Assembly (NCBI RefSeq): GCF_013087525.1
Contig: NZ_JABFCS010000001.1
Span: forward strand, 2,232,001-2,296,000
Direction: 5' to 3'
Source: Ramlibacter montanisoli
Lineage (GTDB): Bacteria; Pseudomonadota; Gammaproteobacteria; Burkholderiales; Burkholderiaceae_C
DNA: 64,000 nucleotides
A program made the translations under genes and the position numbers. Under the pieces are notes generated by a model. It was given only the letters and a program-made list of their open reading frames with translations. It did no database searches and was not told where the DNA came from. Shown here piece by piece: positions 1 to 64,000 of this stretch; position 1 is the first letter of the stretch; the number at the start of each line of letters is the position of its first letter.

Positions 1-3000
1 ACTTGTAACGACGCAGCAGCGTCTTCACCATGACGCGCAGCTTGGCGCGCACGGCCTCGCGTTTTGCCCAGTCCACGGTGACAGACCTGCGCAGATTGAC
101 CGTCAGTTCGACGGCGATCTTCTTGAGCGTCATGTCCCCGAGTTCACGCACCGCCGCTTCATTCGTCGCCAAGGCGTCGTAGAAAGCAAGTTCGTCGTGG
201 CTCAGGCCGAGGCTCTCCCTCGGTGAGCCGCTTCCTGAAACTTCTTGGCCATCTCGATCAGCTCCTCGATGACCTGAGCAGTCTCGATCGCGCGGTTCCG
301 GTAGCGCGTCAGGCTATGTTGGAGCAACTCCGAGAACTTGGCACTTTGCACGACGTTGGTGCGGAAGCGCGACTTGATTTCACCCTTCAGGAGTCTCTCC
401 AGCAGTTCGACTGCAAGGTTGCGCTCCTTCATGTGGCGCACGTCCTCCAGGAATTCGTCCGAGAGCACCCCGATGTCCGGGCGCTTGAGGCCGGCCGCGG
501 AGAAGATGTCGATGACCTCGTCGCTGACCACGGCGCGGCTGATGATCTGCCGGAGCGCATGCTCCTTCTGTTCATCAGTCAGCTTCTTGTCCGTGGTCGC
601 GTGCTTTGTCAGTGCCGCCTTCACCGCCTGAAGAAAAGCGAGCTCGTCGCGGTACACCAGGGCCTCATCCAGCGTACAGCACAAGGCAAACGCCTTGCCT
701 GCCGCCAGCACCGCATCGGCGAAGCGCTTCTTGCCGTCTTCCATGCCCAGCACATGGTCCGCCACGGGCGGGAGGAGCTGCCAAGCCTTCGTTCGGAACT
801 CCCCATACGACACTCCGTCGAGAATTCCGTGCAGCACATCCATCTGCTCCTGGAACACGGCAAGCGCCTCGTAGGCGTCGACTGTCGGTTTCCCCCGGCC
901 CTGCGCCTGCGTGTAATCCGCCAGGGCGGCCTTCAGTTCGTTCGCGATCCCGATGTAGTCCACCACCAGGCCGCCCGGCTTGTCCTTGAACACCCGGTTC
1001 ACCCGGGCGATGGCCTGCATCAAGTTGTGCCCGCGCATCGGCTTGTCGACATACATGGTGTGCAGGCACGGCGCGTCGAAGCCAGTCAGCCACATGTCAC
1101 GCACGATCACCAGCTTGAAAGGATCGGCCGGGTTCTTAAATCGGGTCTCCAGGCGCTTGCGCACGTCCTTGGGACAGATGTGCGGCTTCAGCAGCGACTT
1201 GTCTGACGCCGAACCGGTCATCACGATCTTGATGCTCCCCTGCAGCGGGTCGTCGCTGTGCCAGTCCGGCCGCAGCGCAACGATCGCGTTGTACAGGTGC
1301 ACACAGATGTCGCGGCTCATGGCCACCACCATCGCCTTGCCGTCTATGACGGTCAGTCGATTCTCGAAGTGGGACACGATGTCCGCCGCAACCTTCTGGA
1401 TCCGAGGTGGGGCGCCGACGAGTTGCGCCAGGGCTGCCCAGCGTCGCAACTTGGCTACGCGCGCGGCGTCACCTTCTTCGTCCTCGGTCAGTTCGTCGAC
1501 TTCGCTGTCCAGCTGGCTGACGTCAGCACCCTTCAAGTCCAGTTTCGCAAGTCGGCTCTCGTAGTAGATCGGGACGGTCGCGCCGTCCCTGACCGCCTGC
1601 TCAATGTCGTAGATGTGTACGTAGTCGCCGAACACCGCACGGGTGTCACGATCGACCAAGGACACCGGCGTGCCGGTGAACGCTACGAATGTCGCGCCGG
1701 GGAGTGCGTCGCGCAGGTGCTGCGCGTAGCCGACCTGGAGCCGCCCCACGGCTCTGTAGGTTTCCGCAGCTTCGGCGGACTGGTCACCGGTCCCAACTGG
1801 ACCTGCGGAGGCTGGAAGGAACTGCGCCTGTGCCGCCGCTCCTTGCGCTGGCGCGGGAAGGCGGGCACCAAAACCGTACTGGGTTCGGTGGGCCTCGTCG
1901 CAAATCACGACGATATTCTTTCGATCCGAGAGCACCGGGAAGGCGTCCTCATCCTCTCCCGGAGTGAACTTCTGAATCGTCGTGAATATGATCCCGCCAG
2001 AAGGTCGGTTCGCCAGCAACCGGCGCAGCTCGGGCCGGGTGTCTGCCTGCGCTGGCGTCTCGCGCAGCATTTCACTTGCCGCGGCGAACACACCAAACAG
2101 TTGGTTGTCCAGATCGTTGCGGTCAGTCACTACCACAAGCGTCGGGTTGCCCATGTCCGGGTGCGCCATCAGGGCACCTGCCAGGCACGTCATCTCGATG
2201 CTCTTGCCGGCGCCCTGGGTGTGCCAGACGACCCCGCCCTTGCGCGTTCCGCCAGGCTTTGAGGCCTTCAAAACGCTCTGCACCACCGCCCGAACCGCAT
2301 GGAACTGGTGGTAGCCGGCCACCTTCTTGATTAGCTTGCCGTCGTCCTCGAACAGGACGAAGTGCCGCAGGTACTCCAACAGCAGCTCGCGCTGACACAG
2401 GCCCAGCACCAGCGTCTCCAGCTCGCGCATGAGGCCCAGCGGGTTTGTGGCTACGCCGTCGATGGTGCGCCACGCCATGAAGCGCTCGCGGTCGCTGGTG
2501 AGGGAGCCCATGCGCGCCTGAATGCCGTCGCTGATGACCTGGAGCGCGTTGAAGTGGAACAGGTCAGGGATGTCCTGCTGGTAGGCCTGGAGCTGGTTCC
2601 AGGCGGCCCAGATGTCGGCGTCTTCGTCGCCGGGATTCTTCAGCTCGAAAAGCACCAGAGGCAGGCCGTTTACGAAAAGTACCACGTCGGGTCGGCGCGT
2701 CAGCTTCGGCCCTTGCACGCTGAATTGGTTGACGGCCAACCAGTCGTTCGCCGCCGCGTCGGTGAAATCGATCAGCCGCACGCGGTGACCGCGCGTTTCG
2801 CCGTCCTTCTGAAACTCTACCTGCATACCGTCCACAAGCCAGCGATGCACCTGGCGATTGGCGTTGACCAGGCCTGGCACGTTGGGGTTGAGCACGCGCC
2901 GCAGCGCGTCGTCGCGGGCACCAAGTGGGATGTGCGGGTTCAGGCGGTCGATGGCCTCCCGCAGGCGACCGACCAGCGCCGCCTCGCGGTAGCTGGGCGC

Positions 3001-3122
3001 TCGGCGCCCGGAGTCTTAGCATCAGGCGGGGAGATGTCGGGGCCATGGGCGGTGGCCCAGCCCAGGCTGGCAAGCCACCGAAGCGCGGCCTGTTCGACGT
3101 CATCCTCGCTGATGCCGCTCAT
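1..3122 (-). CDS. hsdR: Type I restriction enzyme R subunit, frameshifted twice, 3' end off window
   Basis: This is the motor and nuclease subunit of a type I restriction-modification complex. Visible motifs are the nuclease motif ending FELKN near residue 85 of the main frame, Walker A HTQGAGKS, the helicase DEAH box [10 protein letters not shown], and a later helicase motif RVNRVF. The family N-terminus ([14 protein letters not shown]) starts at 3122, overlapping the hsdS stop by ATGA. It continues in another frame ([16 protein letters not shown]) after a one-base loss near 2995. A second shift near 219, in a CCC run, moves the C-terminus ([14 protein letters not shown]) out of frame; that part runs to position 1 without a stop. 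The GTG at 2895 is therefore not the true start. Whether the gene is decayed or the indels are sequencing errors cannot be told here; similar indels in core genes favour error. Confidence 0.9.
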
Positions 3123-4493
3123 GCGATGGCCTCTTCGAGTTGAGCTTGGGCTTGAGGAATGCGGAGCTTGCCGGAGACGAGGCGGGGGAGTAGCGCATCG
3201 CGCAACTCTGCCAAAGTGCCAGCGCGTCTACGGTTCTCTGCCTGCGCGGATACAAGCGCTTCCGTCGTCGCACCGAAGCACATCATCAGCGACGTTGGCG
3301 GCGCGATGATGCGCAACGATGCAAGCAGCTTAGTCGTCAGACTGCCGCGTATGCTGTGCGAGTCAGACAGGCCGCGCAGTTCGTCATAGCGACGCGCTAA
3401 GTTGTAGAACGTCCAAGTTGGGCTCGATACTTCCCGGCTTGTCCGGACACTGACGACCGACTGATTGATGTACGTTTCGATTGCACAGTAAGACGTCTGA
3501 CCGCGCGTGAGCCCCTGCCCGGCGGAGGCAATAAGGATGTCCCCAGGTCGTGCCAGCCGCGTCGATGAGTTCTCGACGGCGGCTTCTGTGATGTGCTTCT
3601 CCGTGTCAATGACAACGCTTTCGCGGGTCTCGCCAGAAGAGAACCACGGCAGCGTTCCATTCCAGTACTCGGTCCTTCGGGTATCCGGCGTCCCGCCGCT
3701 GAAGATGCTTTCGCACAAGTCGCTCAGGGCACATACTCGCCACCCCTTCGGAATCTGCCCCACGGCCGACTCCTCGAACTCCGCGGGGAACAGCGCCGCC
3801 GTGGCGATGTCCATACCTTCGGGCTCGCGGCCCTCGGCCTTGGCGCGCACTGGATCGAAGTCGACGAACCAGCTCTTGAACAGGGCTTGCGCGATGGATT
3901 CGAAGGTGGCATTCGTTTGCCGCAGGATATAGATGCGCTCGGTAAACAACTCGGAAAACTCTCCGATGGCCTGGGCGATGCTGATGTCATCGGGGATTGG
4001 AATGGGTAGCGACTTGATTTCCTTGAGATTCAACGTCGGTTGGACAGTCGTGTTGAGCATGCCAAGGATGATGCTTTTCATCACCGAGCTCTCAAGTACT
4101 GCCTTTAAGTAGGGACGCAGGTTCGGCGATCTAAGCCTCGCCACGGCCAATGCACGTGCAACATTCCACCCTTTCATCCTAGGTCGGGCAATTACGCACG
4201 CCCCCGGCTTTCCAACCAAGGTGATTAGGAGCTCATCGCCTTTTAGCTCAGTGCGACGGTACTCGAAATGAACGTCGGAGCTCACCCGCATCTGCGGCTC
4301 CGCAATTGCGCCTCCCTCCTGGACGTCGCCCACTCGTATAAGAGGTACCCCTGAATCCGTGTGATCGCCTGGATACATCACGCCGACCGCAATCGATTTG
4401 GGTGACGCAAGCAGGTCATCGAACGGGACCAGACGCCACCCATCGAGCAGTGTGCCACCAGCTGCGGCCCAAAGCGAAGGGTTCCAGGTCGCC

Positions 4494-4504
<11 letters not shown>
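3119..4504 (-). CDS. hsdS: Type I restriction enzyme specificity subunit S
   Basis: This subunit recognises the DNA target for the type I methylase and restriction complex. At 461 residues it has the usual two target-recognition halves. The first ends at the conserved central spacer ([19 protein letters not shown], then [11 protein letters not shown]). The second starts at QIPKGWRV and ends with the second conserved helix ([17 protein letters not shown]). I chose the ATG at 4504; a TTG at 4510 is also possible. The start overlaps the end of hsdM by about 11 bases and the stop overlaps the hsdR start as ATGA, so hsdM-hsdS-hsdR is one translationally coupled operon. The reading frame is intact. 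The target sequence cannot be predicted from this. Confidence 0.93.
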
Positions 4505-6081
<1,577 letters not shown>

Positions 6082-6263
6082 TCAGTTTGGTGGACAAGCC
6101 CAGGAGTCGTGCCGAAACGCACAGGACCGCTCCGCTCCCCCAGAGGTCGCTATTGGACCTGTGAGGAGGGATCTCTGCAATAGGAGGCGCGGCTCGCCGG
6201 TCATCAGGGGCTCGCTACTGTGTGCGGGAGTCTGTGCTCTCCACGAACCGGGCGGAAACCTGC

Positions 6264-6716
6264 CTAGGTCAGCACCTTGGCCTTTGCTCGGTCGAACTCC
6301 TCGGGAGTAAGCACGCCTCGCTCCCTCGGCTCGCCGAGCAGGCGTAGGGTATCGATCAATCCACCGTCTTCGGGAGCGCTTGGCCGTTGCGCCTTTACCT
6401 CCTGCGCGGGCGGATTGCGAAGGAGGGCTTGGATTTTGTCCATGACGTGGCGTCTAGAAGGAGAACTTTCCACGTAATTGATGACACTCTGCGGGAAACC
6501 ATCCCCTCGCGGTTTAGCAGCAGCATGAGGACGTCGATGAGCGACGCGCACCCGGCAACTATGAGCATGTTCTGCCGAAAATTTAGCTTGCCCAAGTTGT
6601 ACACGCTGCCGTAGCCGGAGCTCACCGTCGGATCGAAGATCACAAGGCGTAGACACCGACCACTACTCCTACTCCAACCAGAAAAAACAGCAAGACCGCG
6701 CAGATCACCTCCCAAG
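6264..6716 (-). CDS. SHOCT-domain small membrane protein, frameshifted
   Basis: The reading frame must be pieced together. An N-terminal hydrophobic segment around 6650-6700 (VICAVLLFFLVGVGVVVGVY) is followed by a second segment (LNFRQNMLIVAGCASLI) and a C-terminal SHOCT-type helix (RERGVLTPEEFDRAKAKVL) ending at the stop at 6264. Frame changes are needed near 6643 (TTGTG for TTGGTG) and near 6514 (a G run one base short). With both corrected, the protein is about 145 residues with two membrane segments. SHOCT domains are short helical C-termini of unknown role, often on membrane proteins. The start is uncertain; a GTG near 6704 is possible. Confidence 0.6.
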
Positions 6717-7098
6717 ATTCAGGAAGGCAGCTTTGCCACAGGCTTTGGTACCTACTTGGCGTAAGTCAACGTTTAGGGCCTCGGTGCGCTCGCGCCCCCG
6801 ATGCCGTGCGCGCGCCAGCATGGATGCCCTGGAATGCCCTGGACGCCCTGGGACGATGGCCCAGGCGATGAAGTCGTTCGGGTCCGAGAGGGGCTGAGGG
6901 ACTTCTTCTTGGCCGCGGGCAGCTCTCTGAAGGCTTGCCTGCGCGATACACCTCGGCCACCTGAACCCCGGGCGGACGCGAAGGTAGTCGCGGCGCTCCC
7001 GAAATTTGATCCAAAGCAAGGGGCAGTCGCCTATCCGCCGAAGACCACGCCATAAAGCAGCCCTAAGATGCCGGATCAATAGCAAGAATCGATGCAAC
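6717..7098. other. Intergenic stretch with no supported gene
   Basis: This is about 380 bases between the convergent-side SHOCT gene and the HTH gene at 7099. Several open frames cross it on both strands, but none shows a recognisable domain, membrane segment or ribosome-binding site. A short direct repetition of CCTGGAATGCCCTGG-like sequence lies near 6825-6850. I see no reliable feature. Confidence 0.4.
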
Positions 7099-7635
7099 AT
7101 GGGCAGAAAACCGACTGGATCCGAAGCCCTCGACCGCGCTTTCCAGGCTGTTCGCACGGCGCAGACATTGACGGACCTCAGAGCCGCCCAGGCCGTCCTC
7201 CTGCCTCTCAAATACGGTCTTAGCCTGGAAGACACAGGAAAGATCCTTGGGCGCACTTCCACTTGGGTTTCCAGGACCCGGAGGCACTTCATCCACGGTG
7301 GAGACTCGCCATCACCGCACGCGGGCCGAGGTGGACGTCGGCACTCGATCCTCTCTGTGGAAGATGAAATGCTGATGGTCAAGGCTGCGGTTGTGCTCAG
7401 CAACCGCATCGGCGGTCCCAGTGTGCGGAATCAGCTCCAAACGCTGCTTGATGAACGCGGGCTGCACGCCAGCCCGTCCACGCTGACGGCGATCATGCAG
7501 CGGGTGACCAGCAAGCTCTTTCCTGGGGAGAAGGCTTCGTACCTGAGCGATCAGCTCGGCTACTTGACCCAGCTTTGGCTGCCTGAACTCCCTCTGAAAA
7601 TCAGACGGCGGCGACGCGCATACTTTCTTTTTTGA
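7099..7635 (+). CDS. Helix-turn-helix protein resembling the N-terminus of IS630-type transposases
   Basis: The 178-residue protein from the ATG at 7099 has an HTH region (LSLEDTGKILGRTSTWVSR) followed by a GGRRHSILSVEDE segment. It then has a second helical region (ASPSTLTAIMQRV) in the place where IS630-type transposases carry their second HTH. No DDE catalytic domain follows: the frame stops at 7635, and no terminal inverted repeats were found. It may be a transposase remnant or a domesticated DNA-binding protein of the island. An imperfect AT-centred palindrome (CTAAATTTAG) lies just past the stop, at about 7644-7661. Confidence 0.55.
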   Translation: MGRKPTGSEALDRAFQAVRTAQTLTDLRAAQAVLLPLKYGLSLEDTGKILGRTSTWVSRTRRHFIHGGDSPSPHAGRGGRRHSILSVEDEMLMVKAAVVLSNRIGGPSVRNQLQTLLDERGLHASPSTLTAIMQRVTSKLFPGEKASYLSDQLGYLTQLWLPELPLKIRRRRRAYFLF

Positions 7636-7719
7636 CTTGTCATGCGGCCCTAAATTTAGCCGCGCCAATCGCTCCTGGTCTGCGCAGTGTGCGTGGGCAG
7701 TAACAGGAGAAATTGGCAA

Positions 7720-8641
7720 ATGGATTCCATCAATGCCGGCGACGCCGGTCCCATCAACCTGTCCGACCTGACCTTCAGGGCGAAGATCGACTTCGTGACC
7801 GTCCGCACGCCGGGGAAGGTGCAGCTGCGCAAGCTGCTCGGCAAGCCGCGGTGGGCTCGGAGTGAGCACTACAAGAAGCTCACCATCCACGATGCTGCCC
7901 CTGAAGACGTCCGGGTCCTCGTGCAGGACTTGGCCAACCCCGCATCGCCGAACTGGAAATCGCCGTCGACATCAGCTACAAGCCCGCTGTTTCGGCAAAG
8001 CAGCGCGGTGCGGTCATCGATGCGCTGATGGTGCACCTGATCGCCAAGGGGCTGCGGCCGAAGGTAGAAGACAAGGAGTTCAAGTTCCGCGGCGTCTTCG
8101 AGGGCGGTCGCACTTGCTTCACCCTTCGCCCGTTCAACCGCGTGCTTCCGTCCCCGCGCGGCCAGCAACTGCACGGCCGGCGCCACGACCCCTCCAGGTG
8201 AAGGGATACGGCAAGAGGATCGATCAGGGTGCGGACCTCCATCCCTCGCAATGGGTCGCGCGCACCGAGGCCAGGCTGTCCGCGAGCGGCCTGGAGTCCC
8301 GCGGGCTGGAGAGGCTCTCGGATCTCACCGATTTCCGGTTTCGCAAGGTCCTCATGCCGTACTTCAGCCTCGTCCGCGGCGCCAAGCTGCGCGTGCTGAA
8401 GTCGGACGCCGACCGTCCCATGCTGGCGATGCTGAAGACGAAGCAGCAGGAGTATGTCGATGCCGAGTGGGCCCGGGTCGGGGTCGGATGCGCCCTGCGG
8501 GGCGGCAAGTACGAGGGCTACAAGCTCCGGTTCCTGAGCCACACCGCCGTGAACAACCGTATTGGCCAGGCGCTGTTGCGGCTTGAACAGCGTATGGACG
8601 CGGAATTCGTGCGCGACAGGCCCGACGGCGTCCAGGAATAG
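7720..8641 (+). CDS. Putative replication-initiator-like protein of the mobile element, frameshifted twice
   Basis: The gene starts at the ATG at 7720 with an AGGAGA ribosome-binding site. It reads through three frames: MDSINAGDAGPINLSDLTF to about 7939, then LEIAVDISYKPAVSAKQRG to about 8190, then LQVKGYGKRIDQG to the stop at 8641. Both shifts are in C runs one base short (near 7939 and 8190). The joined product is about 306 residues. A YGKRID followed by WVARTEARL is reminiscent of the lysine/tyrosine and RxE motifs in phage- and plasmid-type replication initiators. That resemblance is weak and I would not call the function from it. An ATPase gene follows, which fits a replication module. 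Confidence 0.5.
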
Positions 8642-8660
8642 TCAGTCCTGACAACGCTTT

Positions 8661-8684
8661 AGGGCACTTCCGACACAGTGCCCT
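8661..8684 (+). terminator. Stem-loop after the replication-like gene
   Basis: AGGGCACT pairs perfectly with AGTGCCCT across an 8-base loop, 20 bases after the stop at 8641. It is followed by ATTACTTACTTACTTA rather than a clean T run, so it is a plausible but weak intrinsic terminator. Confidence 0.5.
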
Positions 8685-8795
8685 ATTACTTACTTACTTA
8701 GATCCTTGTCCATGCACGAGAGGCACTGGCTACTCATGCCTGACTGTGCCCCGTGGATGGCATCTCCCTTTCAAGACAACCGGACGAACACGAAC

Positions 8796-10732
8796 ATGAC
8801 CGACAACTACACGGCGCCTGCCCTGTCCTTCGATGGGGAGGAGATTCTGACGCTCGAGTTCGAGGACGAGATTCTGCGAAGCAACGAACATCCCGTCGAC
8901 GAAGCTACGGCAACCGAGCCCCTGGACGAGGCGGTGGTGCCGTTCGAGGACGAGATCACCCTCGTCACTGAGGTAGCCCGGAACGAGGGACAGGCAACCG
9001 AGAGACCCGAAGTCACGCTCCAGCCCGGGGTGTTCAGCGGCCAGTTCGTGACCGGCGACGAACCCGTGCTGGACGAAACCCCTGATGCCGCCGCCGGAAC
9101 TGAGGTTGCCGACCCCGCCGGAACCACGGAAGCCGTGGTACCTAGGCAGATCATCGAGCCCATCGAGGTTGTGGAACGGCCGGGGTCCGAGAAAACCGAT
9201 GAAACCGAGCAGTCGAACACCTCCACCGGCTTCGATGACGGGCGGATCATTCTGCGCCACCAGGGCTCCGACATCCGGCGCACCCGGTCCATCGTGCTTA
9301 CCAGCCTGGCCAACACCGGCAAGGTATTCGAACAGGGCGGCTCGATGGTCACCTTGAAGACCGACTCGGTGACTGGCGAAGTAACGCCCGGCGCGCTCAA
9401 CTCTGCGCAGCTGGTGCTGGCCGTCGACGAGGCGGTGGCTTGGGAGCGCTTCGATTCCCGGAAGCAGGAGTTCGTTCGGACCGCGCCCCGGAGTCGTTCT
9501 GCGGCGCCCTGCTGCGCACGGACGTGACGGGCGCACTGCCCGCGCTCGCCGGCGTCGTGCAGCAGCCCTTCATGCGCCCGGACGGGACCATCTGTACCAC
9601 GCCCGGCTACGACCCCGCCACCCGCCTCTACGGGTCGTTTGGCGCCCCCAACGGGTCCCGGGCGGAGGACCCTACGCGAGATGACGCCGAGGCCGCTCTG
9701 GCCCGTCTGGACGCGCTGCTCGAGGAATTCCACTTCGTCGATGCAGTAGACCGTGCGGCCGCGCTCTCCGCGATGCTCACCGCGGCGGTTCGCCCCGGAC
9801 TGCCCACGGCGCCCATGTTCGTTGTTCGTGCCCACGTCCCCGGGTCGGGCAAGAGCTACCTGTGTGAGCTGATCTCGGCAATTGCGTCGCCGCGCCGTGC
9901 TGCGCCCCTCGCCTTCCCGGGCAGCGACGACGAGTGCGAGAAGGTGCTGCTGGCCCAGTTCCGTCGCGGTTCCGCCGTGATCGAGTTCGACAACGTGACC
10001 CGCGACCTGCAGCCCTATAAGACGCTGTGCACTGCGCTCACCAGCGAGCGGATCAGCGGCCGGGTGCGCTGGGCGTCGAGGATCATCGAGTTGAGCACCC
10101 GGTCGCTCATGCTGGCGAACGGCAACAACGTCGACCCCGTGGGCGACCTCGCCCGCAGGTGCATCACCGTCAGGCTGGACGTGCTCACTGAGCGGCCGGC
10201 GGAGCGCTCCTTCAACGAACCCAACTTGCTGGAGGTGGTGCGGCAGCACCGCGGCGAGTATGTGGCCGCGGCCCTGACGGTGGTGCGCGCCTGGCTGGTT
10301 GCCGGCATGCCCAAGACGGAATGCCCTGAGCAGGGCTCCTTCAACCGCTGGTCTGACTGGTGTCGTCACCCGCTGCTGTGGCTGGGGAAGCCCGATCCGG
10401 TTGGCAGCATGAGGGTGGCCCACCAGGAGGACCCCGGGCGCGTCCTGCTCGGACGCCTGCTCACCATCTTGCATGGCCGGGCAGGGAGCGGACCGGTGAT
10501 GGCGCGGGACCTCGTGGGTTGGGCGGCCGATGAGCACCCGGGTGCGGATGACGAACAGAGCCTGGGGGAGATCCTGGACGAGATCGCTGGAGACCGGGGT
10601 GGCGCGATCAACCGCCGGCGCCTGGGTAGGTGGTTGAAGGCTCAGACGGGCCACATCGTCGGTGGTCTCCGGCTGCAGCGTTACCCGCGCCGCATGAACG
10701 CAGAGACCTGGCACGTCGTGGCTGCGGTTTAG
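8796..10732 (+). CDS. P-loop ATPase of the mobile element (primase/helicase-like), frameshifted
   Basis: From the ATG at 8796 the first about 150 residues are strongly acidic and of low complexity (EEILTLEFEDEIL, repeated E/D-rich stretches). Then comes a conserved region (DIRRTRSIVLTSLANTGKVF). After a one-base loss near 9482 the frame continues with a P-loop ATPase: AHVPGSGKSYLCEL (Walker A), AVIEFDNVTRD (Walker B-like) and LANGNNVDPVGDLARRC, which resembles the sensor-1/arginine-finger region of D5/primase-type helicases. The total is about 645 residues. Its position directly after a possible replication initiator suggests a helicase-loader or primase-helicase role in element replication, which is inference. 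No primase catalytic motif was seen. Confidence 0.6.
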
Positions 10733-11193
10733 TCGGTTCTGCGGCGGACTCGGCGGCGATCACGCCGCCGAACTCGAGCAGCGTTCCGCATACGGCTGAA
10801 GGCCCTGATCTATAGGAGCCGCCCCTGGGGGAGGCGCTCAAGATTGAAGGGGTTCTTGGTCAAAAAAGGGCAGGATTCTGGCAAACGGCCGATTTGGTCA
10901 AGAACAGTGCAAAAACAGGTCAAGAAGAACGCAAGTTCAATGACTTCTCTGACGAGGGGATGCCAGACCGGTGTCCCGCGGCGGTAATCCGAATGCGGTC
11001 GCGAAAGCTCGCACCCTGACCCGTAGGTCGGGTCCACACTGCTGCTCGCCGCGGCCCCAAGACCGCCGCGCGGACGAAGGCAAGTAGCGCGGTGGCCTGC
11101 TCCACACCGTAGCCAAGTGCGATTGCCTGCTGGTCGCGCGAGGTTCCATGACTATAAAGAGTTCATCGATTCTTCAATAACCCGGGAACCAAG
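10733..11193. other. Intergenic region with a GC-rich hairpin
   Basis: This is about 460 bases without a supported gene. A perfect 8-bp stem with loop ATCA (CGGCGGCG/CGCCGCCG) lies at 10751-10770 just after the ATPase stop and could end its transcription, though no T run follows. The rest, including AT-richer sequence near 10840-10930, is the likely promoter region of the HTH gene at 11194. I see no clear -35/-10 pair. Confidence 0.4.
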
Positions 11194-11583
11194 ATGAACA
11201 TGAAAGAGAACCTGGCGACGCTGCTCACCACCCAGCAAGCTGCACTGAAGCTCACCGACAAGGAGCTGGCCGAAGCGCTCGGCTACAGCAATGAGCGGCT
11301 GATTGCCATGATCAAGGCGGGCACGATGAACCTCCCGGTCAACAAGGTCCCGGCGCTTGCCAAGGCACTGCAGTTGGACAGCTTCGAGCTGCTGCGAACG
11401 GTGCTCTCCGAGACTGCACCGGAGCTCTGGAATGCCATCGAAAGCATCGCAGTCCCTCTCGGTGCTCTGCACCCGACCGAGGTCAACCTTCTGCGGCACC
11501 TGCGCGTCCTGCGGGCCGGGCGCGAAGCAAGCCCCATCGTGTTCGATGGGAAGGGCGTGATCGCCCTGATCGCGGTGGAGTGA
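11194..11583 (+). CDS. Small helix-turn-helix DNA-binding protein
   Basis: This 129-residue protein begins MNMKENLATLLTTQQAALK. An XRE-like HTH region follows (LTDKELAEALGYSNERLIAMIKAG, described here as residues about 20-43) and then NLPVNKVPALAKAL. That order is typical of phage or element regulators. The C-terminal half has no recognised domain. Its stop is followed at once by the start of the GNAT-like gene (TGACATG), so the two are probably co-transcribed. That layout resembles regulator-effector or antitoxin-toxin pairs, which is only a suggestion. Confidence 0.65.
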   Translation: MNMKENLATLLTTQQAALKLTDKELAEALGYSNERLIAMIKAGTMNLPVNKVPALAKALQLDSFELLRTVLSETAPELWNAIESIAVPLGALHPTEVNLLRHLRVLRAGREASPIVFDGKGVIALIAVE

Positions 11584-11584
11584 C

Positions 11585-12273
11585 ATGGTCATGCCCCTCG
11601 ACCCTACTGAAATCGTCGGACCGCTGTATCTCTCCGGTCGCGAGATCCAGCATCTCTTCCCCCGCTGCTGGCTCAGTGGAGCTCTGAACGGTGATGAAGT
11701 GCAGGAAGCCTGTGACGTTGTGCTTCGCGGCGGGCCACCCAACACGCAGGCGGTTATCGGCGTCGGCTGGACGCCACTACGAACGGCCCGTTTCATCAAG
11801 GACTGCACTCGGACACTGGCAAGGCCCGAGAGCTGGGGTCACAACCCTAATACTTGGGTCATGTCCCTTCACCGGATCGATAGGCCTTGTGCGGATATGC
11901 CGCTCGGTTTCATCGGTTTCCGTCCTGAGCTGTCGTTCGACCGGATGCAGGAGCCTTCTTGCAGTTCGATCTCAACCTGGACTTGGTCTGGGTGCTTCCC
12001 GCCCTGCGCGGGCAAGGCTATGGTCTACACCTCGTCGCACACCTCGTGCGGTACTTCGACACTAACCAGGTCCCGGAAAGCCACTTCGGCAACACGCTGG
12101 AAGGGATCAAGGTACGCATTACCAGACCGCCCGCATCTGGCTGCGTCTGGACTGCCAAGAAGCTCGCAGACTCATTTGATCAGCACAGATGCCTGGCCCA
12201 GATGGGGCAGACTTCTGCCCGCCCACCAGTCAGCTGGCCAGTTCTCGAGGTCAGCGTGCACGACGACGATTGA
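11585..12273 (+). CDS. GNAT-like acetyltransferase, frameshifted
   Basis: The N-terminal piece starts at the ATG at 11585 (a second ATG is at 11591). The C-terminal piece carries FDLNLDLVWVLPALRGQGYG, whose RGQGYG is the acetyl-CoA pyrophosphate-binding signature of GNAT enzymes. The frame changes near 11953, where GFRPELSFDRMQ passes into AFLQFDLNLDL. The joined protein is about 228 residues. It directly follows the small HTH gene. GNAT toxins paired with DNA-binding antitoxins are a known arrangement, but those are usually shorter and the partner is usually RHH-type, so the comparison is loose. Confidence 0.55.
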
Positions 12274-12616
12274 CACCTTGGCTCGAGGCGGCCGGCTTGG
12301 TCAAGCAAGGTTCCTGAGTGAATCCTTGTGACAGACGGTGCGACCCGGCTTGGCGGCGCACCATCGACCCTGGCAATGCGCTGGTCACCATAGCCAAGCA
12401 GATCGCGGATTCCGCGGCTTTGCGGGACGCTACGATGCGTTCCAGGTGCCGGTCCACGAACGGCGAGCGGGAAGGATTTGCTGTGTCTTCCATGCCCCCA
12501 TGGTGTCCCACGGTTCCCTAGACCAATATGACGGACGCCCAGCGACTCTGTTATTGGGGCTCTGATTCCCTGTGCAAGAATTCGCTTGCGCACCATCGCG
12601 CGAATAGAGAAGACCC
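12274..12616. other. Intergenic region, nothing recognised
   Basis: About 340 bases between the GNAT-like gene and the PsiF-type gene. Short open frames exist on both strands but lack ribosome-binding sites and recognisable content. Probably regulatory sequence or decayed DNA. Confidence 0.35.
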
Positions 12617-12865
12617 ATGAAGAAACTCGTCACCCTCGCCTTGATTGCGTTCGCTTCTTCCTTTGTCCATGCCGCGGACTCGGCCTGCGTAGCTGCTGCC
12701 AAGGAGAAAAAGCTGGCCGGAGCCGCCCAGAAGTCCTTCGTGAAGAAGTGCGAAACAGACGCGAACGCTAAGTGCGAGCTGACCGCTGACGAAAAGAAGC
12801 TCAAGGGCGCTGCGAAGACCAGCAACGTGAAGAAGTGCGTAAGGGAGACGGGTCCGGCCGCGTAA
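12617..12865 (+). CDS. PsiF-repeat-type small secreted protein
   Basis: An 82-residue protein with a clear signal peptide (MKKLVTLALIAFASSFVHA, cleavage after HAADSA). Two repeats follow of the pattern C-x-x-A-x-E-K-K-L-x-G-A-A-x-x-S-F-V-K-K-C, typical of PsiF-repeat proteins. These are small periplasmic proteins of unknown function, first named as phosphate-starvation-inducible in E. coli. The pairs of cysteines probably form disulfides in the periplasm. It is an unusual cargo gene for an island and could equally be core DNA captured between insertions. Confidence 0.8.
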   Translation: MKKLVTLALIAFASSFVHAADSACVAAAKEKKLAGAAQKSFVKKCETDANAKCELTADEKKLKGAAKTSNVKKCVRETGPAA

Positions 12866-13054
12866 CACCGGCGTGGCCTAAGCTGAAGTCCTGCGAAGCA
12901 TTGACGAGCTGAAAGGACGCAACGTCGCTGCCTCCTTGGGCACGCGAGCGCCCTTCAGTCGTCCGAAGTCAGCACCACCGGCCACAGGTCGCAACAGATC
13001 GCACAAACGGCGCGAGCTTCCTCCATCGTTGCGTAAGGGCGCGACGCTTCGACG

Positions 13055-13354
13055 TCACGATCCTTGATCCCGCCACAGTCCGAAGTATTCAGACTTGCTG
13101 GTGATACCAGCAACAAGAGAGGCGTACTTCGCAGGAGAAGTTCCCCAGCTACTCGGCTGACGCGGCGCGTGCGGTTCTCGATCGAGCCGAGCTTGCTCCT
13201 GCATTCGGAGGACCGCAGTGCGGTTGCCCCGCTTCAGCATTCCGATGATGCGGGCCTCCGCCTCTTCGGGTCGAGCGGCAGGGTCAGATGCCCATTTTAT
13301 GAACTCGCGCCACTCCAATTCATCAGGAGTAAATTTAAGGTCCTTGCCCGCCAT
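13055..13354 (-). CDS. Small hypothetical protein
   Basis: A 99-residue protein starting MAGKDLKFTPDELEWREF. The ATG at 13354 is supported by AAGGAGCATCA just upstream. The N-terminal half is helical and acidic (DPAARPEEAEARIIGMLKRG), and the C-terminus ends SKSEYFGLWRDQGS. I recognise no domain. It stands alone between the PsiF gene and the DUF3037-type gene, on the same strand as the latter but separated by about 275 bases. Confidence 0.6.
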   Translation of the reverse strand: MAGKDLKFTPDELEWREFIKWASDPAARPEEAEARIIGMLKRGNRTAVLRMQEQARLDREPHAPRQPSSWGTSPAKYASLVAGITSKSEYFGLWRDQGS

Positions 13355-13630
13355 TGATGCTCCTTGTTTGTGCCCAGACTGTAGCGAGTTCCGCCCAAGC
13401 TCCAAAGAGACACTGAACGCGCGCTGATGAATGGCCGCAGGACCAGCGGAAAAATGCGCCCAGCGGTAGCGTCGAGCGACACCCTCGCCGATCCATCCAG
13501 CCCATCGAGCGCGGCGCCGGAGGTTCTCTCATGAGGCACTGGTTCAGTAGGCCGTCTGAAAGGTAGTGACACCACCCAAGACCCGGCGGCTCCAGCCCGG
13601 ATGCCCGTTGCTGGGAGCCAGCGGCAAGGT

Positions 13631-14468
13631 TCAAACGGCGGCTGCGCGCCCCCACTCGGCGATCTCGGCCGCGAGCTTCGCGACGTCGTCGGATTGGCCA
13701 AGGTGCAGTGTCGCCGGGCACCGGTACACCACGTTGTCAATCACGCCGTCGATTGCGAGCTGGTCCTTGCGGCTCCTGTTGCGAGGGCGGAGGACGAACA
13801 ACCCGAGGGCGCGCTTCTGACGGTACCGCGCCGCACATTCCAAGTCCAACACGCTGTCCATCAGGTGGGTGCGCAGTGTGTTCGCGTTGTAGTAGGCGCT
13901 CCTGATCGTTCCGACACCATTCCGCGGCTGAAGCGGGATCACCATGGTGCGTGGGCCACGGTCGGTATTCACAATCACCTGCGGGTGTGTTCGCCAGCAG
14001 CTCGAAGTCGAGCCCGATCTGATCCTTCACGGCATTGGCGACGCGAGTTTGCGCGACGTCGTCCGGGAGCTCTTCTCGCATTGCTGGATCGCGGTGCGGC
14101 AGCGCCACCGTGACTTGGTCGGCGAAGGTGTTCTCCACCGCCTGATCCAGAGTGGAGTTGAAGTACGGCGCTGGGTCGTCAAAGACAATCTGCGCCGAGG
14201 GCGACGGGGCGCCGCGCTCCGCGGCCTCAAGCGCGGCCTGTGCGAGCATGAGCACATTGACGGACTGCTCCCCGTACAGGCACTGCAACCGCGCCGGCTC
14301 TGTCACAACCTTTGCTTTCCGCCGGCCCTTCGGGTCGACAGCGCAAACTCCCACATTGATCTGCTCGCCAGTGAATATGTCCGGCGTGCAGCGAATCACA
14401 AAAATCACGCCAGCGGGCTCCAGCCGCGCACTTGGAGGAGTCTTGAGCAGGTCAAGCCAGCTGTTCAT
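13631..14468 (-). CDS. DUF3037-type protein paired with a HipA-like kinase, frameshifted
   Basis: The protein starts MNSWLDLLKTPPSARLEPAG and carries the block FVIRCTPDIFTGEQINVGV, which matches the opening strand of DUF3037-type proteins (conserved 'Y/R-xPD-xxxGExxNVGV'). Near 13983 one extra C shifts the frame. The C-terminal part (VIVNTDRGPRTMVIPLQPRN through AKLAAEIAEWGRAAAV) is in another frame. The joined length is about 278 residues. The start codon overlaps the stop of the upstream kinase gene as ATGA, so the two are translationally coupled. DUF3037 genes are known to sit beside HipA-like kinase genes; the function is not established. Confidence 0.65.
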
Positions 14469-15376
14469 GCAACCAACTTTAAACGCTCGCGGAACCACTC
14501 CGCAATCGGAATGCATCGCCACCAGACAGCATCCATCGCAGCAGCAGCCTCGACGGAAGAGCCACACTCCAGCGCTACGCGAAGCTCATTCTGCGTTTCG
14601 AAGAACTTGTCCGCCACGAGCTGTGCGCTCACGTAAAGCGCGCTGCGCAGCTCCGGCCTCAGAGAGTCGATAGGCACGAGATTCTCAATGAGCTTGCTTG
14701 GCGCCCACTGCTGCGCGAACCACATGTCCCCAAGCTGCCAGTTTCCGCCGCCAAGGATCTCCCCATGGTCGATGGCCACGAAGCTGCTCTTCCCCGTCAG
14801 CACCAGGTTCCCGATGTTGCGGTCCCCGTTTTTCAGCAGCTGGTCCGCGGCAATCAGAAGGGGCAAGGCCGGGCACGTGAAGAGTCGCTGGACGAGCTTT
14901 GCATGCTGCTGCGGGTCCAAGTAGTTGTAGATCTGCTTCGGCGTTCCTTCAAACGTCGGGCGCGGCTCGCAGCTGACGAAGGCCCAGGCCCAAGGCTTGG
15001 CGGGGAGTACGTCGATCGGCGCGGGCATCACAGCGACCTCAGGCTGAGGGACCCCGAGTGCAGACATCACCACGTATCCGAACACCTCGTTGAACATGCC
15101 GCGTGGCGTGTTGCCTGGAAAGTGCTTCACGTATGCGCGCATCGCAAGACCCAGCGGCGAGCGAACCTCGGCCAAGTGAGTAGCGGCGCTAACACCGCCT
15201 CCTTCCTGCCGGATTGCTCGAACGTATTGGGCCGCCGTCCACACCTGCGGGCGCTTGAGCGTCGGTGTGCTGGCGCTGGTCACCCCTGCACCCTTGCATC
15301 GATGCACATAGCCGAAAGCCTCCCCTTCACGCCGGCACCGCCGGTCAACTGTTGTGTTCAGAGTGAATCGTGCCAT
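14465..15376 (-). CDS. HipA-like protein kinase
   Basis: A 303-residue protein from the ATG at 15376 (a TTG at 15391 is the alternative). The HipA-type catalytic loop is visible as ADQLLKNGDRNIGNLVL (catalytic D and N), followed by SFVAIDHGEILGG, whose IDHG corresponds to the metal-binding aspartate. Upstream lies RGMFNEVFGYVVMSALGV, a helix typical of the N-lobe. HipA kinases phosphorylate translation factors or tRNA synthetases and act as toxins. This shorter variant resembles the HipA_2 type found next to DUF3037 genes, as here. A LexA-type box lies about 20 bases upstream of the start, which suggests DNA-damage control. Confidence 0.72.
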   Translation of the reverse strand: MARFTLNTTVDRRCRREGEAFGYVHRCKGAGVTSASTPTLKRPQVWTAAQYVRAIRQEGGGVSAATHLAEVRSPLGLAMRAYVKHFPGNTPRGMFNEVFGYVVMSALGVPQPEVAVMPAPIDVLPAKPWAWAFVSCEPRPTFEGTPKQIYNYLDPQQHAKLVQRLFTCPALPLLIAADQLLKNGDRNIGNLVLTGKSSFVAIDHGEILGGGNWQLGDMWFAQQWAPSKLIENLVPIDSLRPELRSALYVSAQLVADKFFETQNELRVALECGSSVEAAAAMDAVWWRCIPIAEWFRERLKLVA

Positions 15377-15396
15377 AGCGCCACGCCGCAAGGCTA

Positions 15397-15412
15397 CTGT
15401 ATGCTTTCACAG
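15397..15412. promoter_or_regulatory. LexA-like operator (CTGT-N8-ACAG) between divergent genes
   Basis: CTGT ATGCTTTC ACAG matches the betaproteobacterial/enterobacterial SOS box exactly. It is extended to TACTGT...ACAGTA on both sides. It lies 21 bases upstream of the HipA-like kinase ATG (minus strand) and one base before the ATG of the small plus-strand frame at 15414. A palindrome with eight fixed bases is expected about once by chance in 64 kb, so position is the main argument. The second copy in the window controls imuA. Confidence 0.6.
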
Positions 15413-15413
15413 T

Positions 15414-15686
15414 ATGCGGGTCAAGGTGTTGCTTCGGCGTGAAGGAGGGGCTTTCAGGCCACCCTACGGCCAAGGTCACGCCGCGACGGGCGATCTCCAC
15501 CTCACCCACCGCACCGCCGACGGCCGCCGAATCCCCCTTCTCCAACTTCTCGGCGCGAATCAACAATGGCCCTCCCTTTTCGATCCTCGCCTTGTCTCTC
15601 TCTCTGCCCGCCAACTCGGATTCATCGGCTTCGAACGGCACGGCCAAGCGTGGGTGCTACAGCAGTGGGACTGCGAAGTCCTGTAG
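15414..15686 (+). CDS. Small hypothetical protein divergent to the HipA-like kinase
   Basis: A 90-residue frame starting MRVKVLLRREGGAFRPPYGQ and ending WVLQQWDCEVL. I recognise no domain, but composition (RIPLLQLL, SLFDPRLVSLS, GFIGFERHG) is protein-like rather than that of an antisense shadow. The nearest ATG is directly after the LexA-like box, leaving no room for a normal leader, so it would be leaderless or start further in. Moderate evidence only. Confidence 0.45.
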   Translation: MRVKVLLRREGGAFRPPYGQGHAATGDLHLTHRTADGRRIPLLQLLGANQQWPSLFDPRLVSLSARQLGFIGFERHGQAWVLQQWDCEVL

Positions 15687-15800
15687 CGAAAAGGTCGTCC
15701 TTCATTCAGACGAGAGATCACCCGTTCAGGAGAGCTGGAACCTTGGTCGCGCCTGAAGAATGCGCCGGCAGCCGCCTTGGCTGCGCATGCGGGAGGACCC

Positions 15801-16070
15801 ATGGCTGTCTTGCTCGTGACGTACGATTTGCGCAAACCCGGTCGAAACTACGAGCCCGTCTTTGCATACCTAAAGCGCTTCACGTACTGCAAGGGCATGG
15901 AGTCGGTATGGCTGCTGGACACTCCGGTTCCTACTGCCCAGATCAGAGACTCACTGAAGGCACTGGTGGACGCGAACGATCGCCTGTTTGTCGTGCGACT
16001 AGCGCGGGACTGGGCCAGCCTGAACTATGACTGCGCAGGGTGGCTAAACGACACGGCGCGCAGTTGGTAG
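15801..16070 (+). CDS. Cas2/SinR-like small protein, not linked to CRISPR
   Basis: An 89-residue protein from the ATG at 15801 with GGGAGGACCC ahead of it. It begins MAVLLVTYDLRKPGRNYEPV and continues with a GMESVWLLDTPVPTAQIRDSL segment. The pattern (beta strand with YDL, then ESxWLxxT, then IRDxL, then DRLFVVRL) is that of the SinR/VapD/Cas2 ferredoxin-like fold. No CRISPR array, cas1 or other cas genes are in the window, so a stand-alone nuclease- or toxin-like member is more likely. The catalytic aspartate position of Cas2 (YDL) is present. Confidence 0.6.
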   Translation: MAVLLVTYDLRKPGRNYEPVFAYLKRFTYCKGMESVWLLDTPVPTAQIRDSLKALVDANDRLFVVRLARDWASLNYDCAGWLNDTARSW

Positions 16071-16175
16071 GTATTACCTCCAGCCCCCGGACGGCAGCTG
16101 ACAACCTCGTGCGATCATCCCCGCGTGGTGAGAGACAACCGTCGAGGGGACGCTCGGACTCACTTACCTGCCGCG

Positions 16176-16808
16176 TTATGGCTCGTCGTCCCACACGATG
16201 GCATGGGTAGAAATCACCGCCGCGATCTCTGAGGCCGAGAGTTTCTTATGCTGAAGAAGCGCTTCGGCGAGACTTACCACCTTTGGCCAGAGATTCAAGA
16301 CCATAGAGTCGACCACCTTGAACAACTGTTCCGGCGAGTACTGCCCTGGAACCACACCGTCTCCAAAGACTCGCCCTAGGTGCTCGTGTAGCTCCTGTCG
16401 GTCTCTCCCCGACCTCAGGTGCTCACTGTCGGGAATATCCAGCCCTTCGGACTCGTAGAACCCTCTCTCAGCAGCCTCTCCCGCCAGCAGAACGAGCGCA
16501 GTAGCCCTGAAATGCTTCCAGTCGCCAGGCCCCATAAAATCCGGCTCGTAGGGCCGGTAACGCAAGCCGTCAAACGATTGGCCTCCGTCATCGCCAATTC
16601 GAACGCTGCTTCCGGGCGCACCTAGGGCGTGGGCAACCACTTGGTGACCAGCCTCGTGGTATGCCAAAGCACGTAGAAGATCGTCTTGAGCGTTGTCCCT
16701 GCCTGGCCGATCACGATCTGCACACCCGTCTTCCCTCAAGTCCTCACTCGGTCTCGATGTGCATCTTCGACTCGCCGCTCGTTCTAGAAATGACCGATTC
16801 AAACTCAA
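16176..16808 (-). CDS. HEXXH peptidase, M41/FtsH-protease-like, without an AAA domain
   Basis: The core is LAYHEAGHQVVAHALG, the zinc-binding HEXXH motif in the HEAGH form typical of M41 (FtsH) peptidases. It is followed by LLAGEAAERGFYES, which matches the helix after the active site in that family. No ATPase or membrane segment is present. The start is uncertain: a TTG at 16808 overlaps the stop of the upstream gene as TTGA and has AGGGGG nearby. The first about 35 residues are unlike protein, so a later start is possible. The product is about 210 residues or shorter. The coupling to a nuclease-like gene is the notable feature. Confidence 0.65.
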   Translation of the reverse strand: MSLNRSFLERAASRRCTSRPSEDLREDGCADRDRPGRDNAQDDLLRALAYHEAGHQVVAHALGAPGSSVRIGDDGGQSFDGLRYRPYEPDFMGPGDWKHFRATALVLLAGEAAERGFYESEGLDIPDSEHLRSGRDRQELHEHLGRVFGDGVVPGQYSPEQLFKVVDSMVLNLWPKVVSLAEALLQHKKLSASEIAAVISTHAIVWDDEP

Positions 16809-18043
16809 TTGCGCCCCCTTGTGAAAGCCTCGAGGCGAGGTCTGAATACGTTCACAAACCGATTGGTCATAGTGAGTAGGTAATCTAGAGCCCGTACCCG
16901 CTCGCCCTCGGATGACCATTCCCCCAAGGGCGCTTTCACTCCCACTGAATACACCTTGCCGTTGTATGACCACGCGACGGAGTCCTCGATTGCGATCTCA
17001 ATCGCCTCTTTGTCGCCTTGGAGATACTCGAACGCGCTTGCAGCGTCGGCGTACGTGCTCGCCCACGTGAGGTAAACGCCGACCACACCCGATGATCGGG
17101 CAACGTAGGCAGAAATCCAGCTCTCAGCTCCCGAAGGCGGCATGGGAAAGTAGGCATTTGTGCTTCGCGGAACCGTCTTGGGAATTGGCTGGCGTGTGTC
17201 ATCCAGCTTCAGCCGCCGCATGTACTCGGCCCAAAATGACTGTAACCACCGCTGGTAATCCGTGAGCTGCGTCTGATCCAACCCTCCTTCGGTCTGTGCA
17301 GCTGCCATGAGATCACCAGCGGCAAGGTCAATCGCCAATTCCCCACCAGCACGGTCTACCGGCACGACGACGACGCGCCTCATGACCTCTGTCTTGGCGA
17401 GCACGCGGGGCTGCAACAGAACATCGCCGTCGCCTACGTCGTAGGCGGCCACCTCAATCAACCCAAATGTGAAGCGCAGACTCCCGTACCTCTCAAGAAA
17501 GGCAACCAGCGCCTCCGCCCCCGTGCGAATACCGTCGCCGACGACAAGCAGGACGATGTCTCCGGTGCGCAGGTTGTGGTTGATGCCATCTACGAATCGA
17601 GCTTCGTCCAGATCCGGATAACGCCCCCTTGCGACGTCCAGCAGGTATTTGGGGCCGCGTCCGGTAGCGCGGGCGACCTCCCGCGCAAGATCCTCATACG
17701 TCCACGTGGTGAGTTCCTTGGCGTAATCGAGAATCTGTGCGATTACTTCACGGCGGGCTTCAGGATTTCGCCAGAGTTTGGTCTCCACCAAGATGATCTG
17801 TCCCGTGCCCGTGACATACAGGATGTCGGCGGGACCGGCGACGGTGTTCAGCTCCATGCACACCGGCACAGGCTCGGAGACATTGGGAGCAATCTCGCGA
17901 AGGGGAAGCGCAAGGGGATGCTCGAACAACTGCTGCTGAAGCCACTTTTCAGAGAAAGCCGAGTGGGAGGCGGTGAGCGGAATACGAGGCAGAACGTTCG
18001 CTGCCCCGTTGCGCACTAGGATCGGGCTGGTGAAGGCGTTCAA
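16805..18043 (-). CDS. PD-(D/E)XK-like nuclease-family protein of the island
   Basis: A 412-residue protein. The start is a TTG at 18043, chosen because a perfect AAGGAGG lies nine bases upstream. In the N-terminal third, ADILYVTGTGQIILVETKLW has the D...(V)ExK spacing of PD-(D/E)XK nucleases. NPEARREVIAQILDYAKEL follows, a helix with the QxxxYA pattern common in that fold. The middle region (TGDIVLLVVGDGIRTGAEAL) and the C-terminal half (YSVGVKAPLGEW...) are not recognised. The stop overlaps the start of the HEXXH peptidase gene. Such nuclease-fold proteins are frequent in defence islands, but the specific role is unknown. Confidence 0.65.
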   Translation of the reverse strand: MNAFTSPILVRNGAANVLPRIPLTASHSAFSEKWLQQQLFEHPLALPLREIAPNVSEPVPVCMELNTVAGPADILYVTGTGQIILVETKLWRNPEARREVIAQILDYAKELTTWTYEDLAREVARATGRGPKYLLDVARGRYPDLDEARFVDGINHNLRTGDIVLLVVGDGIRTGAEALVAFLERYGSLRFTFGLIEVAAYDVGDGDVLLQPRVLAKTEVMRRVVVVPVDRAGGELAIDLAAGDLMAAAQTEGGLDQTQLTDYQRWLQSFWAEYMRRLKLDDTRQPIPKTVPRSTNAYFPMPPSGAESWISAYVARSSGVVGVYLTWASTYADAASAFEYLQGDKEAIEIAIEDSVAWSYNGKVYSVGVKAPLGEWSSEGERVRALDYLLTMTNRFVNVFRPRLEAFTRGRN

Positions 18044-18139
18044 GGCTTCGATCCTCCTTCGAGGGGTGCAAGACCTGAGCAGCGTACACAAGACTGCGCC
18101 CTGTTGTCCACAAATGTAGATTCACTTAGCATCTTCTGC

Positions 18140-18969
18140 ATGGACGATCCGGCTCGCGAGTACAACACACATACCCGCTCTGCAGCCTGGAAACCGCTTT
18201 GCGCCCTGTTCACTGGGAAGGTCGATGAGTTCACGAGGCGTCATGCGCATCAACGGTTCTCAGAGAAGGCCCACATCGGCTTAGCCATGTGGAACTGGAT
18301 GCTGCAAGAGGGATATGTCGCCCGGAACTGCTTCCGGACGCGGAGCGGATCCACTTCCGGCCCAAGAAGGAGAAGGGTGGCTTGCCTCTGTGGCGCTTGG
18401 CTTTCAAGGCTACCGTGAGGAACACCCCCGGCGTCGACGCACTTTTCGAGGGCAAACGCAAAGGACCGACTCCCCAGTACGCACGCCTATCGGATGCTGG
18501 CGTTGTTCCGGTCGACCCTGCACATGTTGTGCCGCAGCCTGAAGAACCCGTCTTGCGGTCAAATGCGGCGCCGGTTAGCCGCTACGCTGCGCGCGAAGAG
18601 TTCGTGGCCCAAGACGACGGACTGGAGTGGCTGTACATCTACAGCACCGCCCGAGAGATCGATAACTTTGTAGGCCATGGAATCGAACCACTTGTGAAAA
18701 TCGGCTGCAGTCGGAACCACTACACACTGCGCATATCCCAACAGGCCGGGTCAACCGCGGCAGGAACGACTCTCGTTTGCCTGTACGCCTACAGACTTCG
18801 CAACGCTCATCAGGCCGAGTCTTCCGTGCACCACGCCCTGAAGTTGCAGGGAAAGCACGTCAAGGATGCTCCGGGTATCGAATGGTTCGAAGTCAGGCCG
18901 CAATCGGCGCACAAGCTCGTGGAGGCAATCTGCGGTAGCCTCACGCGCACGCCGAGGGACTCCAAATAG
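18140..18969 (+). CDS. GIY-YIG-type (T5orf172/MUG113-like) protein, frameshifted
   Basis: Starts at the ATG at 18140 (MDDPAREYNTHTRSAAWKPL). Near 18322 a C is missing, after which the frame continues PELLPDAERIHFRPKKEKGG. The C-terminal domain reads LEWLYIYSTAREID, then LVKIGCSRNHYTLRISQQ, then ALKLQGKHVKDAPGIEWFEV. This is the Y-Y...KIG-x(S/R)...R...EWF order of T5orf172/MUG113-type GIY-YIG nucleases. The joined protein is about 276 residues. It is divergent to the PD-(D/E)XK gene, with only about 100 bases between starts, so the two may share a regulatory region. Confidence 0.65.
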
Positions 18970-19041
18970 TGAGCTGCATGAGTGTTTCATCGTGCGCGAT
19001 CTACTCGGTGCGAAATAAACACGGCACGTCGCCGCCCTCAT

Positions 19042-19977
19042 TCACGCGCCAACCTGGTCGTACGCCTTCTGAATGTACGGCTTCAGCTGCTCCAGGTCTG
19101 CGTCACTCTTCACCGTAACTTCCAGATCGCCGGTTCCGAAATGACCGATGTCACGCATATCCCGTGAAATCCCAGGCGGACCTGGTTCCTTTCCTGGGTC
19201 CAGCTTCAGAAAGAACAGGATCTTTTGTTTCTGAACCTCCATGCACACGATGTTCTGAGTGGTTCGATAAGCGACGTAGAGCTTCTTCGGCGCTTCCTCA
19301 ATGGCAGGGTCCAGTGTGAGGATGAATTCCTGCGCTGCGAGAGCAAGGCTCTTGATGGCGTCCGGCCTCCCATCAAGATGCTGGTCAAAAGTCCAACCTC
19401 CTTGTGCCTTCGTGAGTGCTGCCTTCTTACCGGCTTCGACCATCACTGGATTCTTGTCGCCTAGCGCTGCCTCCTGAAGGGAGACTTGACCACCACGGAA
19501 TGCTTCTTCGAACAAGATTGCCTCATTTGAATATAGGCGATAGGTCCAAAGCTCTATGTTGGCACCCATGGCTTGCACGGCATGCTGATCGAACTTCTTG
19601 TACGAGGGTGCGAGACAAATGACGCGGATCTCGCTCCAGTCTATGGACGCCTTCCCGCCCAATGCCTTCTGCGCGGCGAGCTCGAAGTCTCCATGATGGT
19701 CCTTGAGCCAACTCAAGTAATACAACCCCTGGAGCACTACCTCACCTGAAGCAACCTTCTTGTATTCGATGATGACCGGATTACCGTCTTCCGAGAGACC
19801 TAAGGTGTCGATTCGGCCGGCATGAACGGCCCCAGTCTTGAATTCCGAAGCGACGAAAGAGCAGTTGAAAATCGCCTTTAGATTCTTCTCCACGAAGGAC
19901 TGGAGAACCTTCTCCGAAGGGAATTCGACTTGGCTTACCGGGACAGCTTCGTGCCCCTTGATCTCGAACAGCGGCAT
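19042..19977 (-). CDS. DUF5655-type protein with an N-terminal nuclease-like domain
   Basis: A 311-residue intact protein (MPLFEIKGHEAVPVSQVEFP) with AGGAGGGGTGC before the ATG. The N-terminal domain has HAGRIDTLGLSEDGNPVIIE followed by YKK, the D...ExK pattern of a PD-(D/E)XK fold, then QGLYYLSWLKDH. The C-terminal part (EAPKKLYVAYRTTQNIV, FLKLDPGKE, GHFGTGDLEVTV) resembles DUF5655. Proteins of this architecture are widespread, often in mobile or defence regions, and have no settled function. The gene stands alone on the minus strand, and its base composition is visibly less GC-rich than the core genes. Confidence 0.7.
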   Translation of the reverse strand: MPLFEIKGHEAVPVSQVEFPSEKVLQSFVEKNLKAIFNCSFVASEFKTGAVHAGRIDTLGLSEDGNPVIIEYKKVASGEVVLQGLYYLSWLKDHHGDFELAAQKALGGKASIDWSEIRVICLAPSYKKFDQHAVQAMGANIELWTYRLYSNEAILFEEAFRGGQVSLQEAALGDKNPVMVEAGKKAALTKAQGGWTFDQHLDGRPDAIKSLALAAQEFILTLDPAIEEAPKKLYVAYRTTQNIVCMEVQKQKILFFLKLDPGKEPGPPGISRDMRDIGHFGTGDLEVTVKSDADLEQLKPYIQKAYDQVGA

Positions 19978-20050
19978 GCACCCCTCCTATTGGAGTCATC
20001 TTCTCACACCGGATCGCTGCGGTTTCGTAGGCAACTATTCAGGCTGTCCG

Positions 20051-20959
20051 CTAGTCGCTGTCATCGAGTTCCTCCCGTCGCCTGGTGCTTTCGTCATAGG
20101 CAGCATTGTGCTGCTCGAGATAATGCCACTGCTCGGCGGATGGCTCCTTGGCCAGGTCGTGTAATGGTCCGAGGAGAAGGCGCTCTCCGACGGTGATTAG
20201 CGGGGAAACGCGAATCGTGCCCTCTCGGTCGAATGAGACTAGATGCTTGTCAAACAGCGCATCGAGGTTCGCGGACAACAGCAAACCGTTGTTTGGGTCA
20301 AGCCGCTGTTCGTCGGTGGCGCTCCTCCACGGCAGAACGTGCGAGGCTCGAAGAGCCTGGCGCAGGCCCAAGCCTGTTGCGGCGCAGCGATTCTTGAAAA
20401 CCCTCTCCAGATCCCGTCGGAATTTGCCTTGACCGACCCGAGCCAGTACCAGCTGGTCCCGCGTCGTCGCTGGAATGTCGGCGCGGCCACGAATCTGGTC
20501 CAGATCCTGTTCGACTTCGGACGTACTCGAATCGGCATCGCCTCCGAAGATCTGTTCATCGATGCGTGCTGCCGTTGCGAGCAGCAGTTCTAAGGCAATA
20601 TCCACATCGCACACCCGCAGATACCATGCATCCGGTTCCTTCCGAACGAAGAAAGCGTCCGCGTCGCATCCGTGCCGGCGGCTGAACATTTCCAAATCAA
20701 AACCGGTCGGACAAGCGTTAGCCGCTTCGGGAGTTCCAGCGGCGAATCGGTAACCCAGCACATGGCCGCTGTTCCACATTCGGTCCTTCATATAGCCGAC
20801 GTACACGCCGCGCCACTCCACCCGTAGCGTCCAACGCCTCCCCGCGCGCCCTCGATCACTTGTTCCGATTGTGAAACCTTCGTTCTCAAGCAGGTTGCAG
20901 AAGGCAGCGACCTGGGGTGGGAGTGGTGTGTGTCCAGCGTAGTTTGTGAGGTCGACCAT
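20051..20959 (-). CDS. HNH endonuclease-family protein
   Basis: A 302-residue protein. The C-terminal third holds the HNH core in its restriction-enzyme-like form: RCAATGLGLRQALRASHVLP (the H of SHVLPW), then RLDPNNGLLLSANLDALFD (N...H/D positions) and KHLVSFDREGTI. The N-terminal region (MVDLTNYAGHTPLPPQVAAF to about residue 120) is not recognised; it may be a DNA- or modification-sensing domain. It lies between the DUF5655 and uracil-glycosylase-like genes, all on the same strand but not overlapping. A role in restricting foreign DNA is plausible by family but not shown. Confidence 0.75.
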   Translation of the reverse strand: MVDLTNYAGHTPLPPQVAAFCNLLENEGFTIGTSDRGRAGRRWTLRVEWRGVYVGYMKDRMWNSGHVLGYRFAAGTPEAANACPTGFDLEMFSRRHGCDADAFFVRKEPDAWYLRVCDVDIALELLLATAARIDEQIFGGDADSSTSEVEQDLDQIRGRADIPATTRDQLVLARVGQGKFRRDLERVFKNRCAATGLGLRQALRASHVLPWRSATDEQRLDPNNGLLLSANLDALFDKHLVSFDREGTIRVSPLITVGERLLLGPLHDLAKEPSAEQWHYLEQHNAAYDESTRRREELDDSD

Positions 20960-21062
20960 ATTGGAGGAGCATACCCAAGGTAGGTCGCTAATCCATTGAG
21001 CGCCGCCACGTTCCTGGTTTCCAGCGAGCCGACGCCTTAGACGCCCATGTGGCCCACAGCCC

Positions 21063-21755
21063 TATTCCACCCGCAGCGCCATCTCGGCCCGCCGATTGCC
21101 CGAGGTGATGGTCGCCGTCACATCACCCTGCAAGCTATGCGCGCGATTGCCGCAGCCTCCGCATCCATCTTCGCCTGGAACTTCCCATAGTTAGAGAAGT
21201 GAAGGTGACGGTAAATGGTGACTCCCTCACCTTTGTGAATTGCGGGTAGCACATCGCTGGGCGAGCTCGCCTTCGCAACGGTCGGAAGAAACCCCCTGAG
21301 ACCATCAGCTGAAGAACTCCTGATGACACGAACACATTCCTTGGCTTACCGTCAGTCAGCAGAGACTTGATTGTGTTCACGTGATACTGGGCCAGATCGT
21401 CAAGTGTCAGCTTGCTTCTCCCGGTGGTCGGCACGTGGAGCAACTCGATGAATGAGACCCTCTCGGCATCTTCGGCGGTGAGACCAATGCGAGAGAAATT
21501 CAGGTGGTATCTACGCCCGTCGCCACGGTATCCAGGCAGCAGAAACGGGTGATGGACGCCGTGCTTGCGCCAGAACGCCGGTCCATCCCGGTGGTAGTCC
21601 AGAATAGTCTCGAATGCCGGAGTCCCTTCGATGTCCGCTGCGTAATTTGCATCCAGACCCACGAAGATCAATTGGGCTTGCTTTGGCTCTGCGCCCTGGA
21701 AAGGGCGTGCCCGAAAGAGCTCGTTCAACCTTCTGCTGGGATGCTGGAGATACAT
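21063..21755 (-). CDS. Uracil-DNA-glycosylase-fold-like protein, frameshifted
   Basis: The intact part, from the ATG at 21755 (MYLQHPSRRLNELF), has QAQLIFVGLDANYAADI, comparable to the GLNPG/GxDP loop of uracil-DNA glycosylases. LNFSRIGLTAEDAERVSFIE and NVFVSSGVLQLM follow, resembling the later strands. Near 21294 a G run is one base long, and the frame then reads LPAIHKGEGVTIYRHLHFSN. A further shift near 21150 could extend it to the stop at 21063 through SGNRRAEMALRVE. Family assignment is tentative, since key catalytic residues cannot be placed with certainty. It is the gene next to the integrase. Confidence 0.45.
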
Positions 21756-21857
21756 GGGACGTCCGACCGTGCAGGCACATAGCATGATGCCGCAACTGGC
21801 GGGGCGAACAAAACCGGCATTCGGAGGACCCGCCCAGCGCCCTTCACGCCGCGGCTG

Positions 21858-23807
21858 TCACTGGCGCCGATGGCTTTTCTTCAGGCGCAAGGCGTCGCGG
21901 ACGGCATCCATTCCCGCTTTGACCGAGAAACGTGCAACTGCGGGGAGTCCATAAGAGAGAGCCGCCACGTACTCCGCCAGCTTTAAGAGTTGGGCACCCT
22001 TGTCATACCTGGACTCCACCAGTGCGTTACTGCGCGAGTGTCCCATCAGGTCCGACTTAACAGGACGAGGCACGTCGGCCACACCTAAGGCGGTGGCAAA
22101 GTTGTGCCGAAAGGAATGGAAGGTCTTGCGGCCATTGCGCTCCATCTTGAGTCGGTTTCCCAGGAAGCGCTCGTTGAACCAGCTCCCCGCAGCCTTGCCA
22201 TAGCCCTTGCGCTTGTCGTGCCCGCAACTCGGGAACAGTCTGACTTCGCCAGCCTCCCGCAGGGCCGCCGCGTACTGAAGCAACCCGAGCTCGATGAGGT
22301 GTTGGTGAAGTGGGACAATTCGCTCAGCGTTCACAGTCTTGAGGGATTTGTCCTCTGCGGCGTTCGCGTCGTCGTCTGCTGCCACTTTGTCATCAGCGTT
22401 CAGGTTGAAGTCCACATACCAGACGCCACCCTCCTCCACCAGATCACTCAAGTACAGCTGTGCAAGCTCGTTGAGTCGGCCGCCGGTGTAGAGTGCCAAG
22501 AGGGGCAACCAGTAGTAGTGCGGCCGGTATGAGTGGAAGCGGCCCTCAGGAGTGGGAGTGCCAGCCCCCTTTAAGAACCACTCAGCGCCGAAGATTTGGG
22601 CGAGATCAGCGTCGGAGAAGGCATCGCGCTGGTCCTGCGCCTTTGACTTACCGCCGGTGGATTTCTTCTGAATCTCCATGCCAAGGCCAATGGCGGGGTT
22701 CATCGAGAGGTGGGTCTCTTTCACCGCCCAACTGAAGACTTCGGAGATCCCATCCATGAAGCGACGATGCGAGTCCGGGGTGATCCGGGCCAGGGCATGC
22801 GTATCCGCGAGGTCAATCAGCTCGCGGAACCCAGCCTCGGGGCACTTGAATCGCCGGCGCACTGCGCCTCGGTTGCTGGGGAGCTTGCCCAGCTCGTCGG
22901 AGAATCGACGCACCAGCGGCCTCGTGATCTCCGACATCAGGGGGTCGCCCATCAGCTCTTGGAACGCCCGGCACTGATCCATCTTGCGTTCTGTTTGGTC
23001 TTCCTTCCAGTCGCCCTTCTTGCGTTTCAGGAACTCCACGACGAGGTCGGAGAAACGCATGCCCGCAGGCGCAGCCTCTGAGAGAACCGCGTTGGCAGGG
23101 GTCGCATCAGGCCTGAGCTGTGAAGCCAAGGAGTCCCGCAGACTCTCAACTGCTTCTCGTTCGACTAGCAGCTCCGAGGACGTGACGAGTTGCCCCGGCA
23201 GGTCCACAACGAAGCCACGTTCCTGCGACGGCCAAGCCAGGAACTGGCACACCCGCGCAGCACCTTCGGCTGCTTGCAGTGCCTCCTCGCGATGACGGAT
23301 CCGCGCGCGACCTCCGAAGACCGTCGGGACCCCGTCTCGCGGGGGAAGAACCATCGACGCCCGCCCGAACTCGTCGTGCTCGTACTCGACGCTGTCGTAG
23401 ATCGAATCGAGCGCCCAACCCTGCCAGTCCCGGGCGTCGACGTAGAACCGCGCACCGCGATCTGCAAGGCGCGCGGCCAGGTCGGCGGGAGGAGCGGCAC
23501 CCAGCTCCGCCGCGGCCTTCTCCAAACCGATGAAACCGTTCCCCAGAAGGGAGATCGACCCTGCCTTGATCTTCGCCGCGTCCATAGCCTGTACCGCTTC
23601 AATCGCCCGATGCCAATGCGCCGCGATCTCCGCGGCGACGATCTTCGCCAACCGGAGGTCCCGACAGCCTGTGGAGCGGTGGATCTCGCCCTTGCCCACC
23701 GCGTGCTTCAGACGCGCCGGGACGCAGAGACGGACAAAGTAGGTGCCGCTGGCGCGGCGGTAGAGATACTGAGCACCCATTTCGTAGCCTGCTTTCGTAG
23801 CAGACAT
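21858..23807 (-). CDS. Site-specific tyrosine recombinase (integrase)
   Basis: A 649-residue integrase, long for the family, starting MSATKAGYEMGAQYLYRRAS at 23807 (a further in-frame ATG lies at 23780). The C-terminal catalytic residues are visible: R in LYTGGRLNELAQL, HxxR in HSFRHNFAT, H in LMGHSRSN and the nucleophile Y in VESRYDKG. The N-terminal half has the arm-type and core-binding regions (SDLVVEFLKRKKGDWKEDQT). The gene is intact. Its start lies about 60 bases from the 3' end of tRNA-Gly(CCC), the standard arrangement for an element integrated in a tRNA gene. It would integrate and excise the region to the left. Confidence 0.9.
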   Translation of the reverse strand: MSATKAGYEMGAQYLYRRASGTYFVRLCVPARLKHAVGKGEIHRSTGCRDLRLAKIVAAEIAAHWHRAIEAVQAMDAAKIKAGSISLLGNGFIGLEKAAAELGAAPPADLAARLADRGARFYVDARDWQGWALDSIYDSVEYEHDEFGRASMVLPPRDGVPTVFGGRARIRHREEALQAAEGAARVCQFLAWPSQERGFVVDLPGQLVTSSELLVEREAVESLRDSLASQLRPDATPANAVLSEAAPAGMRFSDLVVEFLKRKKGDWKEDQTERKMDQCRAFQELMGDPLMSEITRPLVRRFSDELGKLPSNRGAVRRRFKCPEAGFRELIDLADTHALARITPDSHRRFMDGISEVFSWAVKETHLSMNPAIGLGMEIQKKSTGGKSKAQDQRDAFSDADLAQIFGAEWFLKGAGTPTPEGRFHSYRPHYYWLPLLALYTGGRLNELAQLYLSDLVEEGGVWYVDFNLNADDKVAADDDANAAEDKSLKTVNAERIVPLHQHLIELGLLQYAAALREAGEVRLFPSCGHDKRKGYGKAAGSWFNERFLGNRLKMERNGRKTFHSFRHNFATALGVADVPRPVKSDLMGHSRSNALVESRYDKGAQLLKLAEYVAALSYGLPAVARFSVKAGMDAVRDALRLKKSHRRQ

Positions 23808-23864
23808 GCGAGTCGGTGCGTCGTCCCACAGAAACAGCAAGCATATCAAGCACTTGCAGAACTA

Positions 23865-23891
23865 TGGAGCGGGCGATGGGAATCGAACCCA
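23865..23891. other. Putative integration site (attachment site) in the tRNA 3' end
   Basis: The 3' part of tRNA-Gly, from the T-arm to CCA, faces the integrase gene. Integrases of this type usually recombine within the tRNA 3' end and leave a direct repeat of it at the far end of the element. I found no second copy within the window, so the other boundary should lie left of position 1. Inference from arrangement. Confidence 0.55.
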
Positions 23892-23938
23892 CGTCTTGAG
23901 CTTGGGAAGCTCAGGTCCTGCCATTGAACGACGCCCGC
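23865..23938 (-). tRNA. tRNA-Gly (CCC anticodon)
   Basis: The minus-strand sequence folds into a cloverleaf: acceptor GCGGGCG/CGCCCGC, D-arm GTTCAATGGCAGGAC, anticodon stem TGAGC/GCTCA with loop TTCCCAA (anticodon CCC), and T-arm GTGGGTTCGATTCCCAT. The discriminator is T, followed by an encoded CCA. It closely resembles known bacterial tRNA-Gly(CCC). It marks the right boundary of the island. Confidence 0.95.
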
Positions 23939-24019
23939 GGGACTGGCGCGATTCTAACCGTCCGGCCCTCCGGGAATCCCCTGAGCGCCTTTTGGTCAGC
24001 CGCTGGTAAAACCACGGTC

Positions 24020-24820
24020 ATGACAAGACCCAAGGCGCCGAACATCACCCGCGCCGGTTCCGAGCCGCAGGGCAGCGGCTTTTCCAAGGTGTTCGACTTC
24101 CTGCGCGAGCAGCTGCTGGACGGCAGCATCCGCAATGGCGACCGCCTGCTGCCCGAGCGCGAGCTGGCCCTGCAGCTGGGCGTCAGCCGGCCGATCGTGC
24201 GCGAGGCGCTGCGCGCCCTGTCGATGATGGGCGTGGTGGAGATCCGCGAGCGCGTGGGCACGGTGGTCTGCCGGCCCGACGTCTCCGTGCTGGGCGACGT
24301 GTTCGCCTTCTCGCTCGCGCAGGTGCCCGACGCGATCGACGACGTGATGCAGGCCCGCATCGCTCTGGAGTGCCAGGCGATCCGCCTGGCCTGCCAGCGC
24401 GCCACCACCGCCGACATCGAACGCATGCGCGATGCGCTGGACTCGATCGAGGCGACCGTGGACGACGCCACGCACGGCGGCCTGGCCGACTTCGATTTCC
24501 ACCTGGCGCTGGTGCGCGCCAGCAAGTCCGACACGCTGATCCAGCTGTATGGCGCGATGGCCACCCTGCTGACGCGCTCGCACCGCGACCGCCGCCAGCT
24601 GGTGGGCGACCACCACGACGAGGCCATGAAGCGCACCGTGGTCGAGGACCACCGCCACCTGCTGCAGGCCGTGATCGACGGCGACGAGGACGCGGCGGAC
24701 CAGGCGCTGCGCCAGCATTTCCGCATCGGCGACGACCTTCGCCGGCAGAAGGCGCTGGCGCCCAGCCGGCCGGCGGCCGCGCCCGCGCGGGCCCGCAAGA
24801 CGAAAGAGACCACGCAATGA
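24020..24820 (+). CDS. GntR/FadR-family transcriptional regulator
   Basis: A 266-residue regulator. The winged-HTH is clear: FSKVFDFLREQLLDGSIRNG, LLPERELALQLGVSRPIVRE and ALRALSMMGVVEIRE. The C-terminal FCD effector domain follows, with ligand/metal-type residues in LADFDFHLALVRASKSD and DHRHLLQAVIDGDED. It is the first gene of a run in which each following gene overlaps or nearly touches the next, so it probably controls the operon in response to its substrate or an intermediate. The ATG at 24020 fits the family N-terminus. Its stop overlaps the next start as ATGA. Confidence 0.9.
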   Translation: MTRPKAPNITRAGSEPQGSGFSKVFDFLREQLLDGSIRNGDRLLPERELALQLGVSRPIVREALRALSMMGVVEIRERVGTVVCRPDVSVLGDVFAFSLAQVPDAIDDVMQARIALECQAIRLACQRATTADIERMRDALDSIEATVDDATHGGLADFDFHLALVRASKSDTLIQLYGAMATLLTRSHRDRRQLVGDHHDEAMKRTVVEDHRHLLQAVIDGDEDAADQALRQHFRIGDDLRRQKALAPSRPAAAPARARKTKETTQ

Positions 24821-25714
24821 CGCAGACCACCGCCGGCGCCGTCGGCTTCATCGGCATCGGCACCATGGGCCGCGAGATGGCGATCAACCTCGCCAAGGCC
24901 GGCCACCGGGTGGCCGCGTACGACGTGCGGCGCGAGGCGGCCGAGGCGCTGGCGCCCTTCGGCATCCGCGCCGCCGCGAGCGTCGCGGACGCGAGCCGCG
25001 GTGCCGACGCCGTCATCACCATGCTGCCCGACACGCCGGACGTGGAAGCCGTCGTCTACGGCGATGGCGGCCTGCTGGCCAACCCGCCCGAAGGCCGGCT
25101 GGTGATCGACATGAGCACCATCGCCCCTGGCGCGGTGCGCCGCATGCATGCCGACCTGGCGCGCGCCGGCGTCGCCTTCATCGACGCGCCGGTGTCGGGC
25201 GGCCCGGTCGGCGCGAAGAACGCCACCCTGTCGATCATGGCCGGTGGCGAAGCCGCGGCCTTCGCGCAGGCGCAGCGCTTCTTCGCCGGCATGGGCACCA
25301 CCATCACGCACGTCGGCGAGAGCGGCGCGGGCCAGACCGTGAAGCTGTGCAACCAGCTGATCTGCGGCATCAACATCCAGGCGATCTGCGAAGCGCTCGC
25401 CCTGGGCCGCGCCGCGGGTGTCGACCTGCAGCAGCTGCGCAAGGTTCTGCTGGGAGGCTCCGCTGCGTCGTGGATGCTGGACAAGCTCGGGCCGCAGATG
25501 ATCGAGGGCGACGCCTCCGCGGGCTTCCGCATCGACCTGATGCTGAAAGACCTGCGGCTGGTCGCGCAGCAGGCGCAGGAAACCAACGTGCCCCTGCCCG
25601 CCACCGCGCTGGTCACCACGCAATATCTGGACGCGCGCGCATGGCGAGGGCGGCAACGGCAACCAGGCGCTGTTCCGCGTGTACGACCGCATGAGCGGGC
25701 AGGTGCGGCAGTGA
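24817..25714 (+). CDS. 3-hydroxyisobutyrate dehydrogenase-family oxidoreductase, frameshifted near the C-terminus
   Basis: An NAD(P)-dependent beta-hydroxyacid dehydrogenase. It has the Rossmann motif VGFIGIGTMGREMAINLA at the N-terminus, the substrate-binding signature FIDAPVSGGPVGAKNATLS, and the catalytic lysine region AGQTVKLCNQLICG. After TTQYLDARA one base is lost near 25638, in a GCGCGC run, and the true end (HGEGGNGNQALFRVYDRMSG) lies in the next frame, stopping at 25714. About 298 residues in total. The stop overlaps the GTG of the next gene (GTGA). Members act on glyoxylate-derived semialdehydes, threonate-type acids or hydroxyisobutyrate. Which one applies here is not decided by sequence. 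Confidence 0.85.
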
Positions 25715-26388
25715 CGCTGGACTTCGCCGCGGTCCTTTCGCGCTGGCCCATGTTCCTGGACGGCGCGGCGATGACCATGAAGCTCGCGACCGGCGCCACG
25801 CTGATCGGCTTCGCCATCGGCACCTTGTGCGCGATCGGCAAGCGCAGCAAGCTCGGATGGGCGCAGCGGGGCGCCACCGTGTACGTCGAGGTGATCCGCA
25901 ACACGCCGCTGCTGGTGCAGATCTTCCTGGTGTACTTCGGCCTGGCCAGCCTGGGCCTGAAGCTGCCGGCCTTCACCGTGGCGCTGGCGGCGCTGACCAT
26001 CAACGTGGGCGCCTATGCCACCGAGATCATGCGGGCCGGCTTCGACTCCATCCACAAGGGGCAGCTCGAGGCGGCCGAGTGCCTGGCGCTGAGCCGCCGG
26101 CAGGTGTACTGGCACGTGGTGCTGCTGCCGGCGATGGAGCGCGTGTACCCGGCGCTCACCAGCCAGTTCGTGCTGCTGATGCTCGCCTCCTCGGTCTGCT
26201 CGCAGATCTCCGCCGAGGAACTGACGGCCGTCGCCAACTTCGTGCAGTCGGACACCTACCGCCCGCTGGAGACCTACGTGCTGGTCGGGCTGGCCTACGT
26301 GCTGCTGTCGCTGGCGATGCGCGCCGGCTTCTGGGGACTGGGACTCATGCTGTTCCCGCGCCGCCGCCGGCTGGGGACCACGCTGTGA
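25711..26388 (+). CDS. ABC transporter permease, polar-amino-acid type
   Basis: A 225-residue inner-membrane permease of the PAAT (HisMQ) class with GTG start. The hallmark is the RNTPLLVQIFLVYFGL segment and the EAA loop (GQLEAAECLALSRRQVYWHV). About five hydrophobic spans are visible. It forms the membrane pore with the permease encoded just downstream. It overlaps both neighbours by four bases, so it is translationally coupled within the operon. Confidence 0.88.
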   Translation: MTLDFAAVLSRWPMFLDGAAMTMKLATGATLIGFAIGTLCAIGKRSKLGWAQRGATVYVEVIRNTPLLVQIFLVYFGLASLGLKLPAFTVALAALTINVGAYATEIMRAGFDSIHKGQLEAAECLALSRRQVYWHVVLLPAMERVYPALTSQFVLLMLASSVCSQISAEELTAVANFVQSDTYRPLETYVLVGLAYVLLSLAMRAGFWGLGLMLFPRRRRLGTTL

Positions 26389-27083
26389 GCACCGCCCTGA
26401 CCGCCAACCACCTGTGGTTCCTGCTGCAGGGCGCGGCCTGGACCGTCGGCCTGTCGCTGATCGCCTTCGTCGGCGGCGGCCTGCTCGGGCTGGCGGTGGC
26501 GCTGTGCCGGGTGTCGCCGGTGAAGGCCGTGCGCGTGCTCACCGCCGGCTACGTGCAATTGATCCAGGGCACGCCGCTGCTGGTGATCCTGTTCATGACC
26601 TTCTTCGGGCTGCCGGTGCTGGGCCTGACCATCTCGCCGCTGGCCGCCGCCGGCGTGTCGCTGACGGTCTACGTCGGCGCGTACCTCGGCGAGATCTGGC
26701 GCGGCTGCATCGAATCCGTTCCGCGCGCGCAATGGGAAGCGGCCGAGTGCCTGGCGCTCACGCGCATCCAGCGCATGCGGCTGGTGGTGCTGCCGCAGGC
26801 CGTGCGCATCGCCACGCCGCCCACCGTGGGCTTCATGGTGCAGATCGTCAAGAACACCTCGCTCGCCTCGGTCGTCGGCTTCGTGGAGCTCGCGCGCTCC
26901 GGGCAATTGATCAACAACTCGGTGTTCGAGCCCTTCCTGATCTACCTGGTCATCGCCGCCATGTACTTCGCGATGTGCTATCCCCTGTCCCGCTGGAGCC
27001 AGCGCCTGGAGCGCCGCGCCGCACCGCTGCAGCAGGCCGGCGCCACGCCGCTGCCGCAGCCCGCCACCCTGTCCCTCACATGA
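26385..27083 (+). CDS. ABC transporter permease, polar-amino-acid type (second)
   Basis: A 232-residue partner permease, GTG start at 26385 overlapping the previous stop. It shows QGTPLLVILFMTFFGLPVLG and the EAA loop (AQWEAAECLALTRIQRMRL). A family-typical segment follows (GFMVQIVKNTSLASVVGFVE). The C-terminus is a proline/alanine-rich tail (GATPLPQPATLSLT). It pairs with the permease at 25711 and the ATPase at 27080 to form the complete inner-membrane complex. Confidence 0.88.
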   Translation: MSTALTANHLWFLLQGAAWTVGLSLIAFVGGGLLGLAVALCRVSPVKAVRVLTAGYVQLIQGTPLLVILFMTFFGLPVLGLTISPLAAAGVSLTVYVGAYLGEIWRGCIESVPRAQWEAAECLALTRIQRMRLVVLPQAVRIATPPTVGFMVQIVKNTSLASVVGFVELARSGQLINNSVFEPFLIYLVIAAMYFAMCYPLSRWSQRLERRAAPLQQAGATPLPQPATLSLT

Positions 27084-27829
27084 ACACTCCGACCAACGAG
27101 AGCGGCGCGGCCGTGGTGCTGCGCGACGTGCACAAGAGCTTCGGCGCGCACAAGGTGCTGGCCGGCGTCAACCTGGAGGCGCAGCGCGGCCAGGTCACGG
27201 CCATCATCGGCCGCAGCGGCTCGGGCAAGAGCACGGCGCTGCGCTGCATCGACCGGCTGGAGACCGTCGACAGCGGCGAGATCACGGTGTGCGGCCGGCG
27301 CGTGGACGACCCGCACGTGGACCTCAAGGCCCTGCGCCTGGACGTGGGCATCGTCTTCCAGAGCTACAACCTGTTCCCGCACCTGAACATCGAAGAGAAC
27401 ATCATGCTGGCGCCGCGCGCCGCCAAGGGCCTGGACAAGGCAGCCGCGCGCGAACTCGCGCACAGCGTGCTGGCCAAGGTGGGCCTGCGCGAGAAAGCGA
27501 CCGCGTATCCGGAGCAGTTGTCCGGCGGCCAGCAGCAGCGCGTGGCGATCGCCCGCTCGCTGGCGATGCAGCCCAAGGTGATGCTGTTCGACGAAGTGAC
27601 CTCGGCGCTCGACCCCGAGCTCACCGGCGAGGTGCTCAAGGTGATCGAGGAACTGGCCGCCGGCGGCATGACCATGGTGATGGTCACGCACGAGATGGCC
27701 TTCGCGCGCCGCGTGGCCGACCAGGTGGTGTTCATGAACGCCGGCCGCGTGTGGGAACAAGGCAGCGCCGACATCCTCACCAACCCCACGACACCCGAAT
27801 TGAAGCAGTTCGTGCAGAGCGAGCTGTAG
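27080..27829 (+). CDS. ABC transporter ATP-binding protein, polar-amino-acid type
   Basis: A 249-residue ATPase (MNTPTNESGAAVVLRDVHKS). It has Walker A GRSGSGKS, the Q-loop VFQSYNLFPH, signature LSGGQQQR, Walker B VMLFDEVTSALD and the H-loop VTHEMAFAR. The closest relatives by pattern are GlnQ/HisP-type subunits. The start ATG overlaps the permease stop (ATGA). It powers import of the ligand captured by the binding protein encoded next. Confidence 0.92.
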   Translation: MNTPTNESGAAVVLRDVHKSFGAHKVLAGVNLEAQRGQVTAIIGRSGSGKSTALRCIDRLETVDSGEITVCGRRVDDPHVDLKALRLDVGIVFQSYNLFPHLNIEENIMLAPRAAKGLDKAAARELAHSVLAKVGLREKATAYPEQLSGGQQQRVAIARSLAMQPKVMLFDEVTSALDPELTGEVLKVIEELAAGGMTMVMVTHEMAFARRVADQVVFMNAGRVWEQGSADILTNPTTPELKQFVQSEL

Positions 27830-27865
27830 ACCCGTTTTTCAACCAGAGAAGACCCAGGAGACACC

Positions 27866-28651
27866 ATGACCCTGTTCCGTTCCGCCCTCGTGGCGACCTG
27901 CCTGACCGTCGCCGCGATGGGCGCCCATGCCGACCTGCTGGACGACATCATGAAGTCCAAGAAGATCCGCATCTCCACCGACTTCGCGATCCCGCCCGCC
28001 GGCATGATGGATGCCAACATGCAGCCCAGCGGCTCCGACGTGGAGACGGCCAAGCTGCTGGCCAAGGACTGGGGCCTGGAGATCGTCTGGGTGCCCACCA
28101 CCGGCGCCACCCGCATCCCCAACGTCAACACCGGCAAGGCCGACATCATCATCTCCACGCTGTCCGTCACGCCGGAGCGCGCCAAGGTGATCGACTTCTC
28201 CAAGCCCTACGCCGTGCTGCAGTCGGTCGTGGGCGCGCCCAAGGCCACCGCGATCAAGGACTGGGCCGACCTGAAGGGCAAGAGCGTCACCGTCACCCGC
28301 GGCACCACGCAGGACACCGAGCTCAGCGCCATGGCCAACGACAAGGGCTTCAAGGTCGTGCGCTACGACGACGACGCGACCATGGTGACGGCGGGCGCCA
28401 CCGGCCAGGCCGAAGCGGTCGCCACCTCGGTCGCGCTGGTCAACGCCATCTCCAGCAAGAGCCCGAACAAGCCCTGGGAGCCGAAGTTCGTGATCCGCAA
28501 CTTCGACCTGGCCATCGGCACCAAGCAGGGCGAGCCGCGCCTGCAGGCCAAGCTGAACGAGTGGGTCACCGCCAACCTGAAGAACGGCAAGCTGAGCGAC
28601 ATCTACAAGAAGTACTACGGCGTGGCCCTGCCCGCCTCCATGACCAACTGA
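27866..28651 (+). CDS. Periplasmic solute-binding protein of the ABC importer
   Basis: A 261-residue SBP_bac_3-type protein. The signal peptide is MTLFRSALVATCLTVAAMGA with cleavage before DLLDD. The domain opens KKIRISTDFAIPPAGMMDA and has IISTLSVTPERAKVIDFSKP, the hallmark of the amino-acid-binding class. Later, LKGKSVTVTRGTTQDTEL is typical. A ribosome-binding site (AGGAGA) precedes the ATG. The ligand could be an amino acid or, given the sugar-metabolism genes that follow, an unusual sugar-derived or hydroxy-acid compound. The residues do not decide between them. Confidence 0.88.
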   Translation: MTLFRSALVATCLTVAAMGAHADLLDDIMKSKKIRISTDFAIPPAGMMDANMQPSGSDVETAKLLAKDWGLEIVWVPTTGATRIPNVNTGKADIIISTLSVTPERAKVIDFSKPYAVLQSVVGAPKATAIKDWADLKGKSVTVTRGTTQDTELSAMANDKGFKVVRYDDDATMVTAGATGQAEAVATSVALVNAISSKSPNKPWEPKFVIRNFDLAIGTKQGEPRLQAKLNEWVTANLKNGKLSDIYKKYYGVALPASMTN

Positions 28652-28669
28652 TCGCGACCAAGGAAGCAC

Positions 28670-29119
28670 ATGAAGATCGTCATCGGCTCGGACCACGCGG
28701 GCTGGGCACTCAAGGGGGCGGTGATCGCCCACGTCAAGGCGCTCGGCCACGAGGTGATCGACGTCGGCAGCCACGACCCGAAGCCGGTCGACTTCCCGGA
28801 CATCGCGGGGGCGCTGACCTCCAAGGTGCTGTCCGGCGAGGCGCAGCGCGGCATCATGGTCTGCGGCACCGGCGTCGGCGCCTCGATCGCGGCCAACAAG
28901 GTGCGCGGCATCCGCGCCGCGGTCTGCCACGACATCCACTCGGCGCACCAGAGCGTGGAGCACGACGACGTGAACGTCATGTGCATCGGCGCCCAGATCG
29001 TCGGCCCCTGGCTGGCCAACGACCTGGTCGGCTCCTTCCTGGATGCGAAGTTCGTCGACAACGAGGACCACCGCCGCCGCGTCGCCAAGCTCCACGAGAT
29101 GGACAGCGCGTTCAAGTGA
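28670..29119 (+). CDS. rpiB: RpiB/LacAB-family sugar-phosphate isomerase
   Basis: A 149-residue enzyme of the ribose-5-phosphate isomerase B family. Characteristic are MKIVIGSDHAGWALKG at the start, the active-site cysteine segment MVCGTGVGASIAANKV and AAVCHDIHSAHQSVEHDDVN. Some members act on other sugar phosphates (allose, galactose, erythrulose). Placed between an ABC importer and a sugar kinase, it is probably a pathway-specific isomerase and not the housekeeping RpiB. Its stop overlaps the GTG of the kinase gene (GTGA). Confidence 0.85.
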   Translation: MKIVIGSDHAGWALKGAVIAHVKALGHEVIDVGSHDPKPVDFPDIAGALTSKVLSGEAQRGIMVCGTGVGASIAANKVRGIRAAVCHDIHSAHQSVEHDDVNVMCIGAQIVGPWLANDLVGSFLDAKFVDNEDHRRRVAKLHEMDSAFK

Positions 29120-30053
29120 AGACGGACGCCGTGCGCCGCAAGGTCGTCGTCTTCGGCAGCCTGAACATGGACCTGGTGGCCCGTGTCCCGCGCATGCCGG
29201 AGCCGGGCGAGACCCTCATGGGCCACGGCTTCCTCTCCAACCCGGGCGGCAAGGGCGCGAACCAGGCGGTCGCCTGCGCGCGCCAGGGCGCGCGGGTGGA
29301 GATGGTGGGGCGCGTCGGCAACGACGGCTTCGCCGCGGAATTGCGCGCGGCCCTGGCCGCGCAAGGCGTGGCGGCCGACGGCGTCGCCACCGCCGAGGGA
29401 CAAGGCACCGGCGTCGCCATGATCATGGTCGACGACGGTGCGCAGAACTGCATCGCGGTGATCCCCGGGGCGAATGCCGCGGTCGGCATCGCCGATGCGC
29501 AAGCCTTGCGGCCGCGGTTGCAGGATGCGTCCTTGCTGCTGCTGCAACTGGAAGTGCCCATGGAGGCCGTGGTGCGGGCCGCGGAGGGGCGCGCGCGGCC
29601 GGCTGCGCGGTGCTGCTCAATCCGGCCCCGGCACGGGAGCTGCCGGCGGCACTCTGGCCGCTGGTCGACATCCTGGTGGTGAACGAAACCGAGGCCCGCA
29701 TGCTGGCCGGGCTGCCGGCCGTCAGTCTGGACAACGCGGCCCATGCGGCCGCGGCACTGTGCCGTCGAGGTCCGCGCGAGGTGCTGGTCACGCTGGGCGA
29801 GCACGGCGTGACCTGGGTGTCGCCGGAGGGATCGCAGCACTTCGACGCCGTGCGGGTGCAGCCCGTGGACACGACCGCGGCGGGCGACACCTTCATCGGC
29901 GCGCTCGCGGCCTTGCTGGTGGAAGGCCGGGCCATGCCCGAAGCCGTGCGCCACGCGATCAAGGCGGCCGCGATCTGCGTGACGCGGCCCGGGGCGCAGG
30001 CGGCGATGCCTTCGCGCGAAGAGGTCGATCGATTCGGCACGACGCCACCCTGA
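29116..30053 (+). CDS. Ribokinase-family sugar kinase, frameshifted
   Basis: A PfkB-fold carbohydrate kinase. The N-terminal signature is RKVVVFGSLNMDLVARVPRM followed by LSNPGGKGANQAVACARQ, as in ribokinase. The frame shifts near 29598, in a GCGCGC/GGCCGG run. The C-terminal half continues AVLLNPAPARELP, LVDILVVNETEARMLAG and the catalytic signature DTTAAGDTFIGAL (catalytic D in AAGD). The total is about 312 residues. It would phosphorylate the imported or isomerised sugar with ATP. It is the last gene of the operon, with about 115 bases to the TRAP operon. Confidence 0.87.
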
Positions 30054-30170
30054 GGGGTCCTGTCAATATCGCTTGCCCCTAGCCAAAGCGCGCAAACAGT
30101 CCACACCCGCGCGGCGCGATTCCTAGAATGGACCGGCATTTTCCCAGGGTTCACTCAGGAGACAGCAGCC

Positions 30171-31184
30171 ATGAAACGCGCATTTCACGGAGTCCGTCGT
30201 TCCCTCCTGGCCGCGTCCGCGCTGGCCCTGGCGCTGGGCGGCATCGCCCTGCCGGCCGGCGCCCAGCAGGCCATCACGCTGCACGGGGCCTCGCAGTTCA
30301 ACGACGACCACGCCTTCACCAAGACCATGGTGAAGTTCGAGGAGCTGGTGAAGAAGTACTACGGCAAGCCGGTCAACTTCGTCCTGCACAAGAACAGCGA
30401 GCTGGGCCTCGAGAAGCAGTACTTCGAGTACATGTCCCAGGGCAAGGCGGTCGACTACGCGGTGGTGTCGCCGGCGCACATGTCCACCTTCTCCAAGGCA
30501 GCCCCCTTCATCGACGCGCCTTTCCTGTTCCGCGACCTCGCGCACTGGAATAAGGTGCTGGATGCCGATACCTTCAAGCCGATCGCCGACGAGATCGCGC
30601 AGCGCGCGGACGTGATGCTGATCGGCTACGCCGGCGGCGGCGTGCGCAACATCTTCTCCAACAAGCCGGCGTCCAACCTGAACGACATCAAGGCACTGAA
30701 GGTGCGCGTGCAGGGCGCTCCGATCTGGAGCCGCGCCTTCACCGCCGTGGGCATGGCGCCCACGGTGATCGCCTACAACGAGGTCTACAACGCCATCCAG
30801 AACGGGGTGATCTCCGCCGGCGAGAACGAGGCCGCGGGCGTGGAGCAGATGAAGTTCAACGAGGTGGCGCCCAACCTGCTGATGACGCAGCACGCCATCA
30901 CGATCCGGCCCCTGTGCTTCTCGGGCAAGACCTTCAAGACGCTGCCGCCCGACCTGCAGCGCGCCATCGTCCGCGCGGGCAAGGAAGCCGGGGCCTACGG
31001 CCGGCAGATCGAGTCGTCCGAGGACGGCGCCAAGCTGGACGCCATGGAGAAGGCCGGCAAGCTCAAGCGCATCGCCTTCGCCGACCGCGCGAAGATGAAG
31101 GCGCTGGTGGACCCGGTGATCGCGGCCTACGCCAAGGAGATCGGCGCCGAGGCGATCTACACCAAGATCAACGCCACCAAGTGA
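30171..31184 (+). CDS. TRAP transporter solute-binding protein (DctP family)
   Basis: A 337-residue periplasmic binding protein. The signal sequence is about residues 1-31 (RSLLAASALALALGG, ending AGAQQ). The DctP fold shows FVLHKNSELGLEKQYFEYM, FIDAPFLFRDLAHWNKVLD and the ligand-carboxylate region LNDIKALKVRVQGAPIWSRA (R of KVRVQ), then NGVISAGENEAAG. It delivers an organic acid to the permease pair encoded directly downstream. The next gene starts inside its stop (GTGAG). A TAGAAT element at about 30124-30129 may be the -10 of this operon. Confidence 0.9.
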   Translation: MKRAFHGVRRSLLAASALALALGGIALPAGAQQAITLHGASQFNDDHAFTKTMVKFEELVKKYYGKPVNFVLHKNSELGLEKQYFEYMSQGKAVDYAVVSPAHMSTFSKAAPFIDAPFLFRDLAHWNKVLDADTFKPIADEIAQRADVMLIGYAGGGVRNIFSNKPASNLNDIKALKVRVQGAPIWSRAFTAVGMAPTVIAYNEVYNAIQNGVISAGENEAAGVEQMKFNEVAPNLLMTQHAITIRPLCFSGKTFKTLPPDLQRAIVRAGKEAGAYGRQIESSEDGAKLDAMEKAGKLKRIAFADRAKMKALVDPVIAAYAKEIGAEAIYTKINATK

Positions 31185-31684
31185 GCGCCGCGGGCGGGGC
31201 CTGGCGCCGCTTCACCGCCGGCTTCGCACGGCTCCTGGACTGGCTGCTGATCGCCACCGTGATGGTGCTGATCGTGCCGGTGACGATGCAGATCGTCTCG
31301 CGCTACACGGACCTGATCCCGCCCTACATCTGGACCGAGGAGCTCGCGCGCTTCCTCTTCATCTGGATGATCATGATCGGCGCGATGGTGGGCGTGCGCG
31401 AGATGGCGCACTTCAACGTGGACATCTGGCGCCAGCCCTCGCCGCGCATGAATGCGGCGCTGAACCTGGTCACGCACCTGTGCACGCTGGTGTTCGCGCT
31501 GGTGTTCGTGGTGGCGGGCGTCGAGTTCACGCGCTTCGCCCTCTACCGCATCTCCGAGCTGGCCGAACTGCCCCTGTGGACGATCCACGTGGCCTGGCCA
31601 CTGACCGGCCTGGCCTGGATCGTCTTCCTCGGCGAGCAGGTGGCCGACGAGATCGGCGTGCTCACCGGCAGGCTGCCCGCATGA
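31181..31684 (+). CDS. TRAP transporter small permease (DctQ family)
   Basis: A 167-residue membrane protein, GTG start at 31181. Four hydrophobic segments are visible. The family motif is ARFLFIWMIMIGAMVGVREM after YIWTEEL. It forms the small subunit of the TRAP permease. It overlaps both its neighbours by four bases (GTGA, ATGA). Confidence 0.88.
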   Translation: MSAAGGAWRRFTAGFARLLDWLLIATVMVLIVPVTMQIVSRYTDLIPPYIWTEELARFLFIWMIMIGAMVGVREMAHFNVDIWRQPSPRMNAALNLVTHLCTLVFALVFVVAGVEFTRFALYRISELAELPLWTIHVAWPLTGLAWIVFLGEQVADEIGVLTGRLPA

Positions 31685-33005
31685 ACGGCGCCGTCCTGTC
31701 GCCCGCGGTCGCCAGCGCCATCCTCTTCTTCGTGTTCTTCGGGCTCATGGCGCTGCGCGTGCCGGTGGCCTTCGCGCTCGGGCTGGCCTGCCTGCCGATC
31801 CTGCTGATCGAGCCGCGCCTGTCCGCCATGGCGCTCATGAGCGAGACCTTCAACGCCTACAACTCCTTCATCCTGCTGGCGGTGCCCTTCTTCCTGCTCA
31901 CCGCCAACCTGATGAACGTGGGCGGCATCACGGACCGGCTGCTCAAGTTGTCGCGCACGATGGTGGGCCATTTCCCCGGAGGGCTGGCGCGGCGCAGATC
32001 AACGTGGTGCTGTCGCTGTTCTTCGCGGGCATCTCCGGCTCGTCGACGGCGGACGCGGCCAGCCAGTCGAAGATCTTCATCGAGGCGCAGCGCCGCGAGG
32101 GCTACGACGACAGCTTCTCGGTGGCGATCACGGCCGTGTCGTCGGTGCTGGCGGTCATCATCCCGCCCTCGATCCTGATGATCGTTTGGGGCGGCGTGCT
32201 GTCGGTGTCGATCGGCGCCCTCTTCCTGGCCGGCATCATCCCCGGCCTGCTGCTGGTGGCGGTGCAGATGGCCACCGTCCATGCCTACGCGAAGCTGCGC
32301 AAGTACCCGACCTATCCGCGTGCCACCTTCGTCGAGTTCCTGAAGTCGGCGGCCGTGTCCGTGCCGGCGCTCATGACCCCGGTGATCATCATCGGCGGCA
32401 AGATCTTCGGCTGGTTCACCGCCACCGAGTCGGCGGCCGTGGCGGTGCTCTACGCCGGCGCGCTGTCGATCTTCGTGTACCGCGAGATCGACCTCAAGGG
32501 CGTGCTGCACGCCTTTGCCGACACGGGCAAGTTCGCCTCGGTCACGCTGTTCTGCGTGGGCACGGCCAGCGCCTTCGGCTGGCTGATGGCGTATTACAAG
32601 ATCCCGCAGGCCCTGCTCTCCGGTGTCTCGGCCTGGGGCATGGGCTGGGTGGCCACGGGCTTGTTCATCGCCTTCGTGTTCCTGGTCGTCGGCTGCTTCC
32701 TGGACGCCATCCCGGCCATCATCATCGTGGGCACCATCCTGCAACCCATCGCCGCCGCCGCGCACATCGACCCGGTGCACTTCGCGATGATCGGCATCGT
32801 GTCGCTGGCCTTCGGGCTGGTGACGCCGCCCTACGGGCTGTGCCTGATGATCTGCTGCAAGATCGCCGAAATGCGCATGGCCGATGCGCTGAAGGACGTG
32901 ATGCTGATGCTGCTGCCAATGATCGGCGTGCTGGTGCTGGTGATCGTCTGGCCGCAGCTGGTGCTGTTCCTGCCGGGGCTGATCTCGCCGGAATTCCTGA
33001 AGTGA
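31681..33005 (+). CDS. TRAP transporter large permease (DctM family), frameshifted
   Basis: The large permease of the TRAP system, about 441 residues. The first part (AILFFVFFGLMALRVPVAFA, then VPFFLLTANLMNVGGITDRL) runs to HFPGGLA, where one base is lost near 31990. The rest continues INVVLSLFFAGISGSSTADA in the next frame through to the stop at 33005. Both halves have the hydrophobic repeats and the GSSTADA/PPSILMI motifs of DctM, and together they make a full-length protein. It completes the DctP-DctQ-DctM operon at 30.2-33.0 kb. It is followed by a strong hairpin. Confidence 0.9.
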
Positions 33006-33015
33006 AGAGGGGATG

Positions 33016-33049
33016 CCGGGCGCTCGCCCGGTGCCTCCCGAGCGCCCGG
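33016..33049. terminator. Strong GC-rich hairpin after dctM
   Basis: CCGGGCGCTCG pairs with CGAGCGCCCGG (11 bp, 12-base loop) 10 bases past the dctM stop. There is no T run, but in high-GC DNA such stems can act as terminators on both strands. It lies at the convergence of dctM and the minus-strand gene at 33386. Confidence 0.6.
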
Positions 33050-33386
33050 ATCCGCTGCCACACCACCGCCTTCGGATCGCGCATCGCCATGGCCTGCATG
33101 CAGCGATCCAGCCAGCCCTCGCGCATCTTCATGCGGTCGGTCGCCAGGTCGAGGTCCGCCAGGGTGCTGACCCCGCAGACGACGTCGTCCTGCGCAGGGG
33201 TCTCGAAGGCGATGCGGCCTTCCAGCACGATTTCCAGCTTGACCGGCTGGCCGTCGATGGCGACGCGCGTGCGGATCCCGTACTGGTCCGCGCGCAGTTC
33301 GCCGACACGCTCCAGGGGGCCAGGCCCGCGGGCCCGGTCAACGCGGTCCGCAATGCGCGGTAGTGCTCCACCGCGTAGTCCGCCAA
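33050..33386 (-). CDS. Hypothetical protein, frameshifted, end not determined
   Basis: Starting at a TTG at 33386, directly after the stop of the upstream small gene, the frame reads ADYAVEHYRALRTALTGPAG. After a one-base change near 33317 it continues LRADQYGIRTRVAIDGQPVK, then VVCGVSTLADLDLATDRMKM. The sequence looks like conserved protein, but no stop is seen before the terminator hairpin. The true end is unknown and a further indel is likely. No family recognised. Confidence 0.4.
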
Positions 33387-33608
33387 CTAGCCCGCCTTCG
33401 GCTCCTCCGCTTCCACCGCAGGGACGGCCAGTTCCTTGCCCACCATCGCGCGGGCGTAGAGGTAGTTGTTGCGTGCCGTGTCGCTCAACCCGTCCAGGTC
33501 CACCCTGCCCGCGCCGTCGCAGGGGAAGGCGTAGCCCCGGCCACTTGCGAACAGCGAACGGAAGCACAACCGGAAAGGTCCGTTGCCTGCACCTCGAGAG
33601 TCCATCAT
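33387..33608 (-). CDS. Small conserved-looking hypothetical protein
   Basis: A 73-residue protein starting MMDSRGAGNGPFRLCFRSL, with AAGGAGGTGCCC directly before the ATG pair at 33608. It contains ASGRGYAFPCDGAGRVDLD and LSDTARNNYLYARAMVGKEL. Nothing identifies a function. The very strong ribosome-binding site and the touching downstream gene suggest a real two-gene unit. Confidence 0.6.
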   Translation of the reverse strand: MMDSRGAGNGPFRLCFRSLFASGRGYAFPCDGAGRVDLDGLSDTARNNYLYARAMVGKELAVPAVEAEEPKAG

Positions 33609-33724
33609 GGGCACCTCCTTCGCTTTCCTGTTCAACGCGGCAGGGCGGTGGCGGACGACATCCTGTTGCAAAGCAGGGGTGAAGACTGTGATGGAGGGCT
33701 ACCGGGGTGGCCTGCCAGGTCCGG

Positions 33725-34752
33725 TCAGGTCTTGGCCTTGGACCGCGCGGGGACCTCTCGGGGCGGAACCGGCCGGCGGACACTCCGGCTCTCGAACAGT
33801 TGCAGCACCCGCGGCGCATGCGCCTGGACCGATTCCGAATTCCTGTGGTACCAGTCGAGCACGCGCTCCTCCGGGACTCCCAGTGCATCGGCTTCCCCAG
33901 GAGCTCGCCGTTCGGACGTCCCTCCTTCTGCAGCAGCGCGGCTTTCGCATAGAGCGCCGCTGCCAGGTTCAAGCGGGCGACGCCGTGGTCCATCACCTGC
34001 AAGGCTTGCCTGCCGTACTCGATCGATTGATCGAGCAGGTCCGCTTGCGTGAAGTGGTACGAAAGGGCGCCGAGCACCCAGGCGTCGCGGGGATTCCTCA
34101 GCTCGAGAAGGCGCTTTGCCAGCGAGCGGACCAGGTCCTGGTTCTCCGGATGGGCGAACCTGCTGATCTGCGCCTGGAGCGAGATGACGCACGCGCGGCG
34201 ATAGTCGGGATCGCTGTCGCAGGCAGGCGTCAGGATGGAGTTGAGGGTCTCGCCCCGTTGCGGGCCCCAGCCGATGGCCCTGTAGTACTCGGCGAGATTG
34301 AGCTTCAGCCACGGATCCCCGGGTGCGAGCTCGAGCCCGCGGTGGATGGTCTTGACTGCTTCCACGTTGGCGCCCGAAAAGAGGTAGATCTCGGCCCTGA
34401 GCGACAGCGCCCTCACGTTGTCGGGATCGAGTTCCAGCGCCTTGAGGACCAGGAAGCGGTAGGCGTCCTTCGTGCCTGGCGCAAACTGGTCGGAAACGAT
34501 GTGACCGCCCTTGATGGTGATGCGCGCCGCTTCCACATACCCGGCCGACGAATTCGGGTTCTTCCTGAGCACCTCCGAGACGATGGTTGCTGCGCGTTGC
34601 AGCAGGCTCGAATCGCCGTAGTAGTTTGCGATGAGGGTGCGCGCCTGGTCCAGTTTTTCCTTCTCTCCAGGGCTTGGCTGGTTCCCGGCCCAGGCAAGGG
34701 GCAGCATCAACGTGATGGCTGCAGCAATCGTCGCAGCACGCAGTCTGATCAT
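33725..34752 (-). CDS. Secreted tetratricopeptide-repeat protein, frameshifted near the end
   Basis: Signal peptide MIRLRAATIAAAITLMLPLA followed by WAGNQPSP. TPR-like helices follow, with patterns such as YRFLVLKALELDPDNVRALS, EAVKTIHRGLELAPGDPWLK and YRAIGWGPQRGETLNSIL. A one-base loss in a C run near 33896 sends the frame off after GRPNGELLG. The true C-terminus (EADALGVPEERVLDWYHRNS) stops at 33725. About 342 residues. TPR proteins act as protein-protein scaffolds; the partner is unknown. It stands alone, with GGGAGGAAAAGG before the ATG. Confidence 0.75.
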
Positions 34753-34873
34753 CCTTTTCCTCCCTCTTTGACTTGGTGCAGCAAGGATATAGGCGGGTTT
34801 CTGCATTCCCGCCAATGCGCCTGAGATGCCCGGGGATGTGTTGCGCAGACGCACTTCGCGTCGGCCTCATCGC

Positions 34874-38008
<3,135 letters not shown>

Positions 38009-38018
38009 GCGCTCCTCC

Positions 38019-39303
38019 TCAGGCGTACACGCCGTGCAGGAACCACTGCGCGCGCTCCTGTTCGGCCGCCAGCCGCTCGCGGAACACCCACAGCAGCCCC
38101 GCCGATGCGCTGCGGGCGATGAAGTAGTCGCGCACGGCCGGCTCCCTGCGCTGCGCATCCCACCAGGCGGCTTCCAGCCTGCGCGCGCGCGTGAGCAGTT
38201 GCAGCGGCCCCTGGTAGCAGGGCTTGTCGCCCTTCACCTGCAGGCGCAGGGGTTCACGCAGCAGCCAGGGCGGCAACAGCGCATCTCCTCCCGCTTGCTG
38301 GATGGCCGCCGCTGCCCCCGCGGTCCGGGCGGGCAGCCACTGCTGCATGCACTCGGGCCGGTGGTCCTGCAAGGCCTGCGGCACGGTGACGTTCTTCTCG
38401 CCCAGCCGCACGCTCAGCCGCTCCACCAGCTGGTGCAGCTTTTCGCCCGGCTTGTTGTCCTCGGGCAGCAGGCTGGTGGTGAGGCCGCCCCAGGGCGTGG
38501 TCTCCAGGGTGCGCAGGCGCAGCTGGTTGGCCGGCGCGGACAGGCAGCTGCGTGCCAGCTGCTCGGACGCCAGCCGCCGCAGGTGCTTCATGTCCTGCGT
38601 CGCTTGCGCCGTGCGCAGCGCGATCTTCTCGGTCGGTGGCAGGGGCTTGCCATCCAGCTTGCGCAGGTCCAGCGTCCATTCCAGTTCCACCGCGAGCGCG
38701 CCGAGGTTGCGGGCCTGCAGCCACATCTGCAATCGCGTGAGCAGGTGCTGCGCCGTGAACAGCAGGTCGGGAGCGGAGGTCGCGAGGGATTGCAGTTCGA
38801 GCTTCTGGTCGAAGGTGGCCGGCAGCGCGACCCACGCATAGCGTTCCGGCCGCTGCCCGAAAGCCGCATCCAGCGCCTGCAGCAATTCCGCGCCGAAGCG
38901 GCGGCTCAGCCCCCGCGCGGGGCAGGCTGCGCAGCTGGCCGAGGGTGGTGCAGCCGATGCGCTCCAGGGTGGGCAGGTGGGGCCGTGCTGCCGTGAAGTG
39001 CAGCAGCGGCAGTCCTTCCGGAAGAGGGTCGGGCAGCTCGCCGCCTTGCAGCTTCACTCGCGACTTCGCCAATGCGACCAGCGAAGTCGCGCCGCTCGCC
39101 CAGCCGGCGAATTCCAGTTCGGGCTGGCCTTTCAGCAGCGCGCGCAACAGGTTCCTGCGGCCTCCGAACAGGCGTTCGGAGGCACCCGCTTCCAGCAGGA
39201 CCGCTTCGTCCACGAAGGCGACCCGGGGCGTGAACTGCAGGCAGCGCCAGGCCCAGGCCGTCGCGTCCTCATTCCGCGAGGGATGCAGTGCGATCCAGTA
39301 CAT
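38019..39303 (-). CDS. imuB: ImuB, Y-family-polymerase-like protein, frameshifted
   Basis: Starts MYWIALHPSRNEDATAWAWR at 39303, overlapping imuA by about 35 bases. The first part has AFVDEAVLLEAGASERLFGG and then LERIGCTTLGQLRSLPRAG. A run of five G's instead of four near 38912 breaks the frame. It resumes LLQALDAAFGQRPERYAWVA and runs to the stop at 38019. ImuB resembles Y-family polymerases but lacks the catalytic acidic residues; it binds the beta clamp and recruits DnaE2. About 427 residues after joining. Confidence 0.9.
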
Positions 39304-40004
39304 GCGATCCGGTGAATTCGAAGGGAAGGACGATGCTGCTGCGCCGGGACTTGCGGGCCGCCAGCAAGGCGGACAGCTTCTGGGGGTGCGTGCGCAACTG
39401 CAGCGGAACCAGCAGGGGCGGCCCCCTGCGCTTGAGGATCTGCACCTCCAGTTGCGCGTGGGCCTGCACCAGCAGCCGCACCCGCGCCGGCGAGGACTGC
39501 GCGCGCGCCTCCACCCCGCGGAACACGAACAGCAGCTTCTCGCCCGATTGCGCGCACAGGTGCAGGCGCCGCAGTTCCTCGGTGCGGGCCTGCGGCAACC
39601 AGGCGAGCACGACGCAGACCTCGGCGCACTTGAGCGCCTGTTCCGCCGCCCACAGGCGGGCCTGCGCCTTGTCGGCCTGCACGCACAGCAGCTGCTCGGG
39701 GAAATGCCCTGGCCCCGGAGGGAGGGACCGAAAGGCTGGTAAGGTGGCTGCACCAGCACCGCGGGATGGCCCGTGCGGCGCATGGCTTCCCCACGGCGGG
39801 ACCGGTGAGCTGCCACACATGCTGCTGTGCTTCGCGCTGCAGCACCTCGATGAGGTGGCCCACCGGCCAGCCTTCCCCCGGCAGCTGGGCATCGAGTGCC
39901 GCGTGGCCGCTGGAAAGCGTCCTTTCCTGCGCCTGCGCGAGCTCCCTGCCCCGCCAGACCTGGGGCGGCAGTGGGAAGTCGGCGTGGGACGCGAGGACAG
40001 TCAT
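39269..40004 (-). CDS. imuA: ImuA (RecA/SulA-like mutagenesis protein), frameshifted twice
   Basis: The first gene of the SOS mutagenesis cassette, starting MTVLASHADFPLPPQVWRGR at 40004. GHAALDAQLPGEGWPVGHLI resembles the start of RecA-like ImuA proteins. Shifts near 39790 (a G run one short) and near 39715 are needed to join GEAMRRTGHPAVLVQPPYQP and then FPEQLLCVQADKAQARLWAA. It then runs through RTEELRRLHLCAQSGEKLLF to the stop at 39269. Total about 245 residues. A LexA box overlaps its promoter. Confidence 0.85.
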
Positions 40005-40018
40005 GGCAAGCTACAATA

Positions 40019-40034
40019 CTGTCTGTTTATACAG
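40019..40034. promoter_or_regulatory. LexA operator of the imuA-imuB-dnaE2 cassette
   Basis: CTGT CTGTTTAT ACAG, an exact CTGT-N8-ACAG SOS box, lies 15 bases upstream of the imuA ATG on the minus strand. Cassettes of this type are LexA-controlled in many proteobacteria. The same sequence also lies about 110 bases before the divergent ABC exporter gene. Confidence 0.88.
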
Positions 40035-40145
40035 TGTTTTGCAGCCCGCCGGAAGCCATCCGGGCGCACCCGCGCAGCCATCCCCCGAATCCGTCAATAC
40101 TTCCGCTCCACTGTCGCGGGAGCGCTAGTCCCTGGAGTCCCTCGC

Positions 40146-41996
40146 TTGTTCCGGCTGTTCGAGAAACTTGTTCACCCCTACCCGGAGGCCGAGCCCCCGG
40201 AGCTGCCGAAGAGCTTCTTCTCCTTCGTGTGGGCCTGCACGGCGGGCATGCGCGGCTACCTCGTCGGCCTGGCGGTCCTGAGCGCGGCCATCTCCACCTG
40301 GGATGCCTGGCTGTTCGCCGTGCTCGGCCGGGTCGTGGACTGGCTGGCGAATGCCCGGCCCGAGCTGCTGTGGGAGCAGGAGCGCGGGACCATGCTGGTG
40401 TTCGTCGCCTTCCTGTTCGCGAGCGTCCCCCTGGTCGGCTTCCACACCTTCCTGAAGCACCAGACGCTGTCGATCAACTTCCCGCTGCGCCTGCGCTGGA
40501 ACTTCCACCGCATGATGCTGGGGCAGAGCCTGGCCTTCTACTCCGACGAATTCGCGGGTCGCATCACCACCAAGGTGATGCAGACGGCATTGGCGGTGCG
40601 CGAGATGCTGTTCACGATCATCGAGGTCGTGATCGCCATCGGCGTCTACTTCATCACCATCATGGCGCTGGCCGGCAGCTTCGACCGCCGGCTGGTGCTG
40701 CCGCTGGCCGTCTGGCTGGTGCTCTACGCCTTGTCCTGCTGGTACTTCGTGCCGCGGCTGGCGCGCGTCGGCCGGGCGCAGGCCGATGCGCGCGCGATGA
40801 TGACCGGGCGCATCACCGACGCGTACACCAACATCTCCACGGTGAAGCTGTTCTCGCACACGCAGCGCGAGGCTGGCTTCGCGCGGCAGGCCATGTCGGA
40901 GTTCATGACCACGGGCCACCGCCAGATGCGGCTGGTCAGCGGCTTCGAGATCGTGAACCACACGCTGGTGGTCTCGCTGATCGTCTCGGCCTGCGGCTAC
41001 AGCGTGTGGCTGTGGACGAAGGGCCAGATCGGCCCCGGCGCGGTGGCGGCCGTGACGGCGATGACGCTGCGCGTGAGCGGCATGTCGCACTGGATCATGT
41101 GGGAGATGGCGTCCCTGTTCGAGAACGTGGGCACGATCCAGGACGGCATCGGCACCCTCACGCGCCCGCGCCAGGTGCTGGACCGGCCGGACGCCAAGCC
41201 GCTGCAGGTCACGCGCGGCGAGGTGCGCTTCGAGCAGGTGCGCTTCGGCTACGGCAAGGCGCAGCCGGTCATCGCCGACTTCAACCTGGTGGTGCGCCCC
41301 GGCGAGAAGGTGGGCCTGATCGGCCGCTCGGGCGCCGGCAAGTCCACGCTGGTGAACATCCTGCTGCGCTTCTACGACCTCGAAGGCGGCAGCATCCAGA
41401 TCGACGGCCAGGACATCGCCGGCGTCACGCAGGACAGCCTGCGCGCCAACATCGGCATGGTCACGCAGGACACTTCGCTGCTGCACCGCTCGGTGCGCGA
41501 CAACATCATGTACGGACGGCCCACCGCCTCCGAGGAGGAGATGGTGCAGGCGGCCCGCCGGGCCCAGGCGCACGCCTTCATCCAGACGCTGACGGACCCG
41601 CAGGGCCGCGCCGGCTACGACGCGCACGTGGGCGAGCGCGGCGTGAAGCTCTCCGGCGGCCAGCGCCAGCGGGTGGCGATCGCGCGCGTGATGCTCAAGG
41701 ACGCGCCCATCCTGCTGCTGGACGAGGCCACCAGCGCGCTCGACTCGGAAGTGGAAGCCGCGATCCAGGCCAGCCTGAAGGACCTGATGCAGGGCAAGAC
41801 GGTGATCGCCATCGCGCACCGGCTGTCCACCATCGCCGCGCTCGACCGGCTGGTGGTGATGGACCAGGGCCGCATCGTCGAACAGGGCACGCACCGCGAA
41901 CTGCTGGCGCAAGGCGGCGTGTACGCCGGGCTCTGGGCGCACCAGAGCGGCGGCTTCCTGGGCGAGGACCGCGAGGAAGAACTGGCCGATGCCTAG
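40146..41996 (+). CDS. ABC-type exporter, fused membrane and ATPase domains
   Basis: A 616-residue half-transporter. I chose the TTG at 40146 because GGAG lies eight bases upstream and [20 protein letters not shown] fits the family N-terminus. Six membrane spans cover about residues 30-330 ([20 protein letters not shown] and others). The ATPase domain has Walker A GRSGAGKS, signature LSGGQRQR, Walker [14 protein letters not shown] and switch histidine AHRLST. It should export a lipid, peptide or drug-like compound as a homodimer; the substrate is unknown. Its stop overlaps the next gene by eight bases. Confidence 0.88.
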
Positions 41997-42555
41997 GCGG
42001 CTGCGTTCCAAGGACTTCGCCGGTGACGCGCCTGAGGTGGCGCGCGCGCTGATCGGCGCGGTGCTGCTGGTGGACGGCGTCGGCGGCCGCATCGTCGAGA
42101 CCGAGGCCTACGACCGCGAGGATCCCGCCTCGCACAGCCACTCGGGGCCGACGCCGCGCAACCGCGCGATGTTCGGCCCGCCGGGCCGCGCCTACGTGTA
42201 CCGCTCCTACGGCATCCACTGGTGCCTGAACTTCGTGTGCCGCGAGGACGGCCATGGCGCCGGCGTGCTGATCCGCGCGCTGGAGCCGCTGCAGGGCATC
42301 GACGTGATGTGCGAGAGGCGCGGGATGCACGACGTGCGCCTGCTGTGCGCGGGACCCGGCCGCGTCGGGCAGGCCCTCGCCATCGTCCACGACTACAACG
42401 GGCACCGCCTGGACCAGAAGCCCTTCGAGGTGCATGCGCCGGAGCGGCAGCACGAGGTGGTGGTGGGTCCGCGCATCGGCATCAGCAAGGCCGCGGACGT
42501 GCCCTGGCGCTTCGGGCTGGCCGGCTCGCCGTTCATGAGCCGGCGCTTCCGCTAG
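41989..42555 (+). CDS. DNA-3-methyladenine glycosylase (AAG/MPG family)
   Basis: A 188-residue base-excision-repair enzyme that removes alkylated purines. Family motifs: [36 protein letters not shown] (catalytic E), [19 protein letters not shown] and [13 protein letters not shown]. It overlaps the end of the ABC exporter gene by eight bases, so it is translated from the same mRNA. A link between export and alkylation repair is possible but not shown. Confidence 0.93.
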
Positions 42556-42564
42556 GACCGCCGC

Positions 42565-43161
42565 CTAGTTGCGGCGGATCGAGACGTTGTTGCCCTGCTG
42601 GATGATGGTCATCGGCGGGTCGCGCATCTCGGTGATCACCGTCTGGGGACGCGCCGGGGCCGGGCCCGCGCCCATGGCGGCGGTGTTCGGCACGGCGGCA
42701 CGGGCGATCGCCGTGTCCGCCGGGATCACGTTGAAGGTGCGCAAGTCGGCGCGTGCGGCGGCGGCGCCCGTCACCATCACCACGTCACCCGACAACACCG
42801 TATAAGGCAGCTGCTGGCGCTGCGCCGTCTCGCGGTCGGTCAGCAGCGGCGCCGAGCTGGTGGGCGAGATCTGGCGGCCGGTGCGTTCCATGCGGATCGT
42901 GTTGGGCGGCACCATCGGGCCGGTCGGCCGCGCCACCTGCGCGATGCTCACCGGCGTGCACGTGGACGCCTGGTCGAACACCATGCTGGAGCCCGCCGGG
43001 AAGCGGCCCGCCAGCGCTTCGTGCAGCGGCAGGCTCATGTCCACCGGCGCATCGAGGCCGCGGTAGACCACGCGGTTGCTGTTGTCGTAGACCGTGTAGC
43101 AGGCCATGGCATTGGCGCCCGCCGCCAGCAACCCGAACAGAACGACCAGTTTCGCTTTCAT
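42565..43161 (-). CDS. Secreted hypothetical protein
   Basis: A 198-residue protein with signal peptide ([20 protein letters not shown], cleavage near ANA-MACY). The mature part opens [20 protein letters not shown] and has [20 protein letters not shown]. The C-terminus is proline/alanine-rich and ends NNVSIRRN. I recognise no domain. The pattern (signal, YTVYD, then a short repeat-free tail) is seen in other Burkholderiales hypothetical proteins. Convergent with the glycosylase gene. Confidence 0.7.
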
Positions 43162-43290
43162 TTGTGTGCCCTTCCGCCGCGGATCACGGCGCGAATCTGA
43201 ATGGCCGGATGATGAGGATCCGACCGTGCAAAGTACGCAGGCGAAGCCAGTGAACGGGTGTCAGCAACCATCCCGAGGCTCTACCGGACG

Positions 43291-44678
43291 TTACCAGCGC
43301 GCCTCTGAATCTCCCGGCCGCTCCGACGGGCGGCGCCAGAGTGCGGGGGTGCGGCCCAGCCCGGCGCTGTGCCGCACGGCCCGCAGCGCGCCGTAGCGGG
43401 AAGCGGTGGTTTCGAGCAAGGGTTCGAGCTCGGGCGGCGTGACGGCGAAGCCGTTCGGCACCCGGCCCAGCTGGCGCAGCCAGTGGCCGGTCTGGGCCAG
43501 CGACACCTGCACGTGCCAGCTGCCGCCCTCCAGCTGCTGCCGCCGCAGCGCCGCCGCGGCACCGAAGGCGATCAGGTAGCCGCTGGCCTCGTCGAGGATC
43601 TGCATCGGCAGGGCCCGCGGCCGCCCGGGGTCGCCCGCCGCTTCGGCCTCGGCCAGGTTGAAGCCGGTGGCCGTCTGCACCAGCGAGTCGAAGCCGCGCC
43701 GGTCCTTCCACGGTCCCTGGGGGCCGTACGCCGACAGCGACACGCAGACGATGCCCGGCCGGCGCAAGGCCAGCTGCTCCGGCCCGTAGCCCAGCCGGTG
43801 CAGCGCGCCCGGGCAATAGCCTTGCACGAACACGTGCGCGCCCGCCACCAGGTCGTCCATGGCGGCGCGCCCTTCCGGCGTGCGCAGGTCCACCAGGGCC
43901 GAGCGCTTGCCCCGGCTGGTGTCGGCGATGGCTTCGATGTTGGGCAGGTGCGGTGCATTGACCAGCATGACGTCCGCGCCGTAGGCAGCCAGCGCGCGCC
44001 CTCCCACGGGACCGGCCAGGATGCGCGTGAGGTCGAGCACGCGCACGCCTTCCAGCGGCCGGTGCTGCGCCGACAGCGGCGGCAGCGGCAGCGGCTCGGC
44101 ATCGCCCAGCCGCGTGAGGGTGAACAGGGGCTGCGCGGCGATGGCGCGGCCGGCCTCGGTCGCATCCCACTGCGCGAAGCTGCGACAGGCCGTGGCGACC
44201 AGGCCCGCCCGCGCCGCCGCGTCCTCGAAGGCCTGTGCCGCCCAGGACAGCATCGCCTGCTCGGCGGCCTTGCGGTCGGCATGTCCGGGGTCCAGCCCGA
44301 GCAGGCGCAGCGCGCCCTCGCGGTGGTGCCGGAAGTTGGCGTGCACGCGCACCCAGCCGTCGCGGGCGCGATAGAGGCCGGAGAACTTGTCCCAGAGTTC
44401 GGGCGCGCGGCCGTCGATGCTGAACCAGCCCAGGCATTCGGCCGCCGCATGCACGGCATCGACGCTGACGCGCTGGCGCTCCGTGCCTCGGACGTGGCCC
44501 ACTTCGCAGGCGGCGAGCGCCGCCGCGGCGATGGTGGCCTGGGCCGCGGTGGCGACCGCGAAGGAGGAGGGGTAGACCGGGTCGGAGCCGGTGAGGTGGG
44601 CGCAGGCGAGCGCGTCGTCGGGGAGCGCGGCGAGCCGCCAGAGCGCCGCGAGGGCGTCGCTGGGGTCGCTGCGCTCAC
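43291..44678 (-). CDS. CaiB/BaiF CoA-transferase family protein, frameshifted near its start
   Basis: Type III CoA transferase. The domain is clear from about residue 60: VRVLDLTRILAGPVGGRALA, then RSALVDLRTPEGRAAMDDLV and GIVCVSLSAYGPQGPW. The N-terminus is in a different frame from the GTG start at 44678 (MSAATP versus ERSDPSDALAALWRL). One missing base near 44662 would join them. That base is an A in the repeat consensus GCGAACCCCAGC. The GTG lies within a copy of an interspersed repeat. The internal GTG at 44502 is too far inside conserved sequence to be the real start. Confidence 0.82.
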
Positions 44679-44688
44679 CGCCAGCCTA
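44660..44688 (-). repeat. Half-copy of an interspersed palindromic repeat
   Basis: TAGGCTGGCGGTGAGCGCAG and the following GCGACCCCAG match the right arm of the long repeat at 50289-50370. It abuts the stop of the CoA-transferase B subunit gene and contains the presumed start of the CaiB gene. Confidence 0.6.
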
Positions 44689-45330
44689 CTGCTGCAGGAG
44701 CTTGACGCCGGTCTTGGACTGCACGAGGTCGAAGCTGACCTCGGGCGCCAGTTCCACCACCTTCAGGCCCTTGGGGGTGACGTCGAACACGCCCAGGTCG
44801 GTGATGATGCGGTCCACCACGCCCACGCCCGTCAGCGGCAGCGTGCACTTGGGCAGGATCTTCAGGTCCTCGGTGCCGTCCTTCTTCTTGGCGACGTGCT
44901 CCATCAGCACGATCACGCGCGGCACGCCGGCCACCAGGTCCATCGCGCCGCCCATGCCCTTGACCATCTTGCCGGGGATCATCCAGTTGGCCAGGTCGCC
45001 CTGCTCGCTGACCTGCATGGCGCCCAGGATGGACAGGTTGATCTTGCCGCCGCGGATCATGGCGAAGCTGTCGTGGCTGCCGAAGATCGACGAGCCCTTG
45101 ATGGTGGTGACGGTCTGCTTGCCCGCGTTGATCAGGTCGGGATCGACCTCGTCCTCGTAGGGGAAGGGGCCGATGCCCAGCATGCCGTTCTCGCTTTGCA
45201 GCCACACCTCGATGTGGTCCGGCACGAAGTTCGCCACCAGCGTCGGGATGCCGATGCCGAGGTTGACGTAGAAGCCGTCCTGCAGTTCCTTGGCCGCGCG
45301 CGCGGCCATCTGGTCTTGGGTCCAGGGCAT
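44686..45330 (-). CDS. 3-oxoacid CoA-transferase subunit B
   Basis: A 214-residue beta subunit. The active-site segment is [18 protein letters not shown] (catalytic Glu of SENG). [20 protein letters not shown] near the start is typical. It transfers CoA from succinyl-CoA (or acetyl-CoA) to a 3-oxoacid, in ketone-body or beta-ketoadipate breakdown. It follows the A-subunit gene at 45.3-46.0 kb with 13 bases between. The CaiB gene begins just past its stop. Confidence 0.93.
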
Positions 45331-45343
45331 GTCCGTCTTCTCC

Positions 45344-46045
45344 TTACTTGCGGTCGCGCAGCGTGCGCTTCTCGATGCGTTTTTCCGGCGTCGGGTTGTG
45401 CACGATGCGGTGCACGTAGATGCCCGGCAGGTGCACGTCGTCCGGGGCGATCTCGCCCACCGCCACGATGCGCTCCACTTCCACGATGCAGATCTTCCCG
45501 GCCATCGCCGCGGCGGGATTGAAGTTGCGCGCGGTCAGGTTGAAGCGCAGGTTGCCCGAGCGGTCGGCCACGTCGGCCTTCACCAGCGCCACGTCCGGCA
45601 GCAGGGCGCGCTCCATCACGTAGGTCTCGCCGTCGAACTCGCGCAGTTCCTTGCCTTCGGCCACGATGGTGCCCACGCCGGTCTTGGTGAAGAAGGCCGG
45701 GATGCCGGCGCCGCCGGCGCGCAGCTTCTCGGCCAGCGTGCCCTGGGGCGTGAATTCCAGCTCCAGCTCGCCCGCCAGGTACTGGCGCTCGAACTCCTTG
45801 TTCTCGCCGACGTACGAGGAGATCATCTTCTTGATCTGGCGCGTCTGCAGCAGCTTGCCGAGGCCGAAGTCGTCGACCCCCGCGTTGTTGGAAATGGCGG
45901 TCAGGTTCTGCACGCCGCTCTCCTTCACCGCCTCGATCAGCGCCTCCGGGATGCCGCACAGGCCGAAGCCGCCGACGGCGATGAGCTGGCCGCTTTTGAC
46001 CACGCCGGCGATGGCCGCCGCCGCACTGGGATAGATCTTGTTCAC
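45344..46045 (-). CDS. 3-oxoacid CoA-transferase subunit A
   Basis: A 233-residue alpha subunit with the glycine-rich motif [20 protein letters not shown] and the [20 protein letters not shown] block. GTG at 46045 is chosen because AGGAG lies seven bases upstream. The frame extends further upstream, but there it reads MQQES. It forms the active enzyme with subunit B. Both genes are on the minus strand, with a divergent PAS-LuxR regulator gene starting at 46148 that may control them. Confidence 0.93.
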
Positions 46046-46103
46046 TCCACTCTCCTGCTGCAAGACGCGGGCGCGCGGGAGCCACCCGGATGAGGGGGTA
46101 CGA

Positions 46104-46127
46104 TACTACCTAGCATGTTACGTAGTA
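46104..46127. promoter_or_regulatory. Inverted repeat between the CoA-transferase and PAS-LuxR genes
   Basis: TACTACCTA and TACGTAGTA are inverted copies with one mismatch and a six-base spacer, between two divergent genes. A regulator-binding site is the obvious reading; which protein binds is unknown. Confidence 0.5.
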
Positions 46128-46147
46128 CTCCTTAGAGAATCGCACCG

Positions 46148-46693
46148 ATGGATGTCGATTACCGGCTGGCTTTCGAGCACGCGCCCGTGGGCCTGTGCCT
46201 CTCGCGCAACCGCGTCATTGTGGACTGCAATGCGCAGCTTTGCGAGATGTTCGGCTGGTCGCGCGAGACGCTGACCGGCCAGTCCTTCCTGGTGCTCTAC
46301 CCGAGCGCGGAGGAATACGAACGCCTGGGCAAGCGCATGGTGCCCATCCTGAACGCCAAGGGCCACTACGGCGACGACCGCATCATGAAGCGCGCCAGCG
46401 GGGAGGTGTTCTGGTGCCACGTCACCGGGCGGGCCCTCAACCGGGAAGCGCCGCACGAGTCGGGCATCTGGGCCTTCGAGGACCTGAGCGCCCAGCGGCC
46501 GGTGAAGGCGGAACTGACGGCGCGCGAGCGCGAGGTGGCCGCGCGCCTGCTCGAGGGCCTGACGTCCAAGGAAATCGGCAAGACGCTCACCATCAGCCAT
46601 CGCACGGTGGAGATCTACCGGGCGCGCCTGATGCGCAAGTACCGCGCCAACACCACCGCCGATCTGGTGCACAAGCTGATGGCTGGTTCCTAG
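46148..46693 (+). CDS. PAS-LuxR-type transcriptional regulator
   Basis: A 181-residue protein. The N-terminal PAS domain covers residues about 5-115 (YRLAFEHAPVGLCLSRNRVI, CEMFGWSRETLTGQSFLVLY, ASGEVFWCHVTGRAL). A LuxR-type HTH follows (LTAREREVAARLLEGLTSKE and GKTLTISHRTVEIYRARLM). No receiver domain is present, so it senses its signal through PAS. It is divergent from the CoA-transferase genes and directly ahead of the PAS sensor gene; either or both could be its targets. Confidence 0.87.
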   Translation: MDVDYRLAFEHAPVGLCLSRNRVIVDCNAQLCEMFGWSRETLTGQSFLVLYPSAEEYERLGKRMVPILNAKGHYGDDRIMKRASGEVFWCHVTGRALNREAPHESGIWAFEDLSAQRPVKAELTAREREVAARLLEGLTSKEIGKTLTISHRTVEIYRARLMRKYRANTTADLVHKLMAGS

Positions 46694-46757
46694 GGTCCTC
46701 GCGCACTTGATCTGGCGCAAACGGAGGGGAGTCCGGGACGTTATCGTCGTTGATAGA

Positions 46758-48201
46758 TTGAAACGCCCCGCCGCCCCCGTCCGCGCCCTGCCCACCCTGC
46801 GGCAACTGCTGTTGCTGCTGGCGTTCGCCTGCGTGCTGCCGATGGCCGCGCTCGCCTTCGCGCTGGTCGCCCACCAGTACCAGCGCGAGCGAAGCCAGAC
46901 CGAGGCGGACGCGATCGGCACCGCCCGCGCCCTGATGGCCGCGGTCGACGACCGCCTGCGCAACACCGAGTGGGCGCTGCTGGCGCTGGCGAAGTCGCCT
47001 TCCCTGGCGCAAGGCAATCTCGCGCGGCTGCATGGCGAAGCCCTGGTGCTGCAGGGTGCCGAGGACGCGGCCAACGTCCTGATGCTGGATGCCTCGGGCC
47101 GCCAGTCCATGAACACGGCCGCCGCGCTCGGCACGCCGCTGCCCGCCGAGGCGTCGCCGCAGATGCTGGAGGCGATCCGCACCGGCAGGCCCTCGGTCAT
47201 CGACCTGTACCGCTCGCCGCTCACCGGCACCCCCTGGTGGGCGTGGGCGTGCCGGTGCAGGGCCCCGCGGGGACGCGGCACGCGGTCAATGCGGACATCG
47301 CCCCCGCGACGCTGCAGCAGGTGCTGGCGCGCCAGAAGCTGCCCCCAGCTGGATCGCGGCCGTCCTGGACCGCTCCGGCGCGGTCATCGCGCGCACCCGC
47401 GACCACGAGCAGCACCTGGGCAAGCCGGCGCCCGCGGCGCTGGTCGCGCGCATCGGCGAGGTGCCGGAGGACGCGGTGCAAAGCGTGACGCTGGAAGGCG
47501 TGCCGGTGGTCACCGCCTTCAGCCGCTCGCCGCACTACGGGTGGGCGGTCGTCATCGGCATCCCCGAGTCCGAGCTGGCCGCGCCGCTGGTGCGCTCGTC
47601 GGGCGTGCTGCTGGCCGGAACCGGCGGCGTGCTGCTGCTGATCGTCGCGCTGGCCTGGTGGATGGCCAACTCGCTGGGCGCCTCGGTGGAGGCGCTGGGA
47701 AGCGCGGTCCGGGCCATGGGCCACCACGCGAAGCTCAAGCTGCCCGAGCCCGTGTTCCAGGAGGCGCGGCAGCTCGGACTGGCCTTCGCCCACGCGCACG
47801 CCGCGCTCGACGACGCGCACGCCGCCCTGGCCCAGGGCGAGGAGCGCATGCGGGCCATCCTGGCCGCCGCCACGGAAGCCATTGTCACCGCCGACGACGC
47901 CGGCCGGATCGTGCTGTTCAACCCGGCGGCCGAGAAGCTGTTCCGGCTGCACGCCGAGGACGCGCTGGGCTCGCCGATCGAGTCGCTGGTGCCGCAGCCG
48001 GCGCGGGCTGCGCATGCGGCCATGCGGCAGCGGGCCGCGCAAGGCCTCACCCGTCAGATGGCCGGCGGGCGGGTGATCGAGGGCGTGCGGGCCGACGGCC
48101 TGCACTTCCGCGCGCAGGCGTCGATCTCGGTGGCGGAAGTCCGCGGCGGCCGCCTCTACACCATCATGCTGCGCGAAGTGCCGGCCGCGGCGCACGCCTG
48201 A
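46758..48201 (+). CDS. Membrane-bound PAS sensor without an output domain, frameshifted twice
   Basis: The N-terminal part (MKRPAAPVRALPTLRQLLLL) has a membrane span, then a periplasmic sensing region (ALVAHQYQRERSQTEADAIG, LMLDASGRQSMNTAAALGTP). The frame changes near 47232 and near 47343 (both C runs one short) to PLVGVGVPVQGPAG and then SWIAAVLDRSGAVIART. A second membrane span follows (SSGVLLAGTGGVLLLIVALA), then a PAS domain (MRAILAAATEAIVTADDAGR). The protein stops without kinase, GGDEF or other output domain. About 480 residues. The TTG at 46758 is my choice of start. Confidence 0.72.
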
Positions 48202-48210
48202 GGGCGGCGC

Positions 48211-49146
48211 TCAGAACTCGTTGAGCAGCTGCTGGCGGCGCTGGGCGTACCAGCGCACGAGGCAGCCGCGGTCCTGGCACTGGCTGTCGCGCTGCGCCTG
48301 CGCCCAGGCATCGCGCGCACGCATGCCGCGCGGGTCGCGCGCCACCCGGCTGGCCTGCGAGCGCAGGCGCTGCAGGTCGCTCTCCATCTGCGAGAGCTCC
48401 GGGTCGGAGCGGATCAGGACGTGCGCGTTGCCGGCCATGGCCGGGCGGCCGGGGATGTCCGCGGAGCCAGATCGCGCGGCGCCCATGGTGGCGGTCGGGT
48501 CACCCGCTTGCTGGCGCAGCGCGGCGCGCAGGGTGGCCGGCTCGCGCACCGAGGCCAGCCGGCGCTCCGCCATCCGGGTGCGCGAGGCGTTGCGGCCCAG
48601 CGCGCTGGCGAAGGCCTGCGCGCTTTCGGAGAACAGCGTGGAGGCCCGCTGCAGCAGGCCGTCGCGGGCGGCTTCCGTGCGTTCCTGCGCGGCGAGCGTC
48701 ACGTAGTGCTGGCCCATGTGCGATTTCATGTCGGCCACCGGCGCGGACTGCGCGCCGGAGGAGCGCTCGGCCACGTGGCAGGCGGCGATCCACGCCACTT
48801 CCGCGTCGCGCATGCGGCCCTGGGAGGCGGCTTCGCGCGCCACCGCAACGAAGGCGGCCGCTTCGGTCGGCGTCCTGGCGGACAGCGCCGCCTGCAGCAG
48901 GAACTGGCCGTCGCCTTCGCCGCGGGCCTGGAGGATCGGCTGCGCCGGGCAGGTGCTGGCGGCAGCGACGGCGGCCGGCTGCGCCGCCACCGGCACCGCG
49001 GCGAGCGGCGCGCTGGTCGCGCCGTGCAGGACGGGCTGCGCGGACCGCGGCGCGGGACCGAAGGCGCCGACGTAGGCGGCCAGCAGCATGGATCCCGCGG
49101 CGACGATCGCGGTCAGGACCAGGCCCGTGGTGCGCCAGCTGTTCAT
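48211..49146 (-). CDS. Hypothetical protein with an N-terminal membrane anchor
   Basis: A 311-residue protein. The N-terminal hydrophobic segment (TTGLVLTAIVAAGSMLLAAY) is either a signal or an anchor. The middle is alanine-rich and helical. The C-terminus (ARDAWAQAQRDSQCQDRGCL followed by VRWYAQRRQQLLNEF) resembles the R-x-x-C...C-L...Y-x-x-R-x-x-x-L pattern of LprI-like lysozyme inhibitor domains, but this is too weak to name the protein. Convergent with the PAS sensor gene. Confidence 0.6.
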   Translation of the reverse strand: MNSWRTTGLVLTAIVAAGSMLLAAYVGAFGPAPRSAQPVLHGATSAPLAAVPVAAQPAAVAAASTCPAQPILQARGEGDGQFLLQAALSARTPTEAAAFVAVAREAASQGRMRDAEVAWIAACHVAERSSGAQSAPVADMKSHMGQHYVTLAAQERTEAARDGLLQRASTLFSESAQAFASALGRNASRTRMAERRLASVREPATLRAALRQQAGDPTATMGAARSGSADIPGRPAMAGNAHVLIRSDPELSQMESDLQRLRSQASRVARDPRGMRARDAWAQAQRDSQCQDRGCLVRWYAQRRQQLLNEF

Positions 49147-49243
49147 GCCCCCACGATAGCCCGGCCGCAGCCGCCCGGGAGCGCAGGCTCACCACTTGCT
49201 GCACCCGTCACATTCCGCGACGGTCATGCAGAGGCAGCAGGGG

Positions 49244-49627
49244 TTATTTGGCGTCGATCACTTCTGCTGCGGTGCGGAAGGCATCCAGCGCCGCGGGAAA
49301 GCCGCAGTACACGCTGGCGTGCAGGAAGATCTCCTGCAGTTCCGCCGGGGTCACGCCGTTGTTCAGGGCGCCGCGCACGTGGATCTTCAGCTCGTGCATC
49401 TTGCCCAGGCCCACCAGCATGGACACGGTGACGATGCTGCGGGTGCGCAGGTCCAGGCCGTCGCGCTGCCAGGTGTTGCCCCAGGCGTGCTTGGTCACCA
49501 GCTCCTGCAGCGGCGCGGTGAAGGGCGTGGCGCGATTCAGCGAGGCATCGACGTAGGCGTCGCCCAGCACCTTGCGGCGGGTGACCAGGCCGGCCTGGGT
49601 TTCGGGGTCCTTGGACAGTTCCAGCAT
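49244..49627 (-). CDS. Carboxymuconolactone decarboxylase-family protein
   Basis: A 127-residue PcaC-type protein. The start at 49627 is supported by GAGGAG seven bases upstream. It has RKVLGDAYVDASLNRATPFT and WQRDGLDLRTRSIVTVSMLV, with LKIHVRGALNNGVTPAEL. Family members either decarboxylate 4-carboxymuconolactone in the beta-ketoadipate pathway or act as AhpD-like reductases. The CXXC of AhpD is absent and HVRGALNNG fits the PcaC side. Confidence 0.85.
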   Translation of the reverse strand: MLELSKDPETQAGLVTRRKVLGDAYVDASLNRATPFTAPLQELVTKHAWGNTWQRDGLDLRTRSIVTVSMLVGLGKMHELKIHVRGALNNGVTPAELQEIFLHASVYCGFPAALDAFRTAAEVIDAK

Positions 49628-49706
49628 GCGGGTCTCCTCGATTGAAGCCGCGAGCATAGCCCGCGTGCGACGGCTGCGTTAACCTTGCGGCCTCAAGGAG
49701 ACCCGC

Positions 49707-50284
49707 ATGAACCGCTACCCCCTGCCCGAACTGAAGGACCTGCCGGAGGACATGCGCCAGCGCATCCTGGAGGTGCAGGAAAAGAGCGGCTTCGTGCCCA
49801 ACGTCTTCCTCGCGCTGGCCCGCAGGCCGGCCGAGTGGCGCGCCTTCTTCGCCTACCACGACGCGCTGATGCTCAAGGAGACGGGCTCTCTCACCAAGGG
49901 CGAGCGCGAAATGATCGTCACGGCGACCAGCGCGGCCAACGAGTGCCTGTACTGCGTGGTGGCGCACGGCGCCATCCTGCGCATCTACGAGAGAAGCCGC
50001 TGGTGGCCGACCAGGTGGCGGTGAACTACCGCAAGGCCGACATCAGCCCGCGCCAGCGCGCGATGCTCGATTTCGCGATGAAGGTCTGCCTGCGCTCGCA
50101 GGAGATCGCCGAGGCCGACTTCGAGGCGCTGCACCCGTACGGCTTCGACGACGAGGACATCTGGGACATCGCGGCGATCACCGCCTTCTTCGGCCTGAGC
50201 AACCGCATGGCGAGCTTCTCGAACATGATGCCGAATCCGGAGTTCTACCTGATGGGGCGGGTGCCGCGGGAGAAGAAGGCGTGA
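49707..50284 (+). CDS. AhpD-like peroxidase-related protein, frameshifted
   Basis: Starts MNRYPLPELKDLPEDMRQRI at 49707. The active site is SAANECLYCVVAHGAI, with the CxxC...H of AhpD-like peroxidases. One base is lost near 49990 (GAGAGAAGCC). The rest, PLVADQVAVNYRKADISPRQ and then FGLSNRMASFSNMMPNPEFY, continues in the next frame to 50284. Joined length about 192 residues, full-length for the family. Divergent to the carboxymuconolactone gene. Confidence 0.87.
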
Positions 50285-50288
50285 AGGA

Positions 50289-50370
50289 AGCTGGGGTTCG
50301 CTGCGCTCACCACCAGCCTACACGAACCCGCCCCCGTAGGCTGGCGGTGAGGCGAAGCCGAACCCCAGCT
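50289..50370. repeat. Long imperfect inverted repeat between convergent genes
   Basis: AGCTGGGGTTCGCTGCGCTC followed by ACCACCAGCCTAC on the left pairs with GTAGGCTGGCGGTGAGGCGA and AGCCGAACCCCAGCT on the right, with a 14-base loop. This is a palindromic element of the interspersed type seen in Burkholderiales and can act as a bidirectional terminator between the AhpD-like gene and the thioesterase gene. A partial copy lies at 44660-44688. Confidence 0.75.
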
Positions 50371-50790
50371 CAGGACACGATCTCGCGGAACCACGCCGGC
50401 ATGGGCACCGACTTCTGCTTCGGGAAATCCACCCACACCGTGGTCGCGCCTCCGCTCGCGTAGACGGTGTCGGGGTCGTCCACCCGCACGATCTCGTTCC
50501 AGCTCTCGAAGCTGCTGCGTCCCGGGTCGCTGACGTACATCTTCACCACGATGTCGCCCGGGTACTCCAGCTGCTTGTGGAAGTTGCAGAAGGCATTCAC
50601 GATCAGCGGCCCCTCGCCCTGCGGATTGACGTTGCAGCCGATCGTCTGGAACCAGTCGATGCGCGCCACTTCCAGGTAGCGGAAGTAGAGCGTGTTGTTC
50701 ACGTGGCCCATGGCGTCCATGTCGCCCCAGCGGATCGGCATCTGCAGGGTGTGGACCAGTTTCCTGTTCGCGGGGAGTTCGAGCTTCATC
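50370..50790 (-). CDS. Acyl-CoA thioesterase, hot-dog fold
   Basis: A 139-residue protein with the family motif IRWGDMDAMGHVNNTLYFRY (catalytic D in GDMDAMGHVNN). It continues with LEVARIDWFQTIG and YASGGATTVWVDFPKQKSV. It hydrolyses an acyl-CoA such as 4-hydroxybenzoyl-CoA. The ATG at 50790 overlaps the stop of the EamA transporter gene by five bases, so the two share an mRNA. The stop uses the last base of the inverted repeat. Confidence 0.9.
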
Positions 50791-51673
50791 GGTGCGCCTT
50801 GATGGATGCGAGGATACCCAAGGTGAAGAGGACGACCGCCGCCCATTGCGCCAAGGTCGGCCAGCGGCCGTCCCAGGCGAAGGAATAGGCCAGCGCGAAC
50901 AAGGTCTCGCTCACGATCAGTTGCCCGCACAGGCTGGGCGACAAGCGCCGGCTCGCCATGTTCCACAGGATGGTGGCCAGCCAGGCGGAGCCGGCCCCGG
51001 TGGCCAGCGCCAGCCCGAGGAACAGGGGCGCATCCGGCAGCGTCGCCAGCGTGCGCAGGTCGGAGCCGGCCACGGCCCACAGCACCAGCGCGCCGGCGCC
51101 GGTGGCCAGTCCCAGCCAGTTGGCCCAGTCGGTGGCGCTCACCTCGGGGTGGCGCTTCAGCCAGGCCGCATTGAGCAGCGCGAACGCGGTCCACGAGGCC
51201 AGCGAGGCGCAGGCCCACAGGATGCCGCGCCAGTAGTGCTCGCCCTGGACGCCGCCGTCGCCCGCCTGCGGAGCCAGCGTCATCAGCGCCAGTCCCGCGG
51301 CCGTCAGCAGGATGCCCGGCACCAGCGCGGCCCAGCGCAGGTGCCCGGGCTTGCCGAGCAGCATCACCCAGATCGGGATGGTGCCGATGACCAGGCTGGG
51401 GACTTCGGTGCCCGCGTCGCGGATGGCCAGCACCAGCAGCAGGTAGTAGCCGGTGAAGCCCAGCAGGCTGAGGCCGATGGCGGACAAGGCCTGCCGCGCG
51501 TCGGGCAGCGCGCGTCGCGTGGCTGCGCACACGAGCGCCGCCACCAGGCCGTAGGCGACGAAGCGGCCGGCGGTGAGATCCACCGAGTTGTAGCCCTCGA
51601 CCATGCGCGGCGCGACGAACACCACGCCCCAGAGGGCGCCGGCCGCCAGGCCGGCGAGCACGCCGGTCAGCAT
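50786..51673 (-). CDS. EamA-family (DMT) membrane transporter
   Basis: A 295-residue protein with about ten hydrophobic segments in two EamA-type halves. Examples are GVLAGLAAGALWGVVFVAPR, LVIGTIPIWVMLLGKPGHL and WAAVVLFTLGILASIKAHR. DMT transporters export metabolites or drugs; no ligand is suggested by context. It is followed by the thioesterase gene in the same unit. Confidence 0.88.
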   Translation of the reverse strand: MLTGVLAGLAAGALWGVVFVAPRMVEGYNSVDLTAGRFVAYGLVAALVCAATRRALPDARQALSAIGLSLLGFTGYYLLLVLAIRDAGTEVPSLVIGTIPIWVMLLGKPGHLRWAALVPGILLTAAGLALMTLAPQAGDGGVQGEHYWRGILWACASLASWTAFALLNAAWLKRHPEVSATDWANWLGLATGAGALVLWAVAGSDLRTLATLPDAPLFLGLALATGAGSAWLATILWNMASRRLSPSLCGQLIVSETLFALAYSFAWDGRWPTLAQWAAVVLFTLGILASIKAHR

Positions 51674-51692
51674 GCGCGCCCGCGCGCCGGCT

Positions 51693-52472
51693 TCACAGGC
51701 TGAAGCCGTCGTCCGCCGAGATCACCGCGCCGTTGATGAAGTGGCTGCGGTCGGAAGCGAGCATCAGCAGCGCCGCGTCCAGGTCCTCCGGCTTGCCCAC
51801 GCGCTTGCGCGGCAGCATCTGCACCAGCTTCTGGCCCTGCTCGGTCTGCCAGTGGTGGTGGTTGATCTCGGTGTCGATGTAGCCCGGGCACAGCGCGTTG
51901 ACGTTGATGCCGAAGCGGCCCCACTCCAGCGCGAAGGCCTTGGTCATGTGGACCACCGCCGCCTTGCTCATGGCGTACACGCCGATCTGCGGCAGCACGC
52001 GCAGGCCCGCGGCCGACGCGATGTTGATGATGTGCCCGCCGGTGCTTGCCCGGCGCCGAGCCTTGGAACGCGCCAGCATGCGCTTGCCGACTTCCTGCGC
52101 GACGAAGAAGGCGCCCTTGGTGTTGGTGTCGAAAACGTAGTCGAAGTCTTCCTCGGTCACGTCCTGGATGCGCTGCGTGGTGCTGACGCCCGAGTTGTTC
52201 ACCAGGATGTCGATCGAGCCCATCTCGGTCTCGGCATGCGCCACCGCCGCCTTGATGCTGTCGATGTCGGTGACGTCCAGCCCCACCACGTGCGCGTCGC
52301 CGCCCTCGCCTTCGATCTGCGCGCGCAGGTCCTTCAGCTTCTCGATGCGGCGGGCGGCCAGCACCACGGCCGCCCCGGAGCGCGAAAGCACGCGTGCGAA
52401 CTGCGCACCCAGGCCGCTGGAGGCGCCGGTAACGAACGCGACACGGCCGGACAAGTCGATGCTGTAAGTCAC
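51693..52472 (-). CDS. Short-chain dehydrogenase/reductase
   Basis: A 259-residue classical SDR. The cofactor motif is VAFVTGASSGLGAQFARVLS, then NNSGVSTTQ (NNAG-type). The active site is Ser in IASAAGL and Tyr-xxx-Lys in YAMSKAAVVHMTKAFALEW. The GTG start at 52472 has AGAGGAC upstream. Substrate unknown. It is divergent to the ETF-QO gene, with about 120 bases between the starts. Confidence 0.9.
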   Translation of the reverse strand: MTYSIDLSGRVAFVTGASSGLGAQFARVLSRSGAAVVLAARRIEKLKDLRAQIEGEGGDAHVVGLDVTDIDSIKAAVAHAETEMGSIDILVNNSGVSTTQRIQDVTEEDFDYVFDTNTKGAFFVAQEVGKRMLARSKARRRASTGGHIINIASAAGLRVLPQIGVYAMSKAAVVHMTKAFALEWGRFGINVNALCPGYIDTEINHHHWQTEQGQKLVQMLPRKRVGKPEDLDAALLMLASDRSHFINGAVISADDGFSL

Positions 52473-52595
52473 TGGGTGTCCTCTCTAGAATTCGAATGGA
52501 ACGGTCGTTCGATGCCCCGGGCGCGGCGCATAGAATGCTGCAGCCCCGCGGCACGGTGCGCGACGCGCGAGTGCAAACCATTATCGGCGAGACCC

Positions 52596-54272
52596 ATGAC
52601 ACAAGAAGAGATCCTGGCGCAGTACGGACCCCGCGAAGCGATGGAATACGACGTGGTGGTGGTCGGCGGCGGGCCCGGCGGGCTGGCCACGGCGATCCAC
52701 CTGAAGCAGATCGCCGCGCAGGAAGGCAAGGAAGTCTCGGTGGTCGTGCTCGAGAAGGGCTCCGAGCCCGGCGCGCACATCCTGTCGGGCGCCATCATCG
52801 ACCCGATCGCGATCGACGAGCTGTTTCCCGACTGGAAGGAAAAGGGTGCCCCGCTGAACCAGCCGGTCACCGAGGACATCTTCCTGTTCCTGGGCGAGAA
52901 CGGCGGCAGCCGGGTGCCCAACTTCCTGCTGCCGAACAACTTCGGCAACCACGGCAACTACATCGTCAGCCTGGCCAACGTCACGCGCTGGATGGCGCAG
53001 CAGGCCGAGGCGCTGGGCGTGGAGATCTTCCCCGGTTTCCCCGCGGCCGAGGTCCTCTACAACGAGGACGGTTCGGTCAAGGGCGTGGCCACCGGCAACA
53101 TGGGCATCGGCAAGGACGGCCAGCCCACCGACAACTTCCAGCTCGGGATGGAACTGCACGCGAAGTACACGATCTTCGCCGAGGGCTCGCGCGGCCACCT
53201 GGGCCGCCAGCTGATCGCCCGCTACAAGCTCGACGCCGACCGCGATCCGCAGAGCTACAGCATCGGCATCAAGGAAGTGTGGGAAATCGATCCCTCGCGC
53301 CACACGCCCGGCCTGGCGCTGCACAGCGCCGGCTGGCCGCTGGACGAGATGACCTACGGCGGCTCCTTCATGTACCACCTGGAGGACAACCAGGTCGCGA
53401 TCGGCTTCGTGGTCGGACTGGACTATTCCAATCCCTACCTGTCGCCCTTCGAGGAGTTCCAGCGCTTCAAGACGCACCCCAACATCCGCTGGTACTTCGA
53501 CGCCGGCAAGCCCAAGCGCCTGGGCTACGGCGCGCGGGCGCTCACCGTGGGCGGCCTGCTGTCGCTGCCCAAGACCGTGTTCCCGGGCGGCGCGCTGGTC
53601 GGCTGCGACGCCGGCTACCTGAACGCCTCGCGCATCAAGGGCAGCCATGCGGCCATGAAGACCGGCATGCTGGCCGCGCGCGCGGCCTTCGATGCGCTGA
53701 TGGCGGGGCGCCAGCACGACGAGCTCACGGCCTACCCGGAAGCCTTCGAGAATTCCTGGCTGTACACCGAGCTGAACAAGGCGCGCAACTTCAAGACCTG
53801 GTTCAAGAAGGGCCGCTCGGTGGCGACCTTCATGACCGGCATCGAGCAGTTCGTGCTGCGCGGAAGCATCCCCTGGACGCTGCACCGCGACCGGCCCGAC
53901 CACACTTACCTGAAGCCGGCGGCGCAGTGCAAGCCGATCGCCTATCCCAAGCCCGACGGCAAGCTGACCTTCGACCGGCTCTCCTCGGTGTTCATCTCGA
54001 ACACCAACCACGAGGAGAACCAGCCGGCGCACCTGACGCTCAAGGACGCCTCGGTCCCGGTCAACGTGAACCTGCAGAAGTACGCCGGCCCCGAGAGCCG
54101 CTACTGCCCGGCCGGCGTGTACGAGTTCGTGGAGGAAGGCGGCAGCCCGCGCCTGCAGATCAACGCGCAGAACTGCGTGCACTGCAAGACCTGCGACATC
54201 AAGGACCCGACGCAGAACATCGTCTGGGTCACGCCCGAAGGCGGCGGCGGGCCGAACTACACGAACATGTAG
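52596..54272 (+). CDS. Electron-transfer flavoprotein-ubiquinone oxidoreductase
   Basis: A 558-residue intact inner-membrane enzyme. It passes electrons from ETF, and so from acyl-CoA dehydrogenases, to ubiquinone. The N-terminal FAD motif is YDVVVVGGGPGGLATAIHLK. Further on, VSLANVTRWMAQQAEALGVE and GYLNASRIKGSHAAMKTGML are typical. The C-terminal 4Fe-4S domain has cysteines in RYCPAGVYE and AQNCVHCKTCDIKDP. The ATG at 52596 is preceded by GAGACCC. It stands alone. Confidence 0.95.
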   Translation: MTQEEILAQYGPREAMEYDVVVVGGGPGGLATAIHLKQIAAQEGKEVSVVVLEKGSEPGAHILSGAIIDPIAIDELFPDWKEKGAPLNQPVTEDIFLFLGENGGSRVPNFLLPNNFGNHGNYIVSLANVTRWMAQQAEALGVEIFPGFPAAEVLYNEDGSVKGVATGNMGIGKDGQPTDNFQLGMELHAKYTIFAEGSRGHLGRQLIARYKLDADRDPQSYSIGIKEVWEIDPSRHTPGLALHSAGWPLDEMTYGGSFMYHLEDNQVAIGFVVGLDYSNPYLSPFEEFQRFKTHPNIRWYFDAGKPKRLGYGARALTVGGLLSLPKTVFPGGALVGCDAGYLNASRIKGSHAAMKTGMLAARAAFDALMAGRQHDELTAYPEAFENSWLYTELNKARNFKTWFKKGRSVATFMTGIEQFVLRGSIPWTLHRDRPDHTYLKPAAQCKPIAYPKPDGKLTFDRLSSVFISNTNHEENQPAHLTLKDASVPVNVNLQKYAGPESRYCPAGVYEFVEEGGSPRLQINAQNCVHCKTCDIKDPTQNIVWVTPEGGGGPNYTNM

Positions 54273-54277
54273 CAATC

Positions 54278-54301
54278 GTCATCCCCGCGCAGGCGGGGAC
54301 C
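54278..54301. repeat. Short palindromic interspersed repeat, copy 1
   Basis: GTCATCCCCGCGCAGGCGGG then GACC, a 24-base palindromic element. The same core recurs at 55424 and, in the opposite orientation, at 62041. It lies between the ETF-QO stop and the TRAP operon. Confidence 0.7.
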
Positions 54302-54422
54302 CAAGGCGTTCCCGATCGTTGACAACAAGCTGACACTCCCCGTCCGTACAACCCCCGTTCCGCCCCCGCCCCACCGTCGGGCATGATCGCGGATTCGTAC
54401 CCGCCTTCCCCCAGGAGACCCC

Positions 54423-55394
54423 ATGAAGTTCACCAAGCTCTTTGCCGTGCTGTCCGCCGGCCTGCTGGCCAGCTCGCTGGCCGCCGCCCAGACGACGATG
54501 AAGATCAGCATTTCCACCTCGCAGAACTCGCACCAGGGCATCGCCATCGACACCTTCGCCAAGGAAGTCGAGAAGCGCACCAATGGCCGCTACAAGGTCC
54601 AGACCTTCTACAACGGCTCCCTGGGCGGCGAGCGCGAGTCGATCGAGGCGGTGCAGCTGGGCACGCAGGAACTGGCCTTCTCCTCCACCGGCCCGGTGCC
54701 CAACTTCGTGCCCGAGACCAAGATCCTCGACGTCCCCTTCCTGTTCCGCGACAAGGCGCATGCGCGCGCGGTGCTCGACGGCCCGATCGGCCAGGAGATG
54801 CTGCAGAAGTTCGAGTCCAAGGGCTTCAAGGCGCTGGCCTGGGCCGAGAACGGCTTCCGCCACATGACCAACAGCAAGCGCTCGGTCAACGCGCCGGAAG
54901 ACCTCAAGGGCCTGAAGATGCGCACCATGGAGAACCCGGTGCACATCGCCGCCTACAAGGGCTTCGGCATCATCACCACCCCGATGGCCTTCCCGGAAGT
55001 GTTCACGGCGCTGCAGCAGGGCACCGTGGACGGCCAGGAGAACCCGCTGTCCGTGATCATCTCGGCCAAGTTCGACCAGGTGCAGAAGCACCTGTCGCTG
55101 ACCGGCCACGTGTACTCGCCGGCGATCTTCGTGATGAACAAGGCGGCCTTCGACAAGCTGTCGGCCGCCGACAAGCAGGCCTTCATCGACGCCGCCAAGG
55201 AAGGCACCAAGGCCAACCGCGCCCGCGTGGACGAGGACGACGCCAAGGGCGTGGCCGACCTGCGCGCCAAGGGCATGACGGTGGTGGACAATCTCGACAA
55301 GACCAAGTTCGTCAAGGCGCTGGCGCCGGTGAACGCGGAGTTCGAGAAGCAGTTCGGCAAGGCCGCGCTGGACAAGATCCGCAACCACAAGTGA
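54423..55394 (+). CDS. TRAP transporter solute-binding protein (DctP family), second system
   Basis: A 323-residue periplasmic protein: signal MKFTKLFAVLSAGLLASSLA with cleavage at AAAQ. DctP features include SQNSHQGIAIDTFAKEVEKR, GGERESIEAVQLGTQELAF, DVPFLFRDKAHARAVLDG and the ligand-binding arginine region PEDLKGLKMRTMENPVHIAA. It presents its substrate to the DctQ/DctM pair at 55.5-57.3 kb. A GGAG-type site (CCAGGAGACCCC) precedes the ATG. Confidence 0.92.
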   Translation: MKFTKLFAVLSAGLLASSLAAAQTTMKISISTSQNSHQGIAIDTFAKEVEKRTNGRYKVQTFYNGSLGGERESIEAVQLGTQELAFSSTGPVPNFVPETKILDVPFLFRDKAHARAVLDGPIGQEMLQKFESKGFKALAWAENGFRHMTNSKRSVNAPEDLKGLKMRTMENPVHIAAYKGFGIITTPMAFPEVFTALQQGTVDGQENPLSVIISAKFDQVQKHLSLTGHVYSPAIFVMNKAAFDKLSAADKQAFIDAAKEGTKANRARVDEDDAKGVADLRAKGMTVVDNLDKTKFVKALAPVNAEFEKQFGKAALDKIRNHK

Positions 55395-55423
55395 CGTGCG
55401 TCGCGCGCCGCGCGGCATCGCAT

Positions 55424-55447
55424 GTCATCCCCGCGCAGGCGGGGATC
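55424..55447. repeat. Short palindromic interspersed repeat, copy 2
   Basis: GTCATCCCCGCGCAGGCGGG then GATC, identical in its core to the copy at 54278. It lies in the gap between dctP and dctQ and could weaken downstream transcription, so that more binding protein is made than permease. Confidence 0.7.
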
Positions 55448-55497
55448 CTGGGAGGCCCGCGCACCGCGGGCCTTTTCACGCTGAGAACGAGGTGCCC

Positions 55498-55992
55498 GTG
55501 AAAGAAACCTTCCTGCGCATCGAGCGCTTCACCAGCGGCGTGGCCCTGGCCGGCGCCTGCCTGATGCTCGTCATCGCCAGTGCGCTGGCGATGTTCCAGA
55601 TCGTCACCCGCTTCGTGCTGGAGCAGCCGGCGGAGTGGACCGAGATCCTGATCCGCCTGTCGCTGATCTGGATGGTGTTCCTCGGCATCCCCATCGCTTT
55701 CCGGCAGGGCGCGATGGTCAGCGTGGACGTGCTCTATCGCGTGATCCGCCCGCGCGGCCGGCGCGTGCTGGACTGGGCGGTGGCCCTGGCCTCGCTCGCC
55801 CTGATCCTCGTCATCCTCTGGTGGGGCTGGGACTACGCTGTGCGAGGCCAGGTGCAGTCGATGGCGGGCCTGGAGTCCATCTCGATGTTCTGGGGCTACC
55901 TCGCGCTGCCCGTCGGTGCCCTCTTCTGCATCCTCGGGATCGTCGGCAACCTGCTCGATCCGCAGCGCCACGAACTGGAGACCGCGCAATGA
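55498..55992 (+). CDS. TRAP transporter small permease (DctQ family), second system
   Basis: A 164-residue membrane protein with four spans, for example GACLMLVIASALAMFQIVTR. EWTEILIRLSLIWMVFLGIP is the DctQ motif. GTG at 55498 is used; a GTG at 55492 also fits. Its stop overlaps the dctM start (ATGA). Confidence 0.88.
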   Translation: MKETFLRIERFTSGVALAGACLMLVIASALAMFQIVTRFVLEQPAEWTEILIRLSLIWMVFLGIPIAFRQGAMVSVDVLYRVIRPRGRRVLDWAVALASLALILVILWWGWDYAVRGQVQSMAGLESISMFWGYLALPVGALFCILGIVGNLLDPQRHELETAQ

Positions 55993-57265
55993 CCACCGCC
56001 ATGCTCGCCACCATGGTGCTGTGCTTCGCGCTCAGCGTCTCGGTCGCCGTTTCCATCGGGCTGGCGTCCCTGGTCGGGATCCAGGCCAGCAACGCCCACA
56101 TGCTGATCTCCGTCAAGGAGATGTTCAACGCCATCAACAAGTTTCCGCTGGCGGCCATCCCCTTCTTCATCCTGGCCGGCAACCTGATGGAAACCGGCGG
56201 AATCTCGCGCCGCCTCGTGGAATTCGCCAAGAGCATCGTCGGCGGCGTGCAGGGCGGCCTGCCCATGACCTGCGTGCTGACCTGCATGATCTTCGCGGCG
56301 GTGTCCGGGTCTTCGGTGGCGACGACCTTCGCCATCGGCGCCATCCTGATCCCGGCGCTGATCAAGCACGGCTACCCCACCAGCTACGCCGCGGCGCTGC
56401 AGGCGACCAGCGCGGAGCTGGGCGTGATCATCCGCCCTCGATCCCGATGATCCTGTACGGCGTGAGCGCCGAAGTCTCCATCGGGGAACTGTTCATCGCC
56501 GGCTTCGGCCCGGGGCTGCTGATCGGCGGCGCGCTGATGGTGTTCGTGTGGATCTGGTGCAAGTGGAAGGGCTGGGGCAAGAACGACGGCGACGGCCGCC
56601 TGCCCTTCGGCCGCGCCTTCCTGCAGGCCGGCTGGGCGCTGCTGATGCCGGTGATCATCCTGGGCGGCATCTACGGCGGCATCTTCACGCCGACCGAGGC
56701 TTCGGCGGTGGCCGTGTTCTACGCGCTGGTGGTCGGGGTGTTCGTCTACCGCGAGATCGGCGTGCGCGACCTCTACATGATCCTGCGCAAGTCGGTGATC
56801 TCCTCGGCGGTGATCATGTTCATCATCGCCAACGCGGGGCTGTTCGCCTTCCTGATCACGCGCGCGGGCGTGCCGGAAGCGATCGGCATCTGGCTGCAGG
56901 ACGTGCTGAAGAGCCCGGCGATGTTCCTGCTGGGCGTGAACGCGGCGCTGTTCATCATCGGCATGTTCATCGAGACCAGCGCCTCCATCATCGTGCTGGC
57001 GCCCATCCTGGCACCGGTGGCGATCCACTTCGGCATCGACCCGGTGCACTTCGGGCTGGTGATGGTGGTCAACCTCGCGCTGGGCATGATCACGCCGCCC
57101 TTCGGCGTGAACCTGTTCGCCGCCTGCACGGTGGCCAAGATCTCGCTCGACCGGATCATCACGCAGCTCGTTCCCTTCGTGCTGGTGGTGCTGGCCTGCC
57201 TGATGGTGATCACCTACGTGCCTTCGCTGTCGCTGGGACTGCGCGACCTGGTCTACGCGAAATGA
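55989..57265 (+). CDS. TRAP transporter large permease (DctM family), second system, frameshifted
   Basis: About 426 residues. The first part (MLATMVLCFALSVSVAVSIG, then AAVSGSSVATTFAIGAILIP) ends at AELGVIIP. There a C run is one base short, near 56436, and the family motif PPSIPMILYGVSAEVSI appears in the next frame. The rest (TPTEASAVAVFYALVVGVFV, FGLVMVVNLALGMITPPFGV) runs to 57265. Both parts together are a complete DctM. It is the last gene of the TRAP operon. Confidence 0.9.
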
Positions 57266-57273
57266 CGATGGGC

Positions 57274-57279
57274 TAGAAT
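57274..57279 (+). promoter_or_regulatory. Candidate -10 element of the glycine cleavage operon
   Basis: TAGAAT lies 12 bases before the riboswitch aptamer and 7 bases after the dctM stop. The -35 would then fall in the end of dctM; no good match to TTGACA is visible there. Confidence 0.35.
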
Positions 57280-57288
57280 CCCGGCCGT

Positions 57289-57484
57289 CAGGAGAGAGCA
57301 TCGCTTCGAGCGAAGCCGCCGAAGGCGCAGGCGCACAGCCGAACGCTCAGGCACCAAGGACTGGCAAACGCCCCGCTCGCCGGGGCGTCACCTTGCTGGA
57401 GAGAGGCGGCTGCGGATGAGCAGTCACCCACCGAAGGAGCAAGCCCCCGCAAAGGGTGAATCTCTCAGGTAAAGCGGACAGCAC
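57289..57484 (+). ncRNA. Tandem glycine riboswitch upstream of gcvT
   Basis: Two glycine aptamers in tandem. The first runs from GGAGAGAGCATCG through GCCGAAGGCGCA and CGAACGCTCAGGCACCAAGG. The second runs from CTGGAGAGAGGCGGC through CACCGAAGGAGCAAGCCC, GAATCTCTCAGGTAAAGCGG and ACAGC. These are the conserved parts of the gcvT-type riboswitch. It should raise expression of gcvT-gcvH-gcvP when glycine is plentiful. A 7-bp hairpin (CCATCGT/ACGATGG) at 57496-57513, just before the gcvT ribosome-binding site, is the likely expression platform. Confidence 0.93.
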
Positions 57485-57535
57485 GGGCCCGCCGCCCATC
57501 GTGTGTACGATGGCCTTCAGCCTGTTGGAGCCCGC

Positions 57536-58690
57536 GTGTCCGCCCCTCAAGAAGAGCTTCAGAAGACACCCCTGCATGCCCTGCACCTGGAACTGGGTGC
57601 GCGCATGGTCCCGTTCGCCGGCCATGCCATGCCGGTGCAATATCCCGCCGGCCTGATGGCCGAGCACCACCACACGCGCGCCAGTGCCGGCCTGTTCGAC
57701 GTCTCGCACATGGGCCAGCTGCGCCTGGTGGGTCCCGATGCCGCCGCGGCCTTCGAGACCCTGATGCCGGTGGACGTGATCGACCTGGCGCCGGGCAAAC
57801 AGCGCTACGGCCTGCTGCTCACCGACGAAGGCACGATCATCGACGACCTGATGTTCGTCAACCGCGGCAGCGACCTGTTCGTGATCGTCAACGGCGCCTG
57901 CAAGGTCGGCGACATCCAGCACATGCAGGACCGCATCGGCAGCCGCTGCCAGGTCATCCCCATGCCGGAGCGCGGCCTGCTCGCACTGCAAGGGCCGAAG
58001 GCGGTCGATGCCCTGAAGCGGCTGGTGCCCGGCGTGGAGAAGCTGGTGTTCATGACCGGCGCCGGCTTCCAGTGGAAGGGCGTGGACCTGTTCATCACCC
58101 GCAGCGGCTACACCGGCGAGGACGGCTTCGAGATCTCCATCCCCGGCATGCAGGCCGAAACCTTCGCGCGCGAACTGCTCGCGCAGCCGGAGGTGAAGCC
58201 GGTCGGCCTGGGCGCGCGCAACTCGCTGCGCCTGGAAGCGGGCCTGTGCCTGTACGGCAACGACATCGACACGACCACCACGCCGGTGGAAGCGGCGCTG
58301 AACTGGGCGATCCAGAAGGTGCGGCGCACCGGCGGCGCGCGCGCCGGCGGCTTCCCCGGCGCGGCCAAGGTGCTGGCGCAGCTGGATGGCAGCGAGGCGC
58401 TCACGCGCAAGCGCGTGGGCCTGGTGGCGCTGGAGCGCGTGCCCGTCCGCGAACACACCGAACTGCACGACGCACACGGCATGGGCAGCCAGGCCATGCG
58501 CGTCGGCGAGGTCACCAGCGGCCTGCTGGGGCCCACGGTGGACCGGCCGATCGCCATGGGCTACGTCCCGCCGAAGCTGGCAACGCCCGGCACCCGCCTG
58601 CAGGCGATCGTGCGCGGCAAGCCCGTGCCCATGGAAGTGAGCGCCATGCCCTTCGTCCCCAACCGTTACTACCGCGGCCCGGCCGCCTGA
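57536..58690 (+). CDS. gcvT: Aminomethyltransferase (glycine cleavage T protein)
   Basis: A 384-residue folate-dependent enzyme of the glycine cleavage complex. It releases ammonia and methylene-tetrahydrofolate from the aminomethyl-lipoyl H protein. Motifs: VPFAGHAMPVQYPAGLMAEH, AGLFDVSHMGQLRLVG, SGYTGEDGFEISIP and GLGARNSLRLEAGLCLYGND. The start is a GTG at 57536 with GGAG nine bases upstream. The first gene of gcvTHP. Confidence 0.94.
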   Translation: MSAPQEELQKTPLHALHLELGARMVPFAGHAMPVQYPAGLMAEHHHTRASAGLFDVSHMGQLRLVGPDAAAAFETLMPVDVIDLAPGKQRYGLLLTDEGTIIDDLMFVNRGSDLFVIVNGACKVGDIQHMQDRIGSRCQVIPMPERGLLALQGPKAVDALKRLVPGVEKLVFMTGAGFQWKGVDLFITRSGYTGEDGFEISIPGMQAETFARELLAQPEVKPVGLGARNSLRLEAGLCLYGNDIDTTTTPVEAALNWAIQKVRRTGGARAGGFPGAAKVLAQLDGSEALTRKRVGLVALERVPVREHTELHDAHGMGSQAMRVGEVTSGLLGPTVDRPIAMGYVPPKLATPGTRLQAIVRGKPVPMEVSAMPFVPNRYYRGPAA

Positions 58691-58704
58691 GCAAAGGAGC
58701 AACC

Positions 58705-59082
58705 ATGACCGTCAAGTACACGCCCGAGCACGAGTGGGTCCAGCTGGAGGACCACGAATACGCGGTGGTGGGCATCACGCTGCATGCGCAGGACGCGCTG
58801 GGCGACGTGGTGTTCGTGGACCTGCCCGAAGTCGGCAAGGTCTACCAGAAGGGCGAAGTGGCCGGCGTGGTGGAATCGGTCAAGGCCGCGGCCGACGTGT
58901 ACATGCCGATCGCCGGCGAGGTCACGGAAGTGAACGAGGACCTGCGCGCCGACCCGTCGATGGCCAACAAGGACCCGATGGGCAGCGGGTGGTTCTTCAA
59001 GATCCTGATCAAGGACATGGCGGAATTCGACGTGCTGATGGACGAGCCGGATTACTCCAAGTTCGTCAAGGCGAACGCCTGA
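58705..59082 (+). CDS. gcvH: Glycine cleavage H protein
   Basis: A 125-residue lipoyl carrier. The lipoylated lysine is in AGVVESVKAAADVYMPIAGE (ESVKA). KYTPEHEWVQLEDHEYAVVG and GSGWFFKILIKDMAEF are typical of the family. AAAGGAGCAACC precedes the ATG. It shuttles the aminomethyl group between the P, T and L proteins. Confidence 0.95.
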   Translation: MTVKYTPEHEWVQLEDHEYAVVGITLHAQDALGDVVFVDLPEVGKVYQKGEVAGVVESVKAAADVYMPIAGEVTEVNEDLRADPSMANKDPMGSGWFFKILIKDMAEFDVLMDEPDYSKFVKANA

Positions 59083-59144
59083 CGCCCGCTGCGCGGGCAT
59101 GACCCCCGCGCCTGCGGCAAAGTCATTTGTCATCGAAAGTCTGA

Positions 59145-62038
<2,894 letters not shown>

Positions 62039-62040
62039 CC

Positions 62041-62062
62041 GTCCCGCCTTCGCGGGGATGAC
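62041..62062. repeat. Short palindromic interspersed repeat, copy 3 (inverted)
   Basis: GTCCCGCCTTCGCGGGGATG then AC, the reverse complement of the GTCATCCCCGCG element with one loop change. It lies between gcvP and the TauE-type gene and touches the GTG of the latter. Confidence 0.7.
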
Positions 62063-62818
62063 GTGGAACTGATCCTCGTCGTGGCCCTCGGCGCGGCCCT
62101 CGCGGGCTTCGTCCAGGGCCTTTCGGGCTTCGGCTTCGGCCTCACCGCCATGGCGCTGTGGGCCTGGACGTTGGACCCGAAGCTGGCCGCCTCGCTCGCG
62201 GTGTTCGGCGCGCTGGTCGGCCAGCTGCTCGCCGCCTTCACCGTGCGCCGCGGCTGGGACTTCAAGGCGCTGCTGCCCTTCCTGGCCGGCGGCCTGGCCG
62301 GACTGCCGCTGGGCCTCTACCTGCTGCCGCGCCTGGACGTCCCGATGTTCAAGGCGCTCCTGGGCCTGATGCTGGGGGTCGTCTGCCCGCTGATGTTCTT
62401 CGCCAGCCGGCTGCCGCGCGTGAACGGCGGCCTTGCGGGCGACACGCTGGCCGGCGCGGCCGGCGGCGTGATGGGCGGCCTGGGCGGCTTCACCGGCGTG
62501 GTGCCCACGCTGTGGTGCACGGTGCGCGGCTTCGACAAGGACCGGCAGCGCGCCATCATCCAGAACTTCAACCTGGCGATGCAGCTGGTGACCTTCGCCA
62601 GCTACCTGGCCACCGGCATCATCGAGCCCCACATGCTGCCACTGCTGGCGATCGTCGCGCCGGCCGTGGTGATCCCGGTGCTGCTGGGCACGCGCATCTA
62701 CCTGGGCATCAGCGACCTGGCCTTCCGCAAGCTGGTGCTGGGCCTGCTGGCGGCCAGCGGCGTCGCCCTGCTCGCCTCGTCCGTTCCGGTGCTGATGGCG
62801 CGCTGGAGCGGCCCATGA
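62063..62818 (+). CDS. TauE/SafE-family membrane transporter
   Basis: A 251-residue protein with about eight spans. It has LAGFVQGLSGFGFGLTAMAL near the start and GVMGGLGGFTGVVPTLWCTV in the middle, the two glycine-rich motifs of the TauE/SafE (sulfite exporter) family. The substrate is probably a small organic or sulfur anion. It starts with a GTG immediately after a palindromic repeat. Confidence 0.85.
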   Translation: MELILVVALGAALAGFVQGLSGFGFGLTAMALWAWTLDPKLAASLAVFGALVGQLLAAFTVRRGWDFKALLPFLAGGLAGLPLGLYLLPRLDVPMFKALLGLMLGVVCPLMFFASRLPRVNGGLAGDTLAGAAGGVMGGLGGFTGVVPTLWCTVRGFDKDRQRAIIQNFNLAMQLVTFASYLATGIIEPHMLPLLAIVAPAVVIPVLLGTRIYLGISDLAFRKLVLGLLAASGVALLASSVPVLMARWSGP

Positions 62819-62831
62819 GAAGTGGCGCGGC

Positions 62832-63563
62832 TCAGGCCGCCACCATCCGGTCCGCGTCTTCGCGCTCGCGCGGCCACAGCAGGCGCCGGTGCGCGTCCCT
62901 GACGGCGCGGTAGCACTCGCAGGCGCGCGCCTGCACGCCCGGGCGATCCAGCACGGTGATGTGGCCGCGGCCACAATGGACCAGGCGGCCCGCCTCCAGC
63001 CGCCCCAGCGCCTCCGACACGCTTTCCCGGCGCGCGCCCAGCATCTCGGCGACGGACTGGTGCGTGACGGCGATGTCATTGCCGGGCAGGCGGTCCATGC
63101 ACTCCAGCATGCAGCGGCAAAGGCGCTGCTCCAGGGAGTGATGCCGGTTGCACGCGGCGCCCTGCGCGATCTGCTCAATCAGCGCCTGCGTGTAGGCGAG
63201 CAGCAGGCTCCGCAACGCGGCGAAGCGGTGCCGGTCGTCGCGCACCAGGTCGACGTTCAGGCGCCAGCCCTGGCCTGCCGCAATCACGGTGGCCCGGTCG
63301 TGCGCGCCGGGCCCCGCGAGCAGCAGCGGAATGCCGACGACGCCCTCCCGGCCCGCCAGCGCAACCATCATGGTGTCGCCGTTCTCCAGCAGGGAGGAAG
63401 TCGCGGCGATGCCGCGGGTGATGAAGCAGAGGTGGCGGTCGAACGCGGCGCTTTCGCCGAACGCCAGGCCCTGCCGCAGCACGCAGGGCTGCAGGTGGGG
63501 TGCGACCTGTTCGAAATCGGGAAGGGGCAGGCTGCCGAGCAGGCCGTTGTCGCGGGGCATCAT
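62832..63563 (-). CDS. Crp/Fnr-family transcriptional regulator
   Basis: A 243-residue regulator. The N-terminal cyclic-nucleotide-like domain (LRQGLAFGESAAFDRHLCFI, VGIPLLLAGPGAHDRATVIA) lacks the FNR cysteine cluster. The C-terminal winged HTH has QSVAEMLGARRESVSEALGR as its recognition region. The start is the first of two ATGs at 63563, with GGAAGG upstream. It is divergent to an Hsp20 gene. A palindrome of the type this family binds lies between the two genes. Confidence 0.9.
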   Translation of the reverse strand: MMPRDNGLLGSLPLPDFEQVAPHLQPCVLRQGLAFGESAAFDRHLCFITRGIAATSSLLENGDTMMVALAGREGVVGIPLLLAGPGAHDRATVIAAGQGWRLNVDLVRDDRHRFAALRSLLLAYTQALIEQIAQGAACNRHHSLEQRLCRCMLECMDRLPGNDIAVTHQSVAEMLGARRESVSEALGRLEAGRLVHCGRGHITVLDRPGVQARACECYRAVRDAHRRLLWPREREDADRMVAA

Positions 63564-63659
63564 CGTTTTCCTTCCCTGGAAGCATTCGCCTATGCGCGTT
63601 CTCAGTATGGGCTCGCCTCGGTGCGGTAACGTACGAAACTTCGGTAAACGACCCGCTTG

Positions 63660-63675
63660 CTTGACGTTCGTCAAG
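63660..63675. promoter_or_regulatory. Crp/Fnr-type palindrome between the regulator and hsp20
   Basis: CTTGACG TT CGTCAAG, a perfect palindrome with 7-base arms, of the TTGAC-N4-GTCAA type related to FNR/DNR boxes. It is about 87 bases before the Hsp20 ATG and 97 before the regulator ATG. Confidence 0.65.
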
Positions 63676-63761
63676 TCCCGCTCCCCCTGCCGCACCCCCT
63701 TGAAAGCCCGCGCGGCCGCCCCTAATTCGGGATCGCCGACGCGCTGACAAGGAGAAGGCAC

Positions 63762-64000
63762 ATGACAACCATGTTCAGATCCTCCGCGGACCTGTTCGCG
63801 GACCTCAACCGTATGCAGACCCTGCTGGACCAGGTGTTCCCCACCGGACGCTCCAGCATCCGTTCCTCGGGGGCGGGCTTCCCGGTGCTCAACGTGGGCA
63901 CCACGCCGGGCAGCGTCGAGATCCAGGCGCTGGCGCCCGGGCTCGATCCCTCGAAGCTGGAGATCACGGTCGACCGCGGGCTGCTGGTGATCGCGGGCGA
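63762..64000 (+). CDS. Small heat-shock protein (Hsp20/alpha-crystallin family), cut by window end
   Basis: Begins MTTMFRSSADLFADLNRMQT with AAGGAGAAGGCAC upstream. FPVLNVGTTPGSVEIQALAP and LDPSKLEITVDRGLLVIAG show the start of the alpha-crystallin domain. The gene runs off the right edge. Such chaperones bind unfolded proteins and often respond to redox or oxygen stress when under a Crp/Fnr regulator, as may be the case here. Confidence 0.9.
   Translation, partial: MTTMFRSSADLFADLNRMQTLLDQVFPTGRSSIRSSGAGFPVLNVGTTPGSVEIQALAPGLDPSKLEITVDRGLLVIAG

Follow-up and report, generated by a model that had tools for sequence, protein, structure and literature searches.

The question raised by this locus in Ramlibacter montanisoli is which gene is served by the LexA-type box at 15397-15412 of the window (the whole stretch of 64,000 nucleotides that was analysed). 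The initial annotation had placed a gene pair, encoding a HipA-like kinase and a DUF3037 protein, under this box, and the exact CTGT-N8-ACAG box, contained in the 20-mer TACTGTATGCTTTCACAGTA, and the kinase reading frame with its NGDRN loop are both present. A gene for a protein of 90 aa, absent from that annotation, starts with an ATG at 15414 on the plus strand. The box lies between this gene and the divergent kinase gene on the minus strand, and a single base separates its end from the start codon of the 90-aa gene. Judged from sequence comparisons, the box probably serves the 90-aa gene as its LexA operator; the kinase/DUF3037 pair would at best be an additional, predicted target. The features concerned are:

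13631-13984, minus strand: second piece of the DUF3037 gene, in another frame (residues 162-276 of an intact relative, 66% identity)
13983-14468, minus strand: first piece of the DUF3037 gene (residues 1-162 of the intact relative, 67% identity)
14465-15376, minus strand: HipA-like kinase ORF from the ATG at 15376, HipAD/DS-6-like (NGDRN loop, homologs, structure model)
14465-15283, minus strand: the kinase from its likelier start, the GTG at 15283 (homolog starts, an AAGGG-containing stretch upstream, unstructured residues 1-29)
15314-15334, no strand: one arm of a 21-nt inverted repeat around the box, 90% complementary, with the other arm at 15435-15455
15396-15424, minus strand, toward the kinase: promoter-like TTGACC-17-TACAGT with its -10 covered by the box (consensus match only)
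15397-15412, no strand: LexA-type box CTGTATGCTTTCACAG, an exact CTGT-N8-ACAG (sequence scan; placement kept in 10 closer relatives)
15414-15686, plus strand: 90-aa gene with a predicted all-beta fold, of a family without a name (32 homologs; 161 with a wider profile)
40019-40034, no strand: the other exact box in the window, upstream of an imuA-like ORF (ATG 40004, minus strand) at a distance of 14 bases

The CTGT-N8-ACAG motif is most likely the LexA site of this genome, because 21 such sites were found in the whole genome versus 5 for the reversed control, and because boxes of the exact type are also located before genes for a UvrD-like helicase and a tyrosine integrase and before the lexA gene itself, whose product contains the LexA_DNA_bind and S24 domains. 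The tyrosine integrase gene (L006, G000:C1:836367), which has its box close upstream, presumably encodes an integrase of the integron type; integron integrases are under LexA control. The 90-aa gene would resemble such an integrase gene, also present in this genome, in being a gene of mobile DNA behind a LexA box, whereas the product of the latter is a recombinase. Taken by itself, the number of boxes in the window is unremarkable, with 2 observed against 0.71 expected and at least 2 in 19 of 100 shuffles. The distance from the second box to the imuA-like ORF was measured as 14 bases and not the 15 bases first reported; the name ImuA comes from the initial annotation, and a Pfam search with this ORF gave no match.

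The 90-aa protein belongs to a family of 32 homologs, aligned from the ATG at 15414, of which 18 are exactly 90 aa long. A wider profile gave 161 matches, and some named Variovorax proteins are among the best 120 of these; 9 of the 60 genus genomes contain a match to the protein. Searches of Pfam, NCBIfam, PHROGs, PADLOC and PDB sequences gave no match. The structure model is confident (mean pLDDT 88.8) and all-beta with six strands, and a fold search returned weak matches only, none of them clear.

The box was assigned to the 90-aa gene because the same placement was found in all 10 closer relatives. In the 11 closer copies, which consist of the window, five genomes of the same genus (G097, G310, G311, G312, and G328) and five phage contigs, exactly one base stands between box and ATG in every case, the box being exact in 8 and having one mismatch in 3. 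The G328 copy, which has internal stops, is counted among the 11; the broken copy in G354 (L040) was set apart before counting and has a one-mismatch box without the one-base distance to an ATG, the next GTG overlapping the box as judged by eye. Among 12 more distant relatives, which were counted apart from the 11 and two of which come from one genome (G308), an exact box near the start was found in 3, a one-mismatch box in 3 and none in 6. When all 3856 ATGs in 160 kb of DNA (the window and genus DNA) were inspected, an exact box at the one-base distance was found for 4; with up to one mismatch allowed, the number is 6, all of which are starts of the family, against 0 of the 3850 others.

This placement can also be followed in homologs annotated with an N-terminal extension, 8 of 13 of which contain the peptide encoded by the box, then T or C, then ATG; P0093 and P0119 are too short for the whole peptide, and P0110, P0159, and P0187 are without it. 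This count was made on the best 120 of the 161 proteins, of which 109 were aligned from the first columns and 96 start at the first family residue. The box-plus-start pattern also matches frames outside the family, namely at 3 of 6 loci in the first pattern search and at 2 of 5 (L068 and L077) in the second. All five phage contigs carry the family by protein search; three of them had been found earlier by a DNA pattern containing the box, and the two that had not resemble one of the three. The phage sample is a small one of 5 contigs, with three of the five proteins alike.

The pairing of the kinase with DUF3037 was already known, as the initial annotation had said. According to the available text of two reports, HipAD/DS-6/PDC-M66 is an anti-phage toxin-antitoxin pair, which is toxic when DUF3037 is deleted (PMC12548924, PMC13092281). 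The pair in the window is similar in its kinase, which is HipA-like by fold and catalytic residues, in the overlapping downstream DUF3037 gene, and in its defence-like neighbours. It differs in having a DUF3037 gene divided over two frames and in that a LexA-type box lies nearby, a feature without mention in the available text of those reports (PMC12548924, PMC13092281). The kinase residues D185, R186, N190, and D203 are invariant in 52 aligned rows, and the structure model is confident and kinase-like, with residues 1-29 unstructured; its PDB matches include PI3K-type kinases and CtkA (E below 1e-4, TM 0.35-0.52). The DUF3037 gene was identified by Pfam (28 bits, cut-off 22.6) and overlaps the kinase gene by ATGA at 14465-14468, as claimed for it, but it occupies two frames rather than a single open one. 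Errors of assembly (indels) are a plausible cause of this break, since the gene for a PfkB-type kinase in the window is likewise split over two frames (27289-29682 and 29043-30053). The split of the PfkB gene may itself be a sign of assembly indels or of decay.

In a PADLOC search the DUF3037 part gave a weak PDC-M66B match (E 8e-4), and the kinase gave none. DUF3037 follows the kinase in 11 of the 15 kinase loci tested, one of which is the query's own. At E 1e-10 the kinase was found in 1 of the 60 genomes of the genus and in 5 of the 399 of the order, counts that include the window's own genome. An intact pair is present in the phage contig L016, after a short frame and about 0.7 kb from another gene, which were judged by eye to be HNH-like and repressor-like, respectively. 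Near homologs of the kinase in L016 and L048 start immediately after another reading frame.

The start of the kinase bears directly on its distance from the box, which was initially given as 21 bases. The box does precede an ATG of the kinase ORF, at 15376, but by 20 bases, and the GTG at 15283, which is 113 bases from the box, is the likelier start, because 47 of the 51 aligned kinase homologs (drawn from 79 found) begin at or after window residue 32 and because residues 1-29 are unstructured in the model. The three nearest homologs keep the 31-codon leader, with 53-71% identity. Through the inverted repeat around the box, this leader contains, on the opposite strand, a near copy of sequence from the early part of the 90-aa gene.

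The absence of the box from closely related loci, named beforehand as evidence against LexA control of the pair, is the outcome observed for the kinase. Of the 19 other kinase loci, which show about 25-69% identity, none has an exact box within 1.5 kb upstream and 2 have a one-mismatch site (L016 at -51 and L021 at -244); the three nearest kinase homologs, which are outside this set, may share a box.

A function of the box in both directions is nevertheless possible, although we would put its chances somewhat below even. LexA would then likely repress both the 90-aa gene and the HipAD-type pair, and DNA damage would raise the level of an anti-phage kinase. Consistent with this, the promoter-like site TTGACC-17-TACAGT, which matches 9 of 12 consensus positions, is directed toward the kinase, the box containing its -10, and 1 such site was found against 0.1 expected; of the 10 other family loci, 3 (L035, L036, and L074) have weaker divergent promoter-like sites (8/12). 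Divergent SRAP genes occupy the same spot in phages, and the leader is kept in the three close kinase homologs. On the other hand, the other 19 kinase loci are without an exact box, 113 bases separate the box from the likelier start of the kinase, and the kinase-facing promoter-like site is a consensus match only. In the direction of the 90-aa gene of the window, no -35/-10 pair with at least 8 of 12 matches was found.

The neighbourhood of the family in phages gives some indication of what its members may do. A gene for SRAP (PF02586) is located near the 90-aa gene in all five phage contigs; in four of them (L071/L076, L073, L074, and L075) it is divergent across the box, and in the remaining contig (L067/L072) it is about 1.5 kb away. 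In the gene lists of the neighbourhoods of the bacterial copies, read as lists, no SRAP was recognised. SRAP/YedK, the SOS-response-associated peptidase, is SOS-linked and has been reported in prophages (PMC3765255); no match to SRAP was found for the 90-aa protein, which is not named in the available text of that report. Because the box sits between the 90-aa gene and the SRAP gene in 4 of the 5 phage contigs, the 90-aa protein may act as an effector of the SOS response that mobile elements carry, and its neighbours suggest a role in damage tolerance, most likely as a partner of SRAP. A second relative, which begins with MRVKM and is 115 aa long in L071 and L075, was observed downstream of the box-headed gene in three phage contigs:

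L071, 3855-4199: second relative
L073, about 1682-2029: second relative
L075, 3516-3863: second relative

Variovorax proteins of this MRVKM type are among the wider-profile matches listed.

Alternatively, and with a probability clearly below even, the 90-aa protein may be an SOS-induced antirepressor or a modulator of the SOS response of mobile elements, comparable to Tum, GfoA/GftA, or DinI, rather than a partner of SRAP in tolerating damage. Such small phage proteins under LexA control are known from the accessible part of the literature (PMC3121763), and the 90-aa protein is like them in being small, in its location on mobile DNA, including phage contigs, and in having a LexA-type box at its promoter. 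However, neither a sequence match nor a clear fold match to them was found, and the 90-aa gene differs from theirs in the distance of one base from box to start codon in the closer copies and in its regular phage neighbour, which is SRAP.

An assignment of the box to the kinase/DUF3037 pair alone, with the 90-aa ORF as an incidental frame, which corresponds to the initial annotation, is in our view very unlikely. The kinase ORF does have an ATG 20 bases from the box and the promoter-like site points at the kinase, but that ATG is unsupported by the 47 homologs with later starts and by the model, and the 90-aa ORF represents a conserved family whose closer copies all have the box at a fixed distance from the start. 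A LexA-type operator, as originally proposed, is well supported, whereas the kinase as its target is not; among the closer copies it is the 90-aa gene that the box accompanies, in 11 of 11. A chance match is close to negligible: two boxes in 64 kb would be within chance by count, but the placement is fixed in 11 of 11 closer copies, and none of the 3850 other ATGs is preceded at that distance by a box, even with one mismatch allowed.

The position of the putative operator of the 90-aa gene suggests how repression might work. In 4 of 11 loci (L036, L072, L073, and L076) the box contains a hexamer resembling a -10 element, whose end is 8 bases from the ATG, and one in L034 ends 6 bases before it, although the LexA consensus is itself AT-rich at that spot. 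Since the hexamers end 6-8 bases before the ATG, a transcript started from them would begin at about the start codon, and the message of the 90-aa gene may therefore be leaderless. LexA bound to the box at 15397-15412 would cover the -10 region together with the transcription start, and the same box in phages would act between the 90-aa gene and the divergent SRAP gene. We tentatively propose, as a possibility that is rather less likely than not to hold in all its parts, that the family comprises so far undescribed SOS genes of mobile elements, in which the order of operator, one base, and ATG would combine an operator, a -10 element, and a leaderless start in one, facing SRAP in phages and, at this locus, placing a HipAD kinase under a bidirectional switch as well.

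In the window, the 90-aa gene is surrounded by genes of defence-like type, with the HipAD-type anti-phage pair opposite it; further defence-like genes at 16805-20959 encode a PDC-S18-like protein with DUF5655, a PDC-S11-like protein, and an HNH restriction-like endonuclease. Mobile or defence neighbours were recognised by Pfam for 2 of 6 other bacterial copies, with a resolvase and a restriction methylase near the G311 copy and a zeta toxin and a DnaB helicase near the G328 copy. The proposed integration of the element at a tRNA gene agrees with the integrase gene at 21858-23849, which adjoins tRNA-Gly at 23865-23938, but no repeat of the tRNA 3' end that would mark the far end of the island was found within the window. 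The available portion of the open-licence literature yielded no description of LexA control of HipAD or of the 90-aa family.

These results shift the likely SOS switch of this locus from an anti-phage kinase of a known kind to a family of small proteins that is without a name and occurs in bacterial genomes and in phages. As read from the DNA, damage would most likely turn on the 90-aa protein and only possibly the kinase. The fixed distance from box to ATG makes close members of the family easy to find and predicts that their expression would be leaderless and gated by LexA. If the switch also acts toward the kinase, DNA damage would be wired to abortive phage defence.
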